64,000 nt of DNA from Anaeromyxobacter dehalogenans 2CP-1 (GTDB lineage Bacteria > Myxococcota > Myxococcia > Myxococcales > Anaeromyxobacteraceae). The position numbers and the translations under genes were made by a program. Positions 1 to 64,000 of the stretch are shown piece after piece; within the stretch, counting starts at the first letter, position 1, and every line of letters starts with the position of its first letter. The notes under the pieces were generated by a model, which saw only the letters and a program-made list of their open reading frames with translations, was not told where the DNA came from and ran no database searches. The DNA lies in contig NC_011891.1 in assembly GCF_000022145.1 (NCBI RefSeq), positions 2,740,001-2,804,000 on the forward strand, in the 5' to 3' direction.

Positions 1-837
1 CACCGCCGGCCGCCCGTCGTCGGCCGCCGCCGACCGCGCCTCGGCCGGCCCGTCCACCACGTCGGCGACGTCGCGGAGCCGCACCGGCGCGCCGCCCGGG
101 TTCGCGACCACCAGGTCGCGGAGCTCGTCCACCGAGCGCGCCTCGCCGCTCACCTTCACCACCACCTCGGCGCGCGGATCCTCGGCGCGGCCAGCCGGCA
201 CGTCCACGCTTCCGCCGCGGACCGCCTGCGCCACCTCCGAGGCCGCCACGCCGAACGTGCGGAGCCGGGCCGGATCCACCAGGATCCGGATCTCGCGCTC
301 GCGCCCACCCACCACCTCGACCGAGCCGACCCCGCCCTGCCGCTGGAGAGCCGGCTTCAGCACGTCGTCCGCGAGCCGCGTCAGCTCCTCCGGCGGCACC
401 GGGCCGGACAGTGCCAGGGTCAGGATGGGCGCGGCGCCGACGTCGAGCTTCTCCACGATGGGCTGGTCGGCGTCGTCCGGGAGCTTCGACAGCGTCGCCT
501 GGACCCGGTCGCGAACGTCCTGCGCGGCGACGTCCACCTTGGTCTCGAGCGAGAACTGCAGGATGACCTGCGAGACCGACTCGACGTTCACCGAGCGCAT
601 GCTCTCCAGGCCGGCGAGGCCGTTCAGCGCCTCCTCCAGCGGATCGCTCACGTCGCGCTCGATGGACTCCGGGTCCGCGCCCGGGAGGACGGTGGTGACG
701 GTGACGACCGGGATGTCGACGTCCGGGAACTGGTCGACGCCGATCTTCGGGTACGCGTTCAGGCCGAAGACGACCACCGCGAGCACGAGCATCGCGGTGA
801 ACACCGGCCGGGTGATGAAGGTCTTGATCACGTCCAT
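1..837 (-). CDS. RND efflux permease, N-terminal part (runs off the window)
   Basis: N-terminal 279 codons of an AcrB/HAE1-type inner-membrane pump that uses proton flow to expel compounds through a tripartite complex. The protein starts MDVIKTFITRPVFTAML, the usual cytoplasmic start plus first membrane helix (about residues 12-32). The first periplasmic porter segment follows, with the family pattern PGADPESIERDVSDPLEEAL. The rest lies beyond base 1. It starts 12 bases after the stop of the adaptor gene, so the two form an operon. Substrate cannot be told; the family also includes metal pumps, but the HAE1 (hydrophobe/amphiphile) type fits best. Confidence 0.92.
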   Translation of the reverse strand, partial: MDVIKTFITRPVFTAMLVLAVVVFGLNAYPKIGVDQFPDVDIPVVTVTTVLPGADPESIERDVSDPLEEALNGLAGLESMRSVNVESVSQVILQFSLETKVDVAAQDVRDRVQATLSKLPDDADQPIVEKLDVGAAPILTLALSGPVPPEELTRLADDVLKPALQRQGGVGSVEVVGGREREIRILVDPARLRTFGVAASEVAQAVRGGSVDVPAGRAEDPRAEVVVKVSGEARSVDELRDLVVANPGGAPVRLRDVADVVDGPAEARSAAADDGRPAV

Positions 838-849
838 GGCTCGCTCCCG

Positions 850-1953
850 CTACTGCGCGACCGCGACGCGCGCGCCGTCGATCAGCCCCGCCACGCCCTC
901 GACCACCACCGCGTCGCCCGCGGACAGGCCGGCGCGCACGCGCGTCCACTGCGGCGTCACCGGCTCTGCCTGCACCTCGCGGCGCCGCGCCACGCCCTCG
1001 TCCGCCACCCACACGAACCGGCGCGCCCCCTCCCGCACCACGGCCTGCGCCGGCACGAACGGCCCCTGCGCCGCCGACGAGCCGCCCAGGTCCACCTCGG
1101 CGAGGCCGCCCGAGCGGAGCGCGCCGACGCTCGCGCCCGCGGCCGCGCGCACGTCGGCCAGCACCTCGACCGACCGCGTCTGCGGGTCCACCGTGGCGCC
1201 CACGCTCGTCACCTTCGCCTCGAACGGCGCGCCGCCCGGGATGCTCCGGCCGCGAAGCGCCGCGCCCGGCTTCAGGGGGTCCACCAGGCCCTCGGGGACC
1301 GAGAGGCGCACCTCCAGCGCGTCCGACGCCACCACCGTCGCGACCGGCGTCGGTGGCATGGTCACGAGGTAGTCGCCGACGTTCTTCGGGCGGGCCGTGA
1401 CGACGCCGTCGAACGGCGCCCGGACCACCAGGTCGCGGAGGTTCTGCTCCAGCAGCCGCACCTGGGCGTCGGCCTGCTCGAGCGAGGCCTCCGCCTGCTG
1501 CGCGCCCGCGCGGGCCTTGTCGAGGACCGCCGGCGCCGCGGCGTCCGCCCGCGCGAGCTGCTCGGTGCGGGCGAGATCGGAGCGGGCGTTGTCGCGGACC
1601 GCGAGCGCCATCTTGCGCGCGGCGCGGGCCTGGTCGAGCTGGATGGCGATCGTCGCCGGATCGAGCTCGACGATGGGGTCGCCCTTGCGGACGCGATCGC
1701 CCACCTGCGCGCGGACGCGGAGGATGGTCCCGGAGACCTTGGCCGAGACGGTCGCCTGCAGCTTCGCGCGCAGCTCGCCGGTGGCGCGCGCCGTCTCGCC
1801 CTCCAGGCGCTCGCGGGGGCGCTCGGCCCGCACCGCCAGGGCGGGCTGCTCGCCCTTCGCGCTGGGCAGCGCCGCGGCGTCGCCGCGCGAGCAGCCGAGG
1901 TGCGTGGCGGCGGCGAGGGTGGAGATCAGGAGGAAGCGTCGGGACGGGATCAT
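850..1953 (-). CDS. RND efflux periplasmic adaptor (membrane fusion protein)
   Basis: A 367-residue periplasmic adaptor that links the inner-membrane RND pump to an outer-membrane channel. An N-terminal hydrophobic stretch ends in LGC near residue 21, suggesting a lipoprotein, though the lipobox is imperfect (His at -3). Then come a lipoyl/barrel-sandwich half (about 60-95, VSGTILRVRAQVGDRVRKG), an alpha-helical hairpin rich in Ala/Arg/Glu (100-165), the second lipoyl half (VRAPFDGVV) and beta-barrel domains. It is the first gene of an operon with the downstream permease. Palindromic sites just upstream suggest control by the divergent TetR protein. No outer-membrane channel gene is in view. 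Confidence 0.93.
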   Translation of the reverse strand: MIPSRRFLLISTLAAATHLGCSRGDAAALPSAKGEQPALAVRAERPRERLEGETARATGELRAKLQATVSAKVSGTILRVRAQVGDRVRKGDPIVELDPATIAIQLDQARAARKMALAVRDNARSDLARTEQLARADAAAPAVLDKARAGAQQAEASLEQADAQVRLLEQNLRDLVVRAPFDGVVTARPKNVGDYLVTMPPTPVATVVASDALEVRLSVPEGLVDPLKPGAALRGRSIPGGAPFEAKVTSVGATVDPQTRSVEVLADVRAAAGASVGALRSGGLAEVDLGGSSAAQGPFVPAQAVVREGARRFVWVADEGVARRREVQAEPVTPQWTRVRAGLSAGDAVVVEGVAGLIDGARVAVAQ

Positions 1954-1993
1954 CGGGGGCCTCGGGGCGCCGGGCCGAGCGGGTCCGGCTGGC

Positions 1994-2016
1994 TAACGCA
2001 ACTGAAAGTTTCGTTA
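1994..2016. promoter_or_regulatory. Palindromic operator candidate O1
   Basis: Two 10-base arms, TAACGCAACT and AGTTTCGTTA, are separated by GAA and pair with a single mismatch. The site lies 41 bases upstream of the adaptor start. It shares the core AACGCAAC with two further sites in the same divergent region, the pattern expected for a TetR-family operator. Confidence 0.6.
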
Positions 2017-2037
2017 ATCTGCTCGTCTCGTGCTGTA

Positions 2038-2059
2038 AACGCAACCGATAAGTTGCGTT
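2038..2059. promoter_or_regulatory. Palindromic operator candidate O2
   Basis: Perfect 8-base arms AACGCAAC and GTTGCGTT around a 6-base centre. It sits at the edge of an AT-rich stretch (2060-2092) that contains TATAAT-like sequence and is probably where promoters of the divergent genes lie. The core is the same as in O1. Confidence 0.6.
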
Positions 2060-2134
2060 AATTTATAATAATATGATTTTTAAGCGATTTTTATGGCATC
2101 GGCATGCAGTCCCTGGTCGCCTTTGTTGCCGACC

Positions 2135-2152
2135 TAACGCAACTCTGTTACG
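2135..2152. promoter_or_regulatory. Operator-like half site O3 before the TetR gene
   Basis: TAACGCAAC repeats the half-site of O1 and O2, followed three bases later by GTTACG, a degenerate second arm. It lies 12 bases before the chosen TetR start, consistent with autorepression. Confidence 0.4.
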
Positions 2153-2163
2153 GATGGGACGCC

Positions 2164-2796
2164 ATGGACCGCGCCCGCCCTCCCTCCAGCGAGCCGCGCC
2201 GCCGGACCGGCGGCCGGAGTGCACGGGTCGTGAACGACGTGCTCGACGCGGTGCTCGACCTGCTCGCGCGCGCCGGCTACGCCCGGATGACCTTCGACGC
2301 GGTCGCCGAGCGCGCCGGCGTCTCGAAGACCACCGTCTACCGCCGCTGGCCCACGAAGGCCGACCTGGTCCGCGCCGCGCTCCTGCGGCTCGTGGACGTG
2401 TTCCCGAAGGCGCGCGACACCGGCACGTTGCGGGGCGACCTGATCGAGGTCGCGCGCGTGCGGCTCCTCGAGGACACGCGGGGGCGCGAGCGCGCCATCG
2501 GCCTCCTGCGCGCGAACATGGGCGTGCTGGACGACCCGGAGCTCCGGGCCCTGGGACGCCTCGTCACCGAGCGCGCCAACCAGCCCATCGTCGCAGCGGT
2601 GGAGCGGAGCATCGTCCGGGGCGAGCTCCCGAGGGGAACCGACCCCGAGCTGGTCATCGAGCCGATCTACGCCACGCTCCAGTTCCACGTGTTCGTGCGC
2701 AGCGAGCAGCCGAGCCTCGCGTACATCGAGCAGCTCGTGGACCTGGTGCTCGCCGGCGCCCGCGCCGGCGCCGCGGTCCGCCGCGCCGAGCGCTGA
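2164..2796 (+). CDS. TetR/AcrR-family transcriptional regulator
   Basis: A 210-residue TetR-type repressor. The N-terminal helix-turn-helix covers about residues 25-75, with the typical MTFDAVAERAGVSKTTVYRR and WPTKADLV. A helical ligand-binding domain follows. I start it at 2164: an in-frame ATG at 2104 exists, but the 20 codons it adds have poor G/C at third positions and contain an operator-like repeat. It is divergent from the RND adaptor/permease operon, the classic arrangement for a local efflux repressor released by the pump substrate. It ends five bases from the convergent kinase gene. Confidence 0.9.
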   Translation: MDRARPPSSEPRRRTGGRSARVVNDVLDAVLDLLARAGYARMTFDAVAERAGVSKTTVYRRWPTKADLVRAALLRLVDVFPKARDTGTLRGDLIEVARVRLLEDTRGRERAIGLLRANMGVLDDPELRALGRLVTERANQPIVAAVERSIVRGELPRGTDPELVIEPIYATLQFHVFVRSEQPSLAYIEQLVDLVLAGARAGAAVRRAER

Positions 2797-2801
2797 CCCC
2801 G

Positions 2802-4031
2802 TCAGCCGGCGCCGCGAGGCGTCGCGACCCCGCCGTCGGGCCCGGGCGCGCTCCGCGGCAGCTGGACGCGCACGGTGGTCCCGTCGGCCTCGGTCGAGGC
2901 GATCTCGATGGTGCCCCCGTGCGCGCGCACGATCTCGCGGCAGATGAACAGCCCGAGGCCGATGCCGCCCTGCCGCATCCGCTCGTCGGTCCACTGCGAG
3001 AGGCCGTCGAACACGCGCGGAAGGCGCTCGACCGGGATGGGAGTGCCGCCGTTGTGGACCTCCAGGACCACCTCGTCGCCGTCGGCGTACACGCGCGCCA
3101 CCACGGGCTCGCCGCGCGTCCCGTACTTGGCCGCGTTCGACAGCAGGTTCCCGGCGAGCTGGGCCAACCGATCCTCGTCCCACTCGCCCTGCACGTCGGG
3201 GCCCGCGCTGCACTCGAGGACCACGCCCGGGTAGGCGACCCGGGCCTCCTCGGCGGCGGCCTCGACGATCCGGGACAGGTCGGCCCCGGGCCGAGGCCTC
3301 ACGCCGAGGCTGCCACCGCCCCTCATGCACGTGTAGTCGAGGAGGTCGCGAGCCAGCGCCTCGATGCGGCGCGCCGCCCGGTCGATGCGCCGGACCGCGT
3401 CCGCCTCTCGCGCGCCGAGCCCGCCCGCGAACAGCAGCCGGGCGCTGGTCGTGATCACCGCCAGCGGGTTTCGCAGGTCGTGGCCCACGATGCCCACGAG
3501 GAGACGCTGCAGCTCCCCCGCGCGCCTCTCCTCGGTCACCTCGGCGACCACGAAGGCGAGGCCGACCACGCGCCCGTGCGCCACGACCGGGAACCAGTCC
3601 TCCCGCCACCACCGGGTCTTGCCCGGCGCGGCCGGCGTCTCGCCGCAGAACTCGTAGCCGAGCACCGGCTTCCCGGTGTCCAGCACGCGGCGCCAGATCG
3701 CCTCCAGGTCGTCGATCGGGAGCGCCGGAAACAGCTCGCGCGGTGTCCTGCCGAGGTGTGCCTCGGCAGGGATCCCGTTGAGCGCAGCGAGCTTCGGGTT
3801 CACGCGCACGAACCGGAAGCCCGGGTCGAGCATCCCGATGCCGACGGGGGCCTCCTCGAACACCGCGCGAAGGAGGAAGTGCGACTCGAGCACGACCTCG
3901 GCCGCGCCTCGACCGTCGCCGAGCGCTGGAGAGGGCACCGATTCCGGAGCGTACAAGGCGAGCCTCCCGTGTTCGCGCCATCCTGCGACGAGCCCTCGCG
4001 CGAGCCCAGCCTCGTCGGCGGGGACGGCCAC
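2802..4031 (-). CDS. PAS-domain sensor histidine kinase
   Basis: A 409-residue kinase without membrane segments, so cytoplasmic. A PAS domain spans about 52-168. The dimerisation H-box GHDLRNPLA follows, with the phospho-accepting histidine near residue 184. The ATP-binding domain has NLLSNAAKYG near 300 and GGIGLGLFICREIV near 360. It has no receiver of its own. It lies 50 bases downstream of the hybrid kinase gene on the same strand, so the two may be co-transcribed and share a signal. The partner response regulator and ligand are unknown. Confidence 0.88.
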   Translation of the reverse strand: MAVPADEAGLARGLVAGWREHGRLALYAPESVPSPALGDGRGAAEVVLESHFLLRAVFEEAPVGIGMLDPGFRFVRVNPKLAALNGIPAEAHLGRTPRELFPALPIDDLEAIWRRVLDTGKPVLGYEFCGETPAAPGKTRWWREDWFPVVAHGRVVGLAFVVAEVTEERRAGELQRLLVGIVGHDLRNPLAVITTSARLLFAGGLGAREADAVRRIDRAARRIEALARDLLDYTCMRGGGSLGVRPRPGADLSRIVEAAAEEARVAYPGVVLECSAGPDVQGEWDEDRLAQLAGNLLSNAAKYGTRGEPVVARVYADGDEVVLEVHNGGTPIPVERLPRVFDGLSQWTDERMRQGGIGLGLFICREIVRAHGGTIEIASTEADGTTVRVQLPRSAPGPDGGVATPRGAG

Positions 4032-4081
4032 GCGGACGAGCCCCGGTCCGAGCCGCCGTCACCCGGTGCCGACCGGCGCCT

Positions 4082-6367
4082 TCACGCCAGGAGCGCCTCC
4101 AGGAAGGTCAGATCCGCGGGCTTGGCGACGTGCGCGTCGAACCCGGCGTCCGTCGCCCGCTTCACGTCCTCGGGCTGCGCGTACCCGGAGACCGCCACGA
4201 GCTGCACGCGCTCGCCTGCCATGGCCCGGATCGCCGCCGCGACGTCGTAGCCGCTCATGCCCGGCAGGCCCAGGTCGCACAGCACCACGTCGGGCCGGCC
4301 GGTGCGCACCTTGTCGAGCGCGCCCGGCCCGTCGAACGCGATCTCGGCGGTGTGGCCGAGCATGGTGACGATCTCGGCGAGCGTCTCGGCGGCGTCCACG
4401 TTGTCGTCCACCACCAGCACCCTGCGGCCGCTCCGCGCCGTCCCCGCGCTTCGCCCGTCCACGGGCGCCGACGGCTGGCCCTGGCCGAGCGGGAGCCGCA
4501 CGAGGAACTCGGCGCCCCTGCCCTTGCCCTCGCTCGTCACCGAGGCAGCGCCGCCGTGCAGCTCGGCGATCCCCCGCACGAGCGCCAGCCCGAGGCCGAG
4601 CCCTCCCTCGCTCCGCGCCAGCGTCCGCTCCCCCTGGACGAACGGCTGGAAGATCGACGCCAGGATGGCCGGGTCGATCCCGGCCCCGGTGTCCCTCACG
4701 CGGATCGCGGCCTCGCCCTCCTCGACCGTGAGCGACACGATCACCTCGTCCCCGCGCCGGGTGAACTTCGCCGCGTTCGTGAGCAGGTTCCCGACCACCT
4801 GCGTGATCCGCGTCGCGTCGACGTGCGCCCGGACCGGCGCCTCGGGGACCGACGCGCGGAACGAGACGCCGCGATCGTCCAGCGGGAGCCGGAAGTCCTC
4901 CGCGGCGCGAAGGACCACCTCGCGCAGATCCACTGTCGAGCGCCGCAGCTCGATCTTGCCGCGCGAGATGCGCGTCACGTCGAGCAGGTCGTCCACCAGG
5001 TGCGTCAGGTGCCCCGTCTGCCGCTCGATGACCTGCTGCGCGCGGCTCGCCGCGTCGCTCCCGGGCGCCGCGTGCCGCAGGATGAAGCTCGAGTTGCGGA
5101 TGGGCGCGAGCGGGTTGCGCAGCTCGTGGCTGAGCATCCCCAGGAACTCGTCCTTCCGCCGGTCGGCCTCGACGAGCTTCGCGTTCGCGTCGCGCAGCTC
5201 CGCCTCGGCGCGCTTGCGCCGCTCGATGTCCATGCCCGCGCCGATGAAGCGCACCACGCGGCCGCCCTCCACCACGGGCGCGAGGCGCGACAGGAACCAG
5301 CGGTACGTCCCGTCCGCGGCGCGGTACCGGAGCTCCACGTCCTGGGGCTCGAGACGCTTCAGCGCCTGGTACCGGCACTCGCGCGCCGCCTGCACGTCGT
5401 CCGGATGCAGGACGCGCTCCCACCCGGTGCGGGCCGTCGCGGCCACGTCCAGGCCCGAGAAGGTGGTCCACGCACGGTTGACCAGCTCGACCGCGCCGTC
5501 GGGCGCGAGGACGCACACGATCTGCGGCATCGCCTCCGCGAGCAGCCGGAAGCGCTCCTCGGTGGTGCGCAGCGCCGCCTGCTGCCGCCGCTGCTCGGTG
5601 ACGTCGCGCCAGGCCACGATGCCGCCCACGACGTCGCCGGCGGCGTCCCGGACCGGCTCGGCGTTGCAGGTGACGGACATGCGCGTGCCGTCGGGCCGCC
5701 TCACGACCAGCTCCGCGTCTCGCACCGACTCGCCGCGCCGGGTCGCGCGCCAGAGCGGGAGATCCTCGACCGCGGCCGGCGTCTTCCCGTCCGGGAGGTA
5801 GTGCTCGACGCGGGCGAGCCACTGCTCCATCGAGAGGCCGACGCTCCGGTTCCAGCTCCCGAGCAGCCGCTCCTCCGCGTACCGGCTGTTCGCGATCGTG
5901 ACCACGTCCGGTCCGGTGGCGATGGTGATGCCCTCCGGCACGCAGGCCAGGAGCCGGTCCACGACCTCCGTGCAGGAGGCGCAGCCCGGGGGCTGCTCGC
6001 CCGGCCCCGACCTCACCTCGCGCGCGGTGATGAGCAGCCCCGTCCCGCCCTCCATCGCGACCGGCGCGATGCTCCCCTCCCACCACGTCTCGCGCCCGTT
6101 CACGGTCTGTGCGTGACGCGGGACCTCGACGCGGTGGCCGGCACGGGCGCGGGCGTGCATCGCGAGCGCCATGTCCCGGGTGCCGGGGAACAGGCTCACG
6201 ATGTGCTCGCCCAGGACCTGCTCGTGCGTGAACCCGGTCGAGCGGAGCCAGGGCGCGTTGACCCGGACGATCGTGCCGTCCGGCGCCACCAGGCAGAGCC
6301 CGACCGCTGCCTCGTCGAACAGGAGATCGGTCAGCGATGCGGAACCGACCGTGCGCTGCGTGCTCAT
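4082..6367 (-). CDS. Multi-PAS hybrid histidine kinase with C-terminal receiver
   Basis: A 761-residue soluble hybrid kinase. Three PAS-like modules cover about 12-118, 135-262 and 268-385. The HisKA H-box FLGMLSHELRNPLAPIR follows, with His near 414, then an ATPase domain (N-box near 527, GGLGLGLALVRGI near 588) and a receiver at 649-761 with phospho-acceptor Asp near 698 (VVLCDLGLPG). A CASC cysteine pair near residue 129 lies between the first two PAS modules. The receiver may act as a phosphate sink or pass phosphate to another protein. It is upstream of the PAS kinase in the same direction. No DNA-binding domain is present. Confidence 0.9.
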   Translation of the reverse strand: MSTQRTVGSASLTDLLFDEAAVGLCLVAPDGTIVRVNAPWLRSTGFTHEQVLGEHIVSLFPGTRDMALAMHARARAGHRVEVPRHAQTVNGRETWWEGSIAPVAMEGGTGLLITAREVRSGPGEQPPGCASCTEVVDRLLACVPEGITIATGPDVVTIANSRYAEERLLGSWNRSVGLSMEQWLARVEHYLPDGKTPAAVEDLPLWRATRRGESVRDAELVVRRPDGTRMSVTCNAEPVRDAAGDVVGGIVAWRDVTEQRRQQAALRTTEERFRLLAEAMPQIVCVLAPDGAVELVNRAWTTFSGLDVAATARTGWERVLHPDDVQAARECRYQALKRLEPQDVELRYRAADGTYRWFLSRLAPVVEGGRVVRFIGAGMDIERRKRAEAELRDANAKLVEADRRKDEFLGMLSHELRNPLAPIRNSSFILRHAAPGSDAASRAQQVIERQTGHLTHLVDDLLDVTRISRGKIELRRSTVDLREVVLRAAEDFRLPLDDRGVSFRASVPEAPVRAHVDATRITQVVGNLLTNAAKFTRRGDEVIVSLTVEEGEAAIRVRDTGAGIDPAILASIFQPFVQGERTLARSEGGLGLGLALVRGIAELHGGAASVTSEGKGRGAEFLVRLPLGQGQPSAPVDGRSAGTARSGRRVLVVDDNVDAAETLAEIVTMLGHTAEIAFDGPGALDKVRTGRPDVVLCDLGLPGMSGYDVAAAIRAMAGERVQLVAVSGYAQPEDVKRATDAGFDAHVAKPADLTFLEALLA

Positions 6368-6555
6368 CGAGTACCCCCGGTACCGGCGCGAGCTGAACTC
6401 TAGCGAACCGGGGGACGGGACGGGTGTATTCCGGGGTGCGTCCCCGCGTGCTTCCGGCGCCGGCGCGCCGCCAGGGCGACGATCGGCCCCCCGGTCTCAC
6501 CGCTTGGAGTGGGGACGCCTCCCCGCGAGAGGGGATCCCGCGCGCTGGCGCAGGC

Positions 6556-7305
6556 TCACCCCGTCATCACCTCGCAGCCGTCGCGCGTCACGACCACCGT
6601 GTGCTCGAACTGCGCCGAGAGGCTTCCGTCCGCGGTGACCACGGTCCACCCGTCGGCCAGCAGCCTCACCTCCGGCCGGCCCAGGTTCACCATCGGCTCG
6701 ATGGTGATGGCCATCCCCGCCGTCAGCCTCACGCCCTGCCCCCTCGGACCGACGTGCATCACGGTCGGCGGGCCGTGCATCGCCTTCCCGATGCCGTGCC
6801 CGCCGTAGTCGCGCACCACGCTGCAGCCTTCCGCGCGCGCGACCTCCTCGATGGCTGCCCCGACGTCCCCGAGCCGGACGCCGTGCCGCACCACCGCGAT
6901 GCCGGCATCCCGGCAGCGGCGGGCGACGTCCACCACGTGCCGCGCGTCGGCGGAGACGTCTCCGATGCAGAACGTGGCCGAGGTGTCGCCGTGGAAGCCA
7001 TCCAGGCGCGTGGTGACGTCCACGTTGACGATGTCGCCGGGACGCAGCCGCTCCGCGGCGCGCGGGATGCCGTGGCACACGACCTCGTTCCGGCTCGTGC
7101 AGACCGCCGCGGGGAAGCCGTGGAAGCCGAGCTGGCTCGGCGTGCCGCCGCGGCGCGCCGTGTCCTCGCGCACCCAGCGATCGATGTCCGCGGTGCTGAT
7201 CCCCGCGGCGAGCCGCTCGCCGACGTGCGCGAGCGTCGCCGCCGCGGCCTTCCCCGCCTGCCTCATCCGTTCGACCGCCGGCCCACCCAGGAGCGGAATG
7301 CCCAT
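6556..7305 (-). CDS. map: Methionine aminopeptidase, type I
   Basis: Removes the N-terminal methionine from new proteins; cytoplasmic, two divalent metal ions. The 249-residue length is normal for bacterial type I enzymes. Metal ligands are visible in order: Asp in NVDVTTRLDG and GDTSATF, His in GGHGIGKAMHGPP, Glu in ITIEPM and Glu in QFEHTVVV. The start at 7305 gives MGIPLLGGPAVERMR; the open frame extends upstream, but that part has no family similarity. Genomes often hold more than one map copy, and this one is not beside secY or infA, so it may be an accessory copy. Confidence 0.93.
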   Translation of the reverse strand: MGIPLLGGPAVERMRQAGKAAAATLAHVGERLAAGISTADIDRWVREDTARRGGTPSQLGFHGFPAAVCTSRNEVVCHGIPRAAERLRPGDIVNVDVTTRLDGFHGDTSATFCIGDVSADARHVVDVARRCRDAGIAVVRHGVRLGDVGAAIEEVARAEGCSVVRDYGGHGIGKAMHGPPTVMHVGPRGQGVRLTAGMAITIEPMVNLGRPEVRLLADGWTVVTADGSLSAQFEHTVVVTRDGCEVMTG

Positions 7306-7438
7306 GCCTGCAGCCTGCCAGCGCGGCGCAGCGGCGATCCAATACCGTCTCGGTATCCGGGAGGCCGCTCGCGGGCCTCCGAGGCCAGGCCGCCGCTGGG
7401 ACCTGACACACGGAGCGTCGTTCAGGTAGGTTCGGCCC

Positions 7439-7711
7439 GTGAGCCTCACGTACATCCAGTCCTTCGTCGCGGTCGCGGAGGAGGGCCACGTCGGCCGCGC
7501 CGCCCGGAAGCTTCACCTCACGCAGCCGCCCCTGTCGCGACACATCCTCGCGCTCGAGGACGAGCTCGGGACGCGCCTGTTCGAGCGGACGCCGCGCGGC
7601 ATGCGGCTCCTCCCCGCCGGCGAGGTGTTCCTCTCCCACGCACGGCGGATCCTGGCGGAGGTGGACGTCGCGATCGAGCGGACGAAGGGCGCGGGCGGCA
7701 GCGACGACTGA
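7439..7711 (+). CDS. LysR-type DNA-binding domain only (truncated or stand-alone)
   Basis: A 90-residue protein from a GTG start that is a textbook LysR N-terminus: YIQSFVAVAEEGHVGRAAR, the recognition helix LTQPPLSRHILALEDELG and the linker RTPRGMRLLPAGEVF. It stops at GAGGSDD where the roughly 200-residue effector domain should begin. Sequence after the stop (7712-7800) has no LysR-like continuation in any frame, so the domain seems lost rather than frameshifted. It is divergent from map with 133 bases between. It could act as a constitutive DNA-binding protein or be a relic. Confidence 0.8.
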   Translation: MSLTYIQSFVAVAEEGHVGRAARKLHLTQPPLSRHILALEDELGTRLFERTPRGMRLLPAGEVFLSHARRILAEVDVAIERTKGAGGSDD

Positions 7712-7765
7712 CGGTGGAGCGCAGCTCGCGAGACCGTGGAGGAGGCGCGGGGGGCCGCGCACTGC

Positions 7766-7787
7766 CGCCCCAAGGAATCGAGGGGCG
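7766..7787 (-). terminator. Hairpin downstream of tRNA-Arg
   Basis: Six-base perfect arms CGCCCC and GGGGCG around a 10-base loop, about 19 bases beyond the 3' end of the tRNA gene. There is no clear U-tract, as is common in such GC-rich genomes. Confidence 0.4.
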
Positions 7788-7805
7788 AGTCGCGAAGTAA
7801 AGATG

Positions 7806-7879
<74 letters not shown>

Positions 7880-7985
7880 GGCCTTGCGAAGGCCTGGGCT
7901 TACCACAACCCCGGCGGCAGCGGGAGCACGACGCCGGGCCGCCGGGGGAGCCCCGGGGGCAGGACGGCGGCTCGTCGCTGGGTCG

Positions 7986-8264
7986 CTACCCCTCCCCGCC
8001 GACCACCACGGTCCACGGCCGGACGCGCCAGGACGTGACCAGGCCGTTCCGCACGTACGGATCCGCGCGCGCGAACGCCTCGACCTCCTCCGCGCTCGCA
8101 GCCTTGAACACGAGGAGCGCGCCGTCGGGCGGGTCGAAGGCCCCGGCCAGGATCAGCCGTCCCTCCTGGCGCGCCTGCTGGGCGAGCGCGAGGTGCTCGG
8201 ACCGGAACGCCGCCCGGCGCTGGACGTAGTCGGGGACCGTCTCGTAGAGGAGCGCGAAGTACAT
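7986..8264 (-). CDS. YciI-like small protein
   Basis: A 92-residue protein resembling the YciI/YCII family, dimeric alpha-beta ferredoxin-like proteins of mostly unknown function. It starts MYFALLYETVPDYVQRR and has the family features of a His in RSEHLALAQ, GRLILAGAFDPPDGALLVF, and a C-terminal DPYVRNGLVTSWRVRPW. The start at 8264 is preferred; a longer in-frame start adds about 20 residues without family character. It stands alone between tRNA-Arg and a small lipoprotein. Confidence 0.8.
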   Translation of the reverse strand: MYFALLYETVPDYVQRRAAFRSEHLALAQQARQEGRLILAGAFDPPDGALLVFKAASAEEVEAFARADPYVRNGLVTSWRVRPWTVVVGGEG

Positions 8265-8320
8265 GGTGGCCTCCGTATACCCGGCCGCAGTTCCCCCGGC
8301 ACGCCTCGGGACGCCGGCGT

Positions 8321-8341
8321 GCACCGGCAGCGCACCGGCAG
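8321..8341 (+). repeat. Short direct repeat, 10 bases twice
   Basis: GCACCGGCAG occurs at 8321-8330 and again at 8332-8341 in the gap before the small lipoprotein gene. It could be a binding site or chance in GC-rich DNA. Confidence 0.4.
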
Positions 8342-8431
8342 GGCGTGGATGTCGGATGGCGCCTTCCTTTCGTGCGCGGAGAGGGGTCGCTAGACTGCCG
8401 CCCTCCCACGCACCTTGAGTGGAGTCCTCCC

Positions 8432-8626
8432 GTGAAGAACCTCCTCGCCCTGCTCACCGTGGTCGCGCTCGGCACCGGCTGCGCCGTGCACCTCCCGGTG
8501 CAGCGCCGCTCCGTCCAGGCGGTGCAGCCCGCGGCTTCCGCCAGGAAGTGCCCGCCGGGCCACCAGTGGAGCGACGGCACCTGCCACGACACGGGCAAGG
8601 GCCGCGAGCGCGCCAGGCAGCGGTGA
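8432..8626 (+). CDS. Small predicted lipoprotein of unknown function
   Basis: A 64-residue protein from a GTG start. A short signal peptide (KNLLALLTVVALGTGC) ends with a good lipobox whose cysteine is near residue 17. The mature part of about 47 residues is basic and has two further cysteines in KCPPGHQWSDGTCHDTGKG. I do not recognise the family; cysteine-containing motifs of the type CPPGxxWxxGxC occur in several short myxobacterial lipoproteins, but that is a weak comparison. The TAGACT at 8391-8396 could be a -10 element. Confidence 0.65.
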   Translation: MKNLLALLTVVALGTGCAVHLPVQRRSVQAVQPAASARKCPPGHQWSDGTCHDTGKGRERARQR

Positions 8627-8681
8627 GGCGCCCGGCCGGCGACGGTGGCGGCCGCGCGCGGACGATGACCGCTGGCGCAGG

Positions 8682-8715
8682 GCCGCCGCGGTCCGCGCGC
8701 ACCGCCGCCGCGGTC
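8682..8715 (+). repeat. GC-rich direct repeat in the 264-base gap
   Basis: The 12-mer GCCGCCGCGGTC occurs at 8682-8693 and 8704-8715 (22-base period), each followed by a similar CGCGCACC segment. The gap 8627-8890 otherwise shows no gene, tRNA or convincing promoter. Confidence 0.4.
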
Positions 8716-8890
8716 GGCGCGCGCACCGCACGCTCCGTGCGGCGGGTGGGCCCGGCCCCCGGGTGGCGCGGGCGGGATCAGCGCGCCGCGGCGGAATACC
8801 GCCTCCCCTCCTCGCCCCTTCTGCGCGAAACCTTCGCCCCCCGATCGCAGCACGCGCGGCTCCCGTCGCGCGCCGCCGGAGCCGCCCGCC

Positions 8891-10480
8891 ATGGTTCGCA
8901 ACTGGAAGATCTCCACGCGGCTCACCGCCGCCTTCGCCGGGCTCATCGCCACGGCGGTCGCGGTGGGCGCCATGGGCGTGTCGCGCATGGAGGTCCAGTC
9001 GCGGGCGCTGGAGCGGCTGGTGAGCCAGCGCTACGAGCTGGTGGAGCGGGCGGGCGTCTGCGTGCAGACCACCGAGTCGAGCACGCGCGCGAGCTGGCAG
9101 CAGTTCCTGTTCGCCGGGATCTACACGCCGGCGCAGATGGACGGGCTGCGCGCGATCCTCGCGAAGAACAAGCGCGAGTGCTCGGCCGCGATCGCCTGGC
9201 TCGAGGGCGCGCTCACCACGCCGGAGGAGCGCGACCTGTACCGCCGCGTGGGTGAGCTGCGCGGGCCCTACCAGGCGACGCGCGACGAGGTCGCGAAGGC
9301 GTTCGCGGACGGGCGGCGCGAGGAGGCTGCGGCGCTCTTCCAGCGCGAGCTGATGCCGCGGCTCGAGGCCTACCGCCAGGGCTGGATGGACCTGGTGGCG
9401 CTGGAGAAGCGCTACATGATCGAGACGGTGGAGCAGGAAGCGGAGCGGACCCGCGTCGCCCGCCTCGGCATCGCCGGCATCACGGCGTTCGCGCTGCTCC
9501 TCGCCGCCGGGGTGGCATTCGTGATCGCGCGCAGCATCGTGCAGCCGCTGGCGGGCGTGGCGGGCGTCGCGTCGCGGATCGCCGACGGCGACCTCACCGC
9601 GCGGATCGCGCCGCACGGGCGCGACGAGATCGCGACGCTGGAGGACGCGATGCGCGGCATGACCGAGCGGCTGGCGGGGGTGCTGGGCGAGGTCCGCGGC
9701 GGCGCCGACGCGCTCGCGTCCGCCGCAGGCCAGGTGTCCGCCACCTCGCAGGCGCTCTCGCAGGGCACCGGCGAGCAGTCCGCCTCGGTGGAGGAGACCA
9801 CGGCCAGCCTGGAGGAGATGAGCGCGTCCATCGACACCAACTCGCGCAACGGCCGGGAGGCGGAGCGCATCGCGGCCGCCGGCGCGGTGGACGCCGAGGC
9901 CTGCGGCCGCGCCGCCGCGGAGGCGGCCGAGGCGATGCGCGCCATCGTCGAGCGGATCGGGATCGTGGAGGAGATCGCCTACCAGACCAACCTGCTCGCC
10001 CTGAACGCCGCCATCGAGGCGGCGCGCGCCGGCGAGCAGGGGCGCGGCTTCGCGGTGGTGGCGGCCGAGGTCCGGAAGCTCGCCGTGCGCAGCCAGACGG
10101 CCTCGGCCGAGATCGGTGGCCTCGCCTCGCGCTCGATGGAGAGCGCCGCCCGCAGCGGCGAGCTGCTCAACGCGCTCGTCCCCACCATCCAGCGCACCGC
10201 CGCGCTGGTGCAGGCCGTCGCCGCGGCCGGCCAGGAACAGGCGGCGGGCGTCGCCCAGATCAACGGCGCGATGCGGCGCGTGGACGACGTCGCGCAGCGG
10301 AACGCTTCGGCCTCCGAGGAGCTCGCCTCGACCGCCGAGGAGCTGAGCACGCAGGCCGAGGCGCTGCAGGCGCTCGTCGCGGTGTTCCGGCTCGACGGCA
10401 CGGGCGCGCGGCCGGCGGCGCGCGCCGAGCCGCCGCGGCAGCAGCCGGCGCGGCCGCTGCTCGCGGCGACGAGCCGCTAG
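8891..10480 (+). CDS. Methyl-accepting chemotaxis protein
   Basis: A 529-residue transmembrane chemoreceptor. Helix 1 spans about 10-30. The four-helix-bundle-like periplasmic domain (35-185) holds two cysteines, in ERAGVCVQ and KRECSAA. Helix 2 spans about 192-213, then a HAMP domain ([16 protein letters not shown]). The signalling hairpin has the conserved tip [20 protein letters not shown] and [15 protein letters not shown]. The C-terminus is a Pro/Arg/Ala tail without a clear CheR-binding pentapeptide. No che genes are nearby, so it is an orphan receptor. Its stop codon overlaps that of the convergent methyltransferase gene in the sequence CTAG. Confidence 0.93.
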
Positions 10481-11367
10481 CCGGAGGCGCCTGCGTCCGC
10501 CCGGAGCGGCCCCTCGCCTGCGGGCGCGCGCCGCGGCGCCGCGGCGGCGTCCCGCAGGTGCCCCTCCAGCACCGCCATCCCTCCCAGCCGCGCGAGGCCC
10601 GGCACGGCCAGCGTGACCCAGTCGGCGAGGCAGAGGCCGTCGACCGCGGCGCGGCGCAGCGTGCCCGCCGACTCGTAGGCGCCCCCGGGAAGCAGGAACC
10701 GGTTCAGCCGCCCCGCGAACGAGAACGGGCGCACGCGCAGGTCCGGCACCCAGCGCCGGATCCGCCTCAGCTCCGCCTCGCGCAGGGGCCGCTCGTCGGG
10801 CGTGCCGTCCGGCGGCACCGGCAGCAGGAGCCGCAACCGCCGCAGGCCTGGGACGCGATCGACCGGCTCGGAGAACAGGAAGCGCGCATCCCGCCGGGCC
10901 GCCCGGACGAGGCGCTCCAGCACGCCGTCCAGGTCGTGCAGCACGTGGTGCAGGACGCCGTCACCCCAGATCACGTCGAACGCCCCGTCGGGCAGGCCGG
11001 CGCGCTCCAGGGGCGCGCACACGAACTCGGGCGGCTCTGCCAGGCCGGCCTGCGCGGCCCGCCGCCGCGCCAGCTCGATGGACCGGGCGGAGAGGTCCAC
11101 GGCCGTGACGCGCGCCCCGTGCGACGCGAGCAGGATGGCGTTGTCCCCGAGCCCGCACCCCACGTCGAGGATGCGCAGCCCGCGCACCTCGCCGAGCCGC
11201 CGGAACCGGTACTCCTTGTTGAACCAGAAGCGGGCGGGCCGGCGGTACCGCGCCACCACGGCCGGGTCGAGCCGCCACGCGGCGCGCTCGAGCGTCGCCG
11301 CCTGCGCGTCGAAGAACGCTGCCTCGGAGCGGTGGATCTCCTCGGGGTGACGGACCTGATCCGGCAT
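10477..11367 (-). CDS. Class I SAM-dependent methyltransferase
   Basis: A 296-residue methyltransferase. The SAM-binding motif I is [16 protein letters not shown], followed by an acidic loop [17 protein letters not shown] and a motif-IV-like [17 protein letters not shown]. It belongs to the Methyltransf_11/25 type; the substrate cannot be told. The start at 11367 ([20 protein letters not shown]) is preferred: the frame stays open far upstream, but only because GC-rich DNA lacks stops. It stands alone, convergent with the chemoreceptor. Confidence 0.85.
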
Positions 11368-11543
11368 GGCTCCTCCGACGCGCGAGGATCCAAGACTTGG
11401 ACTCACAGTGTCGCCCGGCAACGCCGGCTCGGGGTTGCCGCGCGCGGGACCGGAGCGCCCGCCCAGGTCTTCCCCTCCAGCGCAGCGTCCACCGGGAACG
11501 TCATGGCGCTGCGCGCGCCACCGGCGAGGCAGGGCCCCGCGGC

Positions 11544-12026
11544 TCACAGCTTGTAGCCGAACCGCCGCAGCAGCGCCTTCCGCTCGGCCACGTCGGCCTC
11601 GGCCTCGACCCCGAGCGGCGACCCGCCGTCCACCACGCCCACGATGCCGCGCCCGGTCGCGGTCTGCGCCACCAGCACCTCCACGTCGTTCGCGGTGGCG
11701 CAGAACACGCCGCACACCTCCGGCACCGCCTTCAGCGCGTTCAGGACGCTCACCGGGAAGCCTTCCCGCAGCAGCACCACGAACGCGTGCCCGGCGCCGA
11801 TCGCCTGCGCGTTGCGGACCGCGAGGTCCACCAGGTCCGGCGCGTTCCCGGACCGCCGCACCAGCCGCGGCCCGGACGCCTCGCAGAACGCGATCCCGAA
11901 GCGCAGCGCGGGCGCGCTCTGCGCCAGCGCCTCGTGCAGGTCCTCGATCGTCTTGATGAAGTGGGCCTGGCCCACCACCACGTTCACGTCCTCCGGCTTC
12001 TCGATGCGGACCGCGGCGAGCTCCAT
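11544..12026 (-). CDS. Adenosine-specific kinase homologue (DUF355/COG1839)
   Basis: A 160-residue protein matching the small adenosine/AMP-specific kinase family first defined from archaeal structures. The start MELAAVRIEKPEDVNVVVGQ, the middle LRFGIAFCEASGPRLVRR and the end GRGIVGVVDGGSPLGVE, then RKALLRRFGYKL, are typical. Family members are proposed to phosphorylate adenosine or AMP, though the physiological role in bacteria is unsettled. The start at 12026 fits the family length. It is a single gene with no operon partner. Confidence 0.82.
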   Translation of the reverse strand: MELAAVRIEKPEDVNVVVGQAHFIKTIEDLHEALAQSAPALRFGIAFCEASGPRLVRRSGNAPDLVDLAVRNAQAIGAGHAFVVLLREGFPVSVLNALKAVPEVCGVFCATANDVEVLVAQTATGRGIVGVVDGGSPLGVEAEADVAERKALLRRFGYKL

Positions 12027-12243
12027 GGCGTCCTCCTTCCGGCGCGCCCCCAGCATGCGCACGCGCCGGCGCAGGCCGCGGCCACGGGCCGCGCGCACTT
12101 GGGTTGCGCCCGCCTGCGCACGCGGACGGGGGAGCGAGCGCGCGCCCGGCCGCCCGCCGCGCCGCCGCGGTCGGCTCCCCGAAGGGCCCGGCCTGGCGCG
12201 GCGACCCCCGGGTACGATCCGGATGACCACGCAGGAGGTGATC

Positions 12244-12831
12244 ATGGAGACTCCGCTGCAGCTGGCGTGGATTCACGTGGAGCCCTCGGAGCCGCTGGCC
12301 GAGCGCGTGCGCGAGGCGGTGCGGCGGCTCGAGCGATTCCACGGGCGCATCACCGGGTGCACGGTCGCGCTGGAGGCGCCCAGCCGTCATCACCGCAACA
12401 CCGGCGCCCAGTACCGGGTCCGCATCGAGGTGAGGTTCCCGGGGGGCCGCGCGGTGGTGGGCCGCGCGCCGCCCAGGAGCCGCGACCGCGCCGACCTGTA
12501 CACGGCCGTGAACGCCGCGTTCCGCGACGTGCGGCGCCAGCTCGAGGACCGGCAGCGCCGCATGGACGGCCGCGTGAAGGCGCACGAGTCGCCGCCGCGC
12601 GGGGTGGTCGCGCGGATCTTCCACGGCGAAGGCTTCGGCTTCCTGCGGACGCCGGACGACCGCGAGATCTACTTCGACGCCCGGAGCGTGCTGCGCGGAG
12701 GCTTCGGCCGCCTGGAGATCGGCAGCCCGGTGCGCTTCGTGGAGGAGCCCGGCGAGGAGGGGCCGCAGGCGAGCACGGTCGCGCTCCTGCGCCGGCGCGC
12801 GCCCGGGCCCGCGGCGCCGACGCAGCCCTGA
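12244..12831 (+). CDS. HPF/RaiA-type ribosome-associated domain fused to a cold-shock domain
   Basis: A 195-residue protein. Residues 1-110 look like a sigma54-modulation/S30AE (HPF, RaiA) domain that binds the 30S decoding region in stressed cells: IHVEPSEPLAERVREAVRRL, then YRVRIEVRFPGGRAVVGR and DLYTAVNAAFRDVRRQLE. Residues 115-185 look like a cold-shock domain, with GEGFGFLRTPDDREIYFDA corresponding to the RNP1/RNP2 strands. A strong ribosome-binding sequence (AGGAGGTGATC) immediately before the ATG fixes the start. It would be a cytosolic stress protein that may combine ribosome and RNA binding. It converges on yceI, with a strong hairpin between. Confidence 0.85.
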   Translation: METPLQLAWIHVEPSEPLAERVREAVRRLERFHGRITGCTVALEAPSRHHRNTGAQYRVRIEVRFPGGRAVVGRAPPRSRDRADLYTAVNAAFRDVRRQLEDRQRRMDGRVKAHESPPRGVVARIFHGEGFGFLRTPDDREIYFDARSVLRGGFGRLEIGSPVRFVEEPGEEGPQASTVALLRRRAPGPAAPTQP

Positions 12832-12843
12832 GCGGCGGGCACG

Positions 12844-12906
12844 GCCGTCGCCGCCCGTGAACAGCACCGGGCCGGCCCGCGCGTGGCGAGCCGGCCCGGC
12901 GACGGC
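12844..12906. terminator. Nested inverted repeats between convergent genes
   Basis: A perfect 10-base pair of arms, CCGGGCCGGC (12867-12876) and GCCGGCCCGG (12890-12899), lies inside a second pair, GCCGTCGC (12844-12851) and GCGACGGC (12899-12906). They share one base, so the two stems are stacked or alternatives. It sits between convergent genes and is probably a bidirectional terminator. Confidence 0.6.
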
Positions 12907-12923
12907 GGTCGTGCAGCGAGGAG

Positions 12924-13529
12924 CTACTTCGACGCCGTCTTCGGCTGATCCTTCACGACCTCGAGGTCGAGCGTGATGGTGACCTGGTCGCCCACGGCGG
13001 GGCCGGCCTCGACCATCTTGTTCCACACCAGCCCGAAGTCCTTGCGGTCCACCTTGGTGGTGGCGGCGTAGCCGCGGCGCGTCTCGCCGCCCATGCCCTT
13101 CACCTCCGGCGAGGCGGTCACGTCGAGCGTCACCGGGCGGGTCACGCCGTGCATGGTGAGGTCGCCGGTGACCTTCAGGCCGTCCTTGCCGGCCTTCGAG
13201 ACCTTGGTGGACTTGAACGTGATGGTCGGGTACTTCGCGACGTCGAAGAAGTCGGGCGACTTGAGGTGCGTGTCGCGATCCGGGACCTGCGTGTCGATGC
13301 TGTTCACGTCGATGGTGGCCTCGACCGTGGACTTCGCCAGGTTCGCCTCGTCCAGCACCAGCTTGCCGGAGAGCGTGGTGAACGTGCCGCGCACGGTGGA
13401 GATGACGAGGTGCTTCACGGCGAAGCCGGCGTTCGAGTGGGACGCGTCGAGCGTCCAGGTGCTGGGCGCCGCGAAGGCGAGCGCCGGGGCCAGGGCGAGG
13501 GCGAGGGCCGCGGGGAGGAGCTTCTTCAT
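12924..13529 (-). CDS. YceI-family periplasmic protein
   Basis: A 201-residue secreted protein. The signal peptide MKKLLPAALALALAPALAFA ends with an AFA-A cleavage site. The mature domain is the YceI lipocalin-like barrel, which binds isoprenoid chains in known structures: STWTLDASHSNAGFAVKHL, VDVNSIDT-type strand, DFFDVAKYPTITFKST and DLTMHGVTRPVTLD are diagnostic. The function in cells is poorly defined (polyisoprenoid carrier, stress). A good Shine-Dalgarno (GGAATCGCCTCCC region) lies just upstream of 13529. Monocistronic, divergent from pdxH. Confidence 0.93.
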   Translation of the reverse strand: MKKLLPAALALALAPALAFAAPSTWTLDASHSNAGFAVKHLVISTVRGTFTTLSGKLVLDEANLAKSTVEATIDVNSIDTQVPDRDTHLKSPDFFDVAKYPTITFKSTKVSKAGKDGLKVTGDLTMHGVTRPVTLDVTASPEVKGMGGETRRGYAATTKVDRKDFGLVWNKMVEAGPAVGDQVTITLDLEVVKDQPKTASK

Positions 13530-13726
13530 GGGAGGCGATTCCTTTCGGTCGTTGGTGGGCGGGGGCGTCGCCGCCCGTCCGGACGCCCCGTGATCTGGCA
13601 TCGTTCCTCGCATCGCGCAGCAAGCCGTTTCGCACCTCTCTGTTGCGCCGCTGGAACGATGCCCCGGCGCCGCCCCGGCTCGCGCGCCGCTTGAAATCGC
13701 GCGCCTCGAACGGCAAGAACGCGGGC

Positions 13727-14323
13727 ATGCCCCTCCCGCCGAGCGCCGCCCCCGACCCCATCGCCCGCTTCCGCGACGCGCTCGCCCGCGCCGCGGCCGC
13801 CTCGCCGCACGACGCGACCGCCGCCGCGCTCGCCACCGCGGACGCGCACGGTGCACCGTCGGTGCGGATGGTGCTGGTGAAGTCCGCCGACGCCCGCGGC
13901 TTCGCGTTCTTCACGAACCGGGAGAGCCGCAAGGCGCGCGACCTCGCCGCGAACCCGCGCGCCGCGCTCTGCTTCCACTGGCCGGCGCTGGAGGAGCAGG
14001 TGCGGGTCGAGGGCGCGGTGACGCCGCTCCCCGACGCCGAGGCGGACGCCTACTTCCGCTCCCGCCCGCGCGAGAGCCGCCTGGGCGCCTGGGCCTCGCG
14101 GCAGAGCGCGCCCCTCGGCGACCGGGCCGAGCTGGAGGCGGCGGTCCGCGCCGTGGAGGCGCGCTTCCCGGGCGACGACCTCCCGCGCCCGCCGTTCTGG
14201 GGCGGCTACCTCGTGGCGCCCGAGCGGATCGAGTTCTGGCGCTCCGGGCCGGGCCGGCTGCACCACCGCACGGTCTACGTGCGGCGCGGCGACGGCTGGG
14301 AGGTGGGCGCGCTGCAGCCCTGA
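13727..14323 (+). CDS. pdxH: Pyridoxamine 5'-phosphate oxidase
   Basis: FMN-dependent oxidase that converts pyridoxine or pyridoxamine 5'-phosphate to pyridoxal 5'-phosphate. The protein of 198 residues is slightly short. FMN-binding motifs SVRMVLVKSADARGFAFFTN and SRKARDLAANPRAALCFHW are clear, as are EEQVRVEGAV, SRLGAWASRQSAPL and PPFWGGYLVAPERIEFW. The C-terminus reads VGALQP where the family usually has a version of RLxP. The start at 13727 gives MPLPPSAAPDPIARF. Single gene. Confidence 0.94.
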   Translation: MPLPPSAAPDPIARFRDALARAAAASPHDATAAALATADAHGAPSVRMVLVKSADARGFAFFTNRESRKARDLAANPRAALCFHWPALEEQVRVEGAVTPLPDAEADAYFRSRPRESRLGAWASRQSAPLGDRAELEAAVRAVEARFPGDDLPRPPFWGGYLVAPERIEFWRSGPGRLHHRTVYVRRGDGWEVGALQP

Positions 14324-14329
14324 CGCGCC

Positions 14330-16093
14330 CTACCCGCCGGCGCAGGCGCAGCTGCCGCGCGAGGCGCCGGGCTCGACGTGGCAGGCCCAGTCGCCCTCCT
14401 TGCCGCCCAGCGCCTGCGCGCACTCTCCGGCGTTCGCGCAGCCGCCCGCGGGCACCGTGCCGAGGTACTCCGCCGCGTAGGTCTCGCCCGGGTTCGCCAC
14501 GCAGGCCGCCGACGGGTCGATGGCGATGCACTGCGACGTGCCGGCCGGCAGGCACGCCGGCGTCGTGCTCGGATCGTCGCAGGGGACGAAGCACCAGTCG
14601 GTGCCGTACGCGCAGGTCCGGCGGGTGGTGCCCGACGCGTCGGCGATGCGGAGGTTGGTCACCGCTCGCGCCGCGGGCACCGTGGGGAGGCGCAGGCCGT
14701 CGAGCGGGCGCGCCAGGTCCGCGATCGCCGAGAGGACCGGGCCGAAGGTGCTCGGCGGATACGCGTCGCACACCGTGCCCTCGACCACGGCGATGCCCCG
14801 CGCGCGGAGCTGGTCGCCGAGCTGCAGGAAGCGCTCACCGGCGGCGAACGCGCCGCCGCAGGCGGGCGCGGCGGGGTGGCACGTGAGCGGCGGCTGCACC
14901 GGGCACGAGGCGATGCCGCTGCACGAGTCGGCGGCCGCGTAGGAGCCGTCGGCGCAGCGCACGCTCGAGACGATGAACGCCGCGCCCAGGTCGGCGGGGC
15001 CGTCGGCCCGGACCAGGGACGCGAAGAACGCGGCGTAGTCGGAGACCGGGATCTCGCGCTGCGCGCCGGCGGGCTGGTGCTTGTCGAGGACGCAGGCGTC
15101 GGCGCCGGGGGTCGACGTCGCCATGGGCACCGGCGTGGCGGACGGGCTGGAGCAGTCGTCCTCGTCGCCCACCCACACCACCACCAGCTTCGCGCCCGGC
15201 CGCGGGAACGTGCCCGGCGCGACGCCGGGGAGCTGTCCCGCGAGCGCCTTCTGCAGCGCGAGCCGTCCCGCCTCGAGCCCCTGCTCCTGGCCCGAGCCGC
15301 AGCTCCCGACCTTGATGTTCTGCGCGAACTGCTGGACGAGCTGCGTCAGCCGCCCGTCCTGGGAGGCGGTGCCCCACGAGGCCCAGTCGAGATCCTTCGA
15401 GAAGTCGAGGATGCGCGGGTTGCCCGGCGCGGAGACGAGCGCGCCTCCGGGGTACGGCGCGCCGGCGACCGCGTAGCCCGGCGTGCAGAACGACGACGAC
15501 GGGAACGGGTTCGAGTAGGTGGTCTGCAGCGTGGTGCAGGCGTCGCCGGGGGCGCAGCCGGCCCCGGCGGCGGTGCAGTCGCTGGGGGCGCAGCACTGCT
15601 GCTTGGAGCCGGTCACGCGGAGCCCGTCCGCGTCGAGCACCGGGGTCCTCACGCACACCTGCCCGGTGCCGCAGCCCGCGGCAACACCGGGCGTGCACGA
15701 CGCGACGTCGGTGCACGCCGAGATCCGGCAGCACTGGTTGCCGCCGCTCCCCGCCACGCACGACCGGCCGTTCGGACCCGCCCAGAACACCGAGGTGGTG
15801 GTCACCGCGATGCGGAAGTCCACCGGGTCGAGGCCGCGGGCCGCGCGCGCGGTGTTGGCCTGGACCATCCGCGTGATGAAGTCCTTGAAGCTGGCGGCGA
15901 GCCCGTCCTGCTTCGGGTCCATGGATGGGGAGTCGTCCACCACGAACAGGACGTCCGCGCTCGAGACCTTGGAGAGCTGCACCCGCACGCTGCCGGGCTG
16001 CAGCAGGCAGTGGCCGACCGGGCTGAAGTTGTAGTCGTTGCACCCCGCGGCGGCGGAGGCGACCAGCGCGAGCAGCATCCCGCGTCGAACCAT
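14330..16093 (-). CDS. Cysteine-rich lipoprotein with VWA-like domain
   Basis: A 587-residue predicted lipoprotein. The start MVRRGMLLALVASAAAGC is a compact lipoprotein signal with Cys near 18. A von Willebrand A-like segment begins near 45: DVLFVVDDSPSMDPKQDG has the metal-binding DxSxS pattern, and KLVVVWVGDEDDC supplies a later acidic strand. Between and after these are many paired cysteines (about 100-190 and at the C-terminus), as in secreted myxobacterial proteins with disulfide-rich inserts. Probably exposed on the cell surface. It is downstream of the metallophosphoesterase and the beta-rich protein on the same strand (120-base gap). Function unknown. Confidence 0.8.
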   Translation of the reverse strand: MVRRGMLLALVASAAAGCNDYNFSPVGHCLLQPGSVRVQLSKVSSADVLFVVDDSPSMDPKQDGLAASFKDFITRMVQANTARAARGLDPVDFRIAVTTTSVFWAGPNGRSCVAGSGGNQCCRISACTDVASCTPGVAAGCGTGQVCVRTPVLDADGLRVTGSKQQCCAPSDCTAAGAGCAPGDACTTLQTTYSNPFPSSSFCTPGYAVAGAPYPGGALVSAPGNPRILDFSKDLDWASWGTASQDGRLTQLVQQFAQNIKVGSCGSGQEQGLEAGRLALQKALAGQLPGVAPGTFPRPGAKLVVVWVGDEDDCSSPSATPVPMATSTPGADACVLDKHQPAGAQREIPVSDYAAFFASLVRADGPADLGAAFIVSSVRCADGSYAAADSCSGIASCPVQPPLTCHPAAPACGGAFAAGERFLQLGDQLRARGIAVVEGTVCDAYPPSTFGPVLSAIADLARPLDGLRLPTVPAARAVTNLRIADASGTTRRTCAYGTDWCFVPCDDPSTTPACLPAGTSQCIAIDPSAACVANPGETYAAEYLGTVPAGGCANAGECAQALGGKEGDWACHVEPGASRGSCACAGG

Positions 16094-16213
16094 GCCCGAC
16101 GAGATGAAGCTCGCTCGCCCGAGCGGCAACGGCCCGGAAGCCCGCCCCGCCGGAGGGATGCCGCGCACGGCCCGCGCGCACGCGCGCCGCGCGGGCGCTC
16201 GCCCGCAAGCCCG

Positions 16214-16855
16214 CTAGAGCTGGACGCGTGCACCCGCGGTGAAGCTGAAGACGTCCGCGGGCCCGATGGTCCGCGGGTTCGCGGCCCAGACCCGGAGCAT
16301 GTGCCCGAGCGCCACGCCCTCGACGTAGAGCGACACCGGCGCGTCCAGGTAGCGCTTCGGCACGGTGAGGCTGGTGCCGAGCGTCAGGCCGGGGTGCAGC
16401 GCCGTCGGGACCGGGTAGTAGCCGCTCGGGTACCGGCTGGGCTGCACGATGAAGTAGTCGCCGCCGAGCAGGTACGTCACCTGCAGCCCGACCGTGAACG
16501 GGCGCGCCTTCCAGCCCTGCCCGAGGCGGAAGATCCAGGGGGACCAGGTGACCTTGGCCGAGAGCTGGTAGATGTCGGTGCCGCCCACCGACTCCGGCAC
16601 CCAGCCGAACAGGAGGTCCCCGACCACGCGGTCGTCGCGCCAGGCGTGCCCGCCGCCCACCGCGAGGAGCCCCACGTTGCCGGCGAACTGCGCGGTGAGG
16701 TGATCCGGGAGCAGCCAGTGGCGATCACGGCCCTCGTCGCGCTCGTAGGCGCGATCGAGCGGCGCGTGCTCGGCCTCGGCCCGCGCGGGCGCGGGGAGCG
16801 CGAGGCAGGCGGCGAGCGCGGCCGCGAGCGCCGGCACGCGGCCGGGGCTCACCAC
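16214..16855 (-). CDS. Secreted beta-rich protein, possible outer-membrane protein
   Basis: A 213-residue protein with a signal peptide ending ALPAPARA. The rest is rich in alternating hydrophobic/aromatic strands (LTAQFAGNVGLLAVGGG, VVGDLLFGWVPE, YQLSAKVTWSPWIF) and ends in a hydrophobic VFSFTAGARVQL, as small outer-membrane barrels do. I do not recognise a named family. It starts with GTG at 16855 inside the end of the metallophosphoesterase gene (7-base overlap), which implies translational coupling. Confidence 0.75.
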   Translation of the reverse strand: MVSPGRVPALAAALAACLALPAPARAEAEHAPLDRAYERDEGRDRHWLLPDHLTAQFAGNVGLLAVGGGHAWRDDRVVGDLLFGWVPESVGGTDIYQLSAKVTWSPWIFRLGQGWKARPFTVGLQVTYLLGGDYFIVQPSRYPSGYYPVPTALHPGLTLGTSLTVPKRYLDAPVSLYVEGVALGHMLRVWAANPRTIGPADVFSFTAGARVQL

Positions 16856-17673
16856 GACACCTGCTCCACCACCGGGTCAGCCCCGGCCGGAAGCGTGAGG
16901 AGCAGGATCGACCGCCCGGTGAGCGCGTCCGCGGTCCAGAGCCGCACGCCCGACTCCTCGCGCTGCTCGGAGTGGTGGACGTGCGCGTAGAACGAGTCGG
17001 TCACGCCATGCGCGGCGAGCAGGTCCAGGTACGGCTGGCGCAGCGCCGCGTTGAAGTCCTCGTGCCAGGGCGGCACGTGCGCGACGACCACCGCGCGGTC
17101 GTGCTCGCCGTCCGGCGCGAGCTGCGCGTCCAGCCACCGGAGGTCCGGCACGTCCTCCGGGAACCCGTACTCGCGCCCGTTCGTGTCGAGCAGCACGAAG
17201 CGGGTGCGACCCCAGGTGAACACCAGGTTGCGTGCCCCGAACAGCCGGTCGTAGATCGCGTCGCCGCCGCCGAGCATGTCGTGGTTGCCGAGCACCACCA
17301 GCCACGGCACCCGCAGCCCCTCGAAGACGTCCTGCATCAGCTCGTACTCGCGGAGCAGGCCCATGTCGGTGAAGTCGCCGAGCTGGATCGCGAACGAAAC
17401 GCCGTCCATGGCGTTGACGAGCCGGACCGCGTCCTCGGCCTCGTCGAACGCGAGCTGCGTGTCGCCGAGGAGCGCCACGCGGAGCGGCTCCGCCGGCGGG
17501 GTGGCGAGGAGCGATCCCACCGCCTTCCGGTTCAGCCCCTGCTCCCCGGGGAGCGCGTACGGGCTGTACTCGAGGCAGCCCGAGAGCAGCACCGCGAGCG
17601 CCGCGACCGCGGCCGGAGCGGCCCGGCCGAGCGGGCTGCGGACGGATGCCGCGAGGTGGGGCCGCTGGGACAT
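16849..17673 (-). CDS. Metallophosphoesterase, probable lipoprotein
   Basis: A 274-residue calcineurin-like phosphoesterase. The N-terminal hydrophobic segment ends in VLLSGC near residue 32, a good lipobox, so it probably acts in the envelope. Active-site motifs in order: GDTQ (position of the usual GDxH, with Gln instead of His), GDFTDMG, GNHDMLGGG, VAHVPPWHE and AHVHHSEQ. The substrate is unknown. It overlaps the downstream beta-rich protein gene. A sigma54-like promoter on the other strand lies just beyond its start. Confidence 0.85.
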   Translation of the reverse strand: MSQRPHLAASVRSPLGRAAPAAVAALAVLLSGCLEYSPYALPGEQGLNRKAVGSLLATPPAEPLRVALLGDTQLAFDEAEDAVRLVNAMDGVSFAIQLGDFTDMGLLREYELMQDVFEGLRVPWLVVLGNHDMLGGGDAIYDRLFGARNLVFTWGRTRFVLLDTNGREYGFPEDVPDLRWLDAQLAPDGEHDRAVVVAHVPPWHEDFNAALRQPYLDLLAAHGVTDSFYAHVHHSEQREESGVRLWTADALTGRSILLLTLPAGADPVVEQVSW

Positions 17674-17683
17674 GGCCTCCCAC

Positions 17684-17700
17684 TTGGCAAGGACCATGCC
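17684..17700 (+). promoter_or_regulatory. Sigma54-type promoter candidate
   Basis: TTGGCAAGGACCATGCC has GG (17686-17687) and GC (17698-17699) exactly 10 bases apart, with TGGCA at -24 and ATGC at -12. It points toward the kinase/sigma54-activator operon but lies 156 bases before its start, so it needs a long leader. A GATAAT at 17844-17849, just before the ATG, is a competing sigma70-like -10 with a near-leaderless transcript. Confidence 0.3.
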
Positions 17701-17855
17701 CCGCCGCGCTGCGGCATCGAACCCGTGCGGCCCAGGCGAATCGGCTCGCCCCGGGGTCGCCGCCGTGTCGGGTCCGTGGACAGGAGCCACCCCGATTGTC
17801 GGCTCGACGTACAGGCGGGGTGGCCGGCGAGCCCGGACCCGCAGATAATCGGGCC

Positions 17856-19185
17856 ATGGAGATGCCGATCGCCCAGGGCCCGGATCTTGCGAAGGATCGG
17901 GGCATGGGCACCCATGCGCAGCAGGAGCACCTGCGCCGCTCGAACCTGGCCGCGGCGGACGAGCGGTGGCGCCGGAGCCGGCCCGCGCTCGTGGTGGCCC
18001 TCTACGCCTCCTGGATCAGCTTCGTCGTGCTGCTCTGGTTCCAGGGCTACCCGCGCTGGCGCGTGCTCGCGCTCCTCGGCATCCTGGGGCTCGCGCTGGC
18101 GATGCACGCCGCGCGCGCGTGCGTCCGCGCGAACGGTCCCTTCTGCGCCGCGGTGACCGCCGCCGACATCCGCCTGCCGCTCGCCATGTCGCTCGCGGCC
18201 GTCGCGCTGACCGGGGGCCTGCACAGCCCGCTGCTCGTCGCCCTCCCCCCCACGGTCTCGGTGCTGGTGGTCCGCTGCGGCTGGAGGCGGGAGACCGCGG
18301 GAGCGCTCTGGGCCCTGGCCGCCGCCGGCCTGGTCATGCTGCTCGCGCCGGGCTGGATGGGGCCGCCGGTCCCGGAGCGCACGTTCGCGCTCGTCGCGCT
18401 GGTGGCGCTCGTCGGGACGGTGGCGGTCCACGCCGACTACGTGGTCATCCTCGGGGAGACGGTCGCCGACTCGGTCCGCGGGATGCTGCGGGCCCGCGAC
18501 GAGGTGGCGAGCCAGGCGCTCACCCGCGCCCGCGAGCTCGAGCTGATGAGCTCGCAGATCTCGCACGAGCTGAAGAACCCGCTCGGCGCCATCAAGGCGC
18601 TGGTCCAGATCAGCGCCCGCGGCTCCTCCGACGGCGACACGTGCGAGCGGCTCAAGGTGGTCTCGTCCGAGGTCGAGCGCATGCGCGAGATCCTCGACGG
18701 CTACCTGTCGTTCTCGCGGCCGCTCGAGTGCCTGCAGCGCGAGGACCTCTCGCTGGGCGAGCTCGCCGACGAGGTGCTCTCGGTGCTGCAGGGGCGCGCC
18801 GCGGCCGCCGGTGTCGGCCTGCACCGGCGCGGCGACGCGCGCGTCGAGGCCGACCCGCGCCGCCTCAAGGAGGCGCTGCTGAACCTGGTCGCGAACGCGG
18901 TGGAGGCGAGCCGCCGGGGCGACCGGGTCGAGGTGCTGGTCGCCGATCACGGCGGCACCGTCGAGGTGGCGGTCCGGGACACCGGCCGCGGCATGCCGCC
19001 GGCGGTGGTCGCGCGCCTGGGCACCCCGTTCTTCACCACCCGCGACCAGGGCACCGGGCTGGGCGTCCTGCTCGCCCGGCGCGCGTTCGTCCAGCACGGC
19101 GGCGCGCTCGAGTACGCGAGCGCGCCCGACGCGGGCACCACCGCTACCGGCACCCTTCCCCGGGTGCACCAGGAGGCCACCGAGA

Positions 19186-19211
<26 letters not shown>
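17856..19211 (+). CDS. Membrane sensor histidine kinase (NtrB/AtoS-like partner)
   Basis: A 451-residue kinase. About six hydrophobic segments lie between 43 and 200, with very short loops, so the signal is probably sensed in or at the membrane. The H-box SSQISHELKNPLGAIKAL has its histidine near 237, then an N-box ALLNLVANAVEAS and G-boxes DTGRGMPP and PFFTTRDQGTGLGVLLARR. The last 26 bases overlap the start of the sigma54-type regulator gene, so kinase and regulator are an obligate pair. Confidence 0.92.
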
Positions 19212-20532
<1,321 letters not shown>

Positions 20533-20550
20533 CCGGGGGCGGACCGGCTC

Positions 20551-20569
20551 GCGACCCTCGCGCGGTCGC
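20551..20569. terminator. Hairpin between convergent genes
   Basis: Six-base arms GCGACC and GGTCGC around a 7-base loop. It fills the 37-base gap between the response regulator and the universal stress protein gene. Confidence 0.4.
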
Positions 20570-21064
20570 CTAGGGGACCTCGGCGTACGCCGGATCCGTC
20601 GCGCCGCGCGCGGTCGCGGACGCCTCCTTGCTCCGCGCCACCACCACGGTGCAGGGCGCCTGGCGCACCACGCGCTCCGCCACCGAGCCGAGCACGAGGT
20701 GCTTGAGCCCGGTCCGCCCGTGCGTGCCCACCACCAGCAGGTCCACGCCCTCCTCCCGCGCGTGCTGCAGGAGCTCCACCGCCGGGCTGCCCGCGAGCAC
20801 CTTGCTGCGCACCGGGCGCCCCAGCCGGCGCTGCGCGTCGCCCCGCCAGGCCGCGATGTCGCGCTCGAGGTCCACCGCCACGAGCTCGAAGAGCGCCCGG
20901 GGCGGCACCAGCATCTCGGCCGCGGCGGCCACCGGCAGCTCGTGCACGTGCACCAGCTCCAGCTCCGCGTCGAACCGGCGCGCGAGGTCCGTCGCCTCGA
21001 TCATCGCGAGGCGGGACGCCTCCGAGAAGTCGACCGCGCAGCAGATCCTCGTCCGTTCCGCCAT
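20570..21064 (-). CDS. Universal stress protein (last of three in tandem)
   Basis: A 164-residue single-domain UspA-like protein. It begins MAERTRICCAVDFSEASR, and the nucleotide-binding signature near the C-terminus is intact: LLVVGTHGRTGLKHLVLGSV (G-x2-G-x9-G-S). It is therefore of the ATP-binding class. It follows two paralogues on the same strand with short gaps (25 bases to the next). Likely a cytosolic stress-response protein. Confidence 0.93.
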   Translation of the reverse strand: MAERTRICCAVDFSEASRLAMIEATDLARRFDAELELVHVHELPVAAAAEMLVPPRALFELVAVDLERDIAAWRGDAQRRLGRPVRSKVLAGSPAVELLQHAREEGVDLLVVGTHGRTGLKHLVLGSVAERVVRQAPCTVVVARSKEASATARGATDPAYAEVP

Positions 21065-21089
21065 CGTGCCACCTCCCCGCCTGGCGCCG

Positions 21090-21560
21090 TCAGACCGCGG
21101 CGGCCGCCTCGACGACCTCCGCGGACCCGTGCGCCACCAGCACCGGGCACGGCGCCTCGCGCACCACGCGCGCGGCCACCGCGCCGCCCACGGTGCGCCC
21201 GAGGCGCCGCCGCGGGTGCGCGCCGATCACCACCAGGTCGTATCCGCCCTCGCCGGCGGCCCGGAGGACCTCGGCCGCCGCCCCGCCGCTCACCAGCAGC
21301 GCCCGCACCGGTCTGCCCGCCAGGCCCTGCGCGACGCCGCGCCAGCGCTGCAGGTCGGCGCCCAGCCGCTGCGCCTGCGCCTCCAGCCGCGCGGGATCGA
21401 GCGCCGCGGCGCGCGCCGCCGCCCGCGGGAGCCGCTCGTGCACGTGGAGCAGCGCCAGCTCGGCACCGGTGCGGTGGGCCAGCTCCGCGGCCGCCGTCAC
21501 GGTCGCGCGCGACGCCTCGCTGAGATCGACGGCGCAGAGGATCCGGTGCCACGTCCGCAT
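21090..21560 (-). CDS. Universal stress protein with degraded nucleotide motif (middle copy)
   Basis: A 156-residue UspA-like protein starting MRTWHRILCAVDLSEASR. The nucleotide-binding signature is altered: VIGAHPRRRLGRTVGGAVAA replaces the GxxGxxxxxxxxxG(S/T) seen in both neighbours. It may bind nucleotide poorly or not at all. Middle of the three-gene array, 76 bases below the third copy. Confidence 0.9.
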   Translation of the reverse strand: MRTWHRILCAVDLSEASRATVTAAAELAHRTGAELALLHVHERLPRAAARAAALDPARLEAQAQRLGADLQRWRGVAQGLAGRPVRALLVSGGAAAEVLRAAGEGGYDLVVIGAHPRRRLGRTVGGAVAARVVREAPCPVLVAHGSAEVVEAAAAV

Positions 21561-21636
21561 GGCGCCTCCCCGGGCACGCGCCTGCGCGCCCTTCCCGGCC
21601 GTCCCGCCCGCGCCGGACGCGCGCGGGGCGCCGGGG

Positions 21637-22125
21637 TCAGTGGACCTGCGCGGCCTCGACGACGAGGTCCTGGTGCACCGCCTCGGCGCCGCCCCGCACC
21701 ACCAGCACCGGGCACGGCGCGCGGCGCGCCACCGCCTCGGCGACCGAGCCCAGCACGAGGCGGCGCAGGCCGCTCCGGCCGTGGGTCGCGACCACCAGGA
21801 GGTCCGTCGCGTGCGCGGCGGCGAAGCGGGAGATCTCGTCCTCCGGCTGCCCGGAGGCGACGTGCGTGGACACCGGCGCGCCGACGAGCCGCTCCGCGTC
21901 CGCGCGCCAGGCGGCGAGCGTCCCCGCCACCTCCTCGGCGATCATCGGCCCGAGGTCGCGGGCGGCGACCAGCATGTCCGTCGCCGCCGGCGGCGGCGAG
22001 ACGTACACGTGCAGCAGCGTCAGCTCCGCCCGCATGAGACGGGCCAGCTCGGCCGCCTCATGCATCGCGCGGCGCGACGGCTCCGAGAAATCGACTGCGC
22101 AGCAGATCTTCTTCCAGCCGGCCAT
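21637..22125 (-). CDS. Universal stress protein (first of three in tandem)
   Basis: A 162-residue UspA-like protein; the start at 22125 gives MAGWKKICCAVDFSEPSRR. The ATP-binding motif VVATHGRSGLRRLVLGSVAE is intact. It shares the CCAVDFSE N-terminus with the last copy, which suggests local duplication. The 179-base region above it (22126-22304) holds no recognisable gene and separates it from the LuxR-type regulator on the same strand. Confidence 0.92.
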   Translation of the reverse strand: MAGWKKICCAVDFSEPSRRAMHEAAELARLMRAELTLLHVYVSPPPAATDMLVAARDLGPMIAEEVAGTLAAWRADAERLVGAPVSTHVASGQPEDEISRFAAAHATDLLVVATHGRSGLRRLVLGSVAEAVARRAPCPVLVVRGGAEAVHQDLVVEAAQVH

Positions 22126-22304
22126 GGCGCACCTCCGGATCCCCCGGCGCTCGGCCCCGGTCTGCGGCGGGCGCCGGCTGGACCCATCCGATCGTACGCC
22201 CGCCGACCGGGCGGAGCGCACGTCCGTGGGGGGGGACCCGGAGGCGGGTGACCGCGGCGCGCGCAGCCCACGCGCGCGCCGGAGCACCCGTCCGCCGCGA
22301 CGGC

Positions 22305-22652
22305 TCAGCGGGCCGCGATGAGCGTCGGCGCGCTGGTGGCGGCCGCGTCCTGCGGCTGCGCGGGGACGATCGGGCGCGGCTCGATCCGCTCGCCGGCGGC
22401 GAGCATGCGGAGCGAGAGCGCCAGCAGCTCGGAGATCAGCTCACCGGAGCCCGGGACGTCGAGCTTGCGGTAGATGCGCTTGCGGCGGGCCCGGATGGTC
22501 TCGGGGGAGACGTTGGCGGCGGCTGCGGAGTCCTTGCACGCGAAACCCTGGGCCAGCCGGAGCACCTCCGCGCGCTCGGCGGGCGTCAGGCTGCGGCCCT
22601 CCAGGTACTTGGCGGTGAACGGCGTGAGGATCTCGACGTCGATGTGAGGCAT
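22305..22652 (-). CDS. Small LuxR-type helix-turn-helix regulator
   Basis: A 115-residue protein starting MPHIDVEILTPFTAKYLEG. A LuxR/GerE-like HTH spans about 22-80, with LTPAERAEVLRLAQGFA and SPETIRARRKRIYRKLDV. A Pro/Ala-rich C-terminal tail of about 30 residues follows. It has no receiver or ligand-binding domain. It is upstream of the three universal stress genes on the same strand and divergent from a ClC transporter; it may control either, but no operator is evident. Confidence 0.8.
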   Translation of the reverse strand: MPHIDVEILTPFTAKYLEGRSLTPAERAEVLRLAQGFACKDSAAAANVSPETIRARRKRIYRKLDVPGSGELISELLALSLRMLAAGERIEPRPIVPAQPQDAAATSAPTLIAAR

Positions 22653-22872
22653 GGGCTCTGCTTCCTTCTCCGGAACGTGTCCGGCCGTCTCGGCGCCGCC
22701 TGGTTCCCCGATCCACCCCTGGACCCCACCCCGGGCGGCCGCCCTGGTGAACGCCACGTTAGGCACCATCCAGCCGGGCGCCACGCCCCATATGGTACGT
22801 AGACAAGAAAGTTCGCGGGGTTGAGCAGCAGGCTCGCCCCCCGACCGGCCGCGAATAGAATGCCCGGCACGC

Positions 22873-24777
22873 ATGTCGGACCCCGGACCGGACGAACGAA
22901 GCCCCCTCACGGCCCGCGCGCTGCGCGCGGGCATGGCGTGGATGACGCCGCTGGGCGGCCCGCTCGACCTCCGGCTCCTGGGCCGGACGCTGCTGCACAC
23001 CGCGGTGCTGGGCTGCGTGGCCGGCCTGGTGGGCGCGGGCTTCTTCGCCGCGCTCGAGCTGGGGCAGCGCCTGCTGCTGGGCGGGCTCGCCGGGTACCTG
23101 CCGCTGCGCGCCGCGGGCGAGCTGGTGTTCGGGAGGGAGCCGGCCGGCCCGCTGCGCCCCTGGGTGCTGGTGCTGCTCCCCGCGCTCGGAGGGCTGGCGA
23201 GCGGCCTGGTCACCGCGAAGCTCGCGCCCGAGTGCGGGGGCGGCGGCGGCGACGCGACCATCGACGCGTACCACCTCCACGGTGCGCGCATGCGCGCGCG
23301 GGTGGCGCCGGTGAAGGCGCTCGCCTCGGTGCTGACGCTCGCCACCGGCGGCGCGGGCGGCCGCGAGGGGCCGACCATGCAGATCGGCGGCGCGCTCGGC
23401 GCGCTCACCGGACGGCTGCTGCCGACCAGCCCGCGCGAGCGGCGCATCCTGATGGTGGCCGGGGTGGCGGCCGGCATCTCGGCGGTGTTCCGGACGCCGC
23501 TCGGCGCCGCGCTGCTCGCGGTCGAGATGCTGTACCGCGACGACTTCGAGTCCGACGCGCTCGTCCCGGCCATCCTGGCGAGCGTGGTGGCGTACTCGCT
23601 GGTCGCGTCGATCTACGGCGAGGCCACGCTGTTCGGCCGCCTGCCGGCGTTCCCGTTCGTGCCGCGCCACCTCCCGCTGTACGCGCTGCTCTCGCTGCTC
23701 GTCTCGCTCGGCGCGGTCGCGTTCGCGGTGAGCCTGCGCACGGTGGCGCGGGGGTTCCGCCGGCTGCCCGGGCCCGCCTGGCTGCGGCCGGGGCTGGGCG
23801 GGCTGCTCATGGGCGGGTTCGCCACCGCCATCATCCTGCTGGTCGGCCACCTGTACGGCGCCGAGGACCGCGGCATCGGGCTCCTGGGCGGCGGCTACGG
23901 CGCGGTGCAGGCCGCCATCGCCGGCTCCCCGGGCATGCAGCCGGGCTGGTCGCTGGTGGTCCTCCTGCTCGGCCTCGCCGCCGCGAAGGTCGTGGCGGCC
24001 TCGCTCACCATCGGCTCGGGCGGCTCCGCCGGCGACTTCGCCCCGGCGCTCACCATCGGCGGCCTGCTCGGCGCCGCGTTCGGCCACGGGGCGGCGCTGG
24101 TCACCGGCGATCCGACGCTCCAGCCGGCCGCGTTCGTGCTGGTGGGCATGGGCACGCTCTACGGCGGGCTCGCGCACGTGCCGCTGTCGGCGCTGGTGCT
24201 GGTGTCCGAGCTGGCCGGCAGCTACGACCTGCTCGTCCCGATGATGCTCTCCATCGGCGTGGCGTACGTGGCGCTGCGGCGCTGGACGCTCTACCCGGCG
24301 CAGCCGCGCAACCAGCGCGAGTCGCCGGCGCACCCCGAGCTCCGCGCGCGCGACCTGCTCACCCGCATCACGGTCAGGGACGTGGCGGTGCCGGCCGAGG
24401 CGGGGCCGGCCGAGGCGGCGGCGCGGCTCGCCGACGGGCTGGCCGCCGCGGGGAAGACCTCGCGCCAGCGCGTGCTGCCGCTGCTCGGCCCCGCCGGCGC
24501 CTGGGCGGGCCTCGCCGACGTGGACGCGATCCGCGCGGCGGCCGCCGACCCGCACCTCGGCTGGGCGGTCCTCGCCGACGTGGCGGCGCGGTGGACGGCC
24601 GTCGCGCCCGAGACCTCCCTCGCGCGCGTGGGCGAGCTGCTGGTGGACAGCGGGCTGCGCCAGCTCCCGGTGCTCGAGGGCGGCCGGGTGACGGGCTACG
24701 TCGGCGAGGCGGAGATCGCGCGGGTGTTCCTGGCGGCGATCGCCGATCCGCCCGCGCAGCATCGCGCGGGCGCGTAG
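22873..24777 (+). CDS. ClC-type chloride channel/transporter with C-terminal CBS-like region
   Basis: A 634-residue membrane protein with about ten or more helices between 35 and 460. ClC signature motifs are visible: GGAGGREGPTMQIG (gating Glu), and GSGGSAGDFAPALTIGG. The C-terminal cytoplasmic region (about 480-630) looks like a pair of CBS domains, the second with QLPVLEGGRVTGYVGEAEI. It may be a Cl- channel or a Cl-/H+ exchanger; the conserved glutamate fits either. A second, different ClC gene is at 52916-54685. A TAGAAT at 22856-22861 lies just before the start. Confidence 0.92.
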   Translation: MSDPGPDERSPLTARALRAGMAWMTPLGGPLDLRLLGRTLLHTAVLGCVAGLVGAGFFAALELGQRLLLGGLAGYLPLRAAGELVFGREPAGPLRPWVLVLLPALGGLASGLVTAKLAPECGGGGGDATIDAYHLHGARMRARVAPVKALASVLTLATGGAGGREGPTMQIGGALGALTGRLLPTSPRERRILMVAGVAAGISAVFRTPLGAALLAVEMLYRDDFESDALVPAILASVVAYSLVASIYGEATLFGRLPAFPFVPRHLPLYALLSLLVSLGAVAFAVSLRTVARGFRRLPGPAWLRPGLGGLLMGGFATAIILLVGHLYGAEDRGIGLLGGGYGAVQAAIAGSPGMQPGWSLVVLLLGLAAAKVVAASLTIGSGGSAGDFAPALTIGGLLGAAFGHGAALVTGDPTLQPAAFVLVGMGTLYGGLAHVPLSALVLVSELAGSYDLLVPMMLSIGVAYVALRRWTLYPAQPRNQRESPAHPELRARDLLTRITVRDVAVPAEAGPAEAAARLADGLAAAGKTSRQRVLPLLGPAGAWAGLADVDAIRAAAADPHLGWAVLADVAARWTAVAPETSLARVGELLVDSGLRQLPVLEGGRVTGYVGEAEIARVFLAAIADPPAQHRAGA

Positions 24778-24911
24778 CGCCCGTCCGCCTACCCCCGTCT
24801 TGCGGCGCGCACCGGTCCGACGCCGGGCACATCCATGAGGATGGGTGCGAGGGCGGAGCGCACCGGCGCCGCGACGGCGGCCGCTGGGCCGCGCCGCCGT
24901 GGAGGTGCCGG

Positions 24912-26720
24912 GTGGCGCAGCGGCTGGAAGAGTACGCGATGGTCGGCGACGCGCAGAGCGCCGCGCTCGTGGCGCGCGACGGCTCGATCGACTGGCTGTG
25001 CTGGCCGCGCTTCGACTCCGACGCCTGCTTCGCGGCGCTGCTCGGCACCCCGGAGCACGGGCGCTTCTCGCTCCGCCCCACCGGCGAGCTCCGGTCCGTC
25101 CGCCGCGCCTACCGGCCCGGAACGCTGGTGCTCGACACCGAGCTGTCCACCTCGGACGGCGCGGTGCGGATCGTGGACTTCATGCCGCCGCGCGGCGCCG
25201 CGCCCGACCTGGTGCGCCTGGTCCAGGGGCTGCGCGGGCGGGTGGAGCTCGACCTCGAGCTCTCGCCGCGCTTCGGCTACGGCGCGCGCCGGCCCTGGAT
25301 CCGGGGCCGCGGACGCCACCTGTCGGCGAGCGCCGGTCCCGACACGCTGCACCTGCTCGGCGAGGTCCCGCTCCGCGCCGACCAGGGCACCATCCGCGCC
25401 CGCTTCGCGGTCTCCGCCGGCGAGGCGGCGCCGTTCGTGCTCACCTGGCACCCGTCCCACGAGCCGGCGCCCACCCCGCCGGATCCCGGCGCGGCGCTGG
25501 AGGAGACGGAGACGTGGTGGCGGCGCTGGTCCGGGCGCTGCACCGCGGGCGGCCGCTGGCACGCCCTGCTGGTGCACTCGCTGGTGGTGCTGAAGGCGCT
25601 CACGTACTCGCGCACCGGCGGGATCGTGGCCGCGCCCACCACCTCGCTGCCCGAGGCGCCCGGGGGCGTGCGCAACTGGGACTACCGGTTCTGCTGGCTC
25701 CGCGACGCCACCTTCACGCTCCTCGCGCTCATGGGCGCCGGGTACGTGGACGAGGCGCGCGCCTGGCGCGACTGGCTGCTCCGCGCCGTCGCGGGCCAGC
25801 CGGAGGACCTGCAGATCATGTACGGCATCGCCGGCGAGCGGCGGCTCACCGAGCTCGAGCTGCCGTGGCTCCCCGGCTACGAGGGCGCCCGGCCGGTGCG
25901 GATCGGCAACGCCGCCTCCTCGCAGCTCCAGCTCGACGTGTTCGGCGAGGTGCTGGACTGCCTGCACCAGGCGCACCTGTCCGGCCTGCCGTTCAGCGCC
26001 GACGGCTGGACCGTGCAGCGCGCGCTGCTCGACTGGCTCGAGTCGCACTGGAACGATCCGGACGAGGGCATCTGGGAGATCCGCGGGCCCCGCCGCGACT
26101 TCACGCACTCGAAGGTGATGGCCTGGGTGGCGGTGGACCGGGCGCTGCGCTCGGCGCGCGCCGGCCGGCTCGAGGGTCCGCTCGAGCGCTGGCGGGCGCT
26201 GCGGGCGCGCATCCACGCCGAGGTGTGCGCCCGCGGCTTCGACGCGGAGCGCGGCGCGTTCACGCAGGCGTTCGGATCGAAGGCGCTCGACGCGAGCCTG
26301 CTCCTCGTGCCGCAGGTGGGGTTCCTGCCGGCGACCGATCCGCGCGTGCGCGGCACCGTCGAGGCGATCGAGCGCGAGCTGACCGAGGGCGGCCTGGTGC
26401 ACCGCTACGACAGCCGCACCGGCGTGGACGGCCTGCCGCCCGGCGAGGGGGTGTTCCTGGCCTGCACGCTCTGGCTCTCCGACGCGCTCCGCATGATGGG
26501 CCGGCACGCCGACGCGGCCCGGTACTTCGAGCGCGTGGTGGGGCTCGCGAACGACGTCGGGCTGCTCGCGGAGCAGTGGGACCCGGTCCAGCGCCGGCTG
26601 GTGGGCAACTTCCCGCAGGCGTTCTCGCACGTCGCGCTGGTCAACGCCGCGCTGGGCCTGAGCAGCCCGGCGCCGCACCGCTCCGGGCGCTGCCCGGAGG
26701 GCGGCGACGACTGCGACTGA
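24912..26720 (+). CDS. GH15-family glycoside hydrolase (glucoamylase/trehalase type)
   Basis: A 602-residue cytosolic enzyme of family GH15, which hydrolyses alpha-glucosides from the non-reducing end and in bacteria includes trehalases. The N-terminal beta-sandwich begins YAMVGDAQSAALVARDGSID and WLCWPRFDSDACFAALLG. The (alpha/alpha)6 catalytic domain has GGVRNWDYRFCWLRDATFTL, QLDVFGEVLDCLHQAH and EGVFLACTLWLSDALR. There is no signal peptide. The GTG at 24912 is chosen because GGAGGTG sits five bases upstream. It converges on a trehalose-6-phosphate synthase, so trehalose is a reasonable substrate guess. Confidence 0.9.
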   Translation: MAQRLEEYAMVGDAQSAALVARDGSIDWLCWPRFDSDACFAALLGTPEHGRFSLRPTGELRSVRRAYRPGTLVLDTELSTSDGAVRIVDFMPPRGAAPDLVRLVQGLRGRVELDLELSPRFGYGARRPWIRGRGRHLSASAGPDTLHLLGEVPLRADQGTIRARFAVSAGEAAPFVLTWHPSHEPAPTPPDPGAALEETETWWRRWSGRCTAGGRWHALLVHSLVVLKALTYSRTGGIVAAPTTSLPEAPGGVRNWDYRFCWLRDATFTLLALMGAGYVDEARAWRDWLLRAVAGQPEDLQIMYGIAGERRLTELELPWLPGYEGARPVRIGNAASSQLQLDVFGEVLDCLHQAHLSGLPFSADGWTVQRALLDWLESHWNDPDEGIWEIRGPRRDFTHSKVMAWVAVDRALRSARAGRLEGPLERWRALRARIHAEVCARGFDAERGAFTQAFGSKALDASLLLVPQVGFLPATDPRVRGTVEAIERELTEGGLVHRYDSRTGVDGLPPGEGVFLACTLWLSDALRMMGRHADAARYFERVVGLANDVGLLAEQWDPVQRRLVGNFPQAFSHVALVNAALGLSSPAPHRSGRCPEGGDDCD

Positions 26721-26735
26721 CGCAGCGGCCCCGCG

Positions 26736-29009
26736 TCAGCGCCGGCCGCCGGCCTCGCCGGGCACGGTCCGGAACGGCACGGTGATGCGCCCGGAGACCC
26801 GGTCCCGCTTGCGCAGCCGCCCCGCGTCCACCAGCATGCGCCCCGCCCAGCGGTACACGTTGAACTCGGACACGAACGTCCGCAGCGCCCGCATCCGCTC
26901 CCGCTGCTCCTCGCGCGGCATGGCCAGCGCCGCCGCCAGGGCCGAGCTGGCCTCCTCGAGGTCGTACGGGTTCACCAGCAGCGCCTCGCCCAGCTCGCGC
27001 GAGGCGCCGGTGAACCGCGACAGCACCAGCACGCCCGCCTCGTCGTCGCGGGCCGCCACGAACTCCTTCGCCACCAGGTTCATGCCGTCGTGCAGCGACG
27101 ACACGTAGCAGAGGTCCGCGGCGCGGTAGTAGCGGAACACGGTGGGCGGCTCGTGGTGCTCGCGGAGCAGCACGATGGGCCGGTAGTCGCCCTCGCCGAA
27201 CCGCTCGTTCACCCGGCGCGCGACCTCCTCGACGTTGCGGTTCAGCTCCTGGTAGCGCGGGATGCGCGTGCGGCTGGGGGCGGCGAGCTGAGCGAACGTG
27301 AACCGGCCGCGGAACTGCGGGAAGCGCTCCAGCAGCCGCTCCACCGCCAGCAGCCGCTCCTCGATCCCCTTGGTGTAGTCGAGCCGGTCGATGCCGACGC
27401 CCAGCAGCGCGTCGGGCGCGAGGCCGAGGTCCGCGAACACGCGCTCGCGGCAGAGGGGCGCCGCCGGCGCGTCCGCCGCCCAGCGGGTGGGCCAGTCGAT
27501 GGAGATCGGGTACGCGCGGATCAGCGTCTCCTGGCCGCCCAGCACCACGCTCTGGCGCTCGCGGTCGAGCCGCGCCTCGAGGTAGCGGTCCACCGAGTCG
27601 AGGAAGTTGTTGCAGTGCGCCTGGACGTGGAACCCGAGGATGCTCGAGCCGAGCATGCCCTCCAGGATCTCCGGGCCCCACGGGCAGATCCCGAAGCGCT
27701 CGGAGTTGGGCCAGGGGATGTGCCAGAACGTGATGATGGTCGCGCGCGGCAGCCGCTCGCGGATCATCCGGGGCAGCAGCGCGAAGTGGTAGTCCTGCAC
27801 CAGCACCACCGGGTCCGGGCCGTTCGCCTCCTCGCACACCGCGTCGGCGAACTTGCGGTTCGCGTCGCGGTACGCGGCGAAGTCCCCGCCGCGGAAGGTG
27901 GGCCGGGTGTGCGCCACGTGGCACAGCGGCCACAGCCCCTCGTTCGAGAAGCCGTAGTAGTAGCCCTCCTCCTCGGCTGCGGTCAGCCACACGCGCCGCA
28001 GCGTGTAGGCGGGGTCGTCGGGCGGTACGCGCACGCGGGCGTGCCGGTCCACCACCTCGCGATCGGCGGCGCCGCTGCCGTGCGCGATCCAGGTCCCGCC
28101 GGTGGCTTGGACCACGGGCTCGAGCGCGGTGACGAGGCCGCTGGCCGGGTGCTGCACCCGGAGCACGCCGTCGCGTCGCTCGTGGATGTAGGGCTCGCGG
28201 TTCGCGACCACGATCACCTCGCTGCCGGGGAGGTGCCGGGCGAGCGCGTCGCGCAGGCGGGCCGGCGACCAGAGCCCCGCCCTGCCCTCCGACTGCTCCG
28301 ACGCGAGCTCCGACACCAGGGCGCGCACGTCGGACAGGAGCGGCTGGAACTCGCGCCGGGTGCGCGGCGGGGCCGAGGGGCCCGGCATCAGCCAGGTGGC
28401 CCGGAGCACCCGCTGCAGCTCCGCGCTCCACCCGCGCCACGAGAAGCGCGCCGCGAGCGTCGTCGCCACCGCCGCGGCGAGCGCCACGATCGCGAACGCG
28501 ACCGCCAGGAAGCCGCGCGTCTGCTCCTCGCGCGTCGCGACCCAGCTCATGTCGTGCACGAGCGCCACGAACCCGAGCGGCCCCTCCTCGTCCGCCAGCG
28601 GCACCGCGGTGAGGTGCACCCGCGTCTCCCCGTACGGCGCCTCGAACGCCGAGGTGACGGGCGCGGCCGCGCCCGCCGCCGCGTGCGCCCGGATCCGCCC
28701 GCAGTCGAACGGCTCCGGGTACTCGGACGTGCTCGCGACCAGCGCCCCCTCCGGATCGCAGGCCGCCGCGCCGAGCACCCGCTCGTCGCGCGCCACCTCG
28801 CCCAGGATACGGCGCACCCGCGCGCGCTCGCCCTTGCGGAGCGCGCGCTCGAGCCCGTCGCGGGCGCCGGAGACCGCCAGCTCGGCCCGCATGCGGGTGT
28901 CACGATCGAACCAGCGCCGGGCCGTGTGCTCGACGAGGACCGACGCCCCCCAGGCGATGGCGCCCAGGAGGAGCATCAGCGGGACGAGGACCTTCAGGAC
29001 CGCGCGCAT
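26736..29009 (-). CDS. Membrane-anchored trehalose-6-phosphate synthase (GT20)
   Basis: A 757-residue protein. Residues 1-190 form a membrane module: helix 1 (about 5-27), an extracytoplasmic loop of about 140 residues with two cysteines, and helix 2 (about 166-188). The GT20 catalytic domain follows from about 270, with VVANREPYIHERRDGVL, VQDYHFALLPRMIRERLP, ITFWHIPWPNSE and GVGIDRLDYTKGIEERL, and would transfer glucose from UDP-glucose to glucose-6-phosphate. The usual OtsA has no membrane part. No OtsB-type phosphatase domain is fused or nearby. It is the last gene of the gnd-zwf-pgl cluster (119-base gap after pgl). Confidence 0.9.
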   Translation of the reverse strand: MRAVLKVLVPLMLLLGAIAWGASVLVEHTARRWFDRDTRMRAELAVSGARDGLERALRKGERARVRRILGEVARDERVLGAAACDPEGALVASTSEYPEPFDCGRIRAHAAAGAAAPVTSAFEAPYGETRVHLTAVPLADEEGPLGFVALVHDMSWVATREEQTRGFLAVAFAIVALAAAVATTLAARFSWRGWSAELQRVLRATWLMPGPSAPPRTRREFQPLLSDVRALVSELASEQSEGRAGLWSPARLRDALARHLPGSEVIVVANREPYIHERRDGVLRVQHPASGLVTALEPVVQATGGTWIAHGSGAADREVVDRHARVRVPPDDPAYTLRRVWLTAAEEEGYYYGFSNEGLWPLCHVAHTRPTFRGGDFAAYRDANRKFADAVCEEANGPDPVVLVQDYHFALLPRMIRERLPRATIITFWHIPWPNSERFGICPWGPEILEGMLGSSILGFHVQAHCNNFLDSVDRYLEARLDRERQSVVLGGQETLIRAYPISIDWPTRWAADAPAAPLCRERVFADLGLAPDALLGVGIDRLDYTKGIEERLLAVERLLERFPQFRGRFTFAQLAAPSRTRIPRYQELNRNVEEVARRVNERFGEGDYRPIVLLREHHEPPTVFRYYRAADLCYVSSLHDGMNLVAKEFVAARDDEAGVLVLSRFTGASRELGEALLVNPYDLEEASSALAAALAMPREEQRERMRALRTFVSEFNVYRWAGRMLVDAGRLRKRDRVSGRITVPFRTVPGEAGGRR

Positions 29010-29128
29010 CGGAGCATCCTATGTCCGGTCGGTTGGCCCTCCAACCGCCTGCGGGGGACCCTGCGCCAGGAGGACGCACGGTCGTGGGGTCCCTCCGATG
29101 CCCGCCCGGAGGCCCACCGGGCGAGCGC

Positions 29129-29869
29129 CTACCCTGCCGCCGCGCGGTCGGCCAGCACGAGGAGCGCGCCGTCGAGCGGACGCACCCGCGCCGCCGGGAT
29201 CGAGGGCGTGCCGGGGGCGAGGAGCCGCCCGAGCGCCGCCCGCTTCTCGGCGCCGGACACGAGGAACGCGATCGCGCGCGCCCGCTCCAGCACCGGCAGC
29301 GTGAGGGTGATGCGGTGGGCGCCGACGGCGGGCACGAAGGGCGCCGCCACCCAGCGCGCGCGCTCGTCGAGCGCGGGGCTCCCCGGGAACAGCGACGCGG
29401 TGTGGCCGTCGGCCCCGAGGCCGAGCAGCACCAGGTCGAGGCGCGGCGGGCTCCCGTCGGGATCGGCCGCCCGCCGCAGCGCCGCCTCGTAGCCGGCGGC
29501 CGCCTCCGCGGGCGGTCGCTCGCCCTCGATCCGATGCACGGCGGCGGCGGGGACGTGCTCCAGCAGCGCCTCGCCCGCGGTCCGATAGTTCGAGTCGGGG
29601 TGGTCGGGCGGGACGCAGCGCTCGTCGCCGAACCAGATCTCGGTGCGGGCCCACGGCACCCGCTCGCGCCAGGGCGCGGCGGGATCGGCGAGGAGCGCGT
29701 ACAGCGCCCGCGGGGTGCTTCCTCCGGCGAGCGCGATCGCGAAGCGCCCGCGCGCCGCGACGGCCTCCTCGGCCCGCCGCGCCACCTCCTCGGCGGCCAC
29801 GCGCGCCAGGGCCGCCGCGTCCGCGGCCCGCACCAGCGCCGGCCCCGGGGGACGCGCCACCGGGGTCAC
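29129..29869 (-). CDS. pgl: 6-phosphogluconolactonase
   Basis: Hydrolyses 6-phosphogluconolactone, step two of the oxidative pentose phosphate pathway. The 246-residue DevB-type protein has AIALAGGSTPRALYALL, EIWFGDERCVPPDHPDSNYR and LVLLGLGADGHTASLFPGS, all diagnostic. It begins with GTG at 29869, whose last bases are the TGA stop of zwf (GTGA overlap), so the two are translationally coupled. Confidence 0.95.
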   Translation of the reverse strand: MTPVARPPGPALVRAADAAALARVAAEEVARRAEEAVAARGRFAIALAGGSTPRALYALLADPAAPWRERVPWARTEIWFGDERCVPPDHPDSNYRTAGEALLEHVPAAAVHRIEGERPPAEAAAGYEAALRRAADPDGSPPRLDLVLLGLGADGHTASLFPGSPALDERARWVAAPFVPAVGAHRITLTLPVLERARAIAFLVSGAEKRAALGRLLAPGTPSIPAARVRPLDGALLVLADRAAAG

Positions 29870-31371
29870 TCCCGGTCCGCCCAGCGCCGCCCGTCGCGCG
29901 CGAGCAGCTCGGACGCCGCCGCGGGCCCCCAGCTCCCCGCGGCGTAGTTCGGGAAGTCGCGCGCGGGCAGCGTGGACCAGACGTCGAGCACCGGGGTGGC
30001 GATGCGCCAGCTCGCCTCCACCATGTCGGCGCGGTGGAACAGCGTCGCGTCGCCGATCATCGCGTCGTGGAGCAGTCGCTCGTAGCCGGTGGCGGGCGGC
30101 AGGCCGCCGAAGTCGGCGTAGCTGAAGTCGAGGCGCACCGGCTGGAGCTGGATCGAGGGGCCGGGGCGCTTCGCCTTCATCGAGATGCAGATGGCCTCCT
30201 CCGGCTGGATGAGGATGTCGAGCCGGTTCGGCTCGATGCCCTCCACCCCGGCCTCCTGGAACAGGAGCAGCGGCGGCCGCCGGAACTGGATCGAGATCTG
30301 CGTGTCGCGCCGCGCGAGCCGCTTGCCGGCGCGCACGTAGAACGGCACCCCGGCCCAGCGCCAGTTCTCCACCTGGAGCTTCAGCGCGGCGTAGGTCTCG
30401 ATCTGCGAGGCGGGCGACACGCTCGGCTCGGCCCGGTACCCGGGCACCTTCTGGCCGCCCAGGTAGCCCTCGCCGTACTGGCCGCGCACCGTGTTCCGCA
30501 GCACGTCCTCCGGCGACATGGGCCGGATCGACTCGAGCACCTTCGTCTTCTCGTTGCGCACGGCCTCGGCGGCGAGCGTCGAGGGCGGCTCCATCGCCAC
30601 CAGCGTGAGGAGCTGCAGGATGTGGTTCTGGACGATGTCGCGGAGCGCGCCGGCCTGCTCGTAGTAGTCGCCCCGCCCCTCCACCCCCAGCTCCTCCGCC
30701 ACGGTGACCTGCACGTGGTCCACGTAGCGGCGGTTCCAGATCGGCTCGAAGATCCCGTTCGCGAACCGGAACACCATCAGGTTCTGGACGGTCTCCTTCC
30801 CGAGGTAGTGGTCGATCCGGTAGATCTGCTCCTCGCGCACGATCGAGGCGAGCTCGCGGTTCAGCGCCACCGCCGACTCCAGGTCGCGGCCGAACGGCTT
30901 CTCGATCACGACGCGCCGCCAGCCGGCGCTCTCCCCGAGCAGCCCCGCCGCGCCCAGCCCGCGCACGATGTGGCAGAACTCGCCCGGCGGCGTGGCCAGG
31001 TAGAACAGCGCGTTGCCCGCGGTCCCGTGCTTCTGCGCGGCGTGCGCGAGCGCGGCCCCGATCCGCTCGTAGGTGGCCGGGTCCTCGAAGTCCCCCTGCA
31101 CGTGGTGGACGCGCTCGGCGTACTCCGACCAGACCGCGTCGTCCACCGGGCGCGTCGCGAAGGTGCGGAGCGCGCCGGTGACGGCGTCGCGGTAGGCCGC
31201 GTCGTCGAGCGCCCGGCGCGAGACGCCCACGATGGCGAACTCGCGCGGCAAGAGGCCGTTCAGGCGCAGGTTGTAGAGCGACGGGAGGAGCTTGCGCCGG
31301 GCGAGATCGCCCATCGCGCCGAAGATCACGAACGCGCAGGGGTCGCCGGGGCGGTCGGGGAGCGCGGTCAT
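29866..31371 (-). CDS. zwf: Glucose-6-phosphate 1-dehydrogenase
   Basis: Oxidises glucose-6-phosphate to 6-phosphogluconolactone, making NADPH. The 501-residue length is normal. The coenzyme-binding GAMGDLARRKLLPSLYNL is near the N-terminus, the catalytic site RIDHYLGKETVQNL near 190, and FYVRAGKRL follows. The start at 31371 overlaps the gnd stop (ATGA), and the end overlaps pgl (GTGA). This is a tight three-gene pathway operon in the order gnd-zwf-pgl. Confidence 0.97.
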   Translation of the reverse strand: MTALPDRPGDPCAFVIFGAMGDLARRKLLPSLYNLRLNGLLPREFAIVGVSRRALDDAAYRDAVTGALRTFATRPVDDAVWSEYAERVHHVQGDFEDPATYERIGAALAHAAQKHGTAGNALFYLATPPGEFCHIVRGLGAAGLLGESAGWRRVVIEKPFGRDLESAVALNRELASIVREEQIYRIDHYLGKETVQNLMVFRFANGIFEPIWNRRYVDHVQVTVAEELGVEGRGDYYEQAGALRDIVQNHILQLLTLVAMEPPSTLAAEAVRNEKTKVLESIRPMSPEDVLRNTVRGQYGEGYLGGQKVPGYRAEPSVSPASQIETYAALKLQVENWRWAGVPFYVRAGKRLARRDTQISIQFRRPPLLLFQEAGVEGIEPNRLDILIQPEEAICISMKAKRPGPSIQLQPVRLDFSYADFGGLPPATGYERLLHDAMIGDATLFHRADMVEASWRIATPVLDVWSTLPARDFPNYAAGSWGPAAASELLARDGRRWADRE

Positions 31372-32354
31372 CGGGAGCCCCCCTTCACCGCCTCGTGGTG
31401 CCCGCCGAACCCGCGGCGCATCGCGCTCAGCAGCTTCTCGCCGAACGTGTGCGCCCGGCGCGAGCGGAAGCGCGCGAACAGCGCCGCGGAGAGCGCCGGG
31501 GCGGCCACGCCCTCCTCCACCGCGGCCTGGATCGTCCAGCGCCCCTCGCCCGAGTCGGCCACCGCGCCCTCGAACGCCTCCAGCCCGGGGTCGCGCGCCA
31601 GGGCCGCGGCGGACAGGTCCAGCAGCCAGGAGGTCACCACGCTCCCGCGCCGCCACAGCTCGGCGACCTCGGCGAGGTCGATCCGGTAGCGGATCGCCTC
31701 GGGCATGCCCTCGCCGGCGGCGCCGCGCAGCAGGTCGAAGCCCTCCGCGTACGCCTGCATCAGCCCGTACTCCACGCCGTTGTGGATCATCTTCACGAAG
31801 TGGCCGGCGCCGGCCGGGCCGCAGTACAGGTAGCCCTCCTCGGCGGTCCCGCCGGCGGTCCGCCCCGGCGTCGGCGGCGCCGCGGCGCTGCCGGGCGCCA
31901 GCGTCCGGAGCACCGGCTCGAGCCGGTCGAACGCGTCGCGATCGCCCCCCACCATCAGGCAGTAGCCGCGCTCCAGCCCGGCCACCCCGCCGCTCGTCCC
32001 GGCGTCGAGGAACCGCACGCCGCGGGCCCGGAGCAGCTCGGCCCGGCGCACGTCGTCCTTGAACCAGGAGTTTCCCCCGTCCACCACCACGTCGCCCGGC
32101 CCGAGCCGCTCCGCCAGCGACGCGATCGCCTGCTCGGTGGGCCCGCCGGCCGGCACCATCAGCCAGACCGCCCGCGGGGGGGCGAGCGCCGCCACCAGGG
32201 CGTCCAGCGAGGCCGCCCCGGCGCCGCCGTCGGCGGCCAGGTCCTCGACCGCGCGCGCATCCGGATCGAAGCCGACCACCCGGTGGCCTCCGCGGAGCAG
32301 CCTGCGGGCCATCCGGCCGCCCATCCGCCCCAGCCCCACCATCCCGATGTCCAT
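31368..32354 (-). CDS. gnd: 6-phosphogluconate dehydrogenase, short decarboxylating type
   Basis: Converts 6-phosphogluconate to ribulose-5-phosphate and CO2. The 328-residue length marks the short form (YqeC/GndA-like, often NAD-preferring) rather than the 470-residue NADP form. Features: Rossmann start GMVGLGRMGGRMARRLL, VVDGGNSWFKDD, FLDAGTSGGVAGLERGYCLM and MIHNGVEYGLMQAYAEGF. First gene of the operon; GGGAGGCGCG before the ATG is a good ribosome-binding site. The 187-base divergent gap upstream contains no clear promoter beyond a TTGACG at 32374. Confidence 0.94.
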   Translation of the reverse strand: MDIGMVGLGRMGGRMARRLLRGGHRVVGFDPDARAVEDLAADGGAGAASLDALVAALAPPRAVWLMVPAGGPTEQAIASLAERLGPGDVVVDGGNSWFKDDVRRAELLRARGVRFLDAGTSGGVAGLERGYCLMVGGDRDAFDRLEPVLRTLAPGSAAAPPTPGRTAGGTAEEGYLYCGPAGAGHFVKMIHNGVEYGLMQAYAEGFDLLRGAAGEGMPEAIRYRIDLAEVAELWRRGSVVTSWLLDLSAAALARDPGLEAFEGAVADSGEGRWTIQAAVEEGVAAPALSAALFARFRSRRAHTFGEKLLSAMRRGFGGHHEAVKGGSR

Positions 32355-32541
32355 CGCGCCTCCCGTGGTTGACGTGGGGCAAGGTTAAGCGGACGGAACG
32401 CCGCCCGCCCGGACGGATTCCGGCACCCGTGGGGTCGCGCGGAGGGGCGCGACGCGCGTGCGCGGCGCCGGCGCCGTCACCCACCGTGTGGCCTCCGGCG
32501 CGCGTCGACATGGCCGCACATCCGTGGTTTGTTGGGAGGGC

Positions 32542-38326
<5,785 letters not shown>

Positions 38327-38341
38327 CGGGGCTGCGCCCCG
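38327..38341. terminator. Hairpin after the homocitrate-synthase-like gene
   Basis: CGGGGC and GCCCCG pair around a TGC loop, starting right after the stop codon. A second small palindrome, CGGAG...CTCCG, follows. Probably the operon terminator, though without a U-tract. Confidence 0.45.
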
Positions 38342-38455
38342 CCGCACGGAGCGGAGCTCCGCGGGGCCCCACCCTGCTCGCGTGTCCCGTGCGCCGGCGC
38401 GAGCGGCTGCCGCCGCTTCCGCGCCGGGCGCCCCGGCGGCTCGCTTCGCTCGCGT

Positions 38456-38467
38456 GATTCACGAATC
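38456..38467. promoter_or_regulatory. Palindrome and -10-like element before the DMT transporter
   Basis: GATTCACGAATC is a 12-base palindrome (arms GATTC/GAATC) in an otherwise GC-rich gap. TAGACT at 38481-38486 is a possible -10 element 12 bases before the ATG. The palindrome would overlap the -35 region. A similar TAGACTGC occurs before the small lipoprotein gene at 8391. Confidence 0.3.
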
Positions 38468-38497
38468 CTGCGCGGTCGTCTAGACTGCGCGCCCCCC

Positions 38498-39346
38498 ATG
38501 CTGCGCAGCCGCCTCCTGCTCCTCGCCGCCGCCGGGCTCTGGTCCACGGCCGGCGCCGCCATGAAGCTCTGCGACCTCTCCGGCTGGCAGATCGCCGGCG
38601 GACGGTCGCTGGTGGCGGGCGTGTTCCTGCTGGTGGCCGTCCCGCAGGCGCGCCGCCGGCCCTCCCGCGGCGTGCTGCTCGTCTCGGTGGCGTACGCGGC
38701 CACCGTGGTGCTGTTCGCGCTCGCGAACAAGCTCACCACCTCCGCGAACGCGATCTTCATCCAGGACACGGCGCCGCTGTGGGTGCTGCTGCTCTCGCCG
38801 GCGCTGCTCGGCGAGCGGCCCGCCCGCGGCGAGCTGCTCGCGGTGCCGGTCTTCGGCGCCGGGCTGGCGCTGTTCTTCCTCGACGAGCTGACGCCGGGCC
38901 AGGTCACCGGCAACCTGGTGGCGCTCGCGTCGGGCGTCGCGTTCGCGCTGTGCATCCTCGGCCTGCGGCGGCTGCACGCGGCCGGGGCCCCCGCGCTGGT
39001 CTGGGGCAACCTGCTCGCCGCCGCGGTGGCGCTGCCGCTCTGGCCCGCCGGCCCCGCGCCGCGGCCCCTCGACCTGGCGCTGGTCGCGTACCTGGGAGTC
39101 TTCCAGCTCGGGCTCGCCTACCTGTGCTTCGCCCGCGGGCTGGAGAAGGTCCCGGCGCTGGAGGCGTCGCTGCTGGTGCTGCTCGAGCCGGTGCTCAACC
39201 CGATCTGGACGTTCCTGCTCGCGGGCGAGCGGCCCGGCCCGTGGGCGCTGGCGGGCGGCGCGGTGGTCCTGGCCGCCACCGCCTGGCGCACGCTGGCGCC
39301 GGCGCTGCTCGCGCCGCGGCTGCGGGCCGGCTCACCGCGCGCGTAG
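38498..39346 (+). CDS. EamA/DMT-family transporter
   Basis: A 282-residue inner-membrane protein with ten predicted helices arranged as two EamA repeats (about 5-130 and 140-270), the drug/metabolite transporter fold. Features include SGWQIAGGRSLVAG in helix 2, ANAIFIQDTAPLWVLLLSP, and the matching GLEKVPALEASLLVLLEPVLNPIW in the second repeat. Members export amino acids, metabolites or drugs; substrate cannot be inferred. Its last 15 bases overlap the convergent patatin gene. Confidence 0.9.
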   Translation: MLRSRLLLLAAAGLWSTAGAAMKLCDLSGWQIAGGRSLVAGVFLLVAVPQARRRPSRGVLLVSVAYAATVVLFALANKLTTSANAIFIQDTAPLWVLLLSPALLGERPARGELLAVPVFGAGLALFFLDELTPGQVTGNLVALASGVAFALCILGLRRLHAAGAPALVWGNLLAAAVALPLWPAGPAPRPLDLALVAYLGVFQLGLAYLCFARGLEKVPALEASLLVLLEPVLNPIWTFLLAGERPGPWALAGGAVVLAATAWRTLAPALLAPRLRAGSPRA

Positions 39347-40534
39347 GCCGCCGGCGGCGCGGCCGTTCCGATCGCGCCGGTCGCCGCGCTCGTCCGGCGC
39401 CAGGAACGCCTCGACCTCGGCGCGGCGCGCCATCGTGTCCGCGTAGCCGAGGTCCATCACGCGGTGCACGTACACCGGCTCGAACGCGAGGTAGCTGAGC
39501 AGGTCCTCGCCGGCGTGCCCCGTCGCGCCGATGCCCTTCAGCAGGTAGCGGAGCATGCGCGGGAAACGGCCGTACTCGTCGGCGGCGAGCTTCCCGAGGT
39601 CGAGCGACGGCCGCAGCACGAGGGCCGGCACCTCGCGCAGCTCCAGCTCGCCGCGCCCGAGCCGCTCGTGCGGGATGAGCGCCAGCGTCCGGTTGATCCG
39701 CTCGAGCCGCTCCACGTCGGAGTCGAGCGAGTCGAGGAAGACGGCGTTCAGGAGCACGCCCGCGATCTCGGACAGCGGCAGCGTGCCGTCCCCGCTGCTC
39801 ACCTCGTCCCGCGCCGTCTCCGCCGCGCTGCGCAGGTGGCGCACGCTGATGGCCACGATGCGCTCCGCCCCGAGGTGGATGGCCGGGCTGAGCGGGCAGA
39901 TCATGCGGACGCAGCCATCCCCGTAGAACGTCCGCTCGATCCGGACCGGCGGGAAGAAGATGGGGATGGCGGCGGACGCCATCACGTGGTCCAGCCCGAG
40001 CCGCGCCCGCACCCCCACGCGCGTGGACCGGATCCACGGCTCGATGTCCGGCGCGCCCTCGAAGAACGTCACGCCCGCGCCGGTGTGGTAGTTCGTGGCC
40101 GAGAGCGCGACCGCCCGCAGCCGGCCGGTGCGCAGGTTGCGCCGCAGCCGGCCCATGGGCAGCGCGCCGGCGAGCAGCGCCCGGAGCGGCGCCGGGTCGA
40201 GCAGGTAGTTGATCCCGGTCTTGCCGACGAGCCCTCCCGCGGAGAGGTCGCGGATCCAGCGGCCGCCCACGCCGGCGAGCGCCAGCGCGCCGGTGCGGAA
40301 GACGCGATCCGGCGTGAGCGAGGCCCAGGTGGCCTGGAGCCGCTCCGCCGCCGCCAGGAAGTCGCCGGCGCCGCAGCCCAGCACCGCGCCGTTGATGGCG
40401 CCGGCGCTGATCCCCGCGAGCACGCCGAACGGCATCGGCCCCGGCCCGGCGATCTCCGCCAGCGCCCGGAGGGCGCCGACCTGGTATGCCGCCCGGGCGC
40501 CGCCGCCCGTCAGGACGAGACCGGTATGGCCCAC
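39332..40534 (-). CDS. Patatin-like phospholipase
   Basis: A 400-residue lipid acyl hydrolase with a Ser-Asp dyad. The oxyanion loop TGGGARAAYQVGALRAL is at the N-terminus, the nucleophile elbow GISAGAING near 46, and the dyad Asp in YGDGCVRM near 207. There is no signal peptide, so it is cytosolic or acts at the inner leaflet. It starts with GTG at 40534. A C-terminal Arg/Gly-rich tail of about 25 residues overlaps the DMT gene and may be loosely constrained. It is not obviously linked to the ACT-domain gene upstream (46-base gap, same strand), though co-transcription is possible. Confidence 0.9.
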   Translation of the reverse strand: MGHTGLVLTGGGARAAYQVGALRALAEIAGPGPMPFGVLAGISAGAINGAVLGCGAGDFLAAAERLQATWASLTPDRVFRTGALALAGVGGRWIRDLSAGGLVGKTGINYLLDPAPLRALLAGALPMGRLRRNLRTGRLRAVALSATNYHTGAGVTFFEGAPDIEPWIRSTRVGVRARLGLDHVMASAAIPIFFPPVRIERTFYGDGCVRMICPLSPAIHLGAERIVAISVRHLRSAAETARDEVSSGDGTLPLSEIAGVLLNAVFLDSLDSDVERLERINRTLALIPHERLGRGELELREVPALVLRPSLDLGKLAADEYGRFPRMLRYLLKGIGATGHAGEDLLSYLAFEPVYVHRVMDLGYADTMARRAEVEAFLAPDERGDRRDRNGRAAGGLRAR

Positions 40535-40580
40535 GATCGAAAGCTAGCGCCGATGCCGCACCGCGGCACCGGCCACCGCC

Positions 40581-40970
40581 TCACCGGAGCGCCCGCAGCG
40601 CGGCCGCCACGTCGGCCACCGCCAGGTAGAGGTTCACCTGCTTCGCGCTGCCGGCCGTCCCGATGTAGGCGTACTGGACGTTGATGCCCCGCGCGCCGAG
40701 CCGGTCCGCGACCTCGCCCAGGGCGCCCGGCCGGTCCGGCAGCGTCACCTCGACGACGTCGTCCTCGGTGATCTCCCAGCCGTGCGCCGTGAGCGCGCGC
40801 CGCGCCGCGGCCGGCTTGTCCACCACCATCCGGAGGAAGCCGCGCCCGTCCAGCACGCTCGCCATGAAGGCGCGGATGCTCACGCCCTTCTGCCCCAGCG
40901 CATCGGCCACCTCGCCCATCACCCCGGGACGATCCGCCACCCACGCGGAGATCTGCTTGACCCTCGGCAT
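40581..40970 (-). CDS. Tandem ACT-domain protein
   Basis: A 129-residue protein made of two ACT domains: VADRPGVMGEVADALGQKGVSI in the first, and PDRPGALGEVADRLGARGINV with QYAYIGTAGSAKQVNLYLAV in the second. Stand-alone ACT proteins bind amino acids and regulate or sense their metabolism. The start at 40970 gives MPRVKQISAWVADRPG. It sits 117 bases below the pyridoxal enzyme gene on the same strand, so it might sense that enzyme's amino acid substrate or product. Confidence 0.88.
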   Translation of the reverse strand: MPRVKQISAWVADRPGVMGEVADALGQKGVSIRAFMASVLDGRGFLRMVVDKPAAARRALTAHGWEITEDDVVEVTLPDRPGALGEVADRLGARGINVQYAYIGTAGSAKQVNLYLAVADVAAALRALR

Positions 40971-41087
40971 CGCGCGCCCCCTTCCGCACCGCGGAACCAC
41001 GGCGAGTGACCGGCCTCCCGGCTGCATACCGCCGGGGGGCCGCCCGCGCCATCCCCGCGCCGCGGGACCGGGACCGTGGGCGCGCGA

Positions 41088-42110
41088 TCAGCCGGCCAGC
41101 GCGTTCGCGAACGGGAACAGGCCGAACGCACCGCCGGTGTGGAAGAACACGACGCGCGGCGCGGGCAGCCCCCCCGGCTCGCGCGCTCGCGTCGCCAGTC
41201 CGAGCATCGCCTTTCCGGTGTAGACCGGATCGAGGAGCACCCCGTCCTCGCGCGCGGCGCGGCGGATGATCTCCAGCCCGTCGGAGGTGGCCTGGGCGTA
41301 GCCCGGGCCGATGAACCCGTCGTCGATCCGGAGCTCGTCCGCCGGCACCTCGGGCAGCGCCGGCCACCGGCGGCGCGCGTCCGCGCACAGCGCCGCGATG
41401 GTCGCGCGGAAGTACGCCGCGTCGTTGCACACCGCGAAGCCCACCGGCCTCGCGTCCTTCCACCCCAGCGCGCGCACCCCGAGCTCGAGGCCGGCGCCGG
41501 TGCCGCCCGAGCCCACGGCGTACGCCAGCGTCAGCGGCCCGGTCCGCCACGCCTCCGGGAGCTGCCGGCGCAGCTCGGCCACGGCCAGCAGGTACCCGAG
41601 GCTCCCGAGCGGCGACGACCCGCCCTCCGGGATCACGTAGGCCCGCCGCCCGGCGGCGCGCAGCTCCGACGCCACCGCGTCCATGAGCTCGGCGCGGCGC
41701 CGGTACTCGTCGTGCGAGACCCAGCGGATCTCCGCGCCGGCCAGCCGATCGAGCAGCACGTTCGCCTCGGGCGCGGGCGGCCGCGCCGGGTCCGGCACGC
41801 GCAGCAGGAGCACCGCGCGCAGCCCGCGCTTCGCGGCCGCGAACGCGGTGGCGCGGCAGTGGTTGGACTGCACGCCGCCGCAGGTCACGAGCGTGTCCGC
41901 GCCGGCGGCCTCGGCCTCGGCGAGCAGGTACTCCAGCTTCCGAGCCTTGTTGCCGGACAGCTCGAGGCCGGTGAGGTCGTCGCGCTTGTAGAGCAGGTCG
42001 AGGCCGAGCGCGGCCCCCACGCGAGGCGACGGCTCGATGGGCGTGGGCAACCGGGCGAGCGGGACGCGCGGCGGCAGGTTCAAGGCGGCGGGTTCACGGG
42101 TGGCCGGCAT
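41088..42110 (-). CDS. D-cysteine desulfhydrase / ACC deaminase-like PLP enzyme
   Basis: A 340-residue fold-type II pyridoxal-phosphate enzyme. LYKRDDLTGLELSGNKARKL carries the PLP lysine in SGNKARK, CGGVQSNHCRATAFAA the substrate loop, and GSGGTGAGLELG the phosphate-binding glycines. These are shared by D-cysteine desulfhydrase and 1-aminocyclopropane-1-carboxylate deaminase; I cannot separate the two from sequence alone. The start at 42110 gives MPATREPAALNLPPR. The 284-base gap upstream (42111-42394) holds a small AGCCC/GGGCT hairpin (42137-42150) and nothing else I can name. Confidence 0.88.
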   Translation of the reverse strand: MPATREPAALNLPPRVPLARLPTPIEPSPRVGAALGLDLLYKRDDLTGLELSGNKARKLEYLLAEAEAAGADTLVTCGGVQSNHCRATAFAAAKRGLRAVLLLRVPDPARPPAPEANVLLDRLAGAEIRWVSHDEYRRRAELMDAVASELRAAGRRAYVIPEGGSSPLGSLGYLLAVAELRRQLPEAWRTGPLTLAYAVGSGGTGAGLELGVRALGWKDARPVGFAVCNDAAYFRATIAALCADARRRWPALPEVPADELRIDDGFIGPGYAQATSDGLEIIRRAAREDGVLLDPVYTGKAMLGLATRAREPGGLPAPRVVFFHTGGAFGLFPFANALAG

Positions 42111-42394
42111 GGCAGGGCTCCTCGTCCGGTCAGCGTAGCCCAGCAGGGCTGGCGCCTGGAACCGGGCCGGCGGGGGCCTGGCGGGCGACCAGCCGCTCCC
42201 GCGGGCGGCCGCCGTGCGGACGGCGCTGCGCTCCGCGTCGACCTGCCGTGGAACTCGCCTTCCACCGATCGCCCACCGCCACCCACCTGCCGCCGCGGTT
42301 CTCCGCGCGGCGGCGCGTCCCGGTCGCTGGCCCGGCGCTCGCACAGCGGGCCGCCGGTCCCGCGCGGCTCGCGGGCGGACTTCACGGAGGGGAG

Positions 42395-43918
42395 ATGCTC
42401 GGACGAGGCGGGGCCTGGGTGGCGCTGGCGGCGGCGGTCGCGATCGCGGGCTGCGGCTCGGGCGGGAAGGATCCCGCGCCGGTCACGCCGCCCGGCGGCG
42501 GCGCCGGCGGAGGCGGAGGGGGCGGCGATGGGGGCGGCGGAGGAGGCGGCGGCGGCGGCGGGGGCGGCGGGACCACGCCGCCCCGCTTCCAGTTCGGGAC
42601 GCAGGGGCCCTGGGCGGTGGAGAACGCCACCTACGGCGCGAGCGCCGGCATCCAGGAGTCGCCGGTGGTCGGGTTCAGCACCGACGAGACGCAGAACCGG
42701 TGGCTGGCCACCCCGTCGGCGCTCTACCTGCTCCGGCCCGGCGAGACCACGTTCCGCCGCTACGACGAGGGCGACGGGCTGCACCTGGGCGCGAACCGGA
42801 TGCGGTACTGCCGCGACCGCCCGGTCCGCCCCGAGACGCCCTGCGCCGACGCCGACGTGAGCTGGGGCGTGGCGGCGCCCGAGGGCATCCGCTCGATCGT
42901 GGGCGGCGGGCCGGACGAGGTGTTCGTGGGGTACCACGGCATCCACCCGGGCGGCTCGGACTGCGGCGCCAACGGGGACGGCGAGGACTGGTGCGATCCC
43001 GACCGCCACAGCGGGAAGATCGACCGCGTCCGCCTGAACGCGGACGGGACGCTGGCGGTCGAGCGCTTCGACCTGGTCGCCGGGAACCACGGCGCGAAGT
43101 ACTGGCACGACCGGTCCATCTACCGGATGGTCTACGACCACTTCGCCCATCCGCACACGCTGTACGCCGGCACCGAGCACGGCGTGGACCTGCTCTTCCC
43201 CGACCAGTTCCGCTGGCCGGATCCGCCCATGGAGTGGCTCGACTCCTTCAACGACGACTACATGGGCGACCACCTGCACGCCAGCGTCTGCAAGGACGCG
43301 CCCTGCGACGGCAGCGGCGCGAACCAGCGCCTCGGCGACTGGGCCGGCCTCGCCATCGACGCGAACGGGGACCTGTGGCACGCCGGCAAGTGGGCCGCCG
43401 GCCTGATCACCTGGGACGCGGATCCGTTCCACTGGGTCGCCCGCAACGGCGCCGCGTTCAAGGTCGCGTTCGGCGACCCGTACTATCCCGACGGCACCGG
43501 CAACATGCCGGTGTTCCCGGTCGCGAACGAGGGACACGACGTCCTCATGACCGGCGTCGCGGTCTGCCCGGACGGCACGGTCTGGTTCTCGAGCGCCGGC
43601 CCGGCGGACGGGGTGATGGAGACGGTCGCCTCGTGGGACGGGCACCGCTTCACGCACTACCTGTCGAGCGCGCTCGGCCTGGGCGAGCGGCCGGTGCGCG
43701 ACATCGCCTGCCTCCCCGACGGGCGGGTGGTGCTGGCGGGGTACACCACTGGTGTCTCGATCTGGGATCCGGCCACCCGGACGTCGAGGTCGATCCGCGC
43801 CGGGAGCGGCCTGCCGAGCGACCGGGTGACCGCGATCGAGGTGGACCGGATGCCGTCGCCGCCCACGCTGCACGTCTCCACCGCCGGCGGCGCGGCGGCC
43901 ATCCGCGTGCTGCCCTAG
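42395..43918 (+). CDS. Lipoprotein with poly-glycine linker and propeller-like domain
   Basis: A 507-residue predicted lipoprotein. The signal MLGRGGAWVALAAAVAIAGC has its lipobox Cys at 20. A glycine tract of 26 residues with only two interruptions (34-59) acts as a flexible tether. The remaining 440 residues contain repeated short WF/W-type strands such as DGTVWFSSAGPADGV, GLAIDANGDLWHAGKW and GVSIWDPATRTSRSI, as in beta-propellers of the two-component-regulator type. It has cysteines in the first third. GGAGGGGAG precedes the start. Probably cell-surface; function unknown. The coding DNA of the tract (42494-42571) is a GGC/GGG run prone to slippage. Confidence 0.8.
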   Translation: MLGRGGAWVALAAAVAIAGCGSGGKDPAPVTPPGGGAGGGGGGGDGGGGGGGGGGGGGGTTPPRFQFGTQGPWAVENATYGASAGIQESPVVGFSTDETQNRWLATPSALYLLRPGETTFRRYDEGDGLHLGANRMRYCRDRPVRPETPCADADVSWGVAAPEGIRSIVGGGPDEVFVGYHGIHPGGSDCGANGDGEDWCDPDRHSGKIDRVRLNADGTLAVERFDLVAGNHGAKYWHDRSIYRMVYDHFAHPHTLYAGTEHGVDLLFPDQFRWPDPPMEWLDSFNDDYMGDHLHASVCKDAPCDGSGANQRLGDWAGLAIDANGDLWHAGKWAAGLITWDADPFHWVARNGAAFKVAFGDPYYPDGTGNMPVFPVANEGHDVLMTGVAVCPDGTVWFSSAGPADGVMETVASWDGHRFTHYLSSALGLGERPVRDIACLPDGRVVLAGYTTGVSIWDPATRTSRSIRAGSGLPSDRVTAIEVDRMPSPPTLHVSTAGGAAAIRVLP

Positions 43919-43941
43919 CCTGGCCGCCCCGGCCCGGCCCG

Positions 43942-44553
43942 CTACGTGCGCGGGCGGGCCCCGGCGCGCCGGGCGGCGTCGGCGAGCACGTCGTACGGGC
44001 GGCAGCCGACCACCCGGAGCGCGTCGCCGAAGTCGAACGTCGGGATGCCGGTGACGCCGGCCCGCGTCGCCTCGGCGCGGGCCGCGTCCACCGCGGCGAG
44101 GCGCGCCGGATCCGAGCCCGCCGCCACCGCGGCGACCGGGTCCAGGCCGGCCTCGCGCGCCAGCCAGCGCAGGTCCTCGTCGGTTTCGATGCCCCAGCCG
44201 CGCCGCCAGTGCGCGTCGAACGCCACCGCCCGGTACGGCTCGAGCCGGCCCTGCTCGCGCGCGAGCTGCGCCACCGCCAGCGCGCGGCGCGTGTTGGGGA
44301 TGCGATCCGGCGGGCGCAGGTCGTCGATGCCGAAGCCCGCGGCGAAGGAGCGCAGGTAGCCGGACATGGCCTCCGCGTTCGGGAACCGCTCCGCCACCGC
44401 GATCCCGCCGGGCGGCGTGTCGGGGTGGAGCTCGTATCCCACCCACTCCAGCTCCAGCTCGTACTCGTCCAGCAGCCTGACCAGGCTGCTCCGCTCCGCG
44501 ACGAAGCAGAACGGTCAGACGAAGTCGGTGAAGAGTCTCAGGCGTGCAGGCAT
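43942..44553 (-). CDS. DsbA/FrnE-like oxidoreductase, probable selenoprotein (in-frame UGA at codon 13)
   Basis: Read through the UGA at 44515-44517, the frame gives 203 residues of a DsbA-family (FrnE, 2-hydroxychromene isomerase-like) thioredoxin-fold protein. The start is MPARLRLFTDFV, then the UGA codon, then PFCFVAERS; the family has CPFC or CPWC here, so UGA replaces the first catalytic cysteine and the motif is U13-P-F-C16. The rest is intact: LHPDTPPGG near 42-50, PNTRRALAVAQ near 86-96 and the cis-Pro loop GVTGIPTF (Pro171). An in-frame TAA four codons before the ATG means no other upstream start exists. Codons after the UGA have the normal high G/C third positions. A caller ignoring UGA would start at GTG 44442, losing the active site. 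Ribosome-binding site is poor. Sel genes are not in the window. Divergent from the DTW gene. Confidence 0.85.
44471..44490 (-). ncRNA. Candidate bacterial SECIS hairpin
   Basis: In the mRNA, AGCAGCCT and AGGCTGCT pair perfectly over eight bases around the loop GGTC, 24 bases after the UGA and with the loop starting 32 bases after it. That lies in the range known for bacterial SECIS elements. The E. coli fdhF/fdnG element presents GGUC in the loop that SelB recognises. The stem uses AGC, AGC, CTG and AGG codons for Ser-Ser-Leu and Arg; AGG is uncommon here. A second possible stem, CTGCTTCG/CGGAGCAG, lies nearer the UGA. Confidence 0.7.
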
Positions 44554-44633
44554 GCGGGAGAGTTAACGCGAGCGCGGCCCCGGTTCCACCCCACCGCGCG
44601 CGCCGCGGCCGCCCGTGGTAGATCGGCGTCGCC

Positions 44634-45239
44634 GTGCCCCCCGCCCCCGACCGCTGCCCGCGCTGCGCCTTCCCGACCGCGCTCTGCCTGTGCGCCGAGG
44701 TGCCGCGGCTCCGCGCCCCGGTCCGCTTCCTGATCGTGCGCCACGCCAGCGAGCGGGAGCGGATGACCAACACGGCGCGCTGGGCCGCCCTGGCGCTCCC
44801 CGGGACCGAGATCCTGGAGCACGGCCTGCCGGGCGAGCCCCTCGCGCTGCCCGACCTCGCCGCCGCCGGCGCGGTGGCGCTGTTCCCCTCCCCCGTCCCG
44901 ACCCCGCCGCCGCCCGCGCCGCCGCGCCTGGTGGTGGTGCCGGACGGCACCTGGAGCCAGGCCCGCCGCATGATGCAGCGGATCCCCGCGCTCCAGCGGC
45001 TCCCGCGGCTCACGCTGGGCGGTCCGCCCGACGGCCTGCGCCTGCGCCGCCCCCCGCGCGCCGACGGCATGTCCACGCTGGAGGCGATGGCCGGCACGCT
45101 CTCCGCGCTGGGCGCGCCGGACGCGGCGGAGCGGCTCCTCGGGCTGCACGCCGTGGCGGTGGAGCGGGTCCTCAGGCTGCGCGGCACCTGGGAGGCCGGC
45201 TGCGCCGAGGCCGCGCACGGCCACCTCCCCCGCGCATAG
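44634..45239 (+). CDS. DTW-domain protein (tRNA acp3U aminocarboxypropyltransferase type)
   Basis: A 201-residue protein with the zinc-like CPRCAFPTALCLCAEVPR N-terminus and the family-naming DGTWSQARRM (DTW) motif. DTW proteins of the TapT/TuaA group transfer a 3-amino-3-carboxypropyl group from SAM to uridine in tRNA (acp3U47). LIVRHASERERMTNTARW is the conserved N-terminal His/Arg region. It starts with GTG at 44634. It is 10 bases from the Tgt fusion gene, so these form a tRNA-modification operon. Confidence 0.88.
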   Translation: MPPAPDRCPRCAFPTALCLCAEVPRLRAPVRFLIVRHASERERMTNTARWAALALPGTEILEHGLPGEPLALPDLAAAGAVALFPSPVPTPPPPAPPRLVVVPDGTWSQARRMMQRIPALQRLPRLTLGGPPDGLRLRRPPRADGMSTLEAMAGTLSALGAPDAAERLLGLHAVAVERVLRLRGTWEAGCAEAAHGHLPRA

Positions 45240-45249
45240 GATCTGCCCG

Positions 45250-47289
45250 ATGCCCTTCCGCTTCCACCCCGGCCCGAGGGACGCCGAGACCCGCGCCCGG
45301 CGCGGCACGCTCGAGACGCCGCACGGGCGCGTCGAGACCCCCGCCTTCATGCCGGTGGGCACGCGCGCCAGCGTCACCGGGCTCACCCCCGCCGACGTGC
45401 GCGAGGCGGGCGCCGAGGTCATCCTCGGCAACACCTACCACCTGCTGCTCCGCCCCGGGCCCGAGGCGTTCCGCGCGCTCGGCGGCATCCACCGCTTCAT
45501 GCGCTGGGACGGCCCGATCCTCACCGACTCCGGCGGCTTCCAGATCTTCTCGCTCTCGCACGACCGCGTCATCACCGAGGCGGGCGCGCGCTTCCGCAGC
45601 TACGTGGACGGACGCCCGCAGCTCCTCACCCCCGAGTCCTCCATCGCGATGCAGACCGCGATCGGCTCGGACGTGATGATGGTGCTCGACGTCTGCCTGC
45701 CCTCCACCGCCGAGGCGGCCGAGATCCGCGCCGCCATGGAGCGCACCCACCGCTGGGCGCTGCGCAGCCTGGCCGCGCGCACCAACCCCGAGCAGGCGCT
45801 CTTCGCCATCGTCCAGGGCGGCCTCGACCCGGCGCTGCGCGCCGCCTCGGCCGGCTTCCTCACCCAGCACCCGTTCGACGGCTTCGCCATCGGCGGGCTC
45901 GCGGTCGGCGACACCCGGGCCGAGCGCGGCGAGGTGGTGGCGCGCGCCGCCGAGCTGCTCCCGCTCGATCGCCCGCGCTACCTCATGGGCGTGGGCACGC
46001 CGCCCGACCTCCTCGAGGCCATCGGCCACGGCGTGGACATGTTCGACTGCATCCTGCCCACCACGCTCGCCTGGCAGGGCACCGCCTTCACCTCCACCGG
46101 CCGCGTGCGCCTCACCCGCACCGAGCACCGGCTCTCCGAGCTCCCGCTCGACGCCGCCTGCGGCTGCGACACCTGCCGCGGCTGGAGCCGCGCCTACCTG
46201 CACCACCTGTTCAAGTGCCGCGAGCCCCTCGGGCCGCGCCTCGTGTCCGTCCACAACCTCCGCCACTACCTCGACCTCATGCGCGGCGCGCGCGCGGCCA
46301 TCGAGGCCGGCCGCTACGGCGCCTACCAGCGCGAGCGGCTCGAGGCGCTCGACCGCCACGAGCACGACCGCAGCGCACGCCCACCGGGCCGCCGCCGCCT
46401 CCCCGAGCCGCCGCCGCCGACGCCCGCGGCCCCGCCGGCGGAGGCGCCGCGCGACGGCGCCCGCTTCCACCTCGTCGTCACGTCCCAGGGCGCGCCCGCG
46501 GTGCGCGACTCGGAGTCCGGCGAGGTGATGCACCCGGTGATCGGCCCGGCGGTGGAGGCGGAGCGGCTGTACGTGGCCCAGTCGCGCCTCCGCGAGCGGC
46601 TCGCCGAGCCGGGGCCGCCGCTGGTGCTGCTCGACGTGGGGCTGGGCGCCGGCTCGAACGCGCTCGCCGCGATCCGCGCGGCCGGGGCGGTCCCGCCGGG
46701 CGGACGCGGCCTGGAGATCGTCAGCTTCGAGCGCGATCTCGGGGCGCTCGGGCTGGCGACGTCGGACGAGGGCGCGGCGCGGCTGGGCCTCGGGCCGGAG
46801 GACCTCGACGCGGCGCGGGCGCTCCTGCGCGACGGCGCCTGGGGCTCGGCGCGCGTGCGCTGGCGGATCGTCCTGGGCGACCTGCTGGAGACGCTGCCGC
46901 GGCAGGACCTCCGCGCCGAGGTGATCTTCTGGGATCCGTTCAGCCCGCGCGCGAACCCGGGCCTGTGGACGCTGGGGGCGTTCGCCGCCGCATGGGCGCG
47001 CTCCGGCCCGCGCTGCGCGCTGTACACGTACAGCACGGCCACCGCGACGCGCTCGGCCCTGCTCCTCGCCGGCTTCCACGTGGGCGTGGGCGACCCGAGC
47101 GGCCCGAAGGAGCAGACCACCGCGGCCGCGACGGATCCGGCGCTCCTGGCGCGCCCGCTCGACGCGCGCTGGCTGGCGCGGCTCGAGCGCTCCTCGGCGC
47201 CGTTCCCGCCGGACGCGCCTCCCGACGCGCTCGCGCGGGTGCGCGCGCACCCGCAGTTCTCGGCGCGGCGCGAGGAGGAGGTCGCGTGA
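45250..47289 (+). CDS. tgt: Fusion of tRNA-guanine transglycosylase with MnmC-type methyltransferase domain
   Basis: A 679-residue protein. Residues 1-375 are Tgt, which exchanges G34 for preQ1 in tRNAs with GUN anticodons: ETPAFMPVGTRASVTGL, DSGGFQIFSLS, GGLAVGDTRAERGEVV, MGVGTPPDLLEAI and the zinc cysteines CGCDTC at 304-309. The nucleophile Asp near 266 is present, but the following conserved PTRxxRNG loop reads PTTLAWQGTAF. Residues 415-640 resemble the methyltransferase half of MnmC (mnm5U34 formation): LLDVGLGAGSNALAAI and WDPFSPRANPGLWT, matching the DGFxPxxNPxxW signature. The FAD oxidase half of MnmC is missing. Its stop overlaps the next gene (GTGA). Confidence 0.88.
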   Translation: MPFRFHPGPRDAETRARRGTLETPHGRVETPAFMPVGTRASVTGLTPADVREAGAEVILGNTYHLLLRPGPEAFRALGGIHRFMRWDGPILTDSGGFQIFSLSHDRVITEAGARFRSYVDGRPQLLTPESSIAMQTAIGSDVMMVLDVCLPSTAEAAEIRAAMERTHRWALRSLAARTNPEQALFAIVQGGLDPALRAASAGFLTQHPFDGFAIGGLAVGDTRAERGEVVARAAELLPLDRPRYLMGVGTPPDLLEAIGHGVDMFDCILPTTLAWQGTAFTSTGRVRLTRTEHRLSELPLDAACGCDTCRGWSRAYLHHLFKCREPLGPRLVSVHNLRHYLDLMRGARAAIEAGRYGAYQRERLEALDRHEHDRSARPPGRRRLPEPPPPTPAAPPAEAPRDGARFHLVVTSQGAPAVRDSESGEVMHPVIGPAVEAERLYVAQSRLRERLAEPGPPLVLLDVGLGAGSNALAAIRAAGAVPPGGRGLEIVSFERDLGALGLATSDEGAARLGLGPEDLDAARALLRDGAWGSARVRWRIVLGDLLETLPRQDLRAEVIFWDPFSPRANPGLWTLGAFAAAWARSGPRCALYTYSTATATRSALLLAGFHVGVGDPSGPKEQTTAAATDPALLARPLDARWLARLERSSAPFPPDAPPDALARVRAHPQFSARREEEVA

Positions 47290-48275
47290 CCGCCTACCGC
47301 CCGAGCCGCTGGCTCCCGGGCGCGCATGCCATAACCGTGTTCGCGAGCGTGGCGCGCCCGCTGCCGCGCCCGCCCGCCGTCCGCGAGCGCTGGGAGCTCC
47401 CCGACGGCGACTTCCTCGACGTGGACCGCTTCGCCGGCCCCGCCGCCGGGGCGCCGGTGCTGGTGGTCTGCCACGGCCTGGAGGGCTCGTCGCGCGCCCC
47501 CTACGTGCGCGGGCTGGTGGCGCTGGCGCTCGCGCACGGCATGGGCGCGCTCGCGATGAACTTCCGCGGCTGCTCCGGCACCCCGAACCGGCTGCCGCGC
47601 TTCTACCACTCGGGCGAGACCGGCGACGTCGACGAGGTGGTGCGGCGGCTGGTGGCGGAGCGCCCGGGCCGGCCGCTGGTGCTCTCCGGCTTCTCGCTCG
47701 GAGGCAACGTGGTGGCGAAGTACCTGGGCGAGCGCGGCGACGACCTCGCGGCCGAGGTGCGGGGCGGCGCGGTGGTGTCGGTCCCGTTCGACCTCGCCCG
47801 CTCGGCGCGCGCCATCGACGGCCCGGGCTTCTGGAACTGGGTCTACCGCGAGCGCTTCCTGCGGCGGCTGCGCGCGAAGGCGCTGGAGAAGGCGGCCCGC
47901 TTCCCGGAGCGCCTCGACGCGGCGGCCATCCGCGCGGTGACCACCTTCGCCGGCTTCGACGGCGCGGTGACGGCCCCGCTCCACGGCTTCGCCTCGGCGG
48001 AGGAGTACTGGAGCCGCTGCTCGGCCGGGCGCTTCGTGGCGGGCGTGCGGCGGCCGCTGCTGGCGCTCGCCGCGCTCGACGACCCGATGGTCCCGCGCGA
48101 CACGCTGCCGGTCGAGGCGGCGCGAGCCAACCCGCACGTCGAGCTGGTCGCGACCCCGGCCGGCGGGCACGTGGGCTTCGTCTCGGGGGCGCCGTTCCGG
48201 CCCAGCTTCTGGGCGGAGCTGCGGGCGGCCGCGTTCGCGGCGGAGCTGGCCCGCGCCGGGCAGTCCGCGCGCTGA
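47286..48275 (+). CDS. Alpha/beta hydrolase, YheT/ABHD-type
   Basis: A 329-residue hydrolase. LVVCHGLEGSSRAPYVRGL is the oxyanion/His-Gly segment, MNFRGCSGTPNRLPRFYHSGE is characteristic of the YheT (UPF0017) branch, and the nucleophile elbow is SGFSLGGNV. Later segments ALAALDDPMVPRDTLP (Asp) and TPAGGHVGFV (His) complete the triad. It is cytoplasmic and probably an esterase/lipase of unknown substrate. GTG at 47286 overlaps the Tgt stop. Three bases separate it from the convergent membrane gene. Confidence 0.9.
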   Translation: MTAYRPSRWLPGAHAITVFASVARPLPRPPAVRERWELPDGDFLDVDRFAGPAAGAPVLVVCHGLEGSSRAPYVRGLVALALAHGMGALAMNFRGCSGTPNRLPRFYHSGETGDVDEVVRRLVAERPGRPLVLSGFSLGGNVVAKYLGERGDDLAAEVRGGAVVSVPFDLARSARAIDGPGFWNWVYRERFLRRLRAKALEKAARFPERLDAAAIRAVTTFAGFDGAVTAPLHGFASAEEYWSRCSAGRFVAGVRRPLLALAALDDPMVPRDTLPVEAARANPHVELVATPAGGHVGFVSGAPFRPSFWAELRAAAFAAELARAGQSAR

Positions 48276-48278
48276 CGC

Positions 48279-49379
48279 TCAGGGATCGAGCGCGACGCCG
48301 TCCATCGCCGAGCGCACCCGGCGCAGCCCGGCCGCCCCGGCCGCGCGGGCGTGCTTGATCGCGAGGTGGAGCCCGAAGCTCGCCGCGAGCACCAGCGCCG
48401 CGACCAGGACCGCGTTCCACGCCGACAGCGACGGCCCCACCCGCAGCGCGAGCCCGTGCCAGGTGGACCAGCCCCACACGATGGGGATGTGGATGGCGTA
48501 GACGCCCAGCGACGCCTTGCCGACCGGCGCGAGGCGCGCGGCCGCCGCCGCGGGGACCGCCGAGAGCGCCGCGAGCAGGAGCAGCACCGCGCCGATGCGG
48601 TAGGCGATGAGCCCGGGGTGCGCGGGGGGCAGGTCCTCGAGCCCGGTCCAGAGCGTCACCGCGAACATGGCGGCGCCGGCGAGGGCCAGCGCCACGGTGC
48701 GGCGCCGCGCGTCGGCGGGCGCGCTGAGCCCCACCACCGCGCCGGCGAAGAAGTAGATGCACCACGGGAGCAGCGGGAACGGCGACGTGCCGCCCAGCGC
48801 CTGCGCCACCGCCATCCCGAGCCCGGGGGCCGGCAGCTCCGCCGGCGCGGGCAGCACCGGCGCGGGCGCGCGCATCGCGAGCGCCACCGCCAGCACGCCG
48901 AGCAGCGCGAAGACGCCCACCTTCTCCCGCGACGTCCAGGGCAGCGCCAGCACCAGCGCGGCGACGAGCAGCGACACGCCGATGACGTGGAGCGCGTCGA
49001 ACGCGAGCAGGTGGCTCCACACCGCCGGATCCCCGGCGCGGAGCGCGTCGATCCCCCACCCCGGCCAGCGCAGCCCGTAGCCGATGGCCAGCAGGAGCAG
49101 CACGCGCCCGAGCCGTCCGCGCGGGATGTCGAGCCCGCGGGCCCGGCCCCGGCCGATGGCGACCGTCACCGCCCAGCCGGAGACCAGCATGAACAGCGGC
49201 GCGGTGAAGCCGCGCGCCTTCCAGTAGAGGACCATCCCCGGCGCGGCCCGCGCCTCCGCGGAGAGCAGCGCGTCGAGCGTGTGGCCGAACACCATGGCCA
49301 CCACGCCCACCGCGCGGGCGGCGTCGAGCGTCGGGATGCGGGGGGCCTTCGGAGGGGTCGTGAGGCTGCCGTCGGACAA
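48279..49379 (-). CDS. Multi-pass membrane acyltransferase-like protein (DUF1624/HGSNAT type)
   Basis: A 366-residue protein with about ten hydrophobic segments. Near the start, RIPTLDAARAVGVVAMVFGH and FTAPLFMLVSGWAV match the Asp/Arg and His features of the heparan-alpha-glucosaminide acetyltransferase-like catalytic domain family. ASLGVYAIHIPIVWGW near the end is typical of acyltransferase-like membrane proteins. The start is uncertain: TTG at 49379 is the best-placed in-frame codon and no ribosome-binding sequence is seen. Substrate unknown. Confidence 0.75.
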   Translation of the reverse strand: MSDGSLTTPPKAPRIPTLDAARAVGVVAMVFGHTLDALLSAEARAAPGMVLYWKARGFTAPLFMLVSGWAVTVAIGRGRARGLDIPRGRLGRVLLLLAIGYGLRWPGWGIDALRAGDPAVWSHLLAFDALHVIGVSLLVAALVLALPWTSREKVGVFALLGVLAVALAMRAPAPVLPAPAELPAPGLGMAVAQALGGTSPFPLLPWCIYFFAGAVVGLSAPADARRRTVALALAGAAMFAVTLWTGLEDLPPAHPGLIAYRIGAVLLLLAALSAVPAAAAARLAPVGKASLGVYAIHIPIVWGWSTWHGLALRVGPSLSAWNAVLVAALVLAASFGLHLAIKHARAAGAAGLRRVRSAMDGVALDP

Positions 49380-49479
49380 GGCGCTGCGCGCTATAGCACG
49401 GAACGCGCCACCGTGCAGGCGAAGCGGCGCCCGCGAGGGACGGGACGTCCCCCGGGGCGCCGCGGCGGTGCACGGACCG

Positions 49480-49773
49480 CTACTTCAGGCCGCCCTTCAC
49501 GTACTTCGCGACCGACTTCACCTCGTCGTCGCTGAGCTTGCCCTTGAAGCCGGTCATCTTGCCCTTGCCGTTCTCGACCACCTTCACGATCTCGGCCTCG
49601 GACAGCTTCACGGTGGTGAGGTCCTTCGCGCCGAGCGCCTTGCCGGCGGGCGCGCCCTTCCCGTCCTTGCCGTGGCACACGGCGCACTTCTTGGCGAACA
49701 CGGCAGCGCCGTCGTCGGCGCGGGCGGCGGCGGCGAAGGCGGCGAAGGCGAGGACGGCGACGAGACGCTTCAT
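49480..49773 (-). CDS. Small mono-haem c-type cytochrome
   Basis: A 97-residue secreted protein with signal peptide MKRLVAVLAFAAFAAAARA. One haem site, CAVCH, follows in KKCAVCHGKDGKG, and the distal ligand Met is probably in KGKMTGFKG. It resembles class I cytochromes c6/c553. It is the last gene of the cytochrome operon, 53 bases after the NrfD-like gene, and could be the soluble electron carrier reduced or oxidised by that complex. Confidence 0.92.
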   Translation of the reverse strand: MKRLVAVLAFAAFAAAARADDGAAVFAKKCAVCHGKDGKGAPAGKALGAKDLTTVKLSEAEIVKVVENGKGKMTGFKGKLSDDEVKSVAKYVKGGLK

Positions 49774-49826
49774 GGTGACCTCCAGGTGTGGTGCGGCATG
49801 TGAACGCTTCCGGCGTGTGAACGCAT

Positions 49827-51077
49827 CTAGGGAACCGGGTACCCGGCCGCCGGCGCATGGCCGTGCGCGCGCTCGGGCGCCCTGAACGTACCGACGAGGA
49901 TGGGCACCGCGATCTTCACCAGGATCGTGAAGGTCAGGAACCCCACCCCGAACACGCCCGCCGCGATGGCCCACTCCATCTTGGTCGGCGTGTACTCGTA
50001 GATCTGGCCCAGCGTGGACGGCGTGAAGCCGGGGATGATCAGCCCCATCCCCTTCTCGATGTAGACGCCGGCCCAGATGAGTACGCACCCGACGTTCAGG
50101 GTGACGAAGTTCTTGCGGGTGCGCGGCGTGAGGAACAGCAGGAACGCGATCACGCTGCACGCGAGCGACAGCCAGGCGTACTTCACCAGCACGGTGTGCT
50201 CGCCGATCCCGCCCCACAGGTACTTCGTGTAGAGCAGGTGCTCCGTCGCCGAGTAGTACTCCTTGAACAGCTCGGCGCCGAGGAGGAACAGGTTGATGAA
50301 CATCGCGTAGGCCATCAGCTCGGCGATCTTCCAGATGGCCTCGTCCTTGATCTCGAACTTGAACGCCTTCCGCAGCAGCTGGAACAGGATGATCATCACC
50401 GCCGGGCCGGAGCAGAGCGCCGAGGCGATGAAGCGCGGCGCCAGGATCGACGCGTTCCAGTACGGGCGCGCCGCCATGCCGTTGAACAGGAACGCGGTCA
50501 CGGTGTGCGTGGAGATCGACACCGGGATCGAGAGCAGCACCAGCGGCAGGAAGATGCGCTTGTCGTAGTGCTCGCCGCGGTAGGTCTTGAACAGCAGGTA
50601 CAGGACCAGCACGACGTTCAGCAACAGGTACGTGTTCAGCACCAGCGCGTCCCAGGTCAGCAGGGAGGCCGGCCAGTTCGGCGTGCCGAGGAACGGCATC
50701 ATGTGGTGGACGCGGTCGGGGCGGCCCAGGTCCACCGAGATGAACAGCAGCGCCATCACCAGCGCGCTGATGGCGAGCAGCTCGCCGAGGACCACCACCT
50801 CCTTGATGGGCTTCCACTGGTACACGTAGGCGGGGATCACCAGCAGCACCGCCGCCGCGGCCACGCCCACCAGGAACGCGAAGTTCCCGATGTAGAACGC
50901 CCAGGACACGTCGTCGCGCATGTTGCTGGCGATGAGGCCGGCGGTGGCCTGCCGCGTGTACGCCGCGACCCCCACCGCGATCACGCAGAGGAGGAACGCC
51001 ATCCAGGCCTTGTAGGCGCGGCCGCCCGAGAGCACCTGGCGGACGCAGCCCTTCACGAACTCGAGGAATCCGGACAT
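49827..51077 (-). CDS. NrfD/DsrP-type quinol-interacting membrane subunit
   Basis: A 416-residue integral membrane protein with about ten helices, of the NrfD/PsrC superfamily that exchanges electrons with the quinone pool. AFYIGNFAFLVGVAAAAVL, FISVDLGRPDRVHHMMP and NYFL-type loops such as LTWDALVLNTYLLLN are typical. Its length places it with the 10-helix DsrP/HmcC-like branch rather than the short NrfD. It starts 16 bases after the iron-sulfur gene. With that protein it should form a quinone/periplasm electron-transfer module. Confidence 0.9.
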   Translation of the reverse strand: MSGFLEFVKGCVRQVLSGGRAYKAWMAFLLCVIAVGVAAYTRQATAGLIASNMRDDVSWAFYIGNFAFLVGVAAAAVLLVIPAYVYQWKPIKEVVVLGELLAISALVMALLFISVDLGRPDRVHHMMPFLGTPNWPASLLTWDALVLNTYLLLNVVLVLYLLFKTYRGEHYDKRIFLPLVLLSIPVSISTHTVTAFLFNGMAARPYWNASILAPRFIASALCSGPAVMIILFQLLRKAFKFEIKDEAIWKIAELMAYAMFINLFLLGAELFKEYYSATEHLLYTKYLWGGIGEHTVLVKYAWLSLACSVIAFLLFLTPRTRKNFVTLNVGCVLIWAGVYIEKGMGLIIPGFTPSTLGQIYEYTPTKMEWAIAAGVFGVGFLTFTILVKIAVPILVGTFRAPERAHGHAPAAGYPVP

Positions 51078-51093
51078 CGTCGGGCCCTCTCCG

Positions 51094-52074
51094 CTAGGTC
51101 GCGTAGAAGTAGAAGAACTGCGGGTGGGTGGCGAGCTCCTCCTTGAAGACGAAGACCCGCTTCGTCTCCATCACCTTGCGGATCTCGCTCTCGGGATCGA
51201 GCAGGTTCCCGAACTTCCGGGCGCCCACCGGGCACACCTCGACGCAGGCCGTGTAGCGGCCCTCGCGCACGCGCTGGATGCAGAAGGTGCACTTCTCGAC
51301 CACGCCCTTCGGGCGCGGGCGGTTCCCGAGGTAGTGCTGGTCCGGGTTCAGCTCCTCGGCCGGCAGGTTCGGCGTGGCCCAGTTGAAGTGGCGCGCGCCG
51401 TACGGGCAGGCCGACATGCAGCAGCGGCAGCCGATGCACCAGTCGTAGTCCACGACCACGATGCCGTCCTGCTCCTTCCACGTGGCCTGCGTCGGGCAGA
51501 CCTTCACGCAGGGCGGGTTCCGGCACTGCTGGCACTGCACCGGGAAGTAGAACTTGCCCGGGCGCGGCACCGCGTCGGCCTCGTAGTAGAGGTCGGCGTG
51601 GGCCAGGTCCACGCCGTGCTCCTTGTCCATCTCCAGCACCTGGATCCAGTGGATCTGCGGCTCGGTGCGGGACTGGTTGTTCTCCTTCACGCAGGCGTAG
51701 ACGCATCGGCGGCAGCCCACGCAGCGGGAGATGTCGAGGCCGTAGCCGTACTCGACGCCGGGCTGCGGCCCCTTCGCGGAGACGGTGGTCTTCTTCCCGA
51801 AGCGCTCCTGGTTCCGCTTCTCCACCTTGGCGAGCACCTTCTTCAGCTCGTCCGGCGAGAGCTCCTTGAAGTGCTTGCGGAGGAAGTCCTCCATGTCCAG
51901 GCCGCTGCTGCACGACGCGAGCGCCGCGACCGCGGTGCCGGCGGCGGCGGTGCGGAGGAACGCGCGCCGCGCCGGGTCGAGCGGGCCGTCGCCGATGGGG
52001 TCGATGCCTTCGCGCGGCGACGGGGGCGGCGCGTCCGCGCCGCCCAGGACCGGCAGGCTCTTGTTCGGGGTCAT
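51094..52074 (-). CDS. Tat-exported four-cluster ferredoxin-like subunit
   Basis: A 326-residue NrfC/DmsB/PsrB-type protein with a Tat signal (DPARRAFLRTAAAG) followed by a LASC lipobox, so it is probably exported folded and anchored in the periplasm. Four sets of cysteines bind 4Fe-4S clusters: RCVGCRRCVYACV, CQQCRNPPCVKVCP, WCIGCRCCMSACP and CTFCIQ with CVEVCP. It carries electrons between the tetrahaem cytochrome and the NrfD subunit. Its start overlaps the cytochrome stop (ATGA). Confidence 0.93.
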   Translation of the reverse strand: MTPNKSLPVLGGADAPPPSPREGIDPIGDGPLDPARRAFLRTAAAGTAVAALASCSSGLDMEDFLRKHFKELSPDELKKVLAKVEKRNQERFGKKTTVSAKGPQPGVEYGYGLDISRCVGCRRCVYACVKENNQSRTEPQIHWIQVLEMDKEHGVDLAHADLYYEADAVPRPGKFYFPVQCQQCRNPPCVKVCPTQATWKEQDGIVVVDYDWCIGCRCCMSACPYGARHFNWATPNLPAEELNPDQHYLGNRPRPKGVVEKCTFCIQRVREGRYTACVEVCPVGARKFGNLLDPESEIRKVMETKRVFVFKEELATHPQFFYFYAT

Positions 52075-52706
52075 CGGCGCTGCTCCTCCGGGCGCTTCGG
52101 CCGCGGCTCGGGCTTGAGGTAGGTCAGGGTCGGGGCCACGGTCTTCTTCCCGCCGGAGACGATCTCCTGGACGCCCTTGAACCGCGGCGAGTGCGGGTTG
52201 TGGCAGTTCACGCACAGGAAGTAGGTCTTCTCGCCGTTCCAGTGCCCCACGCGCTTGCCGTGCACGCCCACGCGCCAGTCGCGGTACTTGTCGCCGTGGC
52301 ACTGGCCGCACAGCCGGTAGGACTCGGTGAACGGTACCGGCGCGCCGTTCGCGAGCCGGAGCACGTCGCGGTTCTGCAGGTCGTGGCAGTCGAGGCACCA
52401 GCGCTGGTCGGCGCCGTGGTCGAAGATCGACTGCTGCTCGTCGTGGAACACCAGCTCGCGGCGGGTCCCGTTCTTGGGCATCCCGGCGTGGCACGCCGAG
52501 CACGGGTAGATCCCCTCCGAGAACGGCGGCGCCTCCGCCTGCACGAGCAGCGGCGGCTTCGCCTCCGGCCGGGTGGCCTTCACCGCCGGCGCCTTCGGGG
52601 TCGATCCCGGTGCCGCCTCGGCGGCGGGCGCCCCGGCGGGAACGATGGCGAGCGCCACCGCCACCGTCACCGCGAGCGGCCCGATCCTCGGTCGTACGTA
52701 GCCCAT
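52071..52706 (-). CDS. Tetrahaem c-type cytochrome
   Basis: A 211-residue secreted cytochrome with four CXXCH sites: CSACH at 69-73, CLDCH at 104-108, CGQCH at 133-137 and CVNCH at 165-169. A signal peptide ends near AAEAAPG. I choose ATG 52706 because AGGGAGGT ends five bases before it; the GTG at 52712 would overlap that site. It is the first gene of a four-gene operon (cytochrome, FeS, NrfD, cytochrome c) and resembles the CbcS/NrfB type of electron carriers. The tandem FNR-like boxes lie just upstream. Confidence 0.92.
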   Translation of the reverse strand: MGYVRPRIGPLAVTVAVALAIVPAGAPAAEAAPGSTPKAPAVKATRPEAKPPLLVQAEAPPFSEGIYPCSACHAGMPKNGTRRELVFHDEQQSIFDHGADQRWCLDCHDLQNRDVLRLANGAPVPFTESYRLCGQCHGDKYRDWRVGVHGKRVGHWNGEKTYFLCVNCHNPHSPRFKGVQEIVSGGKKTVAPTLTYLKPEPRPKRPEEQRR

Positions 52707-52744
52707 TCGCACCTCCCTGTGCGGCGTCGGAACCTACCCCCGTC

Positions 52745-52758
52745 TTGACCGCCGTCAG
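52745..52758. promoter_or_regulatory. FNR/CRP-like box, weak copy
   Basis: TTGAC-CGCC-GTCAG resembles the TTGAT-N4-ATCAA pattern with weaker symmetry and directly abuts the stronger box. Confidence 0.4.
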
Positions 52759-52772
52759 TTGACGGGGATCAA
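52759..52772. promoter_or_regulatory. FNR-like box upstream of the cytochrome operon
   Basis: TTGAC-GGGG-ATCAA matches the FNR consensus TTGAT-N4-ATCAA at nine of ten defined positions. Its centre is at 52765.5. A -10-like TAGGTT lies at 52731-52736 on the minus strand; a start about 52724 would put the box at -41.5, the classic class II activator position. This suggests anaerobic control of the operon. Confidence 0.6.
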
Positions 52773-52915
52773 GCGCGGGCCGGTCCGGATGGGGCGCTCA
52801 CGCAGCGTGGGGCAAGCCGCTCCGCGCGGTTACGTCACCTGCGGCGGGCGCGCGCGCCGTGACGACGGCGCCGGGTCGACCTGGACCCGGCGACCTTCGG
52901 ATCCCCGCCAGGGGG

Positions 52916-54685
52916 TCAGAAGCTCCCGCGGGCGAGCAGGTCGCGCATGGCCACCACGCCCACCAGCCTCCGCTGGCCGTCCACGACCGGCAGGCGCTCG
53001 AGGTCGGTCTCCCCGAACCGCACCGCGACCTCCGCGAGCGTCATGGCGGTGGTGATGGGCTCGATCTCGCGGTCCACCACGTCGGCCGCGACGATCATCC
53101 CCAGGTCGGCCTGGTCCGAGATGGTGCCCTTCAGCGCGTCGAGCCGGATGACGCCGAGGAGCGCGCCCTCCGCGTCGGTGACGTACAGGTCGTGCCCGGG
53201 CGGCAGCGCCAGCAGCTTCTTCACCAGCGCGTCGAACGCGAGCGTGGGCGGGACGCGCTCCGCGTCGCGCTCCACCAGCGCCGCCACCGGCGTGGTGCGC
53301 AGCCACTCCGGGCGCGGCAGCTCCGGCAGCGCCACCCCGCTGCGCCGCAGCGGCGCGGTGTAGAGCGAGTCCGGCTCGATGGCGCGGCTGGTGGCGGCGG
53401 CGACCGCGGCCGAGAGCATGAGCGGCAGGATCACCCCGTAGTCGCCGGTCAGCTCGAACACGATCAGCACCGAGGAGACCGCCGCGTGCGTGGTGCCCGC
53501 CAGCACGCCCGCCATGCCCACCAGCGCGAGCGCGCCGGAGGGCGGCGCCCCTGGGAGCACCCGCGCCAGCAGCTCCCCGGCCGCGCCGCCGATGGCGGCC
53601 CCGAAGAACAGCGACGGGGTGAACAGCCCGCCGGGCACCCCGGTCCCGGCGCACACCGCGCTCGCCGCGAGCTTCAGGAGCGGCAGCACCAGCAGCAGGC
53701 GCAGCGGCAGCTCGCCGAGCAGCGCCTGGTGGACCGTGTCGAACCCGTTGCCGAGCACGGCCGGAAACCGGATCGCGAGCAGCCCGACCGCGCCCATGCC
53801 CAGGACCGGCAGCATCGGCCGCAGCCGCGCCGGGAACCGATCGAAGCGCACCTCGACCCAGCCCATCACCCGCACGTAGATGGCCGACGCGAGCCCGAGC
53901 ACCGGCGCGAGCGCGAGCCCGAGGAGCAGCTCGGCGGGGTGGAGCAGCGCGTACTCGGGGATGTCGTAGGTGGCGTGCGGGACCGGCAGCGTGCGCGCCA
54001 CCGCGGTGGCGACCACGCAGGCGACGGCGATGGGCCCGAGCAGCTCGAGGGCGAAGCTCCCCAGCAGCACCTCCAGGCCGAAGAGCGCGCCGCCGATGGG
54101 CACGTCGTAGGCGGCCGCGATGCCCGAGGCGGCGCCGCAGGCGACGAGCACGCGGGCCTGGCGCTCGCTCACCCCGAGCCGGCCGGCCAGCCACGATCCG
54201 CTCGCCGCGCCCGCCTGGACGAGCGCGCCCTCCCGGCCCAGCGACGCGCCCATGCCGACGCAGGTGATCGAGAGCAGCCCGCGCACGAGCGTCCGGCCCA
54301 GCGACAGCTCGCGGCCGCGATGCCAGATGGCCTCGAGGATGCGCGCCGTGCCGTGCCCGCCGAGCGGCTTGCGCCAGAGCAGCGCGGTGACCCCGACCAG
54401 CAGCCCGGCCAGCGCCGGGACGAGCACCCGCCGGCCGGGCGACGAGACGTCCACCGAGTCGACGAACCGCGCCGCCTGCGGCCAGGCGAGCTCCTGCACG
54501 CCAGAGAGCGCCAGGAGCAGCGCGCCCGAGCCCAGCCCGGAGAGCGCCCCCGTCGCGATGACCAGCACCCAGAACCGCTGCGCGGCGCCCGGCAGGACGC
54601 GCAGGAAGTCCCGGAGCGAGCGGAAGAAGACCGGCGGCGCCGCGGTGGGCAGGGCCTTCGCGTCCTGTGACCCCGTCCGCTCCAC
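52916..54685 (-). CDS. ClC chloride channel with C-terminal CBS domains
   Basis: A 589-residue ClC protein of different lineage from the one at 22873. The motifs GMGASLGREGALVQ (gating Glu), and GTGVPGGLFTPSLFFGAAIGG are clear, as is a CBS pair in the last 150 residues, ending ERLPVVDGQRRLVGVVAMRD. I start at GTG 54685 (ERTGSQDAKALPT); an ATG at 54775 adds an Arg/Pro-rich stretch with no family character. Divergent context with no clear partner. Confidence 0.9.
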   Translation of the reverse strand: MERTGSQDAKALPTAAPPVFFRSLRDFLRVLPGAAQRFWVLVIATGALSGLGSGALLLALSGVQELAWPQAARFVDSVDVSSPGRRVLVPALAGLLVGVTALLWRKPLGGHGTARILEAIWHRGRELSLGRTLVRGLLSITCVGMGASLGREGALVQAGAASGSWLAGRLGVSERQARVLVACGAASGIAAAYDVPIGGALFGLEVLLGSFALELLGPIAVACVVATAVARTLPVPHATYDIPEYALLHPAELLLGLALAPVLGLASAIYVRVMGWVEVRFDRFPARLRPMLPVLGMGAVGLLAIRFPAVLGNGFDTVHQALLGELPLRLLLVLPLLKLAASAVCAGTGVPGGLFTPSLFFGAAIGGAAGELLARVLPGAPPSGALALVGMAGVLAGTTHAAVSSVLIVFELTGDYGVILPLMLSAAVAAATSRAIEPDSLYTAPLRRSGVALPELPRPEWLRTTPVAALVERDAERVPPTLAFDALVKKLLALPPGHDLYVTDAEGALLGVIRLDALKGTISDQADLGMIVAADVVDREIEPITTAMTLAEVAVRFGETDLERLPVVDGQRRLVGVVAMRDLLARGSF

Positions 54686-54844
54686 GCGCCTCCCGCGCCG
54701 CCCCGGCGGTCCTCCACCCCGGCGCGGCCGCCCGGCCGCCGGACGGCGCCGCGCGCGCGAGGGGCCCCGAACCACGTTGTGGACGGCGGCGCCGCGCGAC
54801 AGGGCTCGCGCCGGCCCCGATGCGGGCCGCGCCGGCGATCCGGG

Positions 54845-56137
54845 TCAGGAGGGGCGCACGGCGGGCGCGGGGCGGCGCGTCACCAGCAGCATCGCGAGCA
54901 GCACCGCGATGCCGCCCAGCGTGAGCGCCGCGTCGGTGAGGAGCACGCCGCGCGCCTCGGCGATGCCGAGCGTCCGGTGCAGCCAGGCGCCGCCGAGGCC
55001 GTCGGCGGCGGTGACGTAGCTGATGGCGAGGTTGGCCGACGCGTTGAAGAGCGCGTACTTCGTGGCGGTCGCGGCCGAGAGCCCCACCATCTCGAGCACC
55101 ATCCCGGCCCAGGTGGCGAACGCGATCCCGCCCGCGAACAGGTACGTGAACGTGCCCCAGGCGTAGGTCCACTCGTTCAGCGGCGCGGCGGCCATCGCCA
55201 CGGCGCAGAGCGCGGTCAGGCCGCCGGACGCGGCGTAGGCGACCCGGCGGCTCATCCGGTCGGCGAGGACGCCGCCCAGCAGCGCCCCCACCGCGCTGGC
55301 GATGCCGCCGCCGACGCCGTTCGCCATCCCCACCAGCCGCGCGCTGGCGCCGTACTGCTCGGAGATGCCGGTGAACAGGTTGGACATCGCCTGGCAGCCG
55401 ACCGGCGCGAGGCAGATGACGAGGCCGGTGAAGCCCTCGCGGCTCCGCACGGTGGACCAGAGGTCGCGCAGCATCGCCCCGAGGTGCCGGACCGTGGCGC
55501 GGGCCAGCCCGTGCGCCGCCCGGACCGCCGGGTCGACCAGGCGCGGCTCGACGATGCGCAGCGCGAACGCGGCGCCGGCGAGCACGAGGACCGCCAGCGT
55601 CAGCCCGGCCGCGCGCGGGGAGACCGCGTCCGACACCAGGATCGCCACGGCGCCGAGCAGCCCGGTGCTGCCGACGTTCGAGGCCATGGCGAACCCCCCC
55701 ACCTTGCCCTTGTCGGCGAACCGGGTGGTCGTCGCCATGAGCGCGTTGTTGGCGGCGTGGCCGGTGGTGGCCGCCGCCTGCAGCGCGGTGAGCAGCGCCG
55801 CGAACAGCGGCAGGTTCGCGAGCGGATCCGGCAGCGCCGAGATCACCGCCAGCAGCGCGGCGGTGGTGGCGGCCATGGCCAGGTACCAGACCTTGCGGTA
55901 GGCGCCGAGGTCGAGCACCGGGATCCACAGCAGCTTGAACGCGTGCGCCAGGTTCGCGCCCGCCGCCACCGCGGCGATGGCCTCGATGGAGAAGCCGCGC
56001 CGCTCCATCCAGAACGGCACGCCCAGCGAGAGGTAGCCGACCGCCGCGCCGAACGGGAAGTCGAGGAACAGGAAGATCCAGGGCGGCGTCGGCTTCGCGG
56101 GATCGGCCGGGACGGCGCCGGCGGGCGGGGTGGTCAC
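54845..56137 (-). CDS. MFS transporter (AmpG-like)
   Basis: A 430-residue, 12-helix major facilitator protein. It begins with GTG at 56137 (TTPPAGAVPADP) and the first helix is PWIFLFLDFPFGAAVGYLSLG. ADKGKVGGFAMASNVGSTGL in the middle and DRMSRRVAYAASGGL in the second half match the A-like MFS loop. It resembles the AmpG/BT1-related branch; substrate unknown. It follows the M1 aminopeptidase gene by 33 bases on the same strand, which hints at import of peptides or related compounds. Confidence 0.85.
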   Translation of the reverse strand: MTTPPAGAVPADPAKPTPPWIFLFLDFPFGAAVGYLSLGVPFWMERRGFSIEAIAAVAAGANLAHAFKLLWIPVLDLGAYRKVWYLAMAATTAALLAVISALPDPLANLPLFAALLTALQAAATTGHAANNALMATTTRFADKGKVGGFAMASNVGSTGLLGAVAILVSDAVSPRAAGLTLAVLVLAGAAFALRIVEPRLVDPAVRAAHGLARATVRHLGAMLRDLWSTVRSREGFTGLVICLAPVGCQAMSNLFTGISEQYGASARLVGMANGVGGGIASAVGALLGGVLADRMSRRVAYAASGGLTALCAVAMAAAPLNEWTYAWGTFTYLFAGGIAFATWAGMVLEMVGLSAATATKYALFNASANLAISYVTAADGLGGAWLHRTLGIAEARGVLLTDAALTLGGIAVLLAMLLVTRRPAPAVRPS

Positions 56138-56170
56138 GGCGGCGGATTGTAGCGGCTCGCGGCCGCCGCG

Positions 56171-58744
56171 CTAGCGTCCGCCGCGCGCCAGCCACGCGCC
56201 GACCTGGGCGGTGGTCCGCTCGCGCAGCTCCACGTCCTGGCGGAGCCGCTCCAGCGTCTGCGCGATGGCCTGGCGCGCCTCCTCGACCGGGTGCGCGGCC
56301 AGGAACGCCTCGGCCTCCTCCAGCTCCCGCCGCTCCACCAGCGCCCCCATTCCCTCCACCACGCGGCGCAGCAGCATGGGCGCCCCCTGCACGCGCCCGA
56401 GCAGCGCGTCCCATTCGCCGCGCAGCCGGGCCCAGTACGGCCCGCGCGCGGTCCGGTTGGCGAGCAGCGCCGCGGAGTAGGAGGCCACGTCCTGCAGCGG
56501 GACCTCCTCCCCGCCGAGCAGCACCTCGATGCCCCGGGCGGCGAGGACCGGATCCTCGAACGCGGCCTGTGCCAGCAGGTAGCGGCGGCGGAAGGCGGGG
56601 TCGGCCTCCTTGCGGAACAGTCCCTGGAACGCGTCGAAGCGCGCGGCGTCGCCGTCGCGCGCCACCATGGCCACGAGCGCGTCGTGCAGGTTGGGCTCGA
56701 CCGCGGCGCGGTCGCCGGCGAGCCAGCGATCGAGCCGCTCGCGGGCTTCCTGCGCCGGCCCGGGCGCGCGGGCCACCAGCCCGAGCGCGCGCACCGCGGC
56801 GGCGCGGCGGAGCCGCACCGTGTCCGGCTCGCCGGGCGCCGCGTCCCAGCCGGTGACGGCGAGCTGCGGCGCGAACAGGCGCGCCACGAAGCCCCGGAGC
56901 GCCGGCCGATCCGCGTCCGCCACCAGCCGGTGCTCCACGGTGGCGAGGCGCGCCACCAGCTCGTCGAGCACCGCGTGGTCCTCCTCGCCGGCGAACCGGT
57001 CGCACAGGTCGAGGAACGCCCCGATCTCGCGCGCGCCGGCCCGGACCAGCGCCCACTCGTCGGAGAGGAGCTGGATCCGCTCCGCGGGCGCGAGCGCCGC
57101 CAGGTTGCGACCCAGCGCGGCGAGGCCGGCGGCGTCGTACCGCACGCGGTAGAAGCCCGTGGCGCCGGCGTTCGCGCACACCCAGTCCGGCTCTCCGTCG
57201 CCGGCCAGCGTCACCTCGGCGGACCGCCCGCGCAGCAGCACCCGCTGCTCGGTGACCTTCCCGCCCTGCCCCACCCGCAGCACCAGCGGGACCGGCCACC
57301 CGGCGGCGGGCTCGTCCCCGGCCCGCGCCGGGTCCGACCAGAAGCGCTGCTGCTCCAGCCGCAGCGTGCGGCCGGCGCGCGACGCCGTCACGAGCGGGAA
57401 GCCGGGCTGGCGGATCCAGGCGTTCGCGAGCTCGACCACCGGCTCGCGCGAGGCCTCGGCGAGCGCGCCCCACAGGTCGTCGGCGACGGCGTTCGCGCGG
57501 GCGTGGCGGCGCATGTACAGCCGGATGCCGTCGCGGAAGCGCTCCTCGCCGAGGTAGCCCTCGATCATGCGGAGCACCGCCCCGCCCTTCTCGTAGGTGA
57601 TGAGGTCGAACGCCTCGCCGGCCTCGGCGACGTTGTTCACGTCGGCGCGGATCGGGTGCGTCGAGCGGAGCGCGTCGAGGTGCATCGCCGCGGCCTTGCC
57701 CTGGTCGAACTCCAGCCACACCCGCCAGCCCGGGTTCCAGGCGTCCACGGTCTTGAACGCCATCCAGGTGGCGAACGCCTCGTTGAGCCACAGGTCGTCC
57801 CACCACGTCATCGTCACCCAGTTGCCGAACCACTGGTGCGCGAGCTCGTGGGTCACCACCTCCGCCACCCGCTTCTTCTGCGCCAGGGAGGCGGTGGCGG
57901 GGTCGAGCAGCAGCGCCACCTCGCGGTAGGTGACGAGGCCCGCGTTCTCCATCGCGCCCGCCTCGAACTCGGGCAGGCCGGCCTGGTCGAGCTTGCCGAA
58001 CGCGTACGGCACGCCGAAGTAGTCCTCGAGCCGCGGCAGCACCTCCACCGCCACGTCCTGGCCGAAGCCGGTGAGGGCCAGCTTCTCGGGCGTGGCCCAG
58101 GTTCGCACGGGGACGCCGCGCACCGAGATCTCCGGCAGCGCCTCGAGCCGGCCCACCACCAGCGCCACGAGGTACGTGGGCAGCGGCGGGGTCTCGGCGA
58201 AGCGCACCCGCCGGATGGCGCCGCGCTCGACCTCCTCGATGGCCTCCGGCCGCCCATTGGAGAGCACCACCGCGTCGCGGGGCGCCTCGACCGTGAGCCG
58301 CCACGGCGCCTTGAAGCCCGGCTCGTCGAGGCACGGGAACACCCGCCGCGCGTCGGCGGCCTCGAACTGCGTCGCCGCGAGCCCCGGGCCGGCCAGGTAC
58401 AGGCCGCGCAGGCCGCTGACGATGGCGCCCGCGAACTCCAGCTCGAGCACGGCCGGGCCCGCCGGCACCGGCGCGTCGAAGGAGAGCACGGCCGTCTCGC
58501 TCGCCGGCGCGAGCCGCACCGCCGCCTCGCGCCGGGCCTCGCCGGCCGTGACCACGGCGCGGGAGATCTCGAGGGCGGCCGCGTGCAGCACCAGCTCCGT
58601 GGACGGGGCGGCGAGCGCGAGCCCGATCCGGATCCGGCTGGCGAAGCGCCTGCCGTCCAGGTCCACCGCCAGGCTGGCGTCGTAGCCGGTCGGGCGGACG
58701 GTGGAGGGGAGGCGGAAGTTGCGGTCGTCGGTCGGGTGCGCCAT
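56171..58744 (-). CDS. M1-family zinc aminopeptidase
   Basis: An 857-residue aminopeptidase of the APN/ERAP-like M1 group. The exopeptidase motif GAMENAGLVTYRE is near 260, and the zinc site HELAHQWFGNW has His299, Glu300, His303 with the third ligand Glu322 in WLNEAFA (HExxHx18E). A C-terminal helical ERAP-like domain of about 300 residues follows. There is no signal peptide, so it probably acts in the cytosol. The start at 58744 gives MAHPTDDRNFRLPSTV. First gene of an operon with the MFS transporter. Confidence 0.95.
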   Translation of the reverse strand: MAHPTDDRNFRLPSTVRPTGYDASLAVDLDGRRFASRIRIGLALAAPSTELVLHAAALEISRAVVTAGEARREAAVRLAPASETAVLSFDAPVPAGPAVLELEFAGAIVSGLRGLYLAGPGLAATQFEAADARRVFPCLDEPGFKAPWRLTVEAPRDAVVLSNGRPEAIEEVERGAIRRVRFAETPPLPTYLVALVVGRLEALPEISVRGVPVRTWATPEKLALTGFGQDVAVEVLPRLEDYFGVPYAFGKLDQAGLPEFEAGAMENAGLVTYREVALLLDPATASLAQKKRVAEVVTHELAHQWFGNWVTMTWWDDLWLNEAFATWMAFKTVDAWNPGWRVWLEFDQGKAAAMHLDALRSTHPIRADVNNVAEAGEAFDLITYEKGGAVLRMIEGYLGEERFRDGIRLYMRRHARANAVADDLWGALAEASREPVVELANAWIRQPGFPLVTASRAGRTLRLEQQRFWSDPARAGDEPAAGWPVPLVLRVGQGGKVTEQRVLLRGRSAEVTLAGDGEPDWVCANAGATGFYRVRYDAAGLAALGRNLAALAPAERIQLLSDEWALVRAGAREIGAFLDLCDRFAGEEDHAVLDELVARLATVEHRLVADADRPALRGFVARLFAPQLAVTGWDAAPGEPDTVRLRRAAAVRALGLVARAPGPAQEARERLDRWLAGDRAAVEPNLHDALVAMVARDGDAARFDAFQGLFRKEADPAFRRRYLLAQAAFEDPVLAARGIEVLLGGEEVPLQDVASYSAALLANRTARGPYWARLRGEWDALLGRVQGAPMLLRRVVEGMGALVERRELEEAEAFLAAHPVEEARQAIAQTLERLRQDVELRERTTAQVGAWLARGGR

Positions 58745-58947
58745 CTCGTCTCCGGTCGGTGAATCCCGGCCGGCAGCATGCGGCCCGGGGCGTGCCGGGG
58801 GCAACGAGAAGATGCGGCTCCCCCCGGCGTGGCTGGCCGGTGCGGCGGGACCCGGGGCCGGGTTGCACGCAGCGTCCGTCGCCCCGCCGCCGAGGGCCCC
58901 CGCCCCGCCCGCTTGACCCGCTCCCCGGCGCCGTGTTCCGTCGAGCC

Positions 58948-59931
58948 ATGCGCGCCATGGTCCTCGCCCGCCCGGGCGCCCCGCTCGCCCCGGCGGAGCT
59001 CCCCGATCCCGTCCCCGGACCCGGCGAGCTGCGGCTGCGGGTGGGCGCCTGCGGCGTGTGCCGCACCGACCTGCACGTCGCCGACGGGGAGCTGCCGGAC
59101 CCGAAGCTGCCGCTGGTGCTCGGCCACGAGATCGTCGGGCGGGTGGATCGGGTCGGGGCCGGGGTGACCCGCTTCCGGCCCGGCGATCGGGTGGGGATCC
59201 CGTGGCTGGGCTGGACGTGCGGCCGGTGCGCGGCCTGCCGGAGCGGCCGGGAGAACCTGTGCAGCGCGGCGCGGTTCACCGGCTACCACCGCGACGGCGG
59301 CTACGCCGAGCTGGCCGTCGCGGACGCGCGCTACGCGTTCGCCATCCCCGGGGACTACGAGGACGCCGACGCGGCGCCGCTGCTCTGCGCCGGCCTCATC
59401 GGCCACCGCGCCTGGGCGCCGGTCCGCGGCGCCCAGCGACTCGGCCTCTACGGCTTCGGGGCCGCGGCGCACCTGGTGGTGCAGCTCGCCCGGCACGCGG
59501 GGCAGCGCGTGTTCGCGTTCACCCGGCCCGGGGACGCCGAGGCGCAGGCGTTCGCGCTGCAGCTCGGGGCCGAGTGGGCCGGCGCCTCGGGCGAGGTGCC
59601 GCCCGAGCCGCTCGACGCCGCCATCCTGTTCGCGCCGGTGGGCGCGCTCGTGCCCATCGCGCTCCGCGACGTGGTGCCGGGCGGCACCGTGGTCTGCGCT
59701 GGCATCCACATGAGCGACATCCCCTCGTTCCCGTACGCGCTGCTGTGGGGCGAGCGGACCCTCCGCTCGATCGCGAACCTCACCCGCGCCGACGGCGACG
59801 CGCTGCTCGCGCTCGCGCCCGAGGTCCCGCTCCGCACCGAGGTCGTCCCGTACCCGCTGGAGCGCGCCAACGACGCGCTCGCCGACCTCCGCGCCGGCCG
59901 GCTGCGCGGGGCGGCGGTGCTGGTGCCGTGA
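58948..59931 (+). CDS. Zinc-dependent alcohol dehydrogenase
   Basis: A 327-residue medium-chain dehydrogenase. GACGVCRTDLHVADGELP holds the catalytic zinc Cys and the Asp/His relay, and LVLGHEIVG follows. WTCGRCAACRSGRENLC is the structural zinc set (C-x2-C-x2-C-x7-C). Its nucleotide-binding region reads LGLYGFGAAAHLVVQLA. It belongs to the AdhP/AdhA-like class; probable substrate is a primary alcohol or aldehyde with NAD(P)H. Divergent from the M1 gene. The 203-base upstream gap shows no clear promoter. Confidence 0.93.
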   Translation: MRAMVLARPGAPLAPAELPDPVPGPGELRLRVGACGVCRTDLHVADGELPDPKLPLVLGHEIVGRVDRVGAGVTRFRPGDRVGIPWLGWTCGRCAACRSGRENLCSAARFTGYHRDGGYAELAVADARYAFAIPGDYEDADAAPLLCAGLIGHRAWAPVRGAQRLGLYGFGAAAHLVVQLARHAGQRVFAFTRPGDAEAQAFALQLGAEWAGASGEVPPEPLDAAILFAPVGALVPIALRDVVPGGTVVCAGIHMSDIPSFPYALLWGERTLRSIANLTRADGDALLALAPEVPLRTEVVPYPLERANDALADLRAGRLRGAAVLVP

Positions 59932-60135
59932 GCGGCCGCATTCACGGTCGGTGACGGCGTTCGCGAGGTTCTCGCTCCGGGTTCGACGGGGCTCACCCTG
60001 AGCGGCGCGCCCCCCGGAGCCGGTCGCGCGCCCGCCCGCCCGCTCCCTCGCCGCTCCGCCGGAACCTCGAAGGGTCCTGGCCGGTCCCGTTGTACCGGCG
60101 GCGCAGCGCGTTAGCTTGATTACAGAATCGACAGG

Positions 60136-60158
60136 CTGCCGCACCGCTAGGGCGGCAG
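60136..60158. promoter_or_regulatory. Inverted repeat before the acyl-CoA dehydrogenase gene
   Basis: Perfect 7-base arms CTGCCGC and GCGGCAG around a 9-base centre, 20 bases before the ATG. A TTGTAC (60090-60095) and TAGCTT (60112-60117), 16 bases apart, form a weak sigma70-like pair just upstream. The repeat could be a repressor site over the transcription start or a leader hairpin. Confidence 0.35.
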
Positions 60159-60178
60159 GCCGAGCGAGCGAGGGCGCC

Positions 60179-62119
60179 ATGACCGAGTCCGTTCACGCCG
60201 GCGAGGAGATCCGTCGTTCCCGCGAGGTGGCCGAGGCTTCCCGCGAGGCCGAGTGGCGCGGGGCCGGGTTCCTGCGCGACCTGTTCCTCGGCCGCTTCCG
60301 CGTCGGGCTCATCCACCCGTACCCGCTGCCCGGCGAGGAGCGGCCCGAGTTCGCCCGCTGGTACCGGACGTTCGAGCAGTTCCTGCGCGAGCACGTGGAC
60401 CCGGTCGCCATCGACGAGACCGGCGAGTACCCGCCGCACGTGATGGAGGGCCTGCGCAAGCTCGGCGCCTTCGGGATGAAGATCCCGGTGGAGTACGGCG
60501 GCCTCGGCTTCGACCAGGTCGAGTACGGGAAGGTGATGGCGCTCCTCGGGAGCTGGGACGCCAACCTGACCGCGCTGCTGTCGGCGCACCAGTCGATCGG
60601 CGTCCCGCAGCCGCTGAAGCTGTTCGGCTCGGACGCCCTGAAGCACAAGTACCTGCCGCGCATCGCGAAGGGCGCCGTGAGCGCGTTCGCGCTCACCGAG
60701 GCCAACGTCGGCTCCGACCCGGCCCGCCTCGCCACCACCGCCGAGCGGTCGCCGGACGGCACGCACTACGTGCTGAACGGCGCGAAGCTCTGGTGCACCA
60801 ACGGCACCATCGCCGAGCTGCTGGTGGTGATGGCGCGCGATCCGCGGACCGACGCCATCAGCGCGTTCGTGGTGGAGACGTCCTGGCCCGGCGTGGAGGT
60901 GACGCACCGCTGCCGCTTCATGGGCCTGCGCGCCATCGCGAACGCCGCGCTGCGCTTCACCGACGTGAAGGTCCCCGCCGAGAACCTCATCGGCAAGGAG
61001 GGGCGCGGGCTCAAGATCGCGCTCACCACGCTCAACACCGGCCGGCTCTCGCTCCCCGCCGCGGTCGCCGGCGGCGTGAAGAACGCGCTCGCGCTGTCGC
61101 GCACCTGGGCCGCCGCGCGCGTGCAGTGGGGCCAGGAGATCGGCAAGCACGAGGCCATCACGCACAAGCTCGCCGACATGGCGTCCACCGCGTACGCGAT
61201 GGAGGCCGTCTCCGACCTGGCGCAGTCGCTCGCCGATCACGAGGGCTACGACATCCGGCTCGAGGCCGCGGCCGCCAAGGAGTGGAACACCGTCCAGGCG
61301 TGGCGGCTCATCGACGAGACCATGCAGATCCGCGGCGGCCGCGGCTACGAGACGGAGCGCTCGCTGGCCGGGCGCGGCGAGACGCCGGTCGGCGTGGAGC
61401 GCTGGATGCGCGACGCGCGGATCAACCTGATCTTCGAGGGCTCCTCGGAGATCATGCACCTGTTCATGGCCCGCGAGGCGGTGGACAAGCACCTGCAGAT
61501 CGCCGGCGCGCTCATCGATCCGAAGGTGCCGGTCGGGAAGAAGCTCGCCACGCTGCCGAAGGTCGGCGCGTTCTACGCCACCTGGTACCTCGGCCTGTGG
61601 CTGCGCGGCCTGGTCGCCCCGCGCTACGGCGGCTTCGGCCGGCTCGCGCGCCACCTGCGCTTCGTGGAGCGCTCGAGCCGCAAGCTCGCGCGCGAGATCT
61701 TCCACTCGATGGTGGTGTTCCGCGCCGCCGCCGAGCGCAAGCAGGCGTTCCTGTTCCGCCTCGTGGACATCGCGAACGAGCTGTTCGCCATGTCCGCGAG
61801 CGTCGCCCGCGCCGACGCGCTCCGGCGCGAGGGCCGCCCCGAGGCCGCCGGCGCGATGCGGCTCGCCGATCAGTTCTGCCTGCGGAGCCGCCGCAAGGTG
61901 CGCGCGCTGTTCGGCGCGCTCTGGCACAACGACGACACCGTCGCGTACGCCGTCGGCCGCGAGGTGCTGGATGGTGAGCACGCGTGGCTGGAGCAGGGCG
62001 CCATGAGCCTCGACCTCACGGTCGAGGCGCTGCGGCCCAAGGTCCCCTCCCGCGCCGCGCCCGCGCCGGCCCCTGGTCCCGCGCGCCCGGCGGTGCCGGC
62101 GGAGGCGGACCCGGTCTGA
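60179..62119 (+). CDS. Long acyl-CoA dehydrogenase (VLCAD-like length)
   Basis: A 646-residue flavoprotein. The N-terminal and middle domains are typical (MKIPVEYGGLGFDQVEY, FALTEANVGSDPARLATTAE, LWCTNGTIAELLVV, TTLNTGRLSLPAAVAGG). The FAD-binding helical domain carries MQIRGGRGYETERSLAGRG. The catalytic base should be the Glu in LIFEGSSEIMHLFM. A C-terminal extension of about 180 residues makes it longer than the 380-residue short-chain enzymes, as in very-long-chain acyl-CoA dehydrogenases. It introduces the alpha-beta double bond of acyl-CoA and passes electrons to ETF. It stands alone. Confidence 0.93.
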   Translation: MTESVHAGEEIRRSREVAEASREAEWRGAGFLRDLFLGRFRVGLIHPYPLPGEERPEFARWYRTFEQFLREHVDPVAIDETGEYPPHVMEGLRKLGAFGMKIPVEYGGLGFDQVEYGKVMALLGSWDANLTALLSAHQSIGVPQPLKLFGSDALKHKYLPRIAKGAVSAFALTEANVGSDPARLATTAERSPDGTHYVLNGAKLWCTNGTIAELLVVMARDPRTDAISAFVVETSWPGVEVTHRCRFMGLRAIANAALRFTDVKVPAENLIGKEGRGLKIALTTLNTGRLSLPAAVAGGVKNALALSRTWAAARVQWGQEIGKHEAITHKLADMASTAYAMEAVSDLAQSLADHEGYDIRLEAAAAKEWNTVQAWRLIDETMQIRGGRGYETERSLAGRGETPVGVERWMRDARINLIFEGSSEIMHLFMAREAVDKHLQIAGALIDPKVPVGKKLATLPKVGAFYATWYLGLWLRGLVAPRYGGFGRLARHLRFVERSSRKLAREIFHSMVVFRAAAERKQAFLFRLVDIANELFAMSASVARADALRREGRPEAAGAMRLADQFCLRSRRKVRALFGALWHNDDTVAYAVGREVLDGEHAWLEQGAMSLDLTVEALRPKVPSRAAPAPAPGPARPAVPAEADPV

Positions 62120-62189
62120 CAGCGCCGCCCGTTCGCGTGGTGCCCTGCTGCGGCGCGCGCTGACGCCCGCCGCCGTCAGCACGCGGCCG

Positions 62190-63920
62190 TCAGCACGCCG
62201 CCGCCGCCGCGCGGTCCGTCGCGTCGCCGCCGCGCCGGTGCGGTCCCGTCCAGACCTGGCCGCCCAGCAGCCACACCAGCCCCCCCGGCGCGCGCCCCTG
62301 GACGGAGAGGTGGCCGCCGTGGATGCAGCGGAGGTGGTGGAACGCGCAGAGGCCCACCAGGTTCTCGGAAGCGTCGCTACCGCCGTGCGAGCGGAAGTCG
62401 ATGTGGTGCGCGTGCGCCGCGTGCCGGCTGCAGCCCGGCACCTGGCACCAGCCCGAGTCGCGCTCGCGGATGCGCCGCGAGCGCGTTCGTGAGCCCCCCG
62501 GCGCGTCCCCCCAGGTCGCGAGGAAGTGGAAGGCGATGACCGCCAGGCACGTTCCGGTGGAGAGCGCGGGCCCATGGCGCTCCCGGACCGAGGCGATCGC
62601 CGCCGCGAGCAGCACCGCCACCCCGCGCGGCAGGGACGCGACCAGCTGCCCCCGCGCACGCAGCTGCCCCTCGCGCTCGCCCTCCACCTCGCGGCGGAGC
62701 GCGACGCAGGTCGCCTCGAGCGCCCGCGGAATCCATCGAGCGATGTCGGACTCCTGCAGCCGCGCCAAGACCCGCAGCTTCTCGTAGGAGACGCCCCGCT
62801 GCCGCGCCTCCTCCAACGCCGGCGCCGCCGCCAGCCGGGCCTCCAGCGCCACGCGCTGCTCCACCGCCCGCGCCGGCAGCCCCAGCCGCTCCTCCACGTA
62901 CTCCCGAAAGCTCCCATATCCGGACAGCCGGTGCATCCCGCTCCGCTTCACCGCGTACCCACACAACCCGATGATCCGCTCCCATCCCGCGCGGCACTCC
63001 GCCAGCGCGCGCAGGCGCGCGTCGAGCTCCTGCGCGGAGAGCGACTCGTGGAACGAGAGCTCCGGTGCCGGCAGCGCCGGGACGTCCGGAAGCTCCGCCC
63101 ACCCGTCTGGCCCCAGGCTCGCCGTGGCGCCCCGCCGCGTCGACTCGGGGCCTCGCGCCCGGAACCCCGGACCCAGCGGACGGGAGTCGTCCCCGTCCGG
63201 ATCGCCCGGGTGCTCCGCCAGGTACTCCTGGGCCAGCACCTCGAGCTGCTCGATGCGGCTCGACCCCGGCTCCAGCTCCCGGGCGAGCGCGAGCGCCTCG
63301 TCCAGCACCCGCCGCTCGTCCGGCGGCAGCTGCGTGCGCAGCTCGACCCACGCCTCGTCCTCGTCGTCACCGACGGCACCGCCCGCCCCGTCGCCCAGCG
63401 CTCGGGCCGCGCGGACCGCCGCCTCCAGTGCCCGGACCGTCTCCCTGCCCGCGCGCTCGACCCACGCCGCCTCCGCCTCGCCCACCGCGACCGGCAGGAT
63501 CGTCTCCGCCGCCCGGAGCCGGACCCGCCCCGCGCGCAGCGCCTCGCGGAGCAGCGGCCGCTCGCGCAGCCCCGCGCCCAGCCGCGCCAGGTTCTCGGCC
63601 GCGCGCTTCCCCAGGTCGAGCGCCTCGCGGGCGTAGTCGTCGAGGTGACACCCCAGCGCCGCCAGCCGGTCGCCCCGCCTCAGCGCCGTGAGCCCTTCCG
63701 CCAACTCGACGTCGAGGCACCCCCGCATCCGCGCCGCCCAGACGAGGAGATGCTCGCCCACGTCGCCCTCGAGCTCGCCTCCGCGGAACCACGCCTCGAT
63801 CTCGGCAGGCGTGAACGGCGGCAGCTCGACCCGCGGCGGCGCGTGGCGCGCCAAGGCCGCGTCCAGCGCGGCGGCGTCCAATCCGGCGGTGGCGTGCGCG
63901 GCGTTCATTGCGCACATCAT
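62190..63920 (-). CDS. DUF222-like protein with C-terminal HNH nuclease domain
   Basis: A protein of about 576 residues. The long helical N-terminal region (Ala/Arg/Glu-rich, RLRALAECRAGWERIIG) resembles DUF222 proteins, which come in many copies in some genomes. The C-terminal HNH motif is CQVPGCSRHAAHAHHIDFRSHGG with CAFHHLRCIHGGHL, including two CxxC-like zinc pairs. The start is uncertain (ATG at 63920, 63917 or 63908). It could be a nuclease of a mobile or defence character; nothing beside it decides this. Confidence 0.8.
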   Translation of the reverse strand: MMCAMNAAHATAGLDAAALDAALARHAPPRVELPPFTPAEIEAWFRGGELEGDVGEHLLVWAARMRGCLDVELAEGLTALRRGDRLAALGCHLDDYAREALDLGKRAAENLARLGAGLRERPLLREALRAGRVRLRAAETILPVAVGEAEAAWVERAGRETVRALEAAVRAARALGDGAGGAVGDDEDEAWVELRTQLPPDERRVLDEALALARELEPGSSRIEQLEVLAQEYLAEHPGDPDGDDSRPLGPGFRARGPESTRRGATASLGPDGWAELPDVPALPAPELSFHESLSAQELDARLRALAECRAGWERIIGLCGYAVKRSGMHRLSGYGSFREYVEERLGLPARAVEQRVALEARLAAAPALEEARQRGVSYEKLRVLARLQESDIARWIPRALEATCVALRREVEGEREGQLRARGQLVASLPRGVAVLLAAAIASVRERHGPALSTGTCLAVIAFHFLATWGDAPGGSRTRSRRIRERDSGWCQVPGCSRHAAHAHHIDFRSHGGSDASENLVGLCAFHHLRCIHGGHLSVQGRAPGGLVWLLGGQVWTGPHRRGGDATDRAAAAAC

Positions 63921-63926
63921 TGCGCA
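63905..63926. repeat. Tandem 10-base repeat over the HNH start codons
   Basis: TCATTGCGCA occurs at 63905-63914 and 63917-63926, spanning the possible ATG codons. The second copy extends to the perfect palindrome CATTGCGCAATG (63918-63929). On the plus strand beyond, 63947 to the window end could begin another ORF, but too little is visible. Confidence 0.5.
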
Positions 63927-64000
63927 ATGGTCTGACACTGTCGGTCATGGCTCTGCTCACGAGCGGCGGCTCGGATGGGGTGCGAGGCGCGGCGAGAGCG

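Follow-up and report, generated by a model that had tools for sequence, protein, structure and literature searches.

A DsbA/FrnE-like gene of Anaeromyxobacter dehalogenans 2CP-1 with UGA at its catalytic cysteine codon: comparative evidence for an already listed selenoprotein

A DsbA/FrnE-like gene in Anaeromyxobacter dehalogenans 2CP-1 carries an in-frame UGA where its family has the first active-site cysteine, which raises the question of whether this codon specifies selenocysteine (Sec) or interrupts the gene, and whether the protein, if it is a selenoprotein, is a new one. The gene lies in a window of 64,000 nucleotides (NC_011891.1, positions 2,740,001 to 2,804,000), the whole stretch of DNA analysed here. 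In our assessment, it is very probably a functional selenoprotein gene, in which SelB decodes UGA13 with a downstream hairpin to yield a FrnE-like oxidoreductase with Sec13-Pro-Phe-Cys16, and, by exclusion, is the DsbA-like selenoprotein already listed for this species. The support is computed and comes from the gene itself, UGA/Cys interchange, hairpin conservation, the Sec machinery, purifying selection and the fold.

Reading frame, family and fold

The features of the reading frame are as follows.

43942..44553, minus strand: predicted DsbA/FrnE-like selenoprotein gene, 203 aa with UGA13 read through; stop codon at 43944-43942
44515..44517, minus strand: predicted Sec-UGA codon 13 at the catalytic Cys position, from translation and the codon alignment of homologues
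44506..44508, minus strand: Cys16 codon (TGC), the putative resolving Cys of the U-P-F-C motif, invariant in the alignment
44002..44004, minus strand: Cys184 codon in VVGC, a clade-specific third Cys after the last strand

Read through, the minus strand from 44553 to 43942 encodes MPARLRLFTDFV-U-PFC...GVTGIPTF...stop, and codon 13 (44517-44515) is its one in-frame TGA. This codon occupies the column of the first Cys of the family's CPFC motif; the sequence-only reading had placed it there, and both the translation and the homologue codons agree. The in-frame TAA four codons 5' of the ATG, also pointed out earlier, is present in the sequence, and the truncation expected under the standard code occurs: table 11 calls a 166-aa ORF from GTG 44442 and nothing longer. 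This mechanical call is what would favour a shorter protein started at GTG 44442, with the upstream codons left untranslated. Such a product would be missing the parts with the strongest conservation, namely the first strand and the active-site motif, and codons 8-28 are strongly conserved, synonymous sites included, so that we consider it highly improbable. The gene model truncated under the standard code is thus corrected to a selenoprotein gene of 203 codons.

The read-through protein matches Pfam DSBA (PF01323) over residues 5-193 (E 9.3e-27; 94.5 bits against a gathering cut-off of 25.6), with the thioredoxin fold and helical insert of that family, and matches the sequence of FrnE of Deinococcus radiodurans at 7e-13. 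Its AlphaFold model has a mean pLDDT of 96.9, and the best PDB match of the model is FrnE (Foldseek E 7e-14, TM 0.85). In the model, MPARLRLFTDFV at the N-terminus is the start of the first strand, and helix 14-20 starts just after UGA13. The traits of the FrnE subfamily are found as well, namely U13-P-F-C16 at the CPxC site, a cis-Pro loop with invariant Pro171, and no signal peptide. The DsbA/FrnE-like identity first proposed from the letters is therefore upheld by the Pfam match, the D. radiodurans FrnE match and the fold.

Compared with D. radiodurans FrnE (DR_0659; PDB 5cnw, 5co3), the selenoprotein shares the fold and a CPxC-type active site, but has Sec where FrnE has Cys. Furthermore, FrnE has a C-terminal CxxxxC (239-244), as many FrnE members do, whereas a search of the selenoprotein for this motif did not find it; besides Sec13, only Cys16 and Cys184 are present, and the clade has this single third Cys. 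Some FrnE proteins are without the C-terminal CxxxxC, hence the motif is not obligatory (PMC8945050). For D. radiodurans FrnE, a role as cytoplasmic disulfide reductase has been proposed, and cells that lose FrnE are more sensitive to cadmium and diamide (PMC8945050). The Rcas_1661 family thioredoxin-like (seleno)lipoprotein (NF041057) was also considered and rejected: it matches the C-terminal portion of the selenoprotein weakly and in part, at 22 bits against a curated cut-off of 190, and, unlike in that family, the selenoprotein N-terminus begins directly at the first strand.

We also looked at the neighbouring genes. The selenoprotein gene has a divergent neighbour for a DTW-domain protein (PF03942; 44634-45239, plus strand). 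Immediately 3' of this neighbour is a fusion gene (45250-47289, plus strand), in which a linker rich in Pro and Ala connects a tRNA-guanine transglycosylase Tgt (TIGR00430) with an MnmC2-like methyltransferase domain (PF05430). Judged by its domains, this fusion would place two activities on the tRNA wobble base in a single frame. On the other side, 42248-43918 (plus strand) encodes a protein of 556 aa, which contains a long run rich in glycine as well as propeller-like sequence and for which the Pfam search gave no match.

UGA, cysteine and selection among homologues

Homologues with an internal TGA at the same codon occur in 9 of 9 Anaeromyxobacter genomes and in several other Myxococcota families; the closest named relative is Anaeromyxobacter sp. 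PSR-1, with 98% identity in the selenoprotein. At codon 13 every examined locus has TGA, TGC or TGT, with no TAA or TAG among these homologue loci, and at codon 16 the only triplets are the two Cys codons, TGC and TGT. The alignment thus gives the Cys or UGA at position 13 that the sequence-only reading had expected in relatives. That reading had also named other stops, or decay of the downstream sequence in sister strains, as signs of a pseudogene; neither is seen, and the sequence 3' of the UGA is under purifying selection. Its dN/dS is 0.06-0.07 against two sisters at 98% identity and 0.34-0.65 against congeners at 61-73% identity; constraint on GC-rich codons has probably lowered dS against these distant congeners.

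These data bear directly on the pseudogene reading, in which codon 13 has suffered a nonsense mutation; this would account for a lone in-frame stop close to the 5' end. Yet the UGA is kept over deep divergence (48-98% identity) and in many genera with open downstream frames, no further stops or frameshifts are found, purifying selection against the close sisters is strong, and the hairpin downstream is conserved. Because the UGA is kept at one codon across Myxococcota, a chance stop is excluded, and the probability that we assign to a pseudogene is close to nil.

In a tree of 75 proteins, the UPFC clade comprises 17 Sec and 6 Cys rows. One Cys form, L036, is sister to the Sec form L034 (support 100/99) and nested inside Sec relatives. 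Its DNA (L036 1501-2064, genome G012) mostly keeps the hairpin sequence, with changes in the loop and in one stem base, and the genome retains tRNA-Sec and selA. The best reading of L036 is that Sec has reverted to Cys and that the bSECIS has decayed. Myxococcota also contain a second FrnE-like clade (UPWC, UGA rows of L044-L050), in which UGA falls in that same column and the conserved hairpin is a different one, GGYCUC-GNN-GAGGUC. Seven Sec/Cys changes are needed on the tree, at least five of them forced by well-supported branches, a count that does not by itself settle the number of Sec origins.

The bSECIS hairpin and the selenocysteine machinery

Two hairpins are predicted 3' of the UGA.

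44471..44490, minus strand: predicted bSECIS hairpin AGCAGCCU-GGUC-AGGCUGCU, with an 8-bp stem and a 4-nt loop starting with GG
44491..44514, minus strand: predicted proximal hairpin CCGUUCUGC-UUCGUC-GCGGAGCGG between the UGA and the bSECIS, less conserved

Published constraints on bSECIS elements are a loop of 3-9 nt, a stem of 4-16 bp, a G in the first two loop positions and a spacing of 16-37 nt (PMC13188914). The 8-bp stem, the GGUC loop and the 32 nt between the UGA and the loop all lie within these limits. An 18-nt hairpin core is identical in 19 of the 20 UGA loci of the clade, some of which are near copies or one gene fetched twice, and is missing from Cys homologues. With near copies removed, synonymous identity in codons 22-28 is 0.96, the highest of any 7-codon stretch in the gene, compared with 0.61 in codons 33-203; in Cys homologues, codons 22-28 reach 0.66 (few pairs).

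The hairpin signal of the single sequence is moderate, with the stem reached by 3% of synonymous shuffles. When synonymous codons are randomised, the observed stem is reached in about 1.5-6% of draws for most UGA homologues and in 16-35% for three others; for Cys homologues the figure is 25-86%. The hairpin also lies outside the global MFE in a few UGA homologues (L031, L035 and L038). MFE folding alone is a weak discriminator, and the informative test is synonymous-site conservation. A search of the genome (one contig, 5,029,329 bases) with Rfam SECIS_1 gave no match, but control genomes likewise gave none, so this result is uninformative. The UGA homologue L031 has a hairpin core that differs from the sequence invariant elsewhere; in the draft genome that carries it (G039), selA and selB are present, with no tRNA-Sec over the cut-off.

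The A. dehalogenans 2CP-1 genome encodes tRNA-Sec (selC; 76.7 bits, also called tRNA-SeC by ARAGORN), and profile searches found selB (293 bits), selD (381 bits; this gene, too, has one in-frame TGA) and selA (509 bits, split into two pieces within a single frame). The check on selA, selB, selC and selD that had been proposed from the sequence thus finds all four, each over its cut-off. Among the relatives tested, one genome (G030) is without selA, shows no tRNA-Sec and no selB over the cut-off, and is without the selenoprotein gene too. Decoding of the UGA as Cys or Trp by a near-cognate or suppressor tRNA would fit its occupying a Cys position, but the complete Sec machinery in the genome and the conserved bSECIS-like hairpin, absent from Cys homologues, make such decoding very unlikely. 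We therefore favour Sec insertion: the machinery, the UGA/Cys column free of TAA and TAG, purifying selection and the bSECIS all support the predicted U-x-x-C selenoprotein.

Predicted mechanism and relation to known selenoproteins

In the mechanism that we propose, the hairpin just 3' of UGA13 would direct SelB to deliver Sec-tRNA(Sec) at this codon, and the predicted product is a cytosolic-type thiol-disulfide oxidoreductase of the DsbA fold (FrnE-like). The Sec13 selenolate would attack substrate disulfides, or peroxide, and Cys16 would resolve the intermediate. Of the 17 UPFC-clade rows covering the site, 16 have Cys184, which follows strand 179-182 of the AlphaFold model; it occurs in Sec and Cys forms alike, and the outgroup residue is Ala, rarely another. 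In E. coli thioredoxin the equivalent position is presumably Ala93, a neighbour of the catalytic Cys. Cys184 is thus probably beside the active site and may help to regenerate the Sec13/Cys16 site. A more tentative idea, and on balance a doubtful one, is that Cys184 forms with Sec13 and Cys16 a third redox centre, a selenenylsulfide relay that would regenerate the enzyme in place of the CxxxxC of FrnE.

The sequence-only reading was right about the selenoprotein, but the protein is already known and the word "new" has to be dropped. COG2761 is, we assume, the FrnE COG. DsbA-like UxxC selenoproteins were assigned to it in a Sargasso Sea survey in 2005 (PMC1088965), and a 2026 review has the entry "DsbA-like protein form 1, PF01323, UxxC" (PMC13188914); compared by family and motif, our protein shares the Pfam family, the UxxC motif and a downstream bSECIS. 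In the accessible part of their paper, Zhang et al. (2006) credited A. dehalogenans with 11 selenoproteins: FdhA (3), SelD, peroxiredoxin (3), proline reductase, thioredoxin (2) and a DsbA-like protein (PMC1794560). Since that list, as far as accessible, has one DsbA-like entry from the same organism or a very close strain, and exactly one PF01323 gene in the genome has an in-frame stop, the gene at 43942-44553, the two are the same by exclusion, a match made without coordinates and with a strain that may differ. Literature searches for FrnE as a selenoprotein or with selenocysteine returned unrelated papers only, and those for myxobacterial selenoproteins gave nothing useful.

In summary, nine congeners, a near-invariant bSECIS and one apparent Sec-to-Cys reversion provide strong comparative evidence for a selenoprotein that, in the accessible part of the 2006 paper, is listed by name only. 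Additionally, the 18-nt core of the bSECIS, which persists between proteins with as little as 48% identity, offers a good natural data set for SelB recognition in Myxococcota.
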